Shown: positions 1 to 41,432 of the stretch, in pieces | Position numbering within the stretch: the stretch's first letter is position 1 | How the letters are laid out: each line of letters starts with the position of its first letter | Origin: an uncultured Acidaminococcus sp. | GTDB lineage: Bacteria; Bacillota; Negativicutes; Acidaminococcales; Acidaminococcaceae | Assembly: GCA_902796945.1 (NCBI GenBank) | Contig: CADBQR010000100.1 | Location: 1 to 41,432, forward strand | Length of the DNA: 41,432 bases | Reading direction: 5' to 3' | Program-made: the position numbers and the translations under genes | Notes under the pieces: model-generated | Told to the model about the DNA's origin: nothing | Seen by the model: only the letters and a program-made list of their open reading frames with translations | Database searches by the model: none

Positions 1-1
1 G

Positions 2-229
2 GGGCTCTTTGTGACCATGCGTCAGCTGCAGCCAGGGGACCTTGTGTTTTTCACCACCTATGAACCGGGAGCTTCCCATGTAGGCATCTATGCCGGGAAC
101 GGCCTTTTCTGGAATGCCACTTCGTCCCGCGGGGTACGGCTGTGCAGCCTGTCGGATGATTATTGGCGGTCCAGGTACTATGGGGCAAAACGTGTGTTGG
201 TTTCCAACGGCACGAAATCTTACCGCTGA
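2..229 (+). CDS. NlpC/P60 family cell-wall hydrolase, C-terminal part (5' end outside window)
   Basis: The reading frame is open to the left edge, so this is the end of a longer gene. The visible peptide has the LQPGDLVFF strand, followed by the HVGIYAGNG segment that carries the catalytic histidine of NlpC/P60 cysteine peptidases; the catalytic Cys would lie upstream, outside the window. Members cleave D-gamma-glutamyl-diaminopimelate or related peptide bonds in peptidoglycan and are normally secreted. The GTG at position 11 is an internal codon, not a convincing start, because the conserved domain runs through it. The regulator that follows begins 18 bases after the stop. Family is clear; exact substrate and N-terminal domains cannot be seen. 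Confidence 0.8.
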   Translation, partial: GLFVTMRQLQPGDLVFFTTYEPGASHVGIYAGNGLFWNATSSRGVRLCSLSDDYWRSRYYGAKRVLVSNGTKSYR

Positions 230-247
230 ATTTCAGGGAGGAAGTAA

Positions 248-2128
248 ATGATTAGGGAACGACGCAACAAAGAGAAGTTGACCAGTTACTACAATAAATT
301 CATTGAGGAAGGCATCATTGACCCCAATGTGCATCCATGGGTAGCCGAATCCTGGCGCCGCTGCGATGCCAGAAAGCAAAACCATGAGACCATGCCGGTA
401 GACGGCATTCGGCTTTCTTCAGCGGAACTGGCCAGACAGCTGGAACTCAATAAGGATGTCCTGCAATATGTGGACGGCCTGTTTGAACAGAACAAACAGT
501 ATTTCAATTCCCATAACCTGAGCATGATCATTGTGGACGAAAAGGGGTATGTCCTCAAGAATTATGCACTGCCGTTTTTCCAGCGCAGTATTGAGGATAT
601 CCAGGGGATGCGGGTACTGGAAGAGGACTGTGGGACCTCCAGCCTGTCGGTGGCCCGCAGCCATAATGTGCCTTTCCTGATGTTTGGCCCGGAAATGTGG
701 ATCCGGGAATGTCATTCCGGAGATGCCTGCTCGGCGCCAATCAATGTAGACGGTCACAGTCGTTACTTCCTGTCCATGTTTTCCCTGGATCAGAACGACC
801 TGCCCTATGATATCCTGCTGAGCCTGCTCATGACCATGAAGTATTCCGTGGAAAACTACCTGAAGATGCTGGAATACTGGAAGGTCTGCAGTATCGTGTC
901 GGAAGATATCCCGGCAGCGATATTTTGGATCAATAAGGATGGGTCGATCCGGTATACCAATGATCGGGCCCACCGCCGTATGGAAGGAAAGGAAAGACTG
1001 GAGGATGTTTTCCTGAACCATGAACATATTCCTGTCCAGAAAGGGCTGGAAGGAAAGAAAACCATCCGAAAGGAAATTACCTGGATTACCCAGGATCGTA
1101 CCTATGAGGATGTAACAAGCGTCCTGCCCGTTGTCATCAGCGGAAAAGTGGATAGCGTCGTAGTCATTACGATGGCCATTGAGGACCTGAAAACGACCAT
1201 TGCCCATGCGACGGGATACAGTTCCCGCTACAGTCTGTACAGCATGGTTGGTAATTCCAGTGAATTCCTGGCCCTGCAGCATAAGGCTGCCCGTGTGGCC
1301 CGGGGTGACAATAACCTGCTGCTCCAGGGTGAACCGGGTACGGGCAAACAGCGCCTGGCCCACGGCATCCATCAGGCCAGCCCGAGAGCGGCGGCACCGC
1401 TTATTACGGTGCGGGGCCATGAAGGTCCGGAAGAGGAACTGGAAGAAGAATTCTTTGGCAAGGACGACGGCGCCGGCCATAGTACGGCAGGGGACCTGGA
1501 ACTTGCTAATGGAGGCACCTTGTTCCTTGATGAAATTGAAAAGTTCCCGACCCGCCTGGGTGATGTCCTGGCAGACGCCTTGAAGAACGGGGTGCTCAAT
1601 AAGGAAACGGGCGTACGGAGAAAATTCAACGTCCGCGTAATCGCGGCCTGTGACTCCAACCTGAAACGCCTGACCGACAAAGGGCTGTTTTCCAAAGCAC
1701 TCTATGAACTGGTTATCGGAACGGTCATTCGGGTTCCGCCCCTGCGGGAACGGGTGGAAGATGTGGAAGTCATTGCCAACCATATCCTGACAGAAATGGC
1801 GGCCCGCCATAATATGCCAACCAAGACCTTATCCAAGGAAGCCCTGCAGATGCTCAATTCCTGCCACTGGCCCGGCAATATCAAGCAATTGCAGGGGGTC
1901 ATTGAGCAGGCTTTCTTCCATACTTCCGGAAGCGTCATCGAGGCCAATCACATCAAATTGCCCGGTGAACACCGGATTGAAAAATCCTGGAAGCATGATA
2001 AGGATGCTTTTGTGGCTTCCTGGAAACAGGCGGGCGGCAATATCAGCAAATTAGCGCTTATGCTTGGCGTGAGCCGCGTTACGTTATACCGCTACCTGAA
2101 AAAATATGACCTGGGGCCAAAAAAATAA
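248..2128 (+). CDS. AcoR/DhaR-type Fis-family regulator with degenerate sigma-54 activation domain
   Basis: A 626-residue protein starting at ATG after an AGGGAGGAAG ribosome site. Order: N-terminal GAF-like region (about 60-190), PAS-like segment (about 205-320), AAA+ domain (about 335-560) and a C-terminal Fis-type helix-turn-helix (about 595-622). This is the layout of AcoR/DhaR-type activators that sense small molecules. Walker A (GEPGTGK, Lys367) and Walker B (LFLDE, Asp428-Glu429) are intact. However, the GAFTGA loop that contacts sigma-54 is replaced by GAGHSTAG within residues 404-421 and that stretch is about four residues shorter than in NtrC. The arginine-finger segment FRxDLxxRL reads FSKALYEL, with Ser482 and Glu487 in place of the two arginines. 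It is therefore unlikely to remodel sigma-54 polymerase and may act like TyrR or as a repressor. Target genes are unknown. Confidence 0.88.
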   Translation: MIRERRNKEKLTSYYNKFIEEGIIDPNVHPWVAESWRRCDARKQNHETMPVDGIRLSSAELARQLELNKDVLQYVDGLFEQNKQYFNSHNLSMIIVDEKGYVLKNYALPFFQRSIEDIQGMRVLEEDCGTSSLSVARSHNVPFLMFGPEMWIRECHSGDACSAPINVDGHSRYFLSMFSLDQNDLPYDILLSLLMTMKYSVENYLKMLEYWKVCSIVSEDIPAAIFWINKDGSIRYTNDRAHRRMEGKERLEDVFLNHEHIPVQKGLEGKKTIRKEITWITQDRTYEDVTSVLPVVISGKVDSVVVITMAIEDLKTTIAHATGYSSRYSLYSMVGNSSEFLALQHKAARVARGDNNLLLQGEPGTGKQRLAHGIHQASPRAAAPLITVRGHEGPEEELEEEFFGKDDGAGHSTAGDLELANGGTLFLDEIEKFPTRLGDVLADALKNGVLNKETGVRRKFNVRVIAACDSNLKRLTDKGLFSKALYELVIGTVIRVPPLRERVEDVEVIANHILTEMAARHNMPTKTLSKEALQMLNSCHWPGNIKQLQGVIEQAFFHTSGSVIEANHIKLPGEHRIEKSWKHDKDAFVASWKQAGGNISKLALMLGVSRVTLYRYLKKYDLGPKK

Positions 2129-2146
2129 AACATGACAGACAGAATG

Positions 2147-2184
2147 AAAGATGCGCTTTGTCGCGACAAAACGCATCTTTTTCT
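2147..2184 (+). terminator. Terminator after the Fis-family regulator
   Basis: A 9-bp perfect stem (AAAGATGCG with CGCATCTTT) closes around the palindrome TTTGTCGCGACAAA and is followed by a T-rich stretch. It separates the regulator from trmB. Confidence 0.75.
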
Positions 2185-2239
2185 GCTTATGGAACAATGG
2201 AAAGGAAAACAGGAAAAGGAACCTGTTTAGGAAAGAACG

Positions 2240-2881
2240 ATGCGTTTACGAAAGAAACCCTGGATTGCAAAAGCCCTGGAAGATTTTAAGGGGCAGGAAC
2301 TTCTGGAAGAGGGCCTGGAAACCTGTCGGGGCCACTGGGCTGAAATAATGGGCGGCCGCCCTGTCTTTCTTGAAATCGGCTGCGGCAAAGGACAGTTTCT
2401 TGCCGAAATGAGCCGGCTGCATCCCGATAAGGCATTTTTGGGAGTCGAAACCCAGCGGGAAGTCTGTTATTACGCCGTGAAGAAACTGCGTGAACAGGAA
2501 TTGACAAATGCCCGTGTCCTGCGGGCCGATGCAGCCAATATCCTGGAATGGTTCGCGCCTGGGGAGGTGGCAGGGATTTACCTGAATTTCAGCGATCCCT
2601 GGCCGAAAGCCCGTCATGCCAAACGGCGTCTTACGTACCATACTTTTTTGGAACGGTACCGCACGATCCTGAAACCCCATGGTCATCTGCGGTTCAAGAC
2701 GGATAATGACGGTCTTTTTGAATTTTCCCTGGAAGAGTTCCGGGAATTCGGTCTTGACCTGATTGCGCTGACCCGGGACCTTCATCATACACCGGATATC
2801 GTCAATGAGGCCCAGACGGAGTATGAAAGGAAATTCAGTGCCCTGGGTAAAAACATCAATTTCTGCGAGGTTGTCTTTTAA
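2240..2881 (+). CDS. trmB: tRNA (guanine-N7-)-methyltransferase TrmB
   Basis: 213 residues, a normal length for TrmB, which makes m7G46 in the variable loop of tRNAs using S-adenosylmethionine. The SAM-binding loop EIGCGKGQFL is at about residues 47-56, and the family signature NFSDPWPKARHAKRRL follows at about 115-130, holding the substrate-binding Asp and Lys/Arg residues. The ATG at 2240 follows AGGAAAGAACG. It leads a compact block with ftsW (18-base gap) and the penicillin-binding protein (4-base overlap), so the three are probably co-transcribed. Confidence 0.96.
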   Translation: MRLRKKPWIAKALEDFKGQELLEEGLETCRGHWAEIMGGRPVFLEIGCGKGQFLAEMSRLHPDKAFLGVETQREVCYYAVKKLREQELTNARVLRADAANILEWFAPGEVAGIYLNFSDPWPKARHAKRRLTYHTFLERYRTILKPHGHLRFKTDNDGLFEFSLEEFREFGLDLIALTRDLHHTPDIVNEAQTEYERKFSALGKNINFCEVVF

Positions 2882-2899
2882 AGGAAGCAGGAGTCGGAC

Positions 2900-4114
2900 A
2901 TGCAGAAACGATTTTTGATATTTAACAACGCCAAAATTGCAATTGTTTTTCTGGTCCTTGCCTTGATGCTTTTTGGCTGTCTCAATGTATATAGTGCCAG
3001 TTTTGTCCTGACAGAGGCCTCACCGGGCCTTTGGTCACCTTATGTATTGCGGTATCTGGTGTTTGGCGCGGCGGGGCTGGTCCTTATGTATTATCTGGGC
3101 TGGAAGGTCGACTACCACCGCCTGTTCAATCATACGACAAAGCTTTTCTTTCTTTTTTTTGGCCTGCTGCTGGCTGTCGATCTCGTCGGTCGCGCTGCCA
3201 AAGGGGCACAGCGGTGGCTTGTATTCGGGCCGTTTTCCTTTCAGCCGTCCGAATTTGCCAAACTGGCAGTGATCATCATGGCCTCGGCTTACCTGGGAAA
3301 ACTGATGAACCGGGGGAAAAGGGCCGATTTGCTGCGCCTTGACTCCTGTGCCGTTTTTATTCAGACCCTGGTCCTTGCCCTGTTGGTCCTGAAACAGCCG
3401 GATATGGGTACCAGTGCAATCATCGTGGCCCTGGTCCTTGTATTGTATATCATTGCCGGTCTGCCCTGGAGCCAGCTGGGAATCCTGGGGTTCCTGCTTG
3501 TCGTGGGGACCGTGGTCAGTGTCATTATTGCCCCTTACCGGCTGAATCGTGTGCGGATCTGGCTGGATCCTTTCAGTGATGCCCAGGGCTTTGGCTACCA
3601 GGCCGTGCAGTCCCAGGTCGCTATTGGCAGCGGCGGGCTCATTGGACTTGGTTCCGGGCGGGGCCTCGGTAAATTTTTCTATCTGCCGGAAGCCCATACG
3701 GATTTTGCTTTTGCCATTTTCTGTCAGGAATATGGGTATATAGGAGCCCTGCTGCTGATCCTGGCCTTTGTCGTACTGGGGTTTGCCATTTATGCCATTG
3801 CCCAGAGAACCCAGGACCGCGGAGGATTCCTTTTGGTCAATGGCATCAATTTTCTTGTAGTCGGACAGGCAATTGCCAACATGATGATGGTATGCGGACT
3901 ATTACCCGTTATCGGTGTCCCTCTTTCCTTTATCAGCTATGGAGGAACGAGTCTGGTCACCTCCCTGATGGGCATCGGCCTGGTGATTTCCGTCTACCAC
4001 GACGAAGTGCGCCGGGAAGAACGGGAAGAACCCATGAAGCCTCCCATGCCCATCATGCATGATTCCTATTCCTACCGCACCGCCCGCCGGCCGAAAGACA
4101 GGTGGAAAAAATGA
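2900..4114 (+). CDS. ftsW: SEDS-family peptidoglycan glycosyltransferase FtsW/SpoVE/RodA
   Basis: 404 residues with about ten hydrophobic segments, beginning with a long one at residues 10-32. SEDS hallmarks are present: QRWLVFGPFSFQPSEFAKLAVII near residue 105, KQPDMGTS near 170, and the C-terminal FISYGGTSLVTSLMGIGL near 343. SEDS proteins polymerise lipid II into glycan strands at the septum (FtsW, SpoVE) or side wall (RodA) and work with a class B penicillin-binding protein. Here the partner is encoded directly downstream with an overlapping ATGA. The partner carries a PASTA domain, which favours the FtsW/SpoVE branch over RodA. The divisome assignment is inference. Confidence 0.92.
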   Translation: MQKRFLIFNNAKIAIVFLVLALMLFGCLNVYSASFVLTEASPGLWSPYVLRYLVFGAAGLVLMYYLGWKVDYHRLFNHTTKLFFLFFGLLLAVDLVGRAAKGAQRWLVFGPFSFQPSEFAKLAVIIMASAYLGKLMNRGKRADLLRLDSCAVFIQTLVLALLVLKQPDMGTSAIIVALVLVLYIIAGLPWSQLGILGFLLVVGTVVSVIIAPYRLNRVRIWLDPFSDAQGFGYQAVQSQVAIGSGGLIGLGSGRGLGKFFYLPEAHTDFAFAIFCQEYGYIGALLLILAFVVLGFAIYAIAQRTQDRGGFLLVNGINFLVVGQAIANMMMVCGLLPVIGVPLSFISYGGTSLVTSLMGIGLVISVYHDEVRREEREEPMKPPMPIMHDSYSYRTARRPKDRWKK

Positions 4115-6318
4115 AATTTAGCTTTCCGAAATTGTTTGGCAGGAAAAAGAAAACAAAGCAAAGCGAAACGGCACCGTTGCCCCGCTGGAATCGAAAGAGC
4201 ACCGGCACCCGGTCTTTCCACCAAAAACCTCGTCCCGTGACGGAACCGGCGCGGCCGGACAGTCGCTCCAACCGGTCCAATCGGATCCTCAAACTGGAAC
4301 CGGACCGGGGACGCCTGAAAGAAGGAAAACAAAGGGCTTCCGGTATCGGGGCGCTGGTGGGCCTTTGTATCCTTGTTGTCATCGGACGGTTATTCCAGCT
4401 GCAGATCATTGAGGGCAGTTCCCTGGAACGGCGCGCCCTGAATCAGATCAGCGGGGAAAATATTGAAATTGCCCCCCGTGGAAGCATTGTGGACCGGAAT
4501 GGAGAAGAACTGGCCGTCAGCGTCATCAGTAAATCCTTGTATGTAAACCCCCAGGAATTGCCGGATGATCCTGGCAAATGGCCCCCGGGCAAGGCCCCGG
4601 TGCGGGATCCCAAGCAGGTTGCAGCCGAAAAACTGGCTCCCATCCTGGACATGACGGAAGGCGACCTGCGTGAACTCTTCGATTTATCCGATCGTCAGTT
4701 TGTCTGGGTCAAACGGACACTGGATCCCCATGTTGCCAACCAGGTGGAAGCCGTTATTAAGGAAGAAAAGCTGGGTGGTTTCCATTTTCAGGAAGAAAGC
4801 AAGCGCTATTATCCTAAGAACAAACTGGCTGCCCAGGTCTTGGGCTTCGTTGGTATTGATGACAACGGGCTGGAAGGGGTTGAGGCTTCCATGGACGAGC
4901 AGCTTAAGGGCAGCAAGGAAACCCAGACAAGTTATCTTGATGCAAAAGGAAACCTCATCGGGAAGTCCGGGTTCAACGAAGTGCAGCTGCGTCGCAAAAA
5001 CACCGTGGAACTGACCATCGATGCACAGATGCAGTTCATTTTGGAACGCAGCCTTGATGATGCCATCAAGAAAACGCAGGCTGCCAGCGCGGCTGCCATT
5101 CTTATGGATCCCAATACGGGAGAAATCCTTGGCATGGCCAGCCGCCCGACCTTCGACCCGAATCATTTCAGTAAAGCTTCAGCGGCTGCCTTCATGAACC
5201 GTGGCGTTGGCATTATTTATGAACCGGGGTCCGTTTTTAAACCGATCATGGGCTGTGCCGGGCTGATGGAAGGACTTGTCACACCGGATACTCCTTTTTA
5301 TGATGCCGGTTCCATCGACGTGGGCGGGCGGCGCATCCGCAACTGGGATGGCCGCGGATTGGGTAATATTAAATTTGAAGACATCATCAAGTACTCCGTC
5401 AATACGGGGATGGCAGCCCTGGGACAGAAACTGGGCGGTGAGAAGGAAACGGAATATGCCAAACGCTTTGGCTTTGGCGCACCAACCGGAACGGACGTGC
5501 CTGGTGAAGAAGTTGGCATTCTTTATGATCCCAAGGATATGGTGCCTTCCGATGTGGCGACCATGGGAATCGGACAGGGCATTGCCGTAACACCCCTGCA
5601 AATGCTGAGGGCCATCTGTGCCATTGCCAATGGGGGCAGCCTGGTGCGCCCTTACGTTGTGAAACGGGTCATTTCTCCGGAAGGAAAGGTCCTTCAGGAA
5701 AATCATACCGTCGTAGAACGGCAGGTCATCACGCCTGAAGTGGCGGAGCAGATGCGGACCATGATGGAAAAAGTGGTCTCCGAAGGCGGTGGCAAAAGTG
5801 CCCAGATCAAAGGGTATAAAATTGCCGGAAAAACCGGAACCGCTGAAAAACTGTCCCCGAAAGGGGGCTATATTCCCGGTGTCTATATTGCTTCCTTTGT
5901 CGGTTTTGTTCCCAGTGACGCGCCGAAATACGCGATGATCATAATGATTGACTCACCGAAAGGAGCTTATTATGGAGCCCAGGTTTCGGCACCTATTTTC
6001 CGGGATACCCTGCAGCAGATCCTGGTGGCCAAGGGAATCCAGCCGAACGATTCCAGCGGGCTTCCTACGGTGGAATCCCTGACGGTAAAGGAGTCTGAGG
6101 AGCCGGTCAGGTTGCCGGAACTGAAACCCGACAAGGATGGAGCCGTGCGGCTGCCCAATCTGGCCGGGTATTCCATGCGGCAGGTTGCGAGGATCCTTGA
6201 AGGAGGCGGACTCCTTCTGATTCCCCAGGGGAGCGGCATAAGCTGGCAGCAAAAACCGCCTCCCGGGAGCATTTTGCACGCAGGCGACGAAGTGACGGTA
6301 TGGTTCCGTTCACCCTGA
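4111..6318 (+). CDS. Class B penicillin-binding protein with C-terminal PASTA domain (FtsI/SpoVD type)
   Basis: I choose the ATG at 4111 because AGGTGG sits five bases upstream and the ATGA overlaps the ftsW stop; a GTG at 4102 is also possible but has no site. The 735-residue protein has a basic cytoplasmic tail (1-70), one membrane anchor (about 73-95), a PBP dimerisation region (about 130-290) and a transpeptidase domain. The active site is complete: Ser374-xx-Lys377 (SVFK), SVN at 429-431 and KTG at 574-576. One PASTA repeat is at about 675-735. It cross-links septal peptidoglycan with its SEDS partner. The long charged N-terminal tail of about 70 residues is longer than in typical FtsI. 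Confidence 0.93.
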   Translation: MKFSFPKLFGRKKKTKQSETAPLPRWNRKSTGTRSFHQKPRPVTEPARPDSRSNRSNRILKLEPDRGRLKEGKQRASGIGALVGLCILVVIGRLFQLQIIEGSSLERRALNQISGENIEIAPRGSIVDRNGEELAVSVISKSLYVNPQELPDDPGKWPPGKAPVRDPKQVAAEKLAPILDMTEGDLRELFDLSDRQFVWVKRTLDPHVANQVEAVIKEEKLGGFHFQEESKRYYPKNKLAAQVLGFVGIDDNGLEGVEASMDEQLKGSKETQTSYLDAKGNLIGKSGFNEVQLRRKNTVELTIDAQMQFILERSLDDAIKKTQAASAAAILMDPNTGEILGMASRPTFDPNHFSKASAAAFMNRGVGIIYEPGSVFKPIMGCAGLMEGLVTPDTPFYDAGSIDVGGRRIRNWDGRGLGNIKFEDIIKYSVNTGMAALGQKLGGEKETEYAKRFGFGAPTGTDVPGEEVGILYDPKDMVPSDVATMGIGQGIAVTPLQMLRAICAIANGGSLVRPYVVKRVISPEGKVLQENHTVVERQVITPEVAEQMRTMMEKVVSEGGGKSAQIKGYKIAGKTGTAEKLSPKGGYIPGVYIASFVGFVPSDAPKYAMIIMIDSPKGAYYGAQVSAPIFRDTLQQILVAKGIQPNDSSGLPTVESLTVKESEEPVRLPELKPDKDGAVRLPNLAGYSMRQVARILEGGGLLLIPQGSGISWQQKPPPGSILHAGDEVTVWFRSP

Positions 6319-6398
6319 TTTCCGCAGATGACACTGCTTTGCTGCCGGAGGCCTGCTATGGAAAAAAGTCCCATATTGCGGGAAACTGTGATTCACCG

Positions 6399-6428
6399 TT
6401 GTCACGACTAATCATAATGTAGTAGAAT
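6399..6428 (+). promoter_or_regulatory. Promoter of the FolD-like gene
   Basis: TTGTCA and TAGAAT are separated by 18 bases. Transcription would start near 6435 and give a leader of about 130 bases before the GTG start codon. Confidence 0.6.
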
Positions 6429-6450
6429 AAATACTATAGAAGACATCAAA

Positions 6451-6550
6451 GGACTGTAGCAGTCTGCTCGAAGCATTCTGTTACAGTCCTCTTCATCAGG
6501 GGTTGTACCCCTGTTGCACGAAATGTCCCCGGAGAGGGAAACGGCGTGCA
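6451..6550 (+). ncRNA. Structured leader RNA of the FolD-like gene, class unknown
   Basis: Three successive helices are visible. The first pairs 6451-6462 with 6478-6489 (12 bp, one G-T pair). The second pairs 6497-6503 with 6507-6513 (CAGGGGT/ACCCCTG, three-base loop). The third pairs TGCACG (6515-6520) with CGTGCA (6545-6550), enclosing a small TCCC/GGGA stem. The third helix ends one base before the purine-rich ribosome-binding site (GAAAGGAAG). The position suggests translational control, but I could not match it to the THF or ZTP (pfl) riboswitch consensus. Confidence 0.5.
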
Positions 6551-6564
6551 GAAAGGAAGAAAAA

Positions 6565-7386
6565 GTGAAAAGACAATTGATTTTGGCAGGACGCCCCGTA
6601 GCCGATAAAATTAAAGAAAATCTCCGCAGCGTGTTTTCAGAAACCAATGCGACGCTGGCCACCTTCCTCATTGGCGATGATGCGCCGGCCCATGTATATA
6701 AGCGGAGCCTGCTGAAATGTGCAGCCGGGCTGGGAGTCCATACCAGGGACGTGGAACTCCCCGCCCATACGACACAGGCAGAAGCTGAAGCCGCTTTGCA
6801 GGCTCTCAGTGATGATCCGGCCATAACGGGAATCCTTCCCCTTATGCCGGTTCCCCGGCATATCAACCAAATGCAGCTGATGAGCCGGCTGGACCCGCAA
6901 AAGGATATGGACTGCCTGCATCCGTTAAATAGCGGTGAGTTCTATCTGGGCATCAGCCCCTGGGGACCCTGTACCCCCCGGGCCTGTATGACGTTGCTTG
7001 ATTATTACCACATTCCTCTTGTTGGACGGCGTGTGGTCATGGTTGGCTACGGCGATGTTGTCGGCCGTCCGCTGACGCTGATGCTGGTGGACCGCCATGC
7101 AACGGTGACCGTGTGCCGATCCAAAACGAAGAACCTGTCCAATATCCTGAGCCAGGCGGATATCATCCTCAGTGCGGTAGGGAAACCAAACCTTATAACG
7201 GAAGATATGGTCCGCGAAAACTGTGTCCTTGTTGATATCGGATTGTCTTCATTGGACGGCAAGATGGTGGGGGATATCTCCGATGGCGCCAAACTGAAAA
7301 AGGCGGCTGCCTATACGCCGGTCCCCGGTGGGGTAGGTGTCCTCAGCAACCTGATGGTCATGATGACCCTGACGCGGAATCTCTGA
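6565..7386 (+). CDS. FolD-like methylene-tetrahydrofolate dehydrogenase/cyclohydrolase paralogue lacking catalytic residues
   Basis: 273 residues from a GTG start with GAAAGGAAG four bases upstream. The whole FolD fold is present: LAGRPVADKI at the N-terminus, PQKDMDCLHPLNSG (substrate Asp116), GPCTPRACMTLL, the Rossmann segment VGYGDVVGRP, ISAVGKP-like LSAVGKP, and TPVPGGVG at the C-terminus. Aligned without gaps to E. coli FolD through the active-site helix, Tyr45 is kept but the catalytic lysine (YVASK in E. coli) is Leu49, and the QLPLP glutamine is Leu93. GRSxxVG is also altered. Canonical FolD uses Tyr/Lys/Gln/Asp for dehydrogenase and cyclohydrolase activity, so cyclohydrolase activity is probably lost. 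It may be a dehydrogenase-only form, a folate-binding or regulatory protein, or an enzyme on another substrate. Confidence 0.85.
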   Translation: MKRQLILAGRPVADKIKENLRSVFSETNATLATFLIGDDAPAHVYKRSLLKCAAGLGVHTRDVELPAHTTQAEAEAALQALSDDPAITGILPLMPVPRHINQMQLMSRLDPQKDMDCLHPLNSGEFYLGISPWGPCTPRACMTLLDYYHIPLVGRRVVMVGYGDVVGRPLTLMLVDRHATVTVCRSKTKNLSNILSQADIILSAVGKPNLITEDMVRENCVLVDIGLSSLDGKMVGDISDGAKLKKAAAYTPVPGGVGVLSNLMVMMTLTRNL

Positions 7387-7396
7387 GAAAATAAAA

Positions 7397-7423
7397 ACGC
7401 TGCACAGCAGTTATGTGCAGCGT
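7397..7423 (-). terminator. Shared terminator between the FolD-like and thioesterase genes
   Basis: ACGCTGCACA pairs perfectly with TGTGCAGCGT around a seven-base loop. The T-run is best on the minus strand (TTTTTATTTTC), so it chiefly ends the thioesterase transcript; it may also serve the plus strand. Confidence 0.75.
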
Positions 7424-7440
7424 CCCTTCCGGGTCTTGAT

Positions 7441-7836
7441 TCAGTTGTTATATTTGGCGGCCAGCTTGCTCATGAATTTTTCTTTTTTGACCAGGAACCG
7501 TTCATGTGTCCCCTGACCGATGATGCCATGTTCATCGGAGGCTGTCAGCTTGAACGTGAGCTTACGGCCGTCCACTCCGACCAGGACCGCTTTGGCTGTA
7601 ACGGTTTTACCAACTGCCGTGGCCGCATCGTGGGACATATTCATGCTGATGCCGACACTGGTTGTTTCTTCATCAAGGCAAGGGTCTACCAGCGTGCAGG
7701 CGGCTTTTTCCATCAGGGCAATCAGGGCCGGGGTTGCATATACATCAAGGGAGCCGCTTCCCATTGCCTTGGCTGTGTTCGTATGGAGAACCATTTCCGT
7801 AGCTTCCGCTGCCGCACCAATACGAAATTCTTTCAT
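7441..7836 (-). CDS. Hotdog thioesterase of the fluoroacetyl-CoA thioesterase (FlK) type
   Basis: 131 residues with a single hotdog domain. The FlK catalytic residues Thr42, Glu50 and His76 have exact counterparts here in spacing: Thr35 and Glu43 in YATPALIALMEKAA, and His69 in MSHDAATAVG. Family members hydrolyse small acyl-CoA thioesters; most are not true fluoroacetyl-CoA enzymes, so the natural substrate is open. It is divergent from an acyl-CoA ligase across a 197-base gap, suggesting opposing roles in activating and releasing acyl groups. The ATG at 7836 has a modest upstream site (AAGAAGTG). Confidence 0.85.
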   Translation of the reverse strand: MKEFRIGAAAEATEMVLHTNTAKAMGSGSLDVYATPALIALMEKAACTLVDPCLDEETTSVGISMNMSHDAATAVGKTVTAKAVLVGVDGRKLTFKLTASDEHGIIGQGTHERFLVKKEKFMSKLAAKYNN

Positions 7837-8033
7837 GAAGATTCACTTCTTTCTCTATATTATTTTTACGCTAGTATGTCTTTCCGGATTCATTGTATTC
7901 GTTTTTTCATTTGAAAGCAAGGGAGATGACGGTCATAAATTTCGCTCTGCTGCCGCCGCGGGATCATCTGCCGTGGAACGAGCACGGAGTCAGGACTGAC
8001 GCTTTCCAAGCTACGCATGACAGGAGGGAACCT

Positions 8034-9530
8034 ATGTTATTCAATGATATTTTTGCCCAGCATCCCGCGGAACGGGAAGCCATCATCGACCAGGACCGTG
8101 TCGTTACGTATGGTGAGCTGAGGCAGATGGTAGACCGTTGGGCGGCCGCTTTTCAGCAATCAGGCGTGAAGCCGGGCGACCGGGTTGGTTTATTCAGCAA
8201 GAACTGCCTTGAATTTATCCTGACCTATTTTGCTGTGATTCGTGCCGGCGGTGTCGTTGTGCCCATCAATTTCCAGCTGGTTCCCCACGAGGTCGCTTAT
8301 ATTGTCCGTGATGCGGATATTCACCTTCTTGTGGCCAGGGAACCGCTCCCTATGGATGAAGCCCTGGAGGCAATCGGCTATAGCGGGCTGCGGCAGGTTA
8401 CCTTTGATGAAATGCATGCGATGCCTGAAACGCCTCTTGTGCCGGTGAACATGGAGCCCGGGACAAATTGCAGCATTATTTATACTTCCGGCACGACAGG
8501 ACGTCCCAAAGGCGCGATGCTGAGCCATAAGAACCTGTGTTCCAACGCAATGGATTTTTCCCGCATTGTGCCCTACAACGAAAAGGATACGGTCCTGTGC
8601 CTGCTCCCCATGTATCATTGCTATGCATGGACGGTTTGTGTTGTCAGCACACTTCTTCGCGGCGGGCGGATTGTCATTCAGTCCGTGTATAATTTCAAGA
8701 CCGCCATGCGTCTTGTAAAAAAGCATAAAGTGACTGTGTTTACCGGTGTCCCGGCCGTATTCCGCCTGCTGTGTGAAAGCCGGGACCTGGATTCGGTGGA
8801 ATCGGTCCGTTTCTTTATCAGCGGCGGGGCTCCTTTAGGCCTTGATCTGGGACGTACCTTTGCCCTGAAATATGGCCGCCCTGTCCTGGAGGGATATGGT
8901 CTTTCCGAAGCATCTCCTGTAGTTTCCTTCAATTACCCTGGTAAGATCCGGATCGGGTCAATCGGCGTGGCCATCCCGGAAGTGGACGTGAAGATTGTCG
9001 ACCCCGACGGGAAGGTATTGGAACGCTGTGAACGCGGGGAATTGCTGGCTAAGGGACCCAATGTCATGATGGGCTACCTGAACCACCCGGATGACACGAA
9101 AAAAACGATTGTAGATGGCTGGCTCCATACGGGTGACGTAGGTTATATCGATGAGGATGGATTTATTTTCCTGGTTGACCGCCTCAAGGACCTGATCATT
9201 TCCAGCGGTGAAAATGTCTATCCCCGCGAAATCGAAGAGGCTGCCTGTCAGTATGAAGGTGTTGCGGAAGCTGCTGTAATCGGTGTGCCTGATAAACTGC
9301 GTGGTGAGGCGATCTGTATCTATGTGGTTCCCAGGGAAGGGGCCCAGATCAATCTTAAGGCCCTGCGGCAATCCCTGATCGGGAAGATTGCCCCCTACAA
9401 AGTTCCCCGAGAATATTTTATCGTTGATGAAATGCCCAAGACCAATTTGGGGAAAATCCGGAAAAACATCCTGCGGGAGCGGACGATTGCCATCCTTTCA
9501 GAGGATAAGCTTGCCGGGAGGCCATTATGA
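8034..9530 (+). CDS. Fatty acid/acyl-CoA ligase (AMP-binding family)
   Basis: The start at 8034 follows AGGAGGG by five bases; the open frame extends further upstream but has no comparable site. 498 residues with the complete ANL-superfamily signature: the P-loop YTSGTTGRPKGAMLSHKN near 155-172, GYGLSEASP near 285, the hinge region GWLHTGDVGYIDEDG and DRLKDLIISSGENVYPREIE near 385-405, and the C-terminal catalytic lysine in TNLGKIRKN. It activates a carboxylic acid to the acyl-adenylate and then acyl-CoA. Length and motifs resemble medium/long-chain fatty acid ligases. It overlaps the following lipoprotein gene by ATGA, so the two are translationally coupled. Confidence 0.92.
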   Translation: MLFNDIFAQHPAEREAIIDQDRVVTYGELRQMVDRWAAAFQQSGVKPGDRVGLFSKNCLEFILTYFAVIRAGGVVVPINFQLVPHEVAYIVRDADIHLLVAREPLPMDEALEAIGYSGLRQVTFDEMHAMPETPLVPVNMEPGTNCSIIYTSGTTGRPKGAMLSHKNLCSNAMDFSRIVPYNEKDTVLCLLPMYHCYAWTVCVVSTLLRGGRIVIQSVYNFKTAMRLVKKHKVTVFTGVPAVFRLLCESRDLDSVESVRFFISGGAPLGLDLGRTFALKYGRPVLEGYGLSEASPVVSFNYPGKIRIGSIGVAIPEVDVKIVDPDGKVLERCERGELLAKGPNVMMGYLNHPDDTKKTIVDGWLHTGDVGYIDEDGFIFLVDRLKDLIISSGENVYPREIEEAACQYEGVAEAAVIGVPDKLRGEAICIYVVPREGAQINLKALRQSLIGKIAPYKVPREYFIVDEMPKTNLGKIRKNILRERTIAILSEDKLAGRPL

Positions 9531-10450
9531 AAAAACTTTTTGCTGCGCTTTGTGTGGTCCTGACCTGCCTTGTCAGTGGCTGCGCCAAAGGTGAAATTAC
9601 CCTTGAAGTGACCCGTCTGGGTGCGGCAGACTTGAGCTGCCGGCTGACGACGCTGCCCGTATTACAGCCGACGGCGACTGCGTTTGAGGACGATTTCCGG
9701 AATGATGGTTATTCGGTCCAGAAAGTGGATGACGGGGATTACAAGGGCTTTATCGCCCGGAAACACTACAATCAGCTGAAAGATATCAAGGATTCCAAGG
9801 TACTCCGCACTTTTGATTTCCATACCTGGGAAAAGTCTGCCCAGGGGGCCGTCGGAGAATCCGGAGGCTCAGCAGGCCCTTCCGGTGGGGTATCCCTGCC
9901 TGAGGAACGGCATCAGCCGATTGTTACAATGCACAGCGGTTTGCTCTTTGATACCATCAATGTCAATACGACAGTTCCTTTGACTCCGAAGGAGCCCATC
10001 AAGAATAAACAGGTTGAAGCCATCATGAAAGATATCATGGGCCGCATTGACCTGCGTTTTGTCCTGAAACTGCCAACTTCTGTTGATTCGACGAATGCCC
10101 ATCATGTCAGTGACGATGGAACGATCCTGATGTGGAAACTTCCTTTGGGAGAAGCCACTCCCCTGGAGGCGACCGTCACTTACCTGAACCCCATGAAAGC
10201 AGCAGGCTGGGCCGTATTCTTTATTGTCATTGGCGGTGTCGGATGTGCGTATGTCCGGAAATTGCGCCGCCAGAAGGCACTGGCCCAGTGGGAAAGGGAA
10301 CAGGCCGAAAGTGACCATATCCTGCCGCTGCCAGAAGAATCCGTTCAGACTTCCGAGTCAAGTAATGAAAAATCAAAGAAAGATCACTCGAATGTTCCTT
10401 CCGAAACATCGGATAATCACGAATGTTCAGGCGATAATAAGAAGAAATAG
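9527..10450 (+). CDS. Membrane-anchored lipoprotein (DUF3153/LppM-like)
   Basis: 307 residues beginning with a lipoprotein signal peptide, lipobox LVSGC with Cys19. The outer domain (about 20-215) is predicted beta-rich and resembles DUF3153/LppM-like lipoproteins; it contains a Gly/Ser-rich insert near 110-125. A membrane segment (AAGWAVFFIVIGGVGCAYV, about 225-243) is followed by a basic, then Ser/Glu-rich cytoplasmic tail. Two membrane attachments (lipid plus helix) with a cytoplasmic tail is the layout seen in LppM-type proteins. It overlaps the acyl-CoA ligase by four bases. The function is unknown; a link to lipid handling is inferred only from that coupling. Confidence 0.75.
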   Translation: MKKLFAALCVVLTCLVSGCAKGEITLEVTRLGAADLSCRLTTLPVLQPTATAFEDDFRNDGYSVQKVDDGDYKGFIARKHYNQLKDIKDSKVLRTFDFHTWEKSAQGAVGESGGSAGPSGGVSLPEERHQPIVTMHSGLLFDTINVNTTVPLTPKEPIKNKQVEAIMKDIMGRIDLRFVLKLPTSVDSTNAHHVSDDGTILMWKLPLGEATPLEATVTYLNPMKAAGWAVFFIVIGGVGCAYVRKLRRQKALAQWEREQAESDHILPLPEESVQTSESSNEKSKKDHSNVPSETSDNHECSGDNKKK

Positions 10451-10457
10451 AGGCGTT

Positions 10458-10486
10458 TTGCAGACTCGGTAAAATCATGTTAAAAT
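10458..10486 (+). promoter_or_regulatory. Promoter of the DUF190 gene
   Basis: TTGCAG, 17-base spacer, TAAAAT, ending 33 bases before the start codon. Confidence 0.7.
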
Positions 10487-10519
10487 AGAGTGAAGGGAAA
10501 AAAGGACGGAGGGATCAAC

Positions 10520-10918
10520 ATGGCCACTGAATTTTTGGAACTTAAAAAGCTCACTATCTACGTCGGGGAAGATTTCTTCTGTGGTGACAGGCCTTTTTAC
10601 AAGGTCATGCTGGATGTTGCGGCCAAGTATAAATTGGCGGGCTGTACTGTATTTCGCGGCCTGCAGGGATACGGCAGCCGGGTCCGCGGCCGGGAAAGGC
10701 GAATGCTCATCAGCGTGTCCGATGCCATTAATCTTCCGGTCATTATTACTGCTATCGATACGGCCGATCAGATTGAACGGGTGATGCCTTTCCTTGAAAA
10801 AAACCTGACCCATGGTGTTGCTACCGTTGATGATGTCAAGATGTTGGCAACGGAGTTCGTGAAAAACCGTTTCAACAAGGCCGTGGAGGAAAGAGAAAAT
10901 CCTGCCTTACGGGAGTAA
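10520..10918 (+). CDS. DUF190 family (PII-like) protein
   Basis: 132 residues; the ATG at 10520 is preceded by GGAGGG with a seven-base gap. The DUF190 pattern is clear: LTIYVGEDFFCGDRPFYKVML, GCTVFRGLQGYGSRV and the SVSDAINLPVIITAIDTADQI stretch. Family members have a ferredoxin-like fold similar to PII signalling proteins and are often encoded near the fluoride exporter FluC (CrcB), but no fluC is visible here. It has its own promoter and terminator, so it is a single-gene unit. A small ligand-sensing role is plausible; none is shown. Confidence 0.88.
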   Translation: MATEFLELKKLTIYVGEDFFCGDRPFYKVMLDVAAKYKLAGCTVFRGLQGYGSRVRGRERRMLISVSDAINLPVIITAIDTADQIERVMPFLEKNLTHGVATVDDVKMLATEFVKNRFNKAVEERENPALRE

Positions 10919-10931
10919 TCGGCAGGGAAAC

Positions 10932-10967
10932 AGAAGCTGGTGCGGGGTGCCCGGCTTCTTTTTTTTG
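10932..10967 (+). terminator. Terminator after DUF190
   Basis: AGAAGCTGG pairs with CCGGCTTCT (one T-G pair) and is followed by eight T residues. Confidence 0.85.
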
Positions 10968-11211
10968 TCTTTTATCTGGCACAGGAATGCATTCTGTAAT
11001 TTCATTCGGACCGGATTGGCCAGCTGGTTGATGATTTCCCTACAGGGAAAGCGGCATCAGGAAAACAATCCGGAAAGCGCCAGGGAATGACCGCCTCCCT
11101 GAGGCGAGGCCATGTCGCGGAACCTGTAATTTTGCGTTGTCAAGTTTTTTTTTCAGAAGCAGGGAATTCAGTACTAAAAAGAGAACATGGTATCTGTTTT
11201 CATTAAAATAA
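10968..11211. other. Intergenic stretch without a recognisable gene
   Basis: No open frame here has a ribosome site or family resemblance. The only structure I see is a short CGCCTC/GAGGCG hairpin near 11091-11108 and a T9 run near 11145. Confidence 0.5.
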
Positions 11212-11234
11212 CGAACATATTTTCGCAAAAACTA

Positions 11235-11263
11235 TTGATAAGTTGATTTTGTCGTGATATGAT
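11235..11263 (+). promoter_or_regulatory. Promoter of the YneA-like gene
   Basis: TTGATA and TATGAT with a 17-base spacer, a near-consensus housekeeping promoter placed just before the LexA-type box. Confidence 0.8.
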
Positions 11264-11272
11264 ACAGGCAAT

Positions 11273-11286
11273 CGAACAAAAGTTCG
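11273..11286. promoter_or_regulatory. LexA/DinR-type SOS box
   Basis: The sequence CGAAC-AAAA-GTTCG is a perfect inverted repeat with the GAAC-N4-GTTC core of the Bacillus DinR/LexA site. It starts about 10 bases after the -10 element, covering the expected transcription start region. A second, imperfect copy, CGAAC-ATAT-TTTCG, lies at 11212-11225 just upstream of the -35 element. Confidence 0.75.
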
Positions 11287-11305
11287 GAAAAAGGAGTGAA
11301 TAAAA

Positions 11306-11596
11306 ATGAAACGGATGCTAGGTCTTTTGCTGATTGCCTTACTGGGAATTTCCTGCTATGGGGTTCTTTCCATGGAAGCAGTGCCGGCTTATTTTCATAA
11401 ACAAACAGTTACGGTTTATACGGGAGACAGTCTTTGGAGCATTGCCAGCCGCTTTACCGGGGAAGACGAAGATGTCCGCGCTGTAATTGATCGGATTTCC
11501 AGGGAAAACCATCTGGGACCCAATGATGTCCTGCAGCCGGGTCAGAAACTTTTGGTTCCCGTGAAAACGACGGAAGCCCGCCTTGCTTCACGGTGA
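11306..11596 (+). CDS. YneA-like LysM protein, probable SOS cell-division inhibitor
   Basis: 96 residues: an N-terminal membrane segment or signal anchor (about 5-25), then one LysM domain (about 34-88) with the VTVYTGDSLWSIASRF start and LQPGQKLLVPV end. This size and order match Bacillus YneA, which blocks septation during the SOS response while tethered to the membrane and bound to peptidoglycan. A LexA-type box sits on its promoter. AAGGAG lies nine bases before the ATG. In Bacillus yneA is divergent from lexA; no lexA is next to it here. The family call is good; the division-inhibitor role is inferred from architecture plus the operator. Confidence 0.8.
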   Translation: MKRMLGLLLIALLGISCYGVLSMEAVPAYFHKQTVTVYTGDSLWSIASRFTGEDEDVRAVIDRISRENHLGPNDVLQPGQKLLVPVKTTEARLASR

Positions 11597-11664
11597 GCCA
11601 GATCGTCCGGAAAAGTGCGCGGAATGCCCTTTGTTGGATTCGGTCGGTTTTTTACTTTGATCAT

Positions 11665-11695
11665 GCGCTGCCACCGCCTGTGACAGCGCTTTTTT
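11665..11695 (+). terminator. Terminator after the YneA-like gene
   Basis: GCGCTG pairs with CAGCGC around a 13-base loop and is followed by a TTTTTT run. Confidence 0.75.
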
Positions 11696-11758
11696 ATGTC
11701 CTGCTTTCTGCCTGATCCTGTACTGTTGCCGATTTGTCACAATTTTTAAAATGGTATG

Positions 11759-11767
11759 TGATATAAT
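11759..11767 (+). promoter_or_regulatory. Extended -10 promoter element
   Basis: TGA-TATAAT forms an extended -10 box 59 bases before the start codon at 11827. No good -35 is seen at 17 bases. Confidence 0.55.
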
Positions 11768-11826
11768 GACAAAAAGACAATTTTTTCCATGGAACCAGGA
11801 AAGAAACAATAGGAGGGATTCCAACG

Positions 11827-13152
11827 ATGGAAGATACTCATGATGAAAAAGAAAGGGAAGTAAAACAAGAAGCCGAGGAAACCGCAGCAGCCGAGGCCCG
11901 TCCGATGGATGATGCGGATCAGGAGGCCGTTGGAAAAGAAGTTGCCGAAGTGACTGATTCCGTCGATATTGAAAAAGAAGCCGAGTATATCTGCCGCTGG
12001 GGCGCTGCCAGAGCCAGCGTCATTGTCATGACTCCGTTTTTGGGGTCCCTGGCCCTGATGGCCAATGAAGTCTATATGATTACCCGTCTCAGTGATTTAC
12101 GGGGGATTGAACTGCAAACCGGTGCCATTGCCGGATTGATTGGATCCCTGGGAGCTTCCTTTGTAGGCCAGACCATCTTTACCATTATTCCTTTCCCGCC
12201 CCTGCAGGTCCCGATGGGTGTTGCGATTACCTATGCGGTCGGCAAGGCTGCTGATGCATGGCTGAAGGCCGGACAGCCAAAGGATATGGCTCATATCAGG
12301 GAAATCTTTGAGGCAGCCAGGAAGGAGGGAATGGCACGCTTCAAGGAATTCAGGGATGATCCGACCCGGAATATTCCTTTGGGAGATGAAACAAAGGAAA
12401 GGATGCGTGCCAAGGCAGAACCTATTTTCAATAAGCTGAAGACTTCTGCTGATGAAGCGGCCAATAAGATGACGGCCGCCATGGAAGATTTGAAAAACAG
12501 CAAGGAAGGCCCAAAGGGGAAAGTGGCTTCTGTCATGACCAATGTCAGTGAAATGGCGGATAATGTGAATGTCTTCCTCCAGCCTTATAAGGAAATGGCA
12601 ACCCGCTGGATTTCCCTTCAGACCTGGGACCAGCTGCGCAGCGGTTCCCTTGTTGTTCCGTACGTTGATTTGTCAAAAGGCATCGGAGAAGCCCTGAAGG
12701 ACAGTGATTTTACGCTGACTGGCTGTCACAGCGCGGGTGAAAATCTCCTGGAGCTGACGGTGGAGCATGAAAAATATGGTTCCATTACGGCCGATATTGG
12801 CATCGAGGCCTTTGCGTTGAACAATACAGCTTCCTACGGACGTTTCCGGATCCATGATTTTGCCATTGCAGACAATAAGCTTGGCGAATTGGTGGTCAAG
12901 GTGCTGGGAACCCGGATCATTATGTCCCTTGTCAACGCGGTCTTCAATATGAAGACGGTCAGTCGGGATGACCTGGTCTGCACGTACAGTGAAAATACAT
13001 TGACTGTGGACTTTACGGAAGTTATTAAGAAGAGCAAGGTATCACAATACAAAATTAAGGACAGAAATCTTTTCGATATTGTTCATCTTACGGCACTTGT
13101 TCCTGAATCGAATGGACTTAAAGTATGCAGTAAGTGGACATTACCGAAATGA
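11827..13152 (+). CDS. Membrane-associated protein of unknown function (DUF697-like hydrophobic region)
   Basis: 441 residues; AGGAGGG lies eight bases before the ATG. The first 50 residues are acidic and low in complexity. Residues about 55-145 contain a hydrophobic unit (RWGAARASVIVMTPFLGSLA, a second stretch near 98-112, a third near 118-140) resembling the DUF697/YcjF-type regions associated with GTPases. The next part (about 150-255) is charged and helical with Ala/Lys/Glu periodicity, possibly coiled coil. The last 180 residues look like a soluble alpha/beta domain I do not recognise. It is monocistronic, with its own promoter and terminator and no GTPase partner nearby. No function is claimed. 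Confidence 0.65.
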   Translation: MEDTHDEKEREVKQEAEETAAAEARPMDDADQEAVGKEVAEVTDSVDIEKEAEYICRWGAARASVIVMTPFLGSLALMANEVYMITRLSDLRGIELQTGAIAGLIGSLGASFVGQTIFTIIPFPPLQVPMGVAITYAVGKAADAWLKAGQPKDMAHIREIFEAARKEGMARFKEFRDDPTRNIPLGDETKERMRAKAEPIFNKLKTSADEAANKMTAAMEDLKNSKEGPKGKVASVMTNVSEMADNVNVFLQPYKEMATRWISLQTWDQLRSGSLVVPYVDLSKGIGEALKDSDFTLTGCHSAGENLLELTVEHEKYGSITADIGIEAFALNNTASYGRFRIHDFAIADNKLGELVVKVLGTRIIMSLVNAVFNMKTVSRDDLVCTYSENTLTVDFTEVIKKSKVSQYKIKDRNLFDIVHLTALVPESNGLKVCSKWTLPK

Positions 13153-13161
13153 TGAAAATGT

Positions 13162-13199
13162 AAAAAACGCGGGAAATCATTTGATTTCCCGCGTTTTTT
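13162..13199 (+). terminator. Strong terminator after the DUF697-like gene
   Basis: An 18-bp perfect inverted repeat (AACGCGGGAAATCA core) with a two-base centre and T6 at the end; the A/T symmetry makes it bidirectional. Confidence 0.9.
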
Positions 13200-13302
13200 C
13201 AACTTTTTAAAGGTATTTTTTCATCTCTGTAATGTATTGTTCCAATGAGACGGTTTTTCAGAAAGTTGTAAAATCATTATAGATTTTATGAAACAAAGAT
13301 AC

Positions 13303-13308
13303 TATAAT
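13303..13308 (+). promoter_or_regulatory. -10 element of the cstA promoter
   Basis: TATAAT lies 48 bases before the cstA start. No strong -35 is visible at 17 bases, suggesting that an activator helps. Confidence 0.5.
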
Positions 13309-13324
13309 AAAACTGTAAAAAATT

Positions 13325-13340
13325 TGCGAAAATGTTCGCA
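13325..13340. promoter_or_regulatory. Palindrome in the cstA 5' region (possible operator)
   Basis: TGCGAA-AATG-TTCGCA is a perfect inverted repeat between the -10 box and the ribosome site, at about +10 to +25. It could be a repressor operator or a small mRNA hairpin. Confidence 0.5.
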
Positions 13341-13356
13341 GAAGGGGGTTTAAGTA

Positions 13357-14799
13357 ATGATTAGCTTTTTTGTGTGTCTTGCAATCTTAATCCTTGGCTA
13401 TTTCATTTACGGCGGTTATGTCGAAAGTTGTTTCCGTCCTCCTATCGATGACAGAAAAACTCCGGCATACAGACTGGAAGATGGCGTTGACTATGTCCCG
13501 ATGGACACGCCGCGCGTTTTCCTGATTCAGCTGCTGAATATCGCAGGCCTGGGTCCTATTTTTGGTGCCCTGCAGGGTGCTTTGTGGGGACCTGCGGTAT
13601 TCCTGTGGATTACCTTCGGTACGGTTTTTGCCGGCGGTGTCCATGATTTTATTTCCGGTTTGCTGAGCGAACGGAATGATGGTGCTTCCATTTCCGAAAT
13701 CGTAGGCAAATACCTTGGCCCGATGATGAAGAGCGTCATGCGTGGCTTCTCCGTTGTCCTGCTGATTCTCGTCGGTGTTGCCTTTACGACGGGCCCTGCC
13801 GGTCTGCTGACGAAGATCACCACCCAGAGCTACCAGTTCTGGCTGGTTGTCCTGCTGATCTATTATTTCGTCGCTACGTTCCTGCCGATTGATAAACTCA
13901 TTGGCAGACTGTACCCGTTCTTTGGCTTCTGCCTGATTTTTATGGCCGTTGGCGTTGCTGCCATGCTTTTTGCCCATGGCTACAATATTCCTGAAATTTC
14001 CTTCACCAATATGCATCCGAAAGGAACCCCGATCTGGCCGATTATGTTCATCACGGTTGCCTGCGGTGCTATTTCCGGCTTCCATTCCACCCAGTCCCCT
14101 CTGATGGCTCGCTGCATCAAGAGTGAACGGGAATGCCACAAGATTTTCTATGGTGCCATGGTCTGCGAAGGCATTATTGCCCTGATCTGGGCTGCAGCCG
14201 GCTGCACTGTTTTCGATGGAACGGCTGGACTGCAAGGTGCCCTGGCTGAATACAAAGGCGCTGGCGGCGTCGTTTATGAGATCTGCAAACGCCTGATGGG
14301 TACGGTTGGTACGATCATCGCCATGATTGGTGTTATTGCCTGCCCGGTATCTTCTGCTGATACGGCATTCCGGAGTGCCCGTTACACGATTTGCGACTGG
14401 TTCAAGATTGACCAGCATACCATTGCCAGCCGCCTGAAACTCTCCATTCCTATCATTCTGATCGGCGGTGCACTGACGCAGGTCGATGTAGGAATCCTGT
14501 GGAGATATTTCTCCTGGACCAACCAGACCCTGGCCATGTTCGTGCTTTGGACCGGTGCCATGTACCTGCTGGCCAACAAGGGTAACTATTGGATTGCCCT
14601 GATCCCGGGTACCTTTATGAGTGCTGTTTCCTGCACTTATATCCTGATGGCGAAAAAGGAAGGCCTTGGCCTTGATCCTTCTATTGCTTATCCTGCTGGT
14701 ATCGCTGTTGCTATCGTTGCCAACATTCTTTTCTGGAAACGTGCAAAGAAAGTTGAAAAGGGCGAACTGGACCTGGCGGATAAACCGGTTGAAGGCTAA
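13357..14799 (+). CDS. cstA: Carbon starvation protein CstA, short form (peptide/pyruvate transporter family)
   Basis: 480 residues with about twelve membrane helices; CstA of E. coli is about 700, and this shorter form is common in anaerobic Firmicutes. Characteristic pieces are YGGYVESCF and DRKTPAYRLEDGVDYVPM at the N-terminus, FGALQGALWGP, GGVHDFISGLLSERNDG, and GFHSTQSPLMARCIKSE. CstA/BtsT proteins take up peptides or pyruvate when carbon is limiting. The ATG at 13357 follows AGGGGG. It is a single-gene unit with a palindrome over its 5' region and a strong terminator. Substrate is inferred from the family only. Confidence 0.93.
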   Translation: MISFFVCLAILILGYFIYGGYVESCFRPPIDDRKTPAYRLEDGVDYVPMDTPRVFLIQLLNIAGLGPIFGALQGALWGPAVFLWITFGTVFAGGVHDFISGLLSERNDGASISEIVGKYLGPMMKSVMRGFSVVLLILVGVAFTTGPAGLLTKITTQSYQFWLVVLLIYYFVATFLPIDKLIGRLYPFFGFCLIFMAVGVAAMLFAHGYNIPEISFTNMHPKGTPIWPIMFITVACGAISGFHSTQSPLMARCIKSERECHKIFYGAMVCEGIIALIWAAAGCTVFDGTAGLQGALAEYKGAGGVVYEICKRLMGTVGTIIAMIGVIACPVSSADTAFRSARYTICDWFKIDQHTIASRLKLSIPIILIGGALTQVDVGILWRYFSWTNQTLAMFVLWTGAMYLLANKGNYWIALIPGTFMSAVSCTYILMAKKEGLGLDPSIAYPAGIAVAIVANILFWKRAKKVEKGELDLADKPVEG

Positions 14800-14815
14800 T
14801 TGAAAAGATACAAAA

Positions 14816-14853
14816 AGAAGCTGTTGCGGTAAAATGCGGCAGCTTCTTTTTTT
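14816..14853 (+). terminator. Terminator after cstA
   Basis: AGAAGCTGTTGC pairs with GCGGCAGCTTCT (two T-G pairs), followed by T7. Confidence 0.88.
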
Positions 14854-15065
14854 GTCCTTCTAGAGGGTTCGTGGGACAGGAAGGATCTTAGGTTCCAGCT
14901 GATTTTTTGTGTGAAAACAGGGCAGAGAGACCGTTTGAGCAGGGCTTGCCGGTCAATTTGAGCATAAAAGAAAATGCATATAGTTTAAAAACAGGACAAT
15001 TTTTGTAAAAGTGTTTACAACAATATGAAAGTTTTTAGAAAAACAAAAAATATGTAAAAAATCTC
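14854..15065. other. Intergenic stretch, A/T-rich towards its right end
   Basis: No gene or clear structure is seen. The A/T-rich right half leads into the promoter of the FAD-linked dehydrogenase. Confidence 0.5.
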
Positions 15066-15093
15066 TTTACAAATCGAAAAAAAGTGGTATAGT
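15066..15093 (+). promoter_or_regulatory. Promoter of the FAD-linked dehydrogenase gene
   Basis: TTTACA and TATAGT with a 16-base spacer. A short palindrome, TGTATACA (15119-15126), lies about 20 bases downstream of the expected start and resembles GntR-type half-sites. Confidence 0.55.
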
Positions 15094-15175
15094 AGTGGAC
15101 ATCTTGAACGCTGTATCCTGTATACAACATCAAGCCAACTTTACAACCAATTTTTAAGAGAGAGGGAGATTGGAA

Positions 15176-16600
15176 ATGGCAGTACATTTCAACCCGGTAA
15201 CCCCGGAATTTGTGGAAGAATTGAAAAAAGTCGTAGGCGAAAAATACGTTCGCTGTGACGCGGAAACCTTGGAAAAATATCAAACCGATGAAGAGGGAAA
15301 TCCTCATTTCTTTAAAAAACCGGAAGTGGTCGTATTTCCCGGTTCAACGGAAGAAGTTGCTGCCCTTGTAAAGTTGGCTAACCAATATTTGATTCCGATT
15401 ACACCGAGAGCGGCAGGCTCGAACGTGGCCTGCGGCGCGATACCGATTTATCATGGCATGGTCGTGGAACTGGAGCGGATGAACCAGATCCTGGAATTGA
15501 ATGAGGAAGCCATGTATGCCCGGGTTCAAACCGGTGTCTACTGTGGACAGCTGCAGGATGAAGCCAAAAAGCACGGCCTTCTTTACGCCGCGGATCCTTC
15601 TTCGGCGGCTTCCAGTCAGATTGGCGGCAATATTGCCAATAATGCCGGCGGAAATAAGGCGGTAAAATATGGTACGACCCGCAACCAGATTTTTGCCCTG
15701 AAAGTGGTTACGCCTACCGGGGATATCGTTGACGTCGGTGCCCGTCTGCAAAAATGTTCCACCGGTCTTGCCCTGGAACAGCTTTTTGCCGGATCGGAAG
15801 GGACTTTGGGCATCATTACGGAGGCAACCGTAAAGCTCCGCCCGCTGCCTCCGTACAGCTTCAATATGGTTTGCGTCTTCAAGAATGACGATGAAGCGTT
15901 TGCCCTGCCGAACAAGATCCTGAAAGCCGGTATCGACCCGACCAGTCTGGAATATATGGATAATGAAGCCATCCTGATGACCCAGCGCTACCTCGACATG
16001 TCCTTCCCCTATGCTGACGAGGGTGCCTGCTATGTCATTGTCACGGTCGAGACCTTCACGGAAAACGAAATGGACCGTAAAATGGAATTGCTCTGCGACC
16101 TGGCTGAAAAGAACGGGTCCCTCGATGAGTTTGAGGCTGATGACCGTATCTGGAAGCTGCGGAAGGAATTTGCCGAAGCAGCCCGCGCCATCGATAAGAT
16201 GTTCCAGACGGAGGATTTTGTCGTTCCCCTGGATAAAATTGCGGATATTACGAAACAGATTCCGGAACTGCGTGAAAAATACAACCTGTATTGCGTTACG
16301 GTAGCCCACATCGGGGATGGCAATATTCATGTCCTGCCGCTCAATAAATATGGACTGACCCCGGATGAGTGGTTTGAAAAAATAAAAGCCTTCCATGCGG
16401 ACCTGTTCCCCCGTGTTTATGCACTGGGTGGCAAGATGAGTGGTGAGCATGGCGTAGGGTATAAGAAATTGGAAGAATTTGCCCGCAATACACCGGAAGG
16501 GGAAGTCAAGCTGATCAAGGCAATCAAAAAGGCCCTGGATCCAAACAATATCATGAACCCGGGGAAACTCGTTGACATGAACGGTGATTTCATCGGCTGA
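15176..16600 (+). CDS. FAD-linked 2-hydroxyacid dehydrogenase (GlcD / D-lactate dehydrogenase family)
   Basis: The ATG at 15176 is favoured over a TTG at 15170 because AGGGAG is seven bases away. 474 residues: FAD-binding PCMH domain (about 35-215) with PITPRAAGSNVACGAIP, SSQIGGNIANNAGGNKAVKYG and GSEGTLGIITEATVKLRPLP, then an FAD-oxidase C domain with the metal/active-site motif HIGDGNIHVLPL (about 375) and GEHGVGYKK (about 422). Family members oxidise D-lactate, glycolate or D-2-hydroxyglutarate and pass electrons to ETF or quinone. The usual glycine-rich RGxGT loop reads RAAGS here. No etf genes adjoin it, so substrate and acceptor stay open. Confidence 0.9.
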   Translation: MAVHFNPVTPEFVEELKKVVGEKYVRCDAETLEKYQTDEEGNPHFFKKPEVVVFPGSTEEVAALVKLANQYLIPITPRAAGSNVACGAIPIYHGMVVELERMNQILELNEEAMYARVQTGVYCGQLQDEAKKHGLLYAADPSSAASSQIGGNIANNAGGNKAVKYGTTRNQIFALKVVTPTGDIVDVGARLQKCSTGLALEQLFAGSEGTLGIITEATVKLRPLPPYSFNMVCVFKNDDEAFALPNKILKAGIDPTSLEYMDNEAILMTQRYLDMSFPYADEGACYVIVTVETFTENEMDRKMELLCDLAEKNGSLDEFEADDRIWKLRKEFAEAARAIDKMFQTEDFVVPLDKIADITKQIPELREKYNLYCVTVAHIGDGNIHVLPLNKYGLTPDEWFEKIKAFHADLFPRVYALGGKMSGEHGVGYKKLEEFARNTPEGEVKLIKAIKKALDPNNIMNPGKLVDMNGDFIG

Positions 16601-16612
16601 TAAAGGAACGGA

Positions 16613-16652
16613 AAGAAGGAGGCTGCCAACTGGCTGCCTCCTTCTTGCTTTT
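16613..16652 (+). terminator. Terminator after the FAD-linked dehydrogenase
   Basis: AAGAAGGAGGC pairs with GCCTCCTTCTT, with a short internal GCC/GGC pairing, then GCTTTT. Confidence 0.75.
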
Positions 16653-16800
16653 GACCATGAACGGGCTGGCTGCAAGGGATGGACTGGAAGTGCGTCCATC
16701 GGGCACCGGCTGAAAGTCGCGAAAGCCGGTCAACGCTGCATTCTGGATCTTTGTCGGTGACTGATTCCTGAAAAACGCTCTCCTTGGCAATGTTTTGCCG

Positions 16801-16806
16801 TATAAT
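16801..16806 (+). promoter_or_regulatory. -10 element of the sirtuin promoter with adjacent palindrome
   Basis: TATAAT 28 bases before the start codon. The inverted repeat GGCAA-TGTT-TTGCC (16786-16799) abuts it and could be an operator. Confidence 0.5.
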
Positions 16807-16833
16807 AGGGTAAGAGAAAGGAGCGGATCTTTT

Positions 16834-17571
16834 ATGGAAGAAAAGGAAATTCAAAAAAATATAGAAACCCTGGCTCAATGGGTCAAAGACAGTGACAATA
16901 TCGTCTTTTTCGGAGGCGCCGGTGTTTCGACGGAAAGCGGAATTCCTGACTTTCGCAGTGTTGACGGCCTGTATAACCAAAAATATGCCTACCCTCCGGA
17001 AACCATCCTGAGCCATACGTTTTTCTGTGACCATACCGATGAATTCTACCGCTTTTACCGGGATAAGATGCTTTGCCTGGACGCAAAGCCCAACGCAGCC
17101 CATTTAAAGCTGGCACAATGGGAAAAGGAAGGCAGGCTGAAGGCGGTCATAACCCAGAATATCGATGGCCTGCACCAGGCAGCCGGCAGCCGGAACGTGT
17201 TGGAACTTCACGGCAGTGTGCACCGCAATTACTGCATGAATTGCGGAAAGGCATTCGACGCGGCTTATATGAAGCAGACCACGGGCCTGCCTAAATGTGA
17301 TGACTGCGGCGGACTGATCAAACCCGATGTGGTTCTCTATGAGGAAGGGCTCGATATGGATACCCTGGAGTCCGCGGTCCGCTATATCAGCCAGGCCGAT
17401 GTCCTCATCGTTGGAGGGACCTCACTGGTAGTTTATCCCGCGGCCGGCCTGATCCGTTATTATCGGGGACATAAACTGGTCCTTATCAATAAGGGCAGTA
17501 CGACCTATGACAGTGATGCCAGCCTGATGATTCCCGACGCAATTGGAAAAGTCATGGCCCAATTGCCGTAA
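16834..17571 (+). CDS. Sir2-family NAD-dependent protein deacylase
   Basis: The ATG at 16834 follows AAGGAG by ten bases; an in-frame TTG at 16795 lies inside the promoter and is rejected. 245 residues. Sirtuin motifs: GGAGVSTESGIPDFRS for NAD binding (about 27-42), TQNIDGLHQ (about 109-117), the catalytic histidine in LELHGSVH (about 123-130), and two CxxC pairs for zinc (CMNC and CDDC). GGTSLVVYPAAG closes the NAD site. It removes acyl groups from lysines, producing nicotinamide and O-acyl-ADP-ribose; targets in such bacteria include acetyl-CoA synthetases. serS follows after 69 bases with its own promoter. Confidence 0.95.
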   Translation: MEEKEIQKNIETLAQWVKDSDNIVFFGGAGVSTESGIPDFRSVDGLYNQKYAYPPETILSHTFFCDHTDEFYRFYRDKMLCLDAKPNAAHLKLAQWEKEGRLKAVITQNIDGLHQAAGSRNVLELHGSVHRNYCMNCGKAFDAAYMKQTTGLPKCDDCGGLIKPDVVLYEEGLDMDTLESAVRYISQADVLIVGGTSLVVYPAAGLIRYYRGHKLVLINKGSTTYDSDASLMIPDAIGKVMAQLP

Positions 17572-17595
17572 AGGGTGATTTTTGCCGGCGGACTG

Positions 17596-17604
17596 TGATA
17601 TAAT
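17596..17604 (+). promoter_or_regulatory. Extended -10 promoter of serS
   Basis: TGA-TATAAT, 36 bases before the ATG. No T-box leader fits in the 69-base gap. Confidence 0.55.
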
Positions 17605-17616
17605 GTCTTCATATGA

Positions 17617-18909
<1,293 letters not shown>

Positions 18910-18925
18910 TTCCCTTGAGATTTTC

Positions 18926-18959
18926 AGGAGCTGTTGCTTTTGCAGCAGCTCCTTTTTTT
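18926..18959 (+). terminator. Terminator after serS
   Basis: AGGAGCTG pairs with CAGCTCCT, extended by an inner TTGC/GCAG stem, then T7. Confidence 0.88.
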
Positions 18960-19192
18960 GATATTCCTGCCATGAAAAATAGTGTGCATAAATATTCATT
19001 GTAAACTTTTTTTAACATCCTGGGTTTTCCCATATATAGGTTAGAATTCTATTATTTACGGGCCTGTTCACTATATACCCGCAGTTACTTCTTTTTTTGT
19101 ATGGAAATCGCAATTTTAGAATATTCATTTTTTCATAGAAAAAAATAAGCCGCTACCTTCGTATGAATGAGAATGAGCTCGTTTGAGGGCGT
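18960..19192. other. A/T-rich intergenic stretch before the decarboxylase leader
   Basis: Clearly more A/T-rich than the surrounding genes. No gene recognised; the base composition is the only distinct property. Confidence 0.45.
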
Positions 19193-19204
19193 AAGGAGGA
19201 GTAA

Positions 19205-19243
19205 ATGAGGCTATTGCCATTTAAACAGCATAATGTGCTTTAA
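19205..19243 (+). CDS. Possible 12-residue leader peptide upstream of the decarboxylase gene
   Basis: ATG at 19205 follows AAGGAGGAG with a four-base gap, the best ribosome site in the region, and encodes MRLLPFKQHNVL. It is followed by a 60-base almost purine-free tract (19262-19320) with CCTCCT and CTCCTCC elements complementary to that ribosome site. No family is known. It could be an attenuator peptide or chance; the decarboxylase start lies 235 bases further on and a second promoter lies between. Confidence 0.3.
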   Translation: MRLLPFKQHNVL

Positions 19244-19308
19244 TTCATGGTTTTTAATATTTTTCCTCCTTTCTCCTCCTAACTCCTTCATTTTCCTCTA
19301 TTTTCCTA

Positions 19309-19336
19309 TTGTGTTTTCTGAACTTAGTAGTATAAT
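19309..19336 (+). promoter_or_regulatory. Promoter of the lysine/ornithine decarboxylase gene
   Basis: TTGTGT and TATAAT with a 16-base spacer. The leader from about 19343 contains an imperfect hairpin closed by TTGCCA/TGGCAA (19392-19425) with GGCC-rich arms, and a small CACG/CGTG stem close to the ribosome site. Confidence 0.55.
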
Positions 19337-19477
19337 TAACTACGAATTAAAAAGGCGCTTCAAGGTTTCTGACCTGTGACAGGAAAACACTTGCCAGCCC
19401 TGGCCGGAGAACAGGCCATGGCAACCACCAACTGGTTTTGTATTTTCACGGCGTCGTGACACAAAGGGGGATGGATA

Positions 19478-20653
19478 ATGAACGAACAAGGTTTTTTCCA
19501 ATTATCTCAAGATGCAGTAAGCCGTTTAGCCGAAAAATATGGTACTCCCTTACTGGTGCTGTCTTTAGAACAAATTGAGAAAAACTATGATTTACTGCGG
19601 ACCCATATTCCGCAAATGAAAATCCATTATGCAATGAAAGCGAATCCGGATCTGAGGATCCTGGAAACGATGATGAATAAAGGCGCTAACTTTGATGTTG
19701 CCAGTGACGGGGAGATCCGCACCCTTTCAAACCTGGGTGTTTCCGGCGACCGTATGATCTATGCCAATCCCATCAAGACGGAAGCGGGACTGCGGGCCTG
19801 CGTCGATGCCGGCGTTTACCGCATGACCTTTGACAGTGAATCTGAAATCAATAAGATTGCCAGATGGATTCCCAATGCGACGGTGCTGCTGCGTCTTCGC
19901 ATCGATAATCCCTCCGCCCATGTGGACCTGAACAAGAAATTCGGGTGCCCCCGTGACAGAGCCATTGGATTGATGCTTAAAGCGAAGGCGGCGGGCCTTC
20001 ATATGGCCGGTATTGCGTTCCATGTGGGGAGCCAGGTTACAACGGCTGACCCGTATCTCCATGCCATGGATATCGTCAGGGAGCTGGAAGAAGAAGCCAA
20101 GGCGGTCGGGCTGGAACTGCCGGTCCTGGATATTGGCGGCGGCTTCCCGATTCCGGAAACGGGCGTCCATTATAACCTGACTGCCCTGCTTGACCAGATT
20201 GAAGCCCGTCTGTCCGAAGATTTTTCCGATAAGGAAATCTGGAGTGAACCGGGCCGGTATATGGCCGGTACGGCTCAAAACCTGATTACCAAGGTCATTG
20301 GCGTCAACGAACGCAACGGTCAGACCTGGTATTTCCTGGATGACGGTATTTATGGAACTTTTTCCGGAGTGATCTTTGATCAATGGGATTTCAAGCTCAT
20401 CAGCTTCAAGGAAGGAAAGAAAATACCGGCCACCTTTGCCGGACCGAGCTGTGATTCCCTGGATATCATGTTCCGCGGTAAGATGACAGAACCGCTCGAT
20501 GTGGATGACCTGCTTCTTGTTCCGGTTTGCGGCGCCTATACATCGGCTTCGGCAACAACCTTCAATGGTTTCAGGAAAGCCCGTATGGTCATTTGGGAGG
20601 AAGTGCGGGAAGAGCTGGGACTGGAACCGGAGCAGCTGTCCCTGGCCGTATAA
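19478..20653 (+). CDS. Lysine/ornithine decarboxylase, fold type III (Selenomonas type)
   Basis: 391 residues, close to the Selenomonas ruminantium lysine/ornithine decarboxylase in length and motif order. PLP lysine Lys54 lies in HYAMKANP; FDVASDGEI, IAFHVGSQ (His) and DIGGGFPIP bind the cofactor phosphate; WSEPGRYM follows; and the partner-subunit active site is GPSCDSLD with Cys325-Asp326. The enzyme forms cadaverine or putrescine from lysine or ornithine. In Negativicutes these diamines are covalently attached to peptidoglycan and hold the outer membrane, in place of Braun lipoprotein. AAGGGGG precedes the ATG. Lysine versus ornithine preference cannot be read from sequence by eye. Confidence 0.9.
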   Translation: MNEQGFFQLSQDAVSRLAEKYGTPLLVLSLEQIEKNYDLLRTHIPQMKIHYAMKANPDLRILETMMNKGANFDVASDGEIRTLSNLGVSGDRMIYANPIKTEAGLRACVDAGVYRMTFDSESEINKIARWIPNATVLLRLRIDNPSAHVDLNKKFGCPRDRAIGLMLKAKAAGLHMAGIAFHVGSQVTTADPYLHAMDIVRELEEEAKAVGLELPVLDIGGGFPIPETGVHYNLTALLDQIEARLSEDFSDKEIWSEPGRYMAGTAQNLITKVIGVNERNGQTWYFLDDGIYGTFSGVIFDQWDFKLISFKEGKKIPATFAGPSCDSLDIMFRGKMTEPLDVDDLLLVPVCGAYTSASATTFNGFRKARMVIWEEVREELGLEPEQLSLAV

Positions 20654-20659
20654 AGCCCC

Positions 20660-20687
20660 TTTCACAAAATACAACAAATGTTATAAT
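20660..20687 (+). promoter_or_regulatory. Promoter of the following lipoprotein gene
   Basis: TTTCAC and TATAAT with a 16-base spacer, placing the transcription start inside the adjacent palindrome. Confidence 0.5.
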
Positions 20688-20688
20688 T

Positions 20689-20718
20689 AATGAGGTGTCG
20701 CTGCAGCGGCACCTCATT
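20689..20718. repeat. 30-bp near-perfect palindrome centred on CTGCAG
   Basis: Arms of 15 bases with a single mismatch (a G-T pair in RNA). It follows the -10 box directly and has no T-run. It could be an operator, a 5'-end stabilising hairpin of the lipoprotein mRNA, or the 3' end of the decarboxylase transcript. Confidence 0.7.
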
Positions 20719-20754
20719 CCATTATTTTGAAGCAATCGGGAAAGGTCCATCAAG

Positions 20755-21552
20755 ATGAAGAAAACGACATGGCTTTGTTTATTATTGATCGTGGCAGCAT
20801 GGCTCATTGGCGGCTGCGGGAACACTCCAAAGGTTGATAAAATCCAGCCTGCCCATTATCCCGGGTGGGTTCAGGTAAAGGCCGGAGAAGAGGCCGAATT
20901 TGCTGTCCCGCCCCAAATTGCCGCTGAAAAGGAAGAATTTCGCACGGCTCTCCTTCAAAAACCTGATACGGATCCTTTGGTAAGGGTTCTCATGAAGAAG
21001 GATGATGCCCTTGCCCGGCATAAGGGAAGCGTGGTTCTTGTAAGTACGGATTTTAAGACCGTGCCATGGGAATCAGGAATCCACTTTGCCCGCGTTACCT
21101 TTCAAACCCTGACCAGCCCGGTCAAAATGCCTCGTTATGGGCAAAATCTAGGCATGGATGAAAAGGCACTGAAGGAATTTGACGATGCTACCCGAAAGGG
21201 TGTCCAGCTTGCGGTAAGCCGGGATCTTCCGGAAGGGTACCGGATTGAATGCAAGAACTGGAAACCGATGAAAACCCGGATCATCAACGGTGTGGAGCAT
21301 CTTTATGTGACCTATGATGAAGAAATCTCACAAAATGGTCAGGTCCTGATGACCCTGCGGGTCCGGCGCTGGACGTTCCTGAACAATGACCGGATCCACG
21401 TCCTGATTGCAGCCGTGAATCAAGCGGATGCAGCCTATTGGCGGGATGAGAGCCGAAGGATTTCCAGAATCGTTAATACCCTGGTTATCAGGCCCTCCCT
21501 GGCCGACAGCAAGGATGAAGGCATATGGGGGAAGATCCAGTCCCTGTTTTAA
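20755..21552 (+). CDS. Lipoprotein of unknown function
   Basis: 265 residues with a lipoprotein signal peptide: positively charged start, hydrophobic stretch 6-18 and lipobox LIGGC with Cys21. The mature part has no membrane helix and no domain I recognise; it is mixed alpha/beta with a conserved-looking RVRRWTFLNNDRIHVLIAAV strand pair near 203-222, reminiscent of proteins that report stress-type membrane-side binding, but that is not a family call. It has its own promoter and stands between the decarboxylase and a dehydrogenase operon. Function unknown. Confidence 0.65.
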   Translation: MKKTTWLCLLLIVAAWLIGGCGNTPKVDKIQPAHYPGWVQVKAGEEAEFAVPPQIAAEKEEFRTALLQKPDTDPLVRVLMKKDDALARHKGSVVLVSTDFKTVPWESGIHFARVTFQTLTSPVKMPRYGQNLGMDEKALKEFDDATRKGVQLAVSRDLPEGYRIECKNWKPMKTRIINGVEHLYVTYDEEISQNGQVLMTLRVRRWTFLNNDRIHVLIAAVNQADAAYWRDESRRISRIVNTLVIRPSLADSKDEGIWGKIQSLF

Positions 21553-21708
21553 GGAAACGCTGGATCATTCCATCGTAAAGACATATGGGAAAAGATCCCT
21601 CTTGGTAAGGTCTTGAAACTGATATGGCCGTGAACGGACCGCAGGCATGGTGTGGATCCGGCTGTCCCCTGGAAAGAGGTGTGACGGGCCGTGCGCCGGG
21701 GAACCAGC

Positions 21709-21737
21709 TTGCTCCGTTCCATGAAAATTTATATAAT
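21709..21737 (+). promoter_or_regulatory. Promoter of the hydroxyacid dehydrogenase-RidA operon
   Basis: TTGCTC and TATAAT with a 17-base spacer, 41 bases before the start codon. Confidence 0.65.
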
Positions 21738-21778
21738 AAAGTTGTAGTCCACTTGAAATAAGAAGGGGGATTATAAAA

Positions 21779-22645
21779 ATGACAAATATTGGATTTATTG
21801 GAACCGGGATCATGGGAAAATCCATGCTCCGGAATTTGAAAAAAGCCGGTTATTCAATGCATTGTTATGCCCGTCATCCGGAGAAGGTGGCCGACCTGAA
21901 ACAGGAGGGCGTCCTTGTTCATCCGACCATTGCCGATTATGTCAAGGCCTGTCAGGTCATGATCACGATTGTCGGGTTCCCGAAAGACGTGGAAGAGGTT
22001 TACTTCGGAAAGGATGCCCTTTTTGACAGCGCGGAAAGAGGGACTTATGTAATCGATATGACGACGACCAGTCCGACGCTGGCAAAACGCCTTTATACGG
22101 AAGGAACCAGACGGGGCCTGCATGTCATGGATGCCCCTGTCACAGGTGGGGATACCGGTGCAAGAAATGGCACGCTGTCCATTCTGGTTGGCGGGGACAA
22201 AGAGGATTACGAACGCCTGATGCCTGTTTTCAAGGGCATGGGAACCAATATCAATTATATGGGAAAGGCCGGGAATGGCCAGCATGCCAAGATGGCGAAC
22301 CAGATCATGATCGCCGGAGCTTTGTCAGGTGTCTGTGAAGCGCTTAATTATGCCAGGGCTGAAGGGTTGGACCTGGATACCCTGCTTAAGGCCGTTTCGA
22401 CCGGTGCAGCTGGCAGTGCCCAACTCAATGCATTTGGTGCCAAGATGGTCCATGGCGATTTTGCGCCTGGATTTTTCATGAAGCATTTTATCAAGGATAT
22501 GCGCCTTGCTGATGAGGAAGCGGATGCCATAGGGTTGAAACTGAATGTCCTGAAGCAGGTCCTGTCCCAGTATCAGGAACTGGAAAAGGAAGGCCTGGGA
22601 AATGAGGGCACCCAGGCTCTTTACAAATATTATCAAAAACAGTGA
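21779..22645 (+). CDS. Beta-hydroxyacid dehydrogenase (3-hydroxyisobutyrate / tartronate semialdehyde reductase family)
   Basis: 288 residues. The Rossmann motif GFIGTGIMGKSM (5-16), the substrate loop DAPVTGGDTGARNGTLSILVGG (about 120-141) and the catalytic lysine in GNGQHAKMANQ (about 164-174) are all present. Members interconvert short beta-hydroxyacids and semialdehydes with NAD(P)H; 3-hydroxyisobutyrate, tartronate semialdehyde and 2-(hydroxymethyl)glutarate are known substrates. AAGGGGG precedes the ATG. A RidA gene follows after 45 bases in the same unit, fitting clearance of reactive intermediates. The exact substrate is undetermined. Confidence 0.9.
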   Translation: MTNIGFIGTGIMGKSMLRNLKKAGYSMHCYARHPEKVADLKQEGVLVHPTIADYVKACQVMITIVGFPKDVEEVYFGKDALFDSAERGTYVIDMTTTSPTLAKRLYTEGTRRGLHVMDAPVTGGDTGARNGTLSILVGGDKEDYERLMPVFKGMGTNINYMGKAGNGQHAKMANQIMIAGALSGVCEALNYARAEGLDLDTLLKAVSTGAAGSAQLNAFGAKMVHGDFAPGFFMKHFIKDMRLADEEADAIGLKLNVLKQVLSQYQELEKEGLGNEGTQALYKYYQKQ

Positions 22646-22690
22646 TTGGCCTGTTGTCGCCAATCAGGGAAGTAGAAGGAGGAATTTTAC

Positions 22691-23071
22691 GTGAAAAAGG
22701 AAATCGCAACCCAAAATGCACCCGCGGCCATTGGTCCATACTCCCAGGGTATAGAGGCTGTCGGAACGACCGTCTATGTTTCCGGACAGATTCCTATCGA
22801 TCCGAAAACCGGTGAATTTGCCGGTCCCGATATCGTCAGTCAGACAAAACAATCCCTGACCAATGTGAAAAACATCCTGGCCGAAGCCGGGTGTACGCTT
22901 GATGATGTAGTCAAGACGACGGTCCTTCTGGCAGACATCAGGGATTTTGCAGCCATGAATGAAGTGTATGCTGCGTTCTTTTCCGGTGTATGCCCGGCCC
23001 GCGCCTGTTTTCAGGTGGCAGCCCTGCCGAAGGGCGCTTTGGTGGAAATCGAGGCGTTTGCGGTTAAATAA
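22691..23071 (+). CDS. RidA family reactive imine/enamine deaminase
   Basis: 126 residues from GTG, with AAGGAGG upstream. RidA signature throughout: APAAIGPYSQGIEAVGTTVYVSGQIPIDPKTGE at the start, the hallmark arginine in CPARACFQVAALPKGALVEIEAFAVK at the end. RidA proteins hydrolyse 2-aminoacrylate and similar enamines/imines released by PLP enzymes, protecting other PLP enzymes. It is second in an operon with the hydroxyacid dehydrogenase. Confidence 0.95.
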   Translation: MKKEIATQNAPAAIGPYSQGIEAVGTTVYVSGQIPIDPKTGEFAGPDIVSQTKQSLTNVKNILAEAGCTLDDVVKTTVLLADIRDFAAMNEVYAAFFSGVCPARACFQVAALPKGALVEIEAFAVK

Positions 23072-23089
23072 CAGAACCAATCAGGATTA

Positions 23090-23138
23090 AAAAAGAGCTG
23101 GAACGGCGCCACGTAAGGCATCCGTTCCAGCTCTTTTT
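23090..23138. terminator. Bidirectional terminator between ridA and folT
   Basis: A 17-bp perfect stem (AAAAAGAGCTGGAACGG with its complement) with a 15-base loop; A-run on one side and T-run on the other serve both converging genes. Confidence 0.9.
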
Positions 23139-23235
23139 CAGTTTCCATCAGCTTTACAAGGATTCCAAAATATCGGGGGGCTGGCCTCCCTGCCGTGTTC
23201 AATCCCCCCTGCTGTCAGGATCCTGCTGCCGGTCC

Positions 23236-23748
23236 TTAAATTCCGTGTTTCGACAGGGCTGGCAGCAATAAGGAAAGGATCAGGAACTTTATGATGATCC
23301 CTGCAGCACATTGGAACAGCCTTGGCCCAAATAGGACCGCAAAAGGCGTGTGGAAAAGCAGGGAAAGCCAGAACGTGTTCAATAGCAGACTGATTCCCAG
23401 TTGGACAAACAGGACCGCCCTAAGGATGGTGCCGCGGGAAATATCTTTCCGGAAAAAAAGACCGTAACAGGCACCATCCAGGAAGGAAGAAAGCGTAAAT
23501 CCAGGGAAATAAGGCCCCACAGGAAAGAGGATGGCTCCGATGAAATCGCCCAGCGCTCCTGTTAATCCTCCGGCCAATGGTCCGCCATAAATGGATGCCA
23601 CAACAACGGGAATAAAACTCAGTCCGATCTTCAGGTTCCAGGTGTGAAAGGACAGGAAACGGGCCAGGATGATTTCCATGGCTACACAGAAACCAATCAT
23701 GGTTACCCAGCGTCCGGGATGACCTTTCCAATTCTCACGTCTTGTCAT
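23236..23748 (-). CDS. folT: Folate ECF transporter substrate-binding protein FolT
   Basis: 170 residues; the ATG at 23748 has AGGAGG six bases upstream. About six hydrophobic segments. Diagnostic FolT features are the GGPLAGGLTGALGDFIGAILFPVGPYFPGFTLSSFLDGACYGLFF stretch (about 57-100), with the family's LFPxGxYFPGFT motif. As an S component it binds folate in the membrane and docks on the shared EcfT-EcfA module, which is encoded elsewhere. Its leader on the minus strand is strongly structured, while THF riboswitches commonly control folT in Firmicutes. A FolD-like gene in the same window also has a structured leader. Confidence 0.9.
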   Translation of the reverse strand: MTRRENWKGHPGRWVTMIGFCVAMEIILARFLSFHTWNLKIGLSFIPVVVASIYGGPLAGGLTGALGDFIGAILFPVGPYFPGFTLSSFLDGACYGLFFRKDISRGTILRAVLFVQLGISLLLNTFWLSLLFHTPFAVLFGPRLFQCAAGIIIKFLILSLLLPALSKHGI

Positions 23749-23828
23749 CAACAGCCTCCTGTTCCTATGAGGAAATCATCATCACTGTGTTTTCCACAGC
23801 GTGGCAATTCCCTGTAAACCAGCACAGC

Positions 23829-23893
23829 TGCAATTGTTTGCACAGCCTTGTACCTGCCGGTCATGGCGGACCTGTGTCCGTGATCTGACCGGC
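23829..23893 (-). ncRNA. Structured leader upstream of folT, class unknown
   Basis: On the minus strand GCCGGTCA (rc of 23886-23893) pairs with TGACCGGC (rc of 23856-23863), enclosing a CGGAC-ACAG-GTCCG hairpin; a TGCAA/TTGCA stem follows (23829-23842), and a CTGTG/CACAG stem lies near 23784-23798. I could not find the THF riboswitch core (GGAGAGUAG start with a CCGCUCC end). Confidence 0.45.
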
Positions 23894-23898
23894 TGCCC

Positions 23899-24030
23899 TT
23901 GCATCCCTATCAAAGCACACAACAACGTGTTTGTCCAGATGGAAATCATGGCTGTATTTTCTGGCGTCAGCTTTCTTTCCATGGAAGACTGTTCGCGGGG
24001 AATCAATTCAAAATAGGGGATGAAGATGCG
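23899..24030. other. Intergenic stretch upstream of the folT leader
   Basis: No gene is supported. A minus-strand open frame crosses it but has no ribosome site and runs through the leader hairpins. Confidence 0.4.
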
Positions 24031-24032
24031 AT

Positions 24033-24063
24033 AAAAAGGCTGATGCCGTGGCATCAGCCTTTT
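24033..24063 (-). terminator. Terminator after the isochorismatase-fold gene
   Basis: AAAAGGCTGATGCC pairs perfectly with GGCATCAGCCTTTT around two bases. Confidence 0.9.
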
Positions 24064-24104
24064 GAATCATATCATCGTATCTTTGAAACGGACGGACGTT
24101 TTTA

Positions 24105-24782
24105 TCAGTCGTCCCGCAGATTGTCAAACGGTTCGCCCTTTTCAATAACGTCTTTCGTCTTGGCATAGCTTTCAAGGAGAAGTCCGTAGTTCGTGAAGAC
24201 GAGCGGCCAGATGTACATCCATTTCTCCCAGTCTTCCCGTTTCCAGGTCTTCTGGAAGGAAGCAATTACGCCGACCGTATCAATGGGAACGACACCGGCC
24301 TGCACCATACGTGCTACTGTGATTTCTTCAGCCATCTTCGAATAGGTGCCCGATGCATCAGGAACGGCAAATACCTTGTAACCATCCTGAACGGCGCTGA
24401 TTGCCGGGAAGGCAAGGCATACGCTTGTAACCGTACCGGCAATGACAAGGGTTTTCTTTCCCGTCTTTTTGACCGCTTCAACAAAGGCCGGGCAGTCCCA
24501 GGAATCGATTTCACCGCGGCGTGGCACATAAACCGCATGGGGAGCTGCTTCCTGGATTTCGGGAATCAGCGGGCCGTTCGGGCCCTGCGGGACGGAGGCC
24601 GTCGTGATAACAGGAATACCGGCGAGGGTCGCCGCTTTTGCCAGGGCAATCGCGTGGTTGCGGACTTTTTGGAAATCCATATCATTGATGCACTGGAAGA
24701 GTCCGCTCTGATGGTCAATCAGCAGAAGCGCAGTGTCCTTTACATCAATTTTCGGCGCCGCATCACCAAAGTTCTTATACAT
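24105..24782 (-). CDS. Isochorismatase-fold hydrolase (YcaC type)
   Basis: The ATG at 24782 has GGGAGG eight bases upstream; a TTG two codons earlier is too close. 225 residues. Catalytic Asp23 in LLLIDHQSGL, the NGPLIPEI segment, and the nucleophile cysteine in GTVTSVCLAFPA (about 110-121) follow the YcaC/nicotinamidase-like pattern; the DASGTY motif follows. YcaC-like proteins form octamers or similar rings; their physiological substrates are unknown. It is divergent from a TetR regulator across 157 bases that contain clear operator-like palindromes, so it is the probable target of that regulator. Confidence 0.9.
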   Translation of the reverse strand: MYKNFGDAAPKIDVKDTALLLIDHQSGLFQCINDMDFQKVRNHAIALAKAATLAGIPVITTASVPQGPNGPLIPEIQEAAPHAVYVPRRGEIDSWDCPAFVEAVKKTGKKTLVIAGTVTSVCLAFPAISAVQDGYKVFAVPDASGTYSKMAEEITVARMVQAGVVPIDTVGVIASFQKTWKREDWEKWMYIWPLVFTNYGLLLESYAKTKDVIEKGEPFDNLRDD

Positions 24783-24862
24783 GGTCAATTCCTCCCTTTA
24801 TAATAATCTTTTGTATCTAATTCTATTTAACAATATCATAATGGAATTAAAAAATTCAATTT

Positions 24863-24880
24863 ACAGATTTTCAAATCTGT
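24863..24880. promoter_or_regulatory. Palindromic operator in the TetR/hydrolase intergenic region
   Basis: ACAGATTT-TC-AAATCTGT is a perfect 8-bp inverted repeat immediately downstream of the minus-strand -10 box, covering the expected transcription start. This is a typical TetR operator arrangement. Confidence 0.7.
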
Positions 24881-24882
24881 CT

Positions 24883-24910
24883 ACTATATAAAAATTTGTA
24901 TATGATACAA
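24883..24910 (-). promoter_or_regulatory. Promoter of the isochorismatase-fold gene with overlapping palindrome
   Basis: On the minus strand TTGTAT and TATAGT lie 16 bases apart. The -35 lies in a second palindrome, TTGTAT-ATG-ATACAA (24896-24910). Confidence 0.55.
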
Positions 24911-24939
24911 TAACAATATCATTTCACGGGGGGAATTCC

Positions 24940-25572
24940 ATGATGCGAACCATGAACAGACCGCGCCCGGCAACGCGCAGCCGCATTAAGGCAGCTTTTC
25001 TCTCCATGCTGCGCACGATCCCGCTCCAGAAGGTCCACATAACGAAGCTTTGCCAGAAGGCGAAAATATCCCGTGCCACCTTTTATGCGAATTATACCGA
25101 TGTATGCGAGGTCCTTGCCGAAACGATTGATGATGCGCTTTCCCTCATGCATGATAAGGACGCCCTTCAATATGCTGAAATGCTTCAGAAAATATGGGAT
25201 ATTGTCGCCCAGAATGACCTGGCGGCTTTCAAGGCATTTGACCGCGAGGGGCTCCCGCCGCCCAATCGGATCATCGACTTTCCCAGGTATCATCCGCTCT
25301 TTCTCGATGACGAGACATTTTTTATTGTTTCAGAACGTATCTTTGCCTGGGAAAAAAAGCCCTTTGCCGATCTTCTCATGGGGCGTACGGATATGTCCCG
25401 GGAGGAAGCCGAAAACATTCTCCGGTTCCTTATCAGCGGCACACTCGCTGTGAACCGGCGGCTCGGCTGGAAAAAGACAGATGAGTGGTACCGCATGCAG
25501 CTGCAGGTCCTGCGCTTTGTTATGAATGGATACCTGGGTCTGACCGGTGGCAGCGAACCCGGAAGCCGGTGA
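24940..25572 (+). CDS. TetR/AcrR family transcriptional regulator
   Basis: 210 residues. An N-terminal TetR helix-turn-helix is clear: RSRIKAAFLSMLRTIPLQKVHITKLCQKAKISRATFYANYTD (about 13-54). The C-terminal ligand domain (about 60-200) is family-specific and gives no ligand; it resembles the TetR C-domain group found in Firmicutes dihydroxyacetone-regulator-like proteins. GGGGGGA precedes the ATG by six bases. It likely represses itself and the divergent hydrolase through the palindromes between them. Confidence 0.88.
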   Translation: MMRTMNRPRPATRSRIKAAFLSMLRTIPLQKVHITKLCQKAKISRATFYANYTDVCEVLAETIDDALSLMHDKDALQYAEMLQKIWDIVAQNDLAAFKAFDREGLPPPNRIIDFPRYHPLFLDDETFFIVSERIFAWEKKPFADLLMGRTDMSREEAENILRFLISGTLAVNRRLGWKKTDEWYRMQLQVLRFVMNGYLGLTGGSEPGSR

Positions 25573-25710
25573 GCCTTCGTCCTGTCGTTTTCTGGCAGGT
25601 CTCGGCCGGTGTCACGCATCAGCCTTCCCATGATCAAACGGCAGGACGCGGAAACGGGACCCCTGCAAACAGGGCAATGATGAACAGAAAAGGATGATAG
25701 AAAATCAAAC

Positions 25711-25745
25711 AGGAGCCATTGAAGCGGATTGCTTCAATGGCTCCT
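25711..25745. terminator. Terminator between tetR and azlD
   Basis: AGGAGCCATTGAAGC pairs perfectly with GCTTCAATGGCTCCT (15 bp, five-base loop). The T-rich tract follows on the minus strand, so it mainly ends azlCD. Confidence 0.85.
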
Positions 25746-25748
25746 CTG

Positions 25749-26111
25749 TTATAACAGGTACTGCAAGATTCCATATACGACACCACCGCAGACAATGGCT
25801 GCTCCCAGGGACCTTGTCTTAATGATGATGGGGGCAATGAGCAGGGTTGTGAGGAGTGGGATATTGTCCAGGGCGATATATAATTCATTGTTTTTCAGGA
25901 AAATATCGGGGAAAACCAGGGCGCCAAAGATGGCCGGCGGTACATAATGAAGCCAGACTTCAAACCAATGGGGCAGGGTCTTTTTTTTCAGAAGGGCCAT
26001 GGGAAGGTAGCGTGGCAGGAATGTCGTTATGGCCATGGCCAGGATGCAGAGAATAATATAGGAATTGCTGTAACTGTCAGTCAAACGAATTTTCTCCAGG
26101 ATTTCAGTCAT
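25749..26111 (-). CDS. azlD: Branched-chain amino acid exporter small subunit AzlD
   Basis: 120 residues. The start at 26111 overlaps the last eight bases of azlC, a coupled arrangement; an upstream in-frame start lies inside azlC and is rejected. Four hydrophobic segments and the ITTFLPRYLPMALLKKKTLPHWFEVWLHYVPPAIFGALVFP region mark AzlD. With AzlC it forms an exporter of branched-chain amino acids (and of toxic analogues such as 4-azaleucine). Confidence 0.92.
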   Translation of the reverse strand: MTEILEKIRLTDSYSNSYIILCILAMAITTFLPRYLPMALLKKKTLPHWFEVWLHYVPPAIFGALVFPDIFLKNNELYIALDNIPLLTTLLIAPIIIKTRSLGAAIVCGGVVYGILQYLL

Positions 26112-26790
26112 GACGCCCCCCTTTGATCGAAAGGGCAGCCATAGCACCGGATATCAGAAGTGTGGCAAGGACGATATGGAGCTTATAAGGTACGATGGTT
26201 GCCAGGAAAACAGACAGGATGCCAGCACCGATTCCCGAAATAACGAGACTGCGGCTGCTCATATAATTGGACCAGATCCCCAGGAACATGGCGGTCAGGA
26301 TATAGGATACAAGGGCCAGATTCAGGTGAATGAAAGAGGCAAGGTAGCAGCCGATGGCATTGCTGAGGGCCCACGTACCCATGCTGAGGAGATTGATTGC
26401 CATGGCTTCTCCCGGAAGCCAATCCTTATCATGCTGATAGGAGGCCAGATTGACCGCAAAACATTCATCTGTCAGGCCATAGGCAAAAAGGGTCGTAAAG
26501 GAATCCCTGTATTGGCGCACATAAGGTGCCAGGGCAGAGGTAAACAGGGCATTGCGTAAACTGACCACAAAAACGGTCAGACCGATGGAAAAAAAGCTGG
26601 CGCCCTGCATCATCATGGCAATCCCGATGAATTGGGAGCTACCCCCGTAGACCAATATGCTCATTGCCAGCATGATGCCGGGTGTGAGGCCGGCTTTTTC
26701 CCCCAGCATCCCACAGGCCATGCCAAGGACCAGATAGCCGACCACAATGGGGGATACCCGCTTAAGTACCCGTTGGGTAATGGTTATCAT
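26104..26790 (-). CDS. azlC: Branched-chain amino acid exporter large subunit AzlC
   Basis: The ATG at 26790 is preceded by AAGAAGG; a GTG three codons upstream is less well placed. 228 residues with about six membrane helices. AzlC features: PIVVGYLVLGMACGMLGEKAGLTP, YGGSSQFIGIAMM, SLRNALFTSALAPY and the TDECFAVN motif. Forms the export channel with AzlD, encoded directly downstream. AzlC proteins control efflux of leucine, isoleucine and valine. No Lrp-type regulator adjoins the operon. Confidence 0.93.
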   Translation of the reverse strand: MITITQRVLKRVSPIVVGYLVLGMACGMLGEKAGLTPGIMLAMSILVYGGSSQFIGIAMMMQGASFFSIGLTVFVVSLRNALFTSALAPYVRQYRDSFTTLFAYGLTDECFAVNLASYQHDKDWLPGEAMAINLLSMGTWALSNAIGCYLASFIHLNLALVSYILTAMFLGIWSNYMSSRSLVISGIGAGILSVFLATIVPYKLHIVLATLLISGAMAALSIKGGRHD

Positions 26791-26920
26791 CACTGTCACC
26801 TTCTTAAATGGAAGACCGTATTTTTTAATTATATCCTACTTGTACCTGGAACGAAAGATAAGTTCCTGATCAATGGACCGATGGTTTAAAAAAGCAAAAA
26901 ATGGACAGCATATATTGAAA

Positions 26921-26943
26921 ATTTTAATTAAATTAATTAAAAT
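26921..26943. repeat. 23-bp A/T palindrome
   Basis: Eleven-base arms (ATTTTAATTAA and its complement) around a single A, between azlC and the DUF1015 promoter. It may act as an operator or as a UP-like element. Confidence 0.6.
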
Positions 26944-26984
26944 AATTCATAAGAATATGCTTTTCCACTCTCTTTTCCCAACTA

Positions 26985-26993
26985 TGGTATAAT
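26985..26993 (+). promoter_or_regulatory. Extended -10 promoter of the DUF1015-serC operon
   Basis: TGG-TATAAT with a weak -35, giving a leader of about 190 bases. The leader contains a hairpin GGAT-GAA-CCGC/GCGG-ATCC near 27017-27043. An open frame at 27005 crosses it but lacks family resemblance. Confidence 0.5.
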
Positions 26994-27192
26994 AGGCAAA
27001 GTAAATGATGTTGGAAAGGATGAACCGCTTCATGCGGATCCTGAAACGATGCCCCCCTGCAGCGTTTTTCCTTTGCTGTCAGCATCGGGATGGACCTGTT
27101 GGAATATATCACGTACCTGGCAGGAACGGACGCGTTTCATTGCATCATTCTTTTCCGATCTGTTTTGATTCTATATTCAGGAGTGATTTGAT

Positions 27193-28458
27193 ATGGCAAC
27201 GATTAAACCTTTCCGTGCCCTTCGCCCGATTGCAGAGCTGGCCGGACAAATTGCAGAACTACCGTATGATGTCATGAGTACGACGGAAGCCCGGGAAATG
27301 TTGAAAAAAAATCCCCTGAGTTTCATTCAGGTTACCAGGGCTGAGGTCTGCCTGCCTCCTTCCGTTCCTGAAGATGATCCGAAAGTCTATGAAAAAGCCC
27401 GCGAAAACCTGGACCTGTATATCAGAAAAGGGCAGCTCAAGCAGGATCCGACTCCCTGTTATTATATTTACCGGCAGCAAATAGGAGCCTTTATCCAGAT
27501 TGGGCTGGTTGCAGTGGCGTCCCTGAAGGATTATGCTTCCCAGATCATCAAGAAACATGAACTGACCCGTGCCAAAAAGGAAAAAGACCGGATTGACCAT
27601 ATTCTTGCCACCAGGGCGCAGACCGGTCCTGTTTTTCTTGCTTATAAAAGCAAGGGCCTGCTTTCGGCATTTTTGTTGGATTATATGGCCAACCATGCAC
27701 CGGTCTATAATTTTGCCGGGGATGATGGTGTTCGCCATACTCTTTATGTCATCAGTGAGCCGCTGAAGGTGCAGAAAGTGACGGAACTTTTTGCGCAGGT
27801 CCCGGAACTGTACATTGCTGATGGCCATCACCGCTGTGAAGCTGCGTACAAGGTGGCGCAACAGCTGGCGGCCCGCCCTGGACAGACCGGTGAGGAGGAA
27901 TATAATTATGTCCTGTCCGTGATTTTCCCCTCCTCCATGCTTCATATCCTTCCGTACAACCGGTTGATTCGTGACCTGAATGGCATGGACAATGAGACCT
28001 TCCTGAAAAAGCTGGAAGTTTCCTTTGATGTTACAAAGGCGGAGATGGCGATTGAACCGAAGGAAGCCCACACGTTTGGCCTTTATATGAATGGTTCCTG
28101 GTATCTCCTGAAAGCCCGGAAGGGCAGCTATCCTGAGACGGATCCCATCGGCAGCCTGGATGTAAGCATTCTCCAGGAAAACCTGCTGAAACCGATCCTG
28201 GGAATTGAAGATCCCCGCAAGGATGCCCGCCTTGATTTTATGGGAGGGGTCCGTGGCATTCGCGGTTTGCGGGAAGCCGTAGACAGCCAGGATTATACGG
28301 CTGCCATTTCCATGTTCCCCACATCGATCGACCAGCTCATCAATGTTGCTGACGCCGGTCTGATCATGCCTCCCAAATCAACCTGGTTTGAACCGAAACT
28401 CCGGGATGCCATGACGATACACTTAATTGGAGATGAACAAGATGGGAAGAATCTATAA
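27193..28458 (+). CDS. DUF1015 family protein
   Basis: 421 residues; AGGAGTG precedes the ATG. The DUF1015 hallmarks are the N-terminal IKPFRALRP and LPYDVMS segments, the TRAKKEKDRIDHILATRAQTGPVFLAY region, and ELYIADGHHRCEAA (about 210-223). The DGHHR motif looks like an active site. The gene overlaps serC by 17 bases, and DUF1015 genes are often found beside serC or serA, which has led to suggestions of a role tied to serine synthesis; the reaction for this protein cannot be read from sequence. Confidence 0.9.
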   Translation: MATIKPFRALRPIAELAGQIAELPYDVMSTTEAREMLKKNPLSFIQVTRAEVCLPPSVPEDDPKVYEKARENLDLYIRKGQLKQDPTPCYYIYRQQIGAFIQIGLVAVASLKDYASQIIKKHELTRAKKEKDRIDHILATRAQTGPVFLAYKSKGLLSAFLLDYMANHAPVYNFAGDDGVRHTLYVISEPLKVQKVTELFAQVPELYIADGHHRCEAAYKVAQQLAARPGQTGEEEYNYVLSVIFPSSMLHILPYNRLIRDLNGMDNETFLKKLEVSFDVTKAEMAIEPKEAHTFGLYMNGSWYLLKARKGSYPETDPIGSLDVSILQENLLKPILGIEDPRKDARLDFMGGVRGIRGLREAVDSQDYTAAISMFPTSIDQLINVADAGLIMPPKSTWFEPKLRDAMTIHLIGDEQDGKNL

Positions 28459-29527
28459 TTTTGGTGCCGGCCCTTCCATGCTGCCTTTGCCCGTACTGGA
28501 ACAGGCCCAGGCCGAATTGGTGGATTACCGCGGCTGTGGAATGTCCGTTATGGAAATCAGCCACCGGTCGGCTATCTTTGAAGAAATCAACAATGCGGCC
28601 CAGGCGGATATCAAGCAGCTGCTCGGGTTGGACGATAACTGGTCCGTGATGTTCATGGGCGGCGGCGGGACGCTGCAATTTGCCATGATACCCATGAATT
28701 TCCTTACGCCGGGTAAGGTAGGTGCCTATGCGGATACAGGGAATTTTGCTCATAAGGCTATGGGCGAAGCGGCCAAGGTCGGGGAAGTGGCGGTCGCCTA
28801 CAGCAGCCGTTCCACCAATTATGATCGGGTGCCTTCGCCGGAGAATCTCCGGATGCCGCATCAGGCAGCTTATCTCTATATTTGCTCCAATAATACCGTT
28901 TACGGAACGGAGTATCATGAATATCCTGATATGGGGCATATTCCTTTGATTGCTGATTTCTCTTCGGATTTTCTGAGTCGTCCGGTTCCGATGGATAAAT
29001 TTTCCCTTGTCTACGGGGGTGCCCAGAAAAACATAGGACCGGCCGGGGTTACGGTGGTCATTGCTAAAAAGAATTTTGTCCGCGGGCGGGATGAGAATCT
29101 TCCCCTGATGCTGAATTATGAAACGTTCATGAACCATAATTCCACCTATAATACACCTCCTGTATTCGGTGTCTATATTGTCGGGCTCGTTGCCAAATGG
29201 CTTCTTGCCCAGGGCGGACTGGAAGCCATGGAAATCCGCAACCGGCGCAAAATCCAGAAAGTGTATGATGTCATTGATGCCTATCCGGACTTTTACGCCG
29301 GCCGTGCGCAAAAAGACAGCCGTTCCCTTATGAACGCTACCTTTAACCTGCCGACGACGGATCTGGAAAACCGTTTCATTGAAGAGGCTTCCCAAGTCGG
29401 TATGGTTGGGCTGAAGGGGCACCGGGTAGCCGGTGGCATCCGGGCCTCCCTGTATAATGCCATGCCGGAAGAGGGTGCTGAATGCCTTGCTGCGTTCATG
29501 GAGGATTTTTATAAAAGAAACCGATAA
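28442..29527 (+). CDS. serC: Phosphoserine aminotransferase
   Basis: The ATG at 28442 has GGAG nine bases upstream, inside the end of the DUF1015 gene; an earlier ATG at 28433 sits directly on that site. 361 residues, normal for SerC. MGRIYNFGAGPSMLP start, GGGGTLQF, the PLP lysine in SLVYGGAQKNIGPAG (about 190-204), and C-terminal GLKGHRVAGGIRASLYNAMP. It converts 3-phosphohydroxypyruvate and glutamate to phosphoserine, the second step of serine synthesis, and also serves vitamin B6 synthesis in some bacteria. Confidence 0.97.
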   Translation: MGRIYNFGAGPSMLPLPVLEQAQAELVDYRGCGMSVMEISHRSAIFEEINNAAQADIKQLLGLDDNWSVMFMGGGGTLQFAMIPMNFLTPGKVGAYADTGNFAHKAMGEAAKVGEVAVAYSSRSTNYDRVPSPENLRMPHQAAYLYICSNNTVYGTEYHEYPDMGHIPLIADFSSDFLSRPVPMDKFSLVYGGAQKNIGPAGVTVVIAKKNFVRGRDENLPLMLNYETFMNHNSTYNTPPVFGVYIVGLVAKWLLAQGGLEAMEIRNRRKIQKVYDVIDAYPDFYAGRAQKDSRSLMNATFNLPTTDLENRFIEEASQVGMVGLKGHRVAGGIRASLYNAMPEEGAECLAAFMEDFYKRNR

Positions 29528-29558
29528 GGCATGGCCGGGCTGTTTCGTGCGTTGAGGA

Positions 29559-29596
29559 CCGGAAGGGGATTCTCCCTTTCCGGCCCTTTCATTTTT
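29559..29596 (+). terminator. Terminator after serC
   Basis: CCGGAAGGGG pairs with CCCTTTCCGG (one G-T pair), followed by CCCTTTCATTTTT. Confidence 0.7.
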
Positions 29597-29844
29597 ATGG
29601 GGAATAAACTTTTTTACAATTTTGTCACAACTAAAAACAAACCGATTCTATCGGTATACTCGGCCTTTTATCCTCTTTGAACCCATGAGGAAAAAAGAAT
29701 AACAGTCTGTTTTTTTACAGTCAATTTCCGTTGACTTCCCGTGCTGAATATGTGAAAATATATTTATAGAGGGGTTGTCTGGTGATAAGGGGAAAACCCG
29801 TGTGATTTCCTTATTTTATTAAAACATTATATAGGAGGTGCTTT
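29597..29844. other. Regulatory region upstream of the alcohol dehydrogenase
   Basis: No gene. Holds the palindrome ACCGAT-TCT-ATCGGT (29641-29655) overlapping a TATACT, a TTGACT hexamer at 29731 with only a poor -10 (GAAAAT) 17 bases later, and an ATAAGG/CCTTAT hairpin near 29784-29816. A weak promoter plus palindrome suggests activator control. Confidence 0.4.
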
Positions 29845-30906
29845 ATGAAAGGGTATGCAATGCTGAAAATCGGTGAGTCCGGCTGGATTGAAAAGGAACG
29901 TCCTGCCTGTGGTCATATGGATGCGATTTGTAAACCGATTGCCGTTGCGATTTGTTCGTCCGATGTCCATACATTATGGGCTGGTGCATTAGGTGACCGG
30001 CACAATATGATTTTGGGTCATGAATGCTGCGCCGAAGTGGTGGAAGTGGGCGATATGGTCAGGGACTTCAAGCCTGGTGACAAGGTCCTTGTCCCCGCCA
30101 TTACGCCTGACTGGAGTTCCGCAGCGGCTCAGGCCGGCTGGCAGCAACATTCCGGAGAAATGCTGGGAGGCTGGAAGTTTTCCAATTATAAGGATGGTGT
30201 ATTCGCCGATTTCTTCCACGTCAATGATGCTGATGGCAACCTGGCTCATCTGCCGGAAGGAATCGACCCCATTGATGCCTGCATTTTGTCCGATATGGTA
30301 CCGACTGGGTTCCATGCCGTTGAACTTGCGGATGTACAGTTCGGCGATACGGTTCTTGTCATCGGGATCGGCCCTGTTGGCCTGATGTCGGTCCGGGCCT
30401 GTGCCCTGCGTGGCGCCAGCCGTATCATTGCCGTCGGAACCCGTCAGGTCTGTCGCGATGTGGCCAAGGCGTACGGTGCCGACGAGTTTATCAGCTATAA
30501 GGATGGCTCGATTTCCGAACAGGTCCTGGCCCGTACCGATGGAAAAGGCGTGGATCGGGTCTGCATTGCCGGAGGCACCGTGGATACCTTCAGTGAAGCC
30601 ATTAAGTGCCTGAAGGCGGGCGGCCGGATTGGCAATGTCAATTACCTTGGCTCCGGTGATTATGTCAAGATTCCTCGCGTGGAATGGGGCTGTGGCATGG
30701 CAAACAAGACCATTGCCGGCGGTCTGATGCCAGGCGGCCGTCTGCGCATGGAAAAACTTTCCAGCCTTGTAACAAGCGGACGGGTTGACTTGCATAAGGA
30801 AGTTACCCATGTGTTCAAAGGGAAGGAACATATTGAAGAGGCGCTCTTCATGATGCGGGATAAGCCTGCTGACTTGATTAAGCCAGTTGTTGTCTGGGAA
30901 GGCTGA
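29845..30906 (+). CDS. Zinc-dependent secondary alcohol dehydrogenase (isopropanol dehydrogenase type)
   Basis: 353 residues with strong resemblance along its whole length to Clostridium beijerinckii NADP-dependent sADH: MKGYAMLKIGESGWIEKERP start, ILGHECCAEVVEVG, GWQQHSGEMLGGWKFSNYKDGVFADFFHVNDAD and the RVEWGCGMANKTIAGGLMPGGRLR segment. The catalytic zinc ligands Cys37, His59 and Asp150 are kept. The cofactor loop reads AVGTRQVCRD, where sADH has GVGSRPICVE, consistent with NADPH. It reduces ketones or aldehydes such as acetone. AGGAGG precedes the ATG. A terminator and a G3E GTPase gene follow. Confidence 0.93.
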   Translation: MKGYAMLKIGESGWIEKERPACGHMDAICKPIAVAICSSDVHTLWAGALGDRHNMILGHECCAEVVEVGDMVRDFKPGDKVLVPAITPDWSSAAAQAGWQQHSGEMLGGWKFSNYKDGVFADFFHVNDADGNLAHLPEGIDPIDACILSDMVPTGFHAVELADVQFGDTVLVIGIGPVGLMSVRACALRGASRIIAVGTRQVCRDVAKAYGADEFISYKDGSISEQVLARTDGKGVDRVCIAGGTVDTFSEAIKCLKAGGRIGNVNYLGSGDYVKIPRVEWGCGMANKTIAGGLMPGGRLRMEKLSSLVTSGRVDLHKEVTHVFKGKEHIEEALFMMRDKPADLIKPVVVWEG

Positions 30907-30919
30907 TAAGCAGAAATGC

Positions 30920-30953
30920 AGAAAAGCGGGTCCGATGGATCCGCTTTTCTTTT
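30920..30953 (+). terminator. Terminator between the alcohol dehydrogenase and G3E GTPase genes
   Basis: AGAAAAGCGG pairs with CCGCTTTTCT, extended by GTCC/GGAT, then TTT. Read-through into the next gene is possible, since no separate promoter was seen for it. Confidence 0.8.
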
Positions 30954-30978
30954 CAATGCTTCCAGAAAGGAGTAGATT

Positions 30979-31902
30979 GTGAAGGTTCTTATTATATCCG
31001 GCTTTCTGGGAGCCGGCAAAACGACCTTTATCCGTCATTTGACAGACCGCCTCCGCGATATCGATTTTGCCATTTTTGAAAATGAATTCGGTGAGACCGA
31101 CATCGATGCAAAGCTCCTGCGCGGTGAGGACCACCAGCTGAAAGTATATGAAATGACGGAAAACTGTGTCTGCTGTACCGGAAAAGCTGACTTCCTGACC
31201 AATCTGGTAACCATTTCATCCGCCCTTGACCCGGATGTCCTTATTGTGGAACCAACTGGTGCGGCGCGTCTGGGAGCCATTCGGAAAAACATCGAAGCCC
31301 TGCATTATGACCATATCCGACTGCTGCCTTCCCTTACCCTTGTCGATGCCCATACCTTTTTCCGGGAAAAGGATCGTTATGACGAAATCCGGTTGGATCA
31401 GATCAGGAACGCTTCCCTGCTGGTCCTTTCAAAGTCGGAAAACCTGCCGGAACGCGAACTGGAATGGTACGCGAAAGCGCTGCGGGAACTGAATCCCCAT
31501 GCCTGTATCCTGACTGGAGATTATACCCGGCAGGAAGAAGGCTGGTGGCGCCGGCTGGTGACCGGGTGGACTCCTGGAAGCGGCGTTCCAGATGGTGGGC
31601 AGGAACCTGATCAGTCCCATCATCACGTCCATCTTGATACGGTGACCGTTGAAGCGGCTGCTTTGCCCAATCCTGTCAGCCTGATGAATTTTTTGATATT
31701 AGTGACTGCCGGGGTTTTCGGGCAAATCCCGAGAGCCAAAGGCTATTTGCCCTGCGGGCTTGATGGTCAGTGGTTGCGTTTTGATCTGGTGGAAACGGAA
31801 TGGATGCTTTCCGGTTTTCCACCCCAGGAACACGCGGCAGTCACGCTCATCGGAACAGGTATTGACCGGGATGGGGTCCATCGATACCTGATGAGGTCGT
31901 AA
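30979..31902 (+). CDS. G3E-family (CobW/YjiA-type) metal-chaperone GTPase
   Basis: 307 residues from GTG with AAAGGAG upstream. Walker A GFLGAGKTT (8-16), the metal-binding CxCC motif at Cys63-Val-Cys65-Cys66, a switch region ENEFGETDID, VEPTGAA and the base-specificity-like LSKSE, where most members have NKxD. A His-rich QSHHHVHLDTVTVE stretch begins the C-terminal domain (about 213-226). G3E proteins deliver zinc, cobalt or nickel to enzymes. It follows a zinc alcohol dehydrogenase by 72 bases, so a role in metalating that enzyme is a reasonable guess. The NKxD change may alter nucleotide specificity. Confidence 0.88.
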   Translation: MKVLIISGFLGAGKTTFIRHLTDRLRDIDFAIFENEFGETDIDAKLLRGEDHQLKVYEMTENCVCCTGKADFLTNLVTISSALDPDVLIVEPTGAARLGAIRKNIEALHYDHIRLLPSLTLVDAHTFFREKDRYDEIRLDQIRNASLLVLSKSENLPERELEWYAKALRELNPHACILTGDYTRQEEGWWRRLVTGWTPGSGVPDGGQEPDQSHHHVHLDTVTVEAAALPNPVSLMNFLILVTAGVFGQIPRAKGYLPCGLDGQWLRFDLVETEWMLSGFPPQEHAAVTLIGTGIDRDGVHRYLMRS

Positions 31903-31965
31903 GTCGTTCTTTTATACCCGGTCTGTTTAGGCCGGAAATACCGATTCCTGAAAGCGGCAGCCTGC

Positions 31966-31994
31966 TTGACAGGAAGGGCCAGGCTGGATACAAT
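31966..31994 (+). promoter_or_regulatory. Promoter of the lemA-TPM operon
   Basis: TTGACA, 17-base spacer, TACAAT; the best promoter in the window. Confidence 0.85.
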
Positions 31995-32046
31995 TTCCAT
32001 GTACCCATAAAGGGTATCATATCATGACAATGAAAGAGTGGTTATA

Positions 32047-32601
32047 ATGAAAAAAGTTTTGCTTGTAATCCTTGCCGTTGTGCTGATTATTGGCGGTTCC
32101 TTAACAGGTATTTATAACGGGTTGGTCAGTGCCAACGAAAATATCAATGGAAAATGGAGCCAGGTGGAGAACCAGCTGCAGCGCCGCAGCGACTTGATTC
32201 CCAATCTGGTGAATACCGTTAAGGGTTATGCTTCCCATGAGTCCAAGGTGTTCACGGATATTGCCAATGCCAGGGCCAAACTGGCCGGTGCCAGGACAGT
32301 AGCGGATGCGGCTGCTGCAAATAATGAACTTGATGGAGCCTTGTCCAGATTGCTGGCCATTGCCGAAAGTTACCCCCAGTTAAAGGCCAACACGAATTTC
32401 CAGCAGCTTCAGGATGAACTGGCTGGTACGGAAAACCGGATTGCCGTAGCCCGCCGCGACTATAATGAATCGGTGCAGGCCTTCAATACAAAAATCAAAT
32501 CGTTCCCGACCAATCTGATTGCCGGTATGTTTGGCTTTTCTGCCCATGATTATTTCAAGGCTGATGAAAAGGCCAAAGCCGTACCGCAGGTGAAGTTCTA
32601 A
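32047..32601 (+). CDS. LemA family protein
   Basis: 184 residues. One N-terminal membrane helix (about 1-20), then the LemA helical domain with NENINGKWSQVENQLQRRSDLIPNLVNTVKGYA (about 27-60) and the C-terminal FNTKIKSFPTNLIAGMFGF signature. LemA proteins are membrane-attached helical bundles of unclear function, often encoded with a TPM-domain protein as here. The ATG at 32047 is chosen over a GTG at 32038 because the membrane segment starts there; the ribosome site is weak. Confidence 0.93.
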   Translation: MKKVLLVILAVVLIIGGSLTGIYNGLVSANENINGKWSQVENQLQRRSDLIPNLVNTVKGYASHESKVFTDIANARAKLAGARTVADAAAANNELDGALSRLLAIAESYPQLKANTNFQQLQDELAGTENRIAVARRDYNESVQAFNTKIKSFPTNLIAGMFGFSAHDYFKADEKAKAVPQVKF

Positions 32602-32630
32602 ATGCCGGTTTGCGGGAAAGGGGAGTTGCC

Positions 32631-33407
32631 ATGAGGAATCTATTGCTTCTGGGGCTCCTGGTTTTCCAGTTTCTCTTTTCCTTTCAGATGCCTGTTGGCG
32701 CGGCGCCAACCATACCTCCCAAACCGACAGCCAATATTTATGTGCAGGACCGGGCCGGTGTCCTGACCAGCAGGACCAGGCAAACCATTACTGCTTACAG
32801 TGAGGCCCTGGCGAATAAAACGAAGGCACAGATTGTTGTCCTTACAGTGCCTTCCCTGGAAGGCAGTACACCGGAAGATTACGGGCTGGCAGTGTTGCGA
32901 GGCTGGGAAATTGGCGATGCCAGGGAAAATAATGGTGTATTGCTTCTGGTCGCCGTCCGGGACCGTAAATCCCGCATTGAAGTGGGATATGGCCTGGAAG
33001 GCAGCTTACCGGATGGGCTGACAGGGCGCATCCAGGATGAATACATGCTGCCTTATTTTCGGCAAGGAAATTATGATCAGGGAATCCTTAACGGGTATGG
33101 AGTCGTTTTACAGACCGTCCTGAAAGGATATGGCCTGACTGTTTCAGATCTGGGCGTCAGAAGGGAAGCTGGCGGGCAGCCGGAACCTCGGCAGGAATCA
33201 GGACTTCCCTTTGTGACAAAGGTCCTGATTGCCCTTGGGATCCTCGCCTTTCTTATTTTGGACCGCATCCTTTTTGGAGGCGCTATTTTCCGCGCGCTGC
33301 TCTATATGTTCTTCTTCCGCGGTGGTGGAGGAAGAGGGGGCGGCTTTGGCGGCGGCAGATACGGCGGCGGTTCCGGGGGAGGCGGTGGTTCCAGTCGGGA
33401 CTGGTAA
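32631..33407 (+). CDS. TPM-domain membrane protein (YgcG type)
   Basis: 258 residues from ATG 32631 with AAAGGGGAG upstream. A signal peptide (about 1-24), a TPM domain (about 35-165) with YVQDRAGVLTSRTRQTI, KAQIVVLTVPSL, NNGVLLLVAVRDRKSRIEVGYGLEG, a membrane segment (about 197-215 and a second near 218-230), and a Gly/Ser-rich tail ending in SSRDW. TPM proteins (plant TLP18.3 relatives) have been linked to phosphatase activity and photosystem repair; bacterial roles are unknown. The lemA-TPM pair is a conserved couple. Confidence 0.93.
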   Translation: MRNLLLLGLLVFQFLFSFQMPVGAAPTIPPKPTANIYVQDRAGVLTSRTRQTITAYSEALANKTKAQIVVLTVPSLEGSTPEDYGLAVLRGWEIGDARENNGVLLLVAVRDRKSRIEVGYGLEGSLPDGLTGRIQDEYMLPYFRQGNYDQGILNGYGVVLQTVLKGYGLTVSDLGVRREAGGQPEPRQESGLPFVTKVLIALGILAFLILDRILFGGAIFRALLYMFFFRGGGGRGGGFGGGRYGGGSGGGGGSSRDW

Positions 33408-33476
33408 CCTCCAGGAGAACTGGCTTTATCCAGGAAACCATAAAAGGTCGTTTTGACAGTACCTTCTTATCATTCA

Positions 33477-33516
33477 GCCGGAGGGCTGCCGGGAAACCGG
33501 TGGCCCTCCGGCTTTT
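33477..33516 (+). terminator. Terminator after the lemA-TPM operon
   Basis: GCCGGAGGGC pairs perfectly with GCCCTCCGGC, followed by TTTT. Confidence 0.88.
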
Positions 33517-33539
33517 GATCAATGACCGGAAGCAATATG

Positions 33540-33610
33540 AAAATACCCTCCTTACCGGATGCCCAGTAAAGAGGGTATACCTCAACGGGTTCCAGCAAGG
33601 AGGGTATTTT
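33540..33610 (-). terminator. Long inverted repeat after the secreted-protein gene, probable terminator with alternative pairing
   Basis: AAAATACCCTCCTT (33540-33553) pairs perfectly with AAGGAGGGTATTTT (33597-33610) around a 43-base loop. The loop contains a second GAGGGTAT (33571-33578), so the left arm has two alternative partners. On the minus strand it follows the secreted-protein gene. Confidence 0.6.
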
Positions 33611-33638
33611 TCAAAATAAGGCTGTTTTTAAGGAAATC

Positions 33639-34160
33639 TTATTTGTAAGTGAGGTTCTGATAGCCGATGTAGCAGGTCGCCGGGTTCAACAGGGCTTCGC
33701 CCGTGAAGGCATCGGTTTCAAAAGTGGCTTTATAAACAACGAACGGAGTGCCATCCTTATCGTCCTTCTCCGTAGTTACAACAATGTTGCGTGCTCCGGC
33801 GTAACGATTGGCAATGGTGGCTTTTACGTCTTCCGGGGTCTTGTTGACGGTAACACTGCCAGGATAATTGGAACTTTTAACTTCCACGTTTGTTACTTTT
33901 TGGGTAGCACGGGCAGCGGTAACGAAATAGTGTTCCAGCGTTTCCGGATCCAGATAATCAAATTCAAACGTGGAATCCATTGTCTTGGCACCAACCAGTT
34001 TGGCTGTAGCAGGAACCACCTTTTGTGCATTGGCGGTAGCCGTCTGTTTTGCCGAAATGGTATTGCTGACGCCTGCAGCAAATACAGGTACAGCGCTGGC
34101 GGCAGAACCGGCCAATACAGCAGCAACTGCTGCAACTGCAGCATATTTCCTCATTTTCAT
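33639..34160 (-). CDS. Small secreted protein of unknown function
   Basis: The ATG at 34160 is placed by GAGAGGAG eight bases upstream; an ATG six codons earlier is rejected as it overlaps that site. 173 residues. A classical signal peptide covers 1-29 (KMRK then an Ala/Val-rich core, cleavage after VFA). The mature part has a repeated strand-helix-strand feel near 95-165 (VTVNKTPEDVKATIANRYAGARNIVVTT, then PFVVYKATFETDAFTGEAL), which resembles PepSY-like domains, but this is only suggestive. Three ATGAAA repeats lie just upstream of its promoter, so regulated expression is likely. Confidence 0.65.
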   Translation of the reverse strand: MKMRKYAAVAAVAAVLAGSAASAVPVFAAGVSNTISAKQTATANAQKVVPATAKLVGAKTMDSTFEFDYLDPETLEHYFVTAARATQKVTNVEVKSSNYPGSVTVNKTPEDVKATIANRYAGARNIVVTTEKDDKDGTPFVVYKATFETDAFTGEALLNPATCYIGYQNLTYK

Positions 34161-34196
34161 AGCTAACACTCCTCTCATTGAATCACCTATATATCT

Positions 34197-34230
34197 ATTA
34201 TACTATGAAATAAATGAAAAATTCATGAAA
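34197..34230 (-). promoter_or_regulatory. Promoter -10 with upstream direct repeats for the secreted-protein gene
   Basis: On the minus strand TATAAT (34197-34202) is preceded by three TTTCAT units (plus-strand ATGAAA at 34205, 34214 and 34225; spacing 9 and 11). They take the place of a -35 box, as in OmpR/PhoB-type activated promoters. Confidence 0.5.
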
Positions 34231-34260
34231 ATGGATTAAATGTCATTTATTTTTCAAAAT

Positions 34261-34366
34261 AAAAAAACAGGGTAAAATCAGTCCGCCATTTTAATGAACC
34301 TGATCCCAGCGTCTTTTCAAACGCTGATGCCGGTTCGGATTGCTTCCTGCCGGAATCGAACCCTGT
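34261..34366 (-). ncRNA. Candidate structured RNA closed by a 7-bp stem and followed by a T-run
   Basis: On the minus strand ACAGGGT (rc of 34360-34366) pairs with ACCCTGT (rc of 34267-34273), followed by T7. Inside are three helices: TTCGATT with AATC-C-GAA; GAACC/GGTTC enclosing CAGCGT/ACGCTG; and AAAAT/ATTTT. It lies 35 bases after the reductase stop and 101 bases before the secreted-protein start, which has its own promoter. It could be an independent small RNA, a leader, or an elaborate terminator of the reductase. I did not match it to a known family. Confidence 0.5.
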
Positions 34367-34401
34367 AGTATGTATGATTGAAAAACAATGGTTTCAGCCG
34401 A

Positions 34402-34992
34402 TCAATGGTCTCCCAGGGCTGCCATGACCTTTTTTGCCAGATTGCGGGCATGCGCTGCCTTTTCAGGATCCATAAAAGGTTCCCCATATGTACGCTGCCG
34501 TTCTGTAAGGGCGCCGAGAAAACGCAGGCGGGAGTGGCGGCAGTAGCGTTTCATCCCCTCTTCCCACAAATCAGCACCTTTTTCCGGAGGATACCCGCAG
34601 GTGGTCAGGAGCACAAGTCCCTTTCCAGCCCAGAGTGAGGGTCCAATGCCTTTTTCTCCATAATATTTATTCATCATATAGACTAAACGGTCCAGGAGTG
34701 CCTTTAACGGTGGCGTACAATACCAGGAGTAAACAGGAGATGCCAGGACGAGAAGGTCGCTCTCCAGGATTTCCCGGGCCAGGCGGGGAACGTCATCCTT
34801 TTGAATGCAGTAAACGCGGTTCCAGTCCCTTTGGCAGGAACGGCAGGCAAGACAGGGTTTTATGGAACAGTCATAAAGCCGTTCCCCGCGGCAGGTATGG
34901 CCTGCCTTTTTCCATTCTTCAATAAATGGTCCCGCCAGGGTTTCCGTATTACCCTGTTGGCGGGGACTGCCCCACAGAATCAGCATCTGCAT
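34402..34992 (-). CDS. Flavodoxin-fold NAD(P)H-dependent FMN reductase (iron-sulfur flavoprotein type)
   Basis: 196 residues. FMN phosphate loop GSPRQQGNTETL (8-19), a CLACRSC cysteine cluster near 47-53 with a further Cys near 62, and the flavin-binding SPVYSWYCTPPLKALLDR (about 85-102). This is the arrangement of NADPH-dependent FMN reductases and the archaeal/clostridial iron-sulfur flavoproteins; the CxxCxxC pattern suggests a 4Fe-4S cluster, though the spacing differs slightly from the archetype. Such proteins move electrons in anaerobes, sometimes for oxygen or peroxide defence. It stands alone; electron partner unknown. Confidence 0.87.
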   Translation of the reverse strand: MQMLILWGSPRQQGNTETLAGPFIEEWKKAGHTCRGERLYDCSIKPCLACRSCQRDWNRVYCIQKDDVPRLAREILESDLLVLASPVYSWYCTPPLKALLDRLVYMMNKYYGEKGIGPSLWAGKGLVLLTTCGYPPEKGADLWEEGMKRYCRHSRLRFLGALTERQRTYGEPFMDPEKAAHARNLAKKVMAALGDH

Positions 34993-35135
34993 CGGATTCC
35001 ACTTCCTTCCGTTTTCCTTCAGTATAGCAGATGGAAAGGGAAAACGGCAGGATCCTGTAAAAGAGAATCCGGGAATCCTGAAATTCCGGGCATTGGAGGC
35101 CCCTCAGCCGATGGCTGAAAATTTTTATATCCCAG
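34993..35135. other. Intergenic stretch between the reductase and the hydG promoter
   Basis: No gene is seen. A stem GGAATCCTGAAATTCC-like repeat lies near 35070-35090, with GAATCC repeated; its meaning is unclear. Confidence 0.35.
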
Positions 35136-35164
35136 TTGCAATCGACGCCCCGATAGGATAGAAT
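35136..35164 (+). promoter_or_regulatory. Promoter of hydG
   Basis: TTGCAA and TAGAAT with a 17-base spacer, 143 bases before the start codon. Confidence 0.75.
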
Positions 35165-35170
35165 AAGCAA

Positions 35171-35260
35171 AGCTCCCTGCGTACGAGGACCTCCAAGTAC
35201 TAAGGCCGCGAATGGATCCGTTCTTTTCGCATGCCTTTATGGGCATGTTTTTTTGTGCCT
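35171..35260 (+). ncRNA. hydG leader with internal terminator (possible attenuator or small RNA)
   Basis: The leader starts with a GTAC/GTAC element (35180-35200), then GCGAA/TTCGC with an inner GGATCC palindrome (35208-35230), and ends in CATGCC-TTTAT-GGCATG followed by T7 (35230-35257). A full terminator 50 bases before hydG implies control by premature termination, or a separate small RNA. Confidence 0.6.
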
Positions 35261-35306
35261 TGAGGCCTGTGCTGACAGGAAATCCAAATAAAAAGGAGAT
35301 TCCACT

Positions 35307-36728
35307 ATGTCCACTGTGTATGACCCCCATTCTCCCCATGCGGACGCGTTCATTCATCATGAAGAAATCCTTGATACCCTGGCCTATGCCGATCGCTGCA
35401 GCAAGGATAAAAACTTTTGCCTGGATCTTGTCAGGAAAGCCCGGGAAATGAAGGGCCTGACCCATCGGGAGGCTTCTGTTCTGCTGGCAGCGGAAGACGT
35501 CGATGTCATTGAGGCCATTTATGGGCTGGCCCGTGAAATCAAGGACCGGATCTATGGGCAGCGCATTGTCCTGTTTGCACCGCTCTACCTGTCCAACTAC
35601 TGTATCAATGGCTGTGTATATTGCCCGTACCATGCGAAAAACCATCACATTCCCCGTAAGAAACTGACGCAGGAAGAAATCGTCAGGGAAGTGACGGCCC
35701 TGCAGGACATGGGCCATAAACGGCTTGCCCTGGAAACCGGGGAAGATCCGGTCAACAATCCCATAGACTATGTGTTGGAAAGCATTCATACCATTTATAG
35801 CATAAAGCATAAGAATGGGGCTATCCGCCGGGTCAATGTCAATATTGCTGCAACCACTGTTGAGAACTACCGCAAACTGAAGGAAGCTGGCATCGGTACC
35901 TACATCCTGTTCCAGGAAACGTATCACCGGAAAAATTATGAAGCCCTTCATCCGACGGGCCCTAAACATGATTATGCCTACCATACGGAAGCAATGGACC
36001 GTGCCATGACCGGCGGTATCGATGATGTCGGCATCGGAGTGCTTTTCGGACTGAACCAATACCGGTATGATTTTGCTGGTTTGCTCATGCACAAGGAACA
36101 TCTGGAGGCCGTCTTCGGTGTCGGTCCCCATACAATCAGTGTTCCTCGTATCCGTCCGGCCGATGACATTTCCGTGTCTTCCTTTCCCAATGCCATTTCC
36201 GATGACCTGTTCAAGAAGATTGTTGCCATCCTGCGCATCACGGTTCCGTATACCGGGATTATCATCTCTACCCGTGAATCGGCCAGGACCCGGAAAGCGG
36301 TCCTTGAGGTGGGCGTTTCCCAGATCAGCGGGGCATCCCGGACCAGTGTCGGAGGGTATGCGGAAGAAGAAGCGGAAGACTCGTCCCAATTTGAAGTCAA
36401 TGACAACCGGACCCTGGATCAGGTCATAAACTGGCTCCTGACCGATGGGTATATTCCCAGTTTCTGTACGGCCTGCTATCGCGCCGGGCGGACCGGCGAC
36501 CGCTTTATGTCGCTCGCGAAAACCGGGGCCATTTCCAATTGCTGTCAGCCGAACGCGTTATTGACCCTGAAAGAGTATCTTATGGATTATGCATCGGAAG
36601 CGACAAGGAAGAAGGGACTGGAAGTCATTGAGCGGGAGCTGCTCCATATTCCCAGTTTGAAGGCCCGCGGCCTCTGTGAACAGTATCTGAAAAAAATTGA
36701 ACAGGGAGAACGGGATTTCCGGTTTTAG
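35307..36728 (+). CDS. hydG: [FeFe] hydrogenase H-cluster maturase HydG (radical SAM tyrosine lyase)
   Basis: 473 residues, ATG with AAAAAGGAG upstream. The radical SAM cluster motif CINGCVYC gives Cys99, Cys103 and Cys106; the HydG-specific C-terminal motif CX2CX22C gives Cys387, Cys390 and Cys413. HydG cleaves tyrosine to produce CO and cyanide bound to a cysteine-linked iron, the building block for the 2Fe subcluster. HydE, HydF and the hydrogenase itself are not in this window. The motif layout separates it from thiamine synthase ThiH, which lacks the C-terminal motif in this form. Confidence 0.95.
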   Translation: MSTVYDPHSPHADAFIHHEEILDTLAYADRCSKDKNFCLDLVRKAREMKGLTHREASVLLAAEDVDVIEAIYGLAREIKDRIYGQRIVLFAPLYLSNYCINGCVYCPYHAKNHHIPRKKLTQEEIVREVTALQDMGHKRLALETGEDPVNNPIDYVLESIHTIYSIKHKNGAIRRVNVNIAATTVENYRKLKEAGIGTYILFQETYHRKNYEALHPTGPKHDYAYHTEAMDRAMTGGIDDVGIGVLFGLNQYRYDFAGLLMHKEHLEAVFGVGPHTISVPRIRPADDISVSSFPNAISDDLFKKIVAILRITVPYTGIIISTRESARTRKAVLEVGVSQISGASRTSVGGYAEEEAEDSSQFEVNDNRTLDQVINWLLTDGYIPSFCTACYRAGRTGDRFMSLAKTGAISNCCQPNALLTLKEYLMDYASEATRKKGLEVIERELLHIPSLKARGLCEQYLKKIEQGERDFRF

Positions 36729-36747
36729 GGTTCCCTTCATGAAAAGC

Positions 36748-36782
36748 ATGCAGGTCCCTGCCATTTTGGCAGGGACCTGCAT
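36748..36782. terminator. Hairpin after hydG
   Basis: ATGCAGGTCCCTGCCA pairs perfectly with its complement (16 bp, three-base loop). The T-run is weak on the plus strand and GCTTTTC on the minus strand, so it may serve both hydG and the small minus-strand gene. Confidence 0.7.
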
Positions 36783-36853
36783 ATTTCAGGGGTTGTTGGG
36801 AAAGACGGCGCCATGCAGGAACCGGCAGACGCCTTTTTGCGGCGCTGGTGCCA

Positions 36854-37021
36854 TCAGCGATTTAATTCGCGGACCCAGCTGCTGACCTGGAAGGGAATGC
36901 CTGGTGTGGTGGAACCATGATGGTGGCCGGTCATGGGGCGATCCAAATCGGCCAGTTGGATCAGATGAATAAAGTGAGCCTTCTTCTTCCTGTTGGTCAT
37001 TTCATACATTACGACTGTCAT
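36854..37021 (-). CDS. Small 55-residue His-containing protein of unknown function
   Basis: The ATG at 37021 has GGAGGT five bases upstream, a very good site. The 55 residues start MTVVMYEMTNRKKKAHFIHL and include a TGHHHGS cluster at 31-37, three adjacent histidines with flanking histidines at 16 and 19. No membrane helix or signal is present. It lies alone between hydG and the lysR pseudogene. The His content suggests metal or nucleotide binding; no family is recognised. Confidence rests on the ribosome site, start context and coding-like composition. Confidence 0.55.
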   Translation of the reverse strand: MTVVMYEMTNRKKKAHFIHLIQLADLDRPMTGHHHGSTTPGIPFQVSSWVRELNR

Positions 37022-37051
37022 CACGCACCTCCATGTCCATGAAAGGAGTTC

Positions 37052-37087
37052 AGATGCCCAAGAAAAATCGTTTTTTCTTTCGCATCT
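37052..37087. repeat. Stem-loop in the 5' region of the small His-containing gene
   Basis: AGATGC/GCATCT flank an AAGAAAAA/TTTTTCTT stem. It sits about 30 bases upstream of the small gene's start. On the plus strand a 26-codon open frame from an ATG at 37054, with GGAG five bases upstream, crosses it; I regard that frame as weak. Confidence 0.5.
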
Positions 37088-37185
37088 TTTCCTTATCGCC
37101 TGTTTACTTTCTTCTATGCTTTGAGTATACGTGACAAACGAAAATAATACAAACAGTTACTTAATGATGAATTAACAGTTTAAAG

Positions 37186-37214
37186 TTGTTATAGTTCACA
37201 ATTTAAGGTAAAAT
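37186..37214 (+). promoter_or_regulatory. Promoter of the lysR pseudogene
   Basis: TTGTTA and TAAAAT with a 17-base spacer, intact even though the gene is frameshifted. Confidence 0.6.
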
Positions 37215-37341
37215 AAAAACAACCGCCAAAGCGATTGTTGAGAAATCAGCTGATTTTGCAGGTGGGAGCAAAGGAATGCAGGGCCATACAGCTTAGAAAG
37301 ACGCCGAAAGGGTGAACGGGTTCCAACAGGAGGGGAGTCGG

Positions 37342-38312
37342 ATGGAGATAAAAAATCAAATGTTTCTTCTGGCTGCAGAAGAAATGAATTTCAGTAAGGC
37401 CGCAGAACGGGCTTTTGTTACCCAGCAAAGCCTCAGCGCCAATATTCGGAAACTTGAAGCGGAATATGGAGTCAGGCTTTTCGAGCGGCGCCCCCATCTG
37501 CGTCTTACCGAAGAAGGCCGTTACCTTTACGGTGCTCTCCGAAAGCAGGAAATCTTTGAAAATGGGGTCCATAACCGGCTTCGTGAGCTTCATGAAGGAA
37601 TGAGGGGCCATTTTACCCTGGGTATCAATGCTACACGGGCACAGGTTTATCTTCCCCTCATATACGAAACGTATCATAAGCAGTTTCCCCATGTGGAAAT
37701 TACCGTTCTTGCTGATGATATGCCTGGTATGACGACCCTGCTCCGGAACGGTAAAATTGATTTGCTGGTAGGTATTGATTGTCCTGCCAGCCGGGAATTT
37801 GAATATGTTCGGGTGGGGCAGGATCCCTTCTATTTCCTCGCCAGGGAAAGCCTGCTGCATCGCTATGCCTGTACTCCCGGCAGTGTTGACCAGAGTCTGG
37901 CAACAGGGGAAATCGATTTTGGCAGGTACCGTGCCCTGCCGATTGTAGGGCACCGGACGCAAAGCACGACGACCGCCCTGATCCAGCGATTTTTGGATCG
38001 GAATGGTATTGTGCAGGAAAAAATGTTTTTGTCAGTGAAGTTTCCGTGCAGCTCAGCTTCTGTGGATTGGGTCTGGCAGGAATCTATCTCCAGCGTTCCC
38101 TGCTGCCGCTGGTCCATGATTATAATGCTGCCCATGGAGAACAGGATCCCATCCGGATTTTCCGCGTTTCAGGGCTAACGGAAGGACAGCACATTGACCT
38201 GGTGACGAATCGCCTGGCCCATCAGCCCTGCTACCTGAAAGCCTTTATGGAGCTGTTCAGGGACCGGTTGAAGGAATATTTGAATCAGGGAGCGGACGGA
38301 TCTTCATCCTAA
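37342..38312 (+). pseudogene. LysR-family regulator, frameshifted near 38018-38030
   Basis: Starts at ATG 37342 after AGGAGGGG. The first 227 or so codons encode a normal LysR N-terminal helix-turn-helix (MNFSKAAERAFVTQQSLSANIRKLEAEYGVRLFERR) and effector domain. In the region of the A6 (38018-38023) and T5 (38026-38030) runs the frame breaks. The expected continuation (VQLSFCGLGLAGIYLQRSLLPLV, then KAFMELFRDRLKEYL) is found in the -1 frame to 38312. One added base in either run restores a full reading frame of about 323 residues. It could be a true pseudogene, a phase-variable switch, a programmed frameshift or a sequencing error. Confidence 0.85.
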
Positions 38313-39086
38313 GGCCACATCAAGCAGCATCATGACGGTGAAACCGAATGAAAAGGTCAGGACGCCGATATCGGAATGAGTGCCTCCGGACATTTCCGGG
38401 ATGAGTTCTTCCACCACGACATACATCATGGCGCCGGCTGCAAAGCTCAACAGATAGGGGAGCAGGGGAAGAATGATTCCGGCGCCCCATAAGGTGAGCA
38501 CGGCGCCAACCGGCTCGACGATGCCGGAAAGGACCCCGCAAAGGAATGCGGAGGTTTTGGGCGTGCCGCTTTCCCGCAGCGGCATGGAAATGATGGCTCC
38601 TTCCGGAAAATTCTGGATGGCGATTCCCAGGGAAAGCGCCATGGCTCCGGCGGCAGTAATCAGCGTGTTGTCAGCCAGGTACCCGGCATATACAACCCCG
38701 ATGGCCATGCCTTCCGGGATATTATGGATCGTGACGGCAAGCAGCAGCAGGATTTTTCCGCTTAAATGAGTCACAGGCCCTTCCGGAGTCGTACTGCGCT
38801 GGTGCAGGTGGGGAATGGCCCTGTCTAAAAACAGCAGGAAAAAAATGCCGACCCAAAATCCAATGAAAGCTGGCAGGAAAGCAAAATGCCCATAGGATCC
38901 GGACTGTTCGATGGCCGGCTGCAGCAGGCTCCAGAAAGAAGCCGCGGTCATGACCCCGGCAGCAAAACCGATCAGCCCCCGTTGCAGCTTTTCATTCAGT
39001 GTTTCTTTCATAAAGAAAACGCAGAATGAACCCAGCGCAGTCCCGATAAAAGGAATGGCAATCCCCCAAAACAGGTTCGTATCCAT
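38304..39086 (-). CDS. ZIP-family metal ion transporter (ZupT-like)
   Basis: 260 residues from ATG 39086; a TTG at 39095 overlapping the HMA gene stop is an alternative and neither has a strong site. About eight membrane helices. ZIP metal-site motifs: HNIPEGMAIG (helix IV) and QNFPEGAIIS (helix V); a short His-containing loop (IPHLHQRSTTPEG) between helices III and IV. Takes up zinc, iron or manganese. Second in an operon with an HMA-domain protein, whose promoter carries a TTAG-N6-CTAA element. Its end overlaps the lysR pseudogene by nine bases. Confidence 0.92.
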   Translation of the reverse strand: MDTNLFWGIAIPFIGTALGSFCVFFMKETLNEKLQRGLIGFAAGVMTAASFWSLLQPAIEQSGSYGHFAFLPAFIGFWVGIFFLLFLDRAIPHLHQRSTTPEGPVTHLSGKILLLLAVTIHNIPEGMAIGVVYAGYLADNTLITAAGAMALSLGIAIQNFPEGAIISMPLRESGTPKTSAFLCGVLSGIVEPVGAVLTLWGAGIILPLLPYLLSFAAGAMMYVVVEELIPEMSGGTHSDIGVLTFSFGFTVMMLLDVALG

Positions 39087-39091
39087 CTGAA

Positions 39092-39355
39092 TCAACCCAA
39101 GAGACGGGAAATGAAGCCCTTCTTTTGTTTACAAGGCTCAGAAGTGACTTCCAGGCATGTATAGCCGGTCTGGTTGATGGCATTGCGAAGTTTATCCGCG
39201 TCGATGGGCTGTTCCGAGTTAAATGTTACCTGCTTCCTGGAGCGGGATGCCGAAACACGGGAAGCGTTTGGGAATGCTTTGCGTACCGTATCATTGATGT
39301 GGGCTTCACACATGCCGCAGACCATTCCTTCGACATGGGCTTTATAAGTAAACAT
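39092..39355 (-). CDS. Heavy-metal-associated (HMA) domain protein
   Basis: 87 residues; AAGGAGG lies upstream of the ATG at 39355. A single ferredoxin-like HMA domain with the metal site GMVCGMC (Cys13 and Cys16), a beta strand RKQVTFNSEQPIDADKLRNAI, then a basic 15-residue tail (KQKKGFISRLLG). HMA domains usually bind copper(I), zinc or cadmium; the MxCxxC form here reads MVCGMC. Placed directly before a ZIP transporter with overlapping or abutting ends, it may pass metal to or from the importer. A CopZ-type copper role is less likely given the ZIP partner. Confidence 0.88.
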   Translation of the reverse strand: MFTYKAHVEGMVCGMCEAHINDTVRKAFPNASRVSASRSRKQVTFNSEQPIDADKLRNAINQTGYTCLEVTSEPCKQKKGFISRLLG

Positions 39356-39373
39356 GAGCGGTTCCTCCTTATA

Positions 39374-39389
39374 GTTAGTTATATCTAAC
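39374..39389. promoter_or_regulatory. DtxR/MntR-like palindrome upstream of the HMA-ZIP operon
   Basis: GTTAG-TTATAT-CTAAC; the TTAG-N6-CTAA pattern matches the outer half-sites and spacing of DtxR-family operators (TTAGGTTAGCCTAA core). It is about 10-25 bases downstream of the predicted transcription start, a repressor position. Confidence 0.5.
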
Positions 39390-39404
39390 CGGCATTACGG
39401 ACAT

Positions 39405-39433
39405 AGTGTATCGCTTTCCCTGTTTTTTGTCAA
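39405..39433 (-). promoter_or_regulatory. Promoter of the HMA-ZIP operon
   Basis: On the minus strand TTGACA and TACACT are separated by 17 bases. Confidence 0.8.
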
Positions 39434-39603
39434 AATCAGCTTCTGAAGGATTTACCCATCCTGGCGGGTGTTCGCACAGGCTGCCTGGAAACCCAACTCC
39501 TTTGGCGGGGACCTGGTGCAACCTGTTTCAGTGACTTCGCGCCAGCAGGCCTCCTCGTTTCCACTCCTGCGAATTGATAAAAGGAAAACGGAACAATTTT
39601 AGC

Positions 39604-40800
39604 TTACAGCGCAGGATATTGATGGTTCGGTTGAGACGATTCCGCGAAGACCGTATTTACCAGGTTTTCCCACTCACTCCAGATATGTTCAGGGTTATAG
39701 GTGTCCCTGACCTTACAGGCATTGCTGCCCAGTTTCTTGCGCAATTCCGGATGGCTCATCAGCCGGCGAAGGGCGGCTGCAAATGATTCCAACCCATCTT
39801 CGCAGAGAAGCCCGTTTACCCCATCCTGGATAATACTGCTGACGGAAGGACAGCTTTTGAAACCGACCGGCGGCAGGCCGATTTCCATAGCCTCCAGAAG
39901 GGCCTGGCTCATGCCTTCCGTGGAACTGGGAAAAGCAAAGACAGAGGCCTTCTCCATCTTTTCAGCCATTTGATCGGTTACTCCGCAGAAGCGGATCTTT
40001 TTTTCCAGATGATATTGGTTTACCAGGTCATGACAGTGCTTTACATAGGGATCGGATTCGTTTCCTTCGCCCCATAATTGTACCTGCCAATCGGGAAATT
40101 CCTGCTGCAGTTCCTGGAAAGCCTCGATCAGCAAATGCTGCCGCTTCTGGTGTTCACTGAAACGGCCGGCGTGGATGATGATCGGATTGTCCAGGGTGCT
40201 TTTCCTTCCGGAAGGAAAAGCACCATTGGGAATATAGATGACCCGGCTTTTCGGGGCTTTTGCCTGGACTTTATTGACTTCTTCAGGACGAAGGACATGG
40301 ACACAGGCCGCATTTTCCAGGGTTTCCCTGTCCTTTGGCCCTAAAGGTGTAAGAAGGACATCTGCTGACTGACGGAGGGTAAGTATGATGGGGCAGGCTG
40401 TTTTGATGGTAAAGAGGAGGATGCGGACAAGGTCCGGAGAAAAGGCAATGATGAGATCTGGTTTTTCCCTGTCAAGGACCGGCCGGATCCTTTGAGCCCA
40501 TAAAGGGTCCTCCACTTCCTGGTCATAGCGGTGCCGTTTTTCTTTTGTAACCCGGAACAGGCGCAGGAATTTGTGGAGGTTTCTTTTCTGCAGGTCATAG
40601 CAGCCATTCAGGGTTAGCAAGTGCACGCGTGGAGACACCTCAAAAAACGGATTCCCGCCGGTCTGCGTCAGGGACAGGGCCGTTACTTTATGGTGCCGGG
40701 CCAGGGCGCTGGCCAGGGCATAAAAGGCCTTATTGGCGCCGGTAATTTCTGCTGCGTGTTTCCACTTTGTAATCAACAGGATCTTCATGATGGGGTTCAC
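39604..40800 (-). CDS. Glycosyltransferase family 4 protein
   Basis: 398 residues from GTG 40800, with AGGAAAG at suitable distance; ATG at 40788 is an alternative. GT-B fold: N-terminal Rossmann half with KILLITKWKHAAEITGANKAFYALASAL, linker, and C-terminal half with the nucleotide-sugar site IIHAGRFSEHQKRQHLLIEAF and the EX7E motif in STEGMSQALLEAMEIGLPPVGF (about 300-320). Such enzymes add a sugar from a UDP- or GDP-sugar during lipopolysaccharide or other envelope polysaccharide assembly. No other envelope gene adjoins it. Its leader contains two terminator-like hairpins. Confidence 0.9.
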   Translation of the reverse strand: MNPIMKILLITKWKHAAEITGANKAFYALASALARHHKVTALSLTQTGGNPFFEVSPRVHLLTLNGCYDLQKRNLHKFLRLFRVTKEKRHRYDQEVEDPLWAQRIRPVLDREKPDLIIAFSPDLVRILLFTIKTACPIILTLRQSADVLLTPLGPKDRETLENAACVHVLRPEEVNKVQAKAPKSRVIYIPNGAFPSGRKSTLDNPIIIHAGRFSEHQKRQHLLIEAFQELQQEFPDWQVQLWGEGNESDPYVKHCHDLVNQYHLEKKIRFCGVTDQMAEKMEKASVFAFPSSTEGMSQALLEAMEIGLPPVGFKSCPSVSSIIQDGVNGLLCEDGLESFAAALRRLMSHPELRKKLGSNACKVRDTYNPEHIWSEWENLVNTVFAESSQPNHQYPAL

Positions 40801-40828
40801 TTCTTTCCTAAAAAATCACTGTTTTTCC

Positions 40829-40862
40829 AAAAAAAAATACTGCACCCCTTCAGGCGCAGTAC
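40829..40862 (-). terminator. Terminator immediately upstream of the glycosyltransferase gene
   Basis: On the minus strand GTACTGCGCC-TGAA-GGGGTGCAGTA is followed by nine T residues and ends 28 bases before the start codon. Nothing coding precedes it, so it acts on the leader: attenuation, or the end of an independent small RNA. Confidence 0.8.
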
Positions 40863-41077
40863 CTTTATTTATCCCTTTTCCCCATCATAAACCCTCCTGG
40901 GCAGGTCCGACTCCCTGGAGGGGCTGATCCATCAAGGAAAAATACGTAAAAAAGGATCTTTCCTTTTGGGATCAAAACGTGAATGTTGAAATTCCACGTT
41001 TCTGTGAAATGGCGATTCTACCACCCTATCCCCTGGAATCCATGCCATAAACTGAAAAATGCACCGATTCCATTTTT
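40863..41077 (-). ncRNA. Long structured leader (about 240 bases) of the glycosyltransferase, or small RNA
   Basis: Minus-strand helices: GGAATC with GATTCC (near 41064 and 41037), AAACGTG-GAAT with ATTC-ACGTTT (40977-41006), a second terminator-like hairpin AAAGGA-AAGA-TCCTTT with T7 (40948-40966), and CCCTCC-GGG with CCC-GGAGGG (40889-40920). No open frame with a ribosome site was found. A GGGTGGTAGAATCGCC segment only partly resembles a T-box core. Class unknown. Confidence 0.45.
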
Positions 41078-41107
41078 ATCTTAACATATCCTTCATTTTA
41101 TTGTAAA
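41078..41107 (-). promoter_or_regulatory. Promoter of the glycosyltransferase leader / small RNA
   Basis: On the minus strand TTTACA and TAAGAT are separated by 18 bases. Confidence 0.55.
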
Positions 41108-41298
41108 TGGTTTTTGGCATTTGCCGGATCGCTGAAATCAGCGGCAGACCGGGCGGCATGGATACCTCCTGTGTCAGCGGCAGTTACGGCTCCCATGATT
41201 TCATTGCCGCTCTGCTCCCGATGGCTTTTTCCTTGTTTCTCAAAAGAGGTCAGGCCGTTTTGTACAGGAAACAGGGTTCCTTATTCCTAAGTTTCCGG
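41108..41298. other. Intergenic stretch between the leader promoter and tRNA-Arg terminator
   Basis: A plus-strand frame from about 41107 to 41304 encodes no recognisable domain and has no ribosome site. I see no gene here. Confidence 0.45.
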
Positions 41299-41335
41299 AA
41301 ATAAAAAATAACGGATCCCGCCTGAGCGGAATCCG
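41299..41335 (-). terminator. Terminator of tRNA-Arg
   Basis: On the minus strand CGGATTCCGC-TCAG-GCGGGATCCG (one T-G pair) is followed by TTATTTTTTATTT. Confidence 0.85.
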
Positions 41336-41346
41336 CAATCTTTTTA

Positions 41347-41423
<77 letters not shown>

Positions 41424-41432
41424 ATAACTGAA

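Follow-up and report, generated by a model that had tools for sequence, protein, structure and literature searches.

The folD locus and its product

The window, that is, the whole stretch of 41,432 nucleotides analyzed here, from an uncultured gut bacterium of the genus Acidaminococcus, contains an uninterrupted ORF with a GTG start (6565–7386, + strand) coding for a protein of 273 amino acids. Profile searches recovered near-full-length matches to both domains of the FolD family, PF00763 (E-value 1.1e-23; 84.1 bits against a cut-off of 32.8) and PF02882 (5.4e-48; 162.8 bits against 27), and an AlphaFold2 model (mean pLDDT 95) found FolD/MTHFD proteins as all of its best structural matches (Z 33–37, with Z 37.1 for Campylobacter jejuni FolD, 3p2o). 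By both its Pfam domains and its fold the protein is thus a member of the FolD family, with the Rossmann domain retained as the preliminary description of this DNA had claimed. Its best model among the NCBIfam equivalogs for bifunctional FolD is PRK14172, where it scores 233.7 bits against a cut-off of 392. The nearest named relative is A. intestini DSM 21505 (86% protein identity), followed by other Acidaminococcus. The features of the gene are as follows:

6553..6559, + strand: AAGGAAG, resembling a ribosome-binding site, just upstream of the GTG start (sequence reading)
6565..7386, + strand: folD-like gene, putative monofunctional 5,10-methylene-THF dehydrogenase, 273 aa (PF00763 + PF02882, AlphaFold2 model)
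6697..6699, + strand: codon of Tyr45 (E. coli Y50), kept (alignments)
6709..6711, + strand: codon of Leu49, in the position of the catalytic Lys (E. coli K54) (alignments)
6841..6843, + strand: codon of Leu93, in the position of the Gln of QLPLP (E. coli Q98) (alignments)
6910..6912, + strand: codon of Asp116 (E. coli D121), kept, followed directly by the codon of Cys117 in place of Gly122 (alignments)
7048..7053, + strand: codons of Tyr162-Gly163, in place of the Arg-Ser of GRSNVVGKP, dinucleotide-binding site (family alignment)
7117..7119, + strand: codon of Arg185, in place of the His of CHS, dinucleotide-binding site (family alignment)

The gene adjoining folD (7441–7836, − strand) codes for an FlK-type protein of the fluoroacetyl-CoA-specific thioesterase family (PF22636, 8.4e-37), and a DUF190 gene lies further along the window at 10490–10918; DUF190 genes often adjoin fluoride exporters.

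Active-site residues

Using as reference the E. coli FolD, whose sequence is identical to that of PDB 1b0a (same fold over 271 residues, Z 34.4), we could align the active-site helix without gaps. The columns of E. coli Y50, K54, Q98, and D121 correspond to Tyr45, Leu49, Leu93, and Asp116 of the window protein, exactly the positions named in the preliminary description. The Lys of the YxxxK motif and the Gln of the QLPLP motif, which mark a bifunctional FolD, are accordingly both leucine, and are so genus-wide, while Acidaminococcus retains the Tyr, the Asp, and the TPVPGGVG loop; loss of the Lys and Gln with retention of the Tyr and Asp is the residue pattern of the monofunctional type. E. 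coli FolD and human MTHFD1 have the Tyr, Asp, and Rossmann domain in common with the window protein but differ from it in possessing the Lys and Gln and both activities.

A search for another lysine that might be aligned into the pocket found none. The ungapped helix rules out a shifted alignment, and residues 40–55 form a single helix in the AlphaFold2 model, in which the sole lysines near Leu49 are K46 and K51. The first lacks conservation across the family. K51 occupies the column of E. coli K56 and, lying two residues from L49, would, going by helix geometry, face away from the pocket.

Distribution of the Lys-less FolD and selection acting on it

The main-type FolD of all nine Acidaminococcus genomes, that of the complete A. 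fermentans chromosome among them, has Leu in both the K54 and the Q98 column. The family, sampled here by 59 genomes from 18 genera (Phascolarctobacterium and Succiniclasticum are two of these), lacks the lysine in every FolD read; outside the genus, column 54 is mostly L, and column 98 is mostly M, otherwise L or T. This spread through genus and family rules out sequencing error or chance as the source of the two leucines. Class-wide, FolD proteins split into a low-scoring group without the K and a high-scoring group in which K is paired with Q (or E). Among 132 distinct FolD rows the states of columns 54/98 are chiefly L/M (43), K/Q (37), L/L (17), M/M (9), M/L (9), and A/F (5), and in every Lys-less row but one (Q/Q) the lysine and glutamine were lost jointly. 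Column 50 is Tyr in each of the 131 rows without a gap there (one row is gapped), and column 121 is Asp in 131 of the 132, with Glu in the other.

The double loss is the mark of a clade spanning Acidaminococcales, Veillonella, and other Negativicutes families; the conservation of Leu49 and Leu93, proposed earlier as a check, is seen as Leu/Leu throughout the genus and as K/Q loss throughout the clade. In a quick tree of 90 FolD rows with many weak forks, built with columns 54 and 98 removed, 37 rows of Lys-less Negativicutes with the L/M type group in a single clade (SH-aLRT 91), and 10 rows of the A/F type in another (SH-aLRT 98); there are six changes between K and not-K over the 90 rows, and the stem branch leading to Acidaminococcus is long (0.81). 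The folD frame is open in all nine Acidaminococcus genomes, and dN/dS in pairs without fully saturated dS is 0.04–0.08, indicative of purifying selection; the nine genomes and the low dN/dS together rule out a pseudogene. Scattered FolD proteins of other phyla (L188, L193, L205, L209, L185, L198) have I or L at K54 with a varied Q98 column; judged by these residues, they are possibly further independent losses of the cyclohydrolase.

Association with the FchA/FTCD_C family

If the cyclohydrolase of FolD has been lost, another enzyme must take that step. As a marker we used PF04961 (FTCD_C), to which both FchA and formimino-THF cyclodeaminase belong. It is present in 90 of the 90 class genomes whose only FolD scores in the Lys-less range (a label based on score, with residue-by-residue reading covering part of them), versus 31 of the 103 with a canonical-scoring FolD (four of the 31 being weak matches). 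The Fisher test gives p ~1e-28, a figure that counts genomes, not independent events, and still includes their kinship; hence, we use the co-occurrence as a one-way rule: wherever a Lys-less FolD was seen in this class, an FchA-family protein accompanied it. Of 20 named genomes from elsewhere, Lys-bearing and Lys-less, 19 have PF04961, and the family is non-discriminating there. Outside the class, Lys-less folD genes of A/F or I/F type adjoin fchA and fhs in several cases; the A/F-type gene of Sporomusa-like and Clostridia genomes has fchA as a neighbor and mostly fhs too. The other genera of the family have folD beside fhs, which is not so in Acidaminococcus.

The window's own genome (G000; 2.17 Mb, 85% complete) has a single PF00763 match and no second canonical FolD, nor did the other eight genomes of the genus yield a Lys-bearing copy; FolD and FTCD_C are each represented once on the complete A. 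fermentans chromosome. The preliminary description had suggested looking for a second FolD or for Fhs and FchA, and it is the latter pair that is present: the sole FchA-like gene found in G000 codes for an FTCD_C protein (C41:37316-37858, E-value 3.9e-67) and adjoins fhs (C41:37966-39627). Their cluster also encodes a formiminotransferase, histidine ammonia-lyase, urocanase, an imidazolonepropionase-like amidohydrolase, and a transporter, a neighborhood that weakens the identification of the FTCD_C protein as a plain FchA. It scores 188.7 bits with the NCBIfam FchA model NF045657 (cut-off 275) and, given its histidine-degradation neighbors, may be mainly a formimino-THF cyclodeaminase. In the other family genera examined the FTCD_C gene has no hut genes within ~6 kb, and FchA is therefore its likely role there.

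The Acidaminococcus FTCD_C protein is 73% identical to that of a Veillonella genome (G226) and ~37–44% identical to those of its own family; likewise, the genes that the hut cluster (G000:C41, L210, 567-11407) has in common with this Veillonella are 64–86% identical. These identities suggest a lateral transfer in which the hut-fhs-FTCD_C cluster probably took the place, in Acidaminococcus, of the fhs and fchA native to the family.

Two Acidaminococcus genomes (G002 and G005; L010, L036) have an extra, distant FolD with A or I at column 54, F at 98, and an RPFPP motif, located near the fhs-FTCD_C cluster and belonging to the type whose gene stands beside fchA in Clostridia and Sporomusa-like genomes. 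One other Acidaminococcus genome codes for a second, divergent FTCD_C protein (G006:C1:331851-332351, L227), which has a formiminotransferase and hut-like genes of its own.

Comparison with known single-activity enzymes

Work by Aluri et al. in 2016 is said to have described the C. perfringens FolD as a monofunctional dehydrogenase that works with FchA. The title of that study, listed among the references of PMC7219735 and PMC11559097, describes the enzymes accordingly. The sequence of this protein, used as query, gave a 98% identical match with Gln at 54, Leu at 98, and the Asp kept. Like the window protein, it combines the FolD fold with changes in both the Lys and Gln columns and an intact Asp, and its partners FchA and Fhs parallel the FchA-family protein and Fhs of G000. 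The lineages differ in what replaced the lysine, Gln in C. perfringens as against Leu or Met in the Negativicutes clade, and in the cofactor motif, which is an unchanged GRSNIVGKP in C. perfringens and altered in Acidaminococcus. P. productus has a monofunctional dehydrogenase of the acetogen type, and NAD-dependence is reported for some such enzymes. The acetogen dehydrogenases (A. woodii, P. productus) similarly divide the labor between a FolD-type dehydrogenase and FchA, but, unlike the window protein, are part of the Wood-Ljungdahl pathway. In A. woodii the genes form an fhs-fchA-folD cluster (PMC10472528). The yeast NAD-dependent methylene-THF dehydrogenase (1edz) also has a single activity and the same fold (Z 27.8), but at 22% identity belongs to a separate eukaryotic branch.

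A genus-specific change in the dinucleotide-binding site

A further change, absent from the preliminary description, sets Acidaminococcus apart from its family. The Arg-Ser of GRSNVVGKP, found in 43 of 43 other family members, is Tyr-Gly in all nine Acidaminococcus proteins, and the His of CHS, likewise present in 43 of 43, is Arg in the same nine. We take both stretches to contact the NADP phosphate, as in human MTHFD1, and the substitutions may point to an altered NAD(P) preference. It is conceivable, though we hold it doubtful, that the dehydrogenase-only FolD of Acidaminococcus also switched its cofactor preference (e.g., to NAD+) after the hut cluster had replaced fhs and fchA, serving redox balance in amino-acid fermentation.

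Functional interpretation and alternatives

We consider it highly probable, on the residue and gene-content evidence, that the window protein is a monofunctional 5,10-methylene-THF dehydrogenase without cyclohydrolase activity, that step falling to an FchA-family protein. We infer that the cyclohydrolase is absent and the dehydrogenase present: FolD would interconvert 5,10-methylene-THF and 5,10-methenyl-THF, the separate FchA/FTCD_C-family protein would carry out the step between methenyl-THF and 10-formyl-THF, and Fhs would connect 10-formyl-THF with formate. In G000 the FTCD_C protein of the hut-fhs cluster would then have a double role, as cyclodeaminase in histidine breakdown and as cyclohydrolase. 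In E. coli FolD, K54N makes the cyclohydrolase undetectable with ~19% of the dehydrogenase left, and Q98H leaves ~1% of the former and ~8% of the latter (PMC5688156). As these mutants lose much of their dehydrogenase, the Lys-less clade must have compensated elsewhere.

The same mutants tell against a FolD that is still bifunctional and cyclohydrolyzes its substrate by other means, for instance through other residues that activate water. The identity of the cyclohydrolase base is unsettled, with modeling of MTHFD2 having found neither Lys88 nor Gln132 fit for the part (PMC9173628), and this leaves some room for such a mechanism; however, both columns have turned hydrophobic, the helix has no other conserved Lys facing the pocket, and an FchA-family protein occurs in every Lys-less class genome searched, making retained bifunctionality very unlikely. 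The genus-only RS to YG and H to R changes and the long Acidaminococcus stem might instead be read as marks of a protein that is no longer a folate dehydrogenase, being a sensor or an enzyme for another C1 carrier. Against this stand the preserved Tyr, Asp, and TPVPGGVG loop, the strong purifying selection, and the fact that this is the sole FolD found in most genomes of the genus, the complete chromosome among them, with Fhs and FTCD_C retained; we give this reading hardly any credence. Least probable, to the point of being negligible, is a decaying remnant of a bifunctional FolD whose work another enzyme has taken over: beyond the two substitutions nothing speaks for it, while against it speak a frame that is open in all nine genomes, a dN/dS below 0.1, the confident structural model, and the lack of a Lys-bearing second FolD in those genomes.

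The preliminary description was right that an intact, well-conserved fold points away from decay. Of the functions it had offered for the rebuilt active site, dehydrogenase-only action is best supported, by the clade, the dN/dS, the joint loss, the retained Tyr and Asp, the presence of Fhs with an FchA-family protein, and the failure to find a second FolD in the genome, and neither another C1 donor nor a folate sensor finds support. Nor is the activity new in kind, as it had proposed: a monofunctional FolD acting with FchA is already known, as is the effect of K54N and Q98H (PMC5688156), and the probably dehydrogenase-only FolD of Acidaminococcus is of this known kind.

Implications

The best-scoring models for these proteins say "bifunctional FolD," a name that, to judge from the K54/Q98 pair, is probably wrong for a large group of Negativicutes. 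The two columns, taken with the presence of FchA, provide a simple rule for annotating and modeling one-carbon metabolism. Since binding of the natural FolD inhibitor carolacton depends on K54 (PMC5688156), Lys-less FolD proteins are predicted to be insensitive to it. Finally, the altered cofactor site peculiar to Acidaminococcus opens a testable question about the genus.
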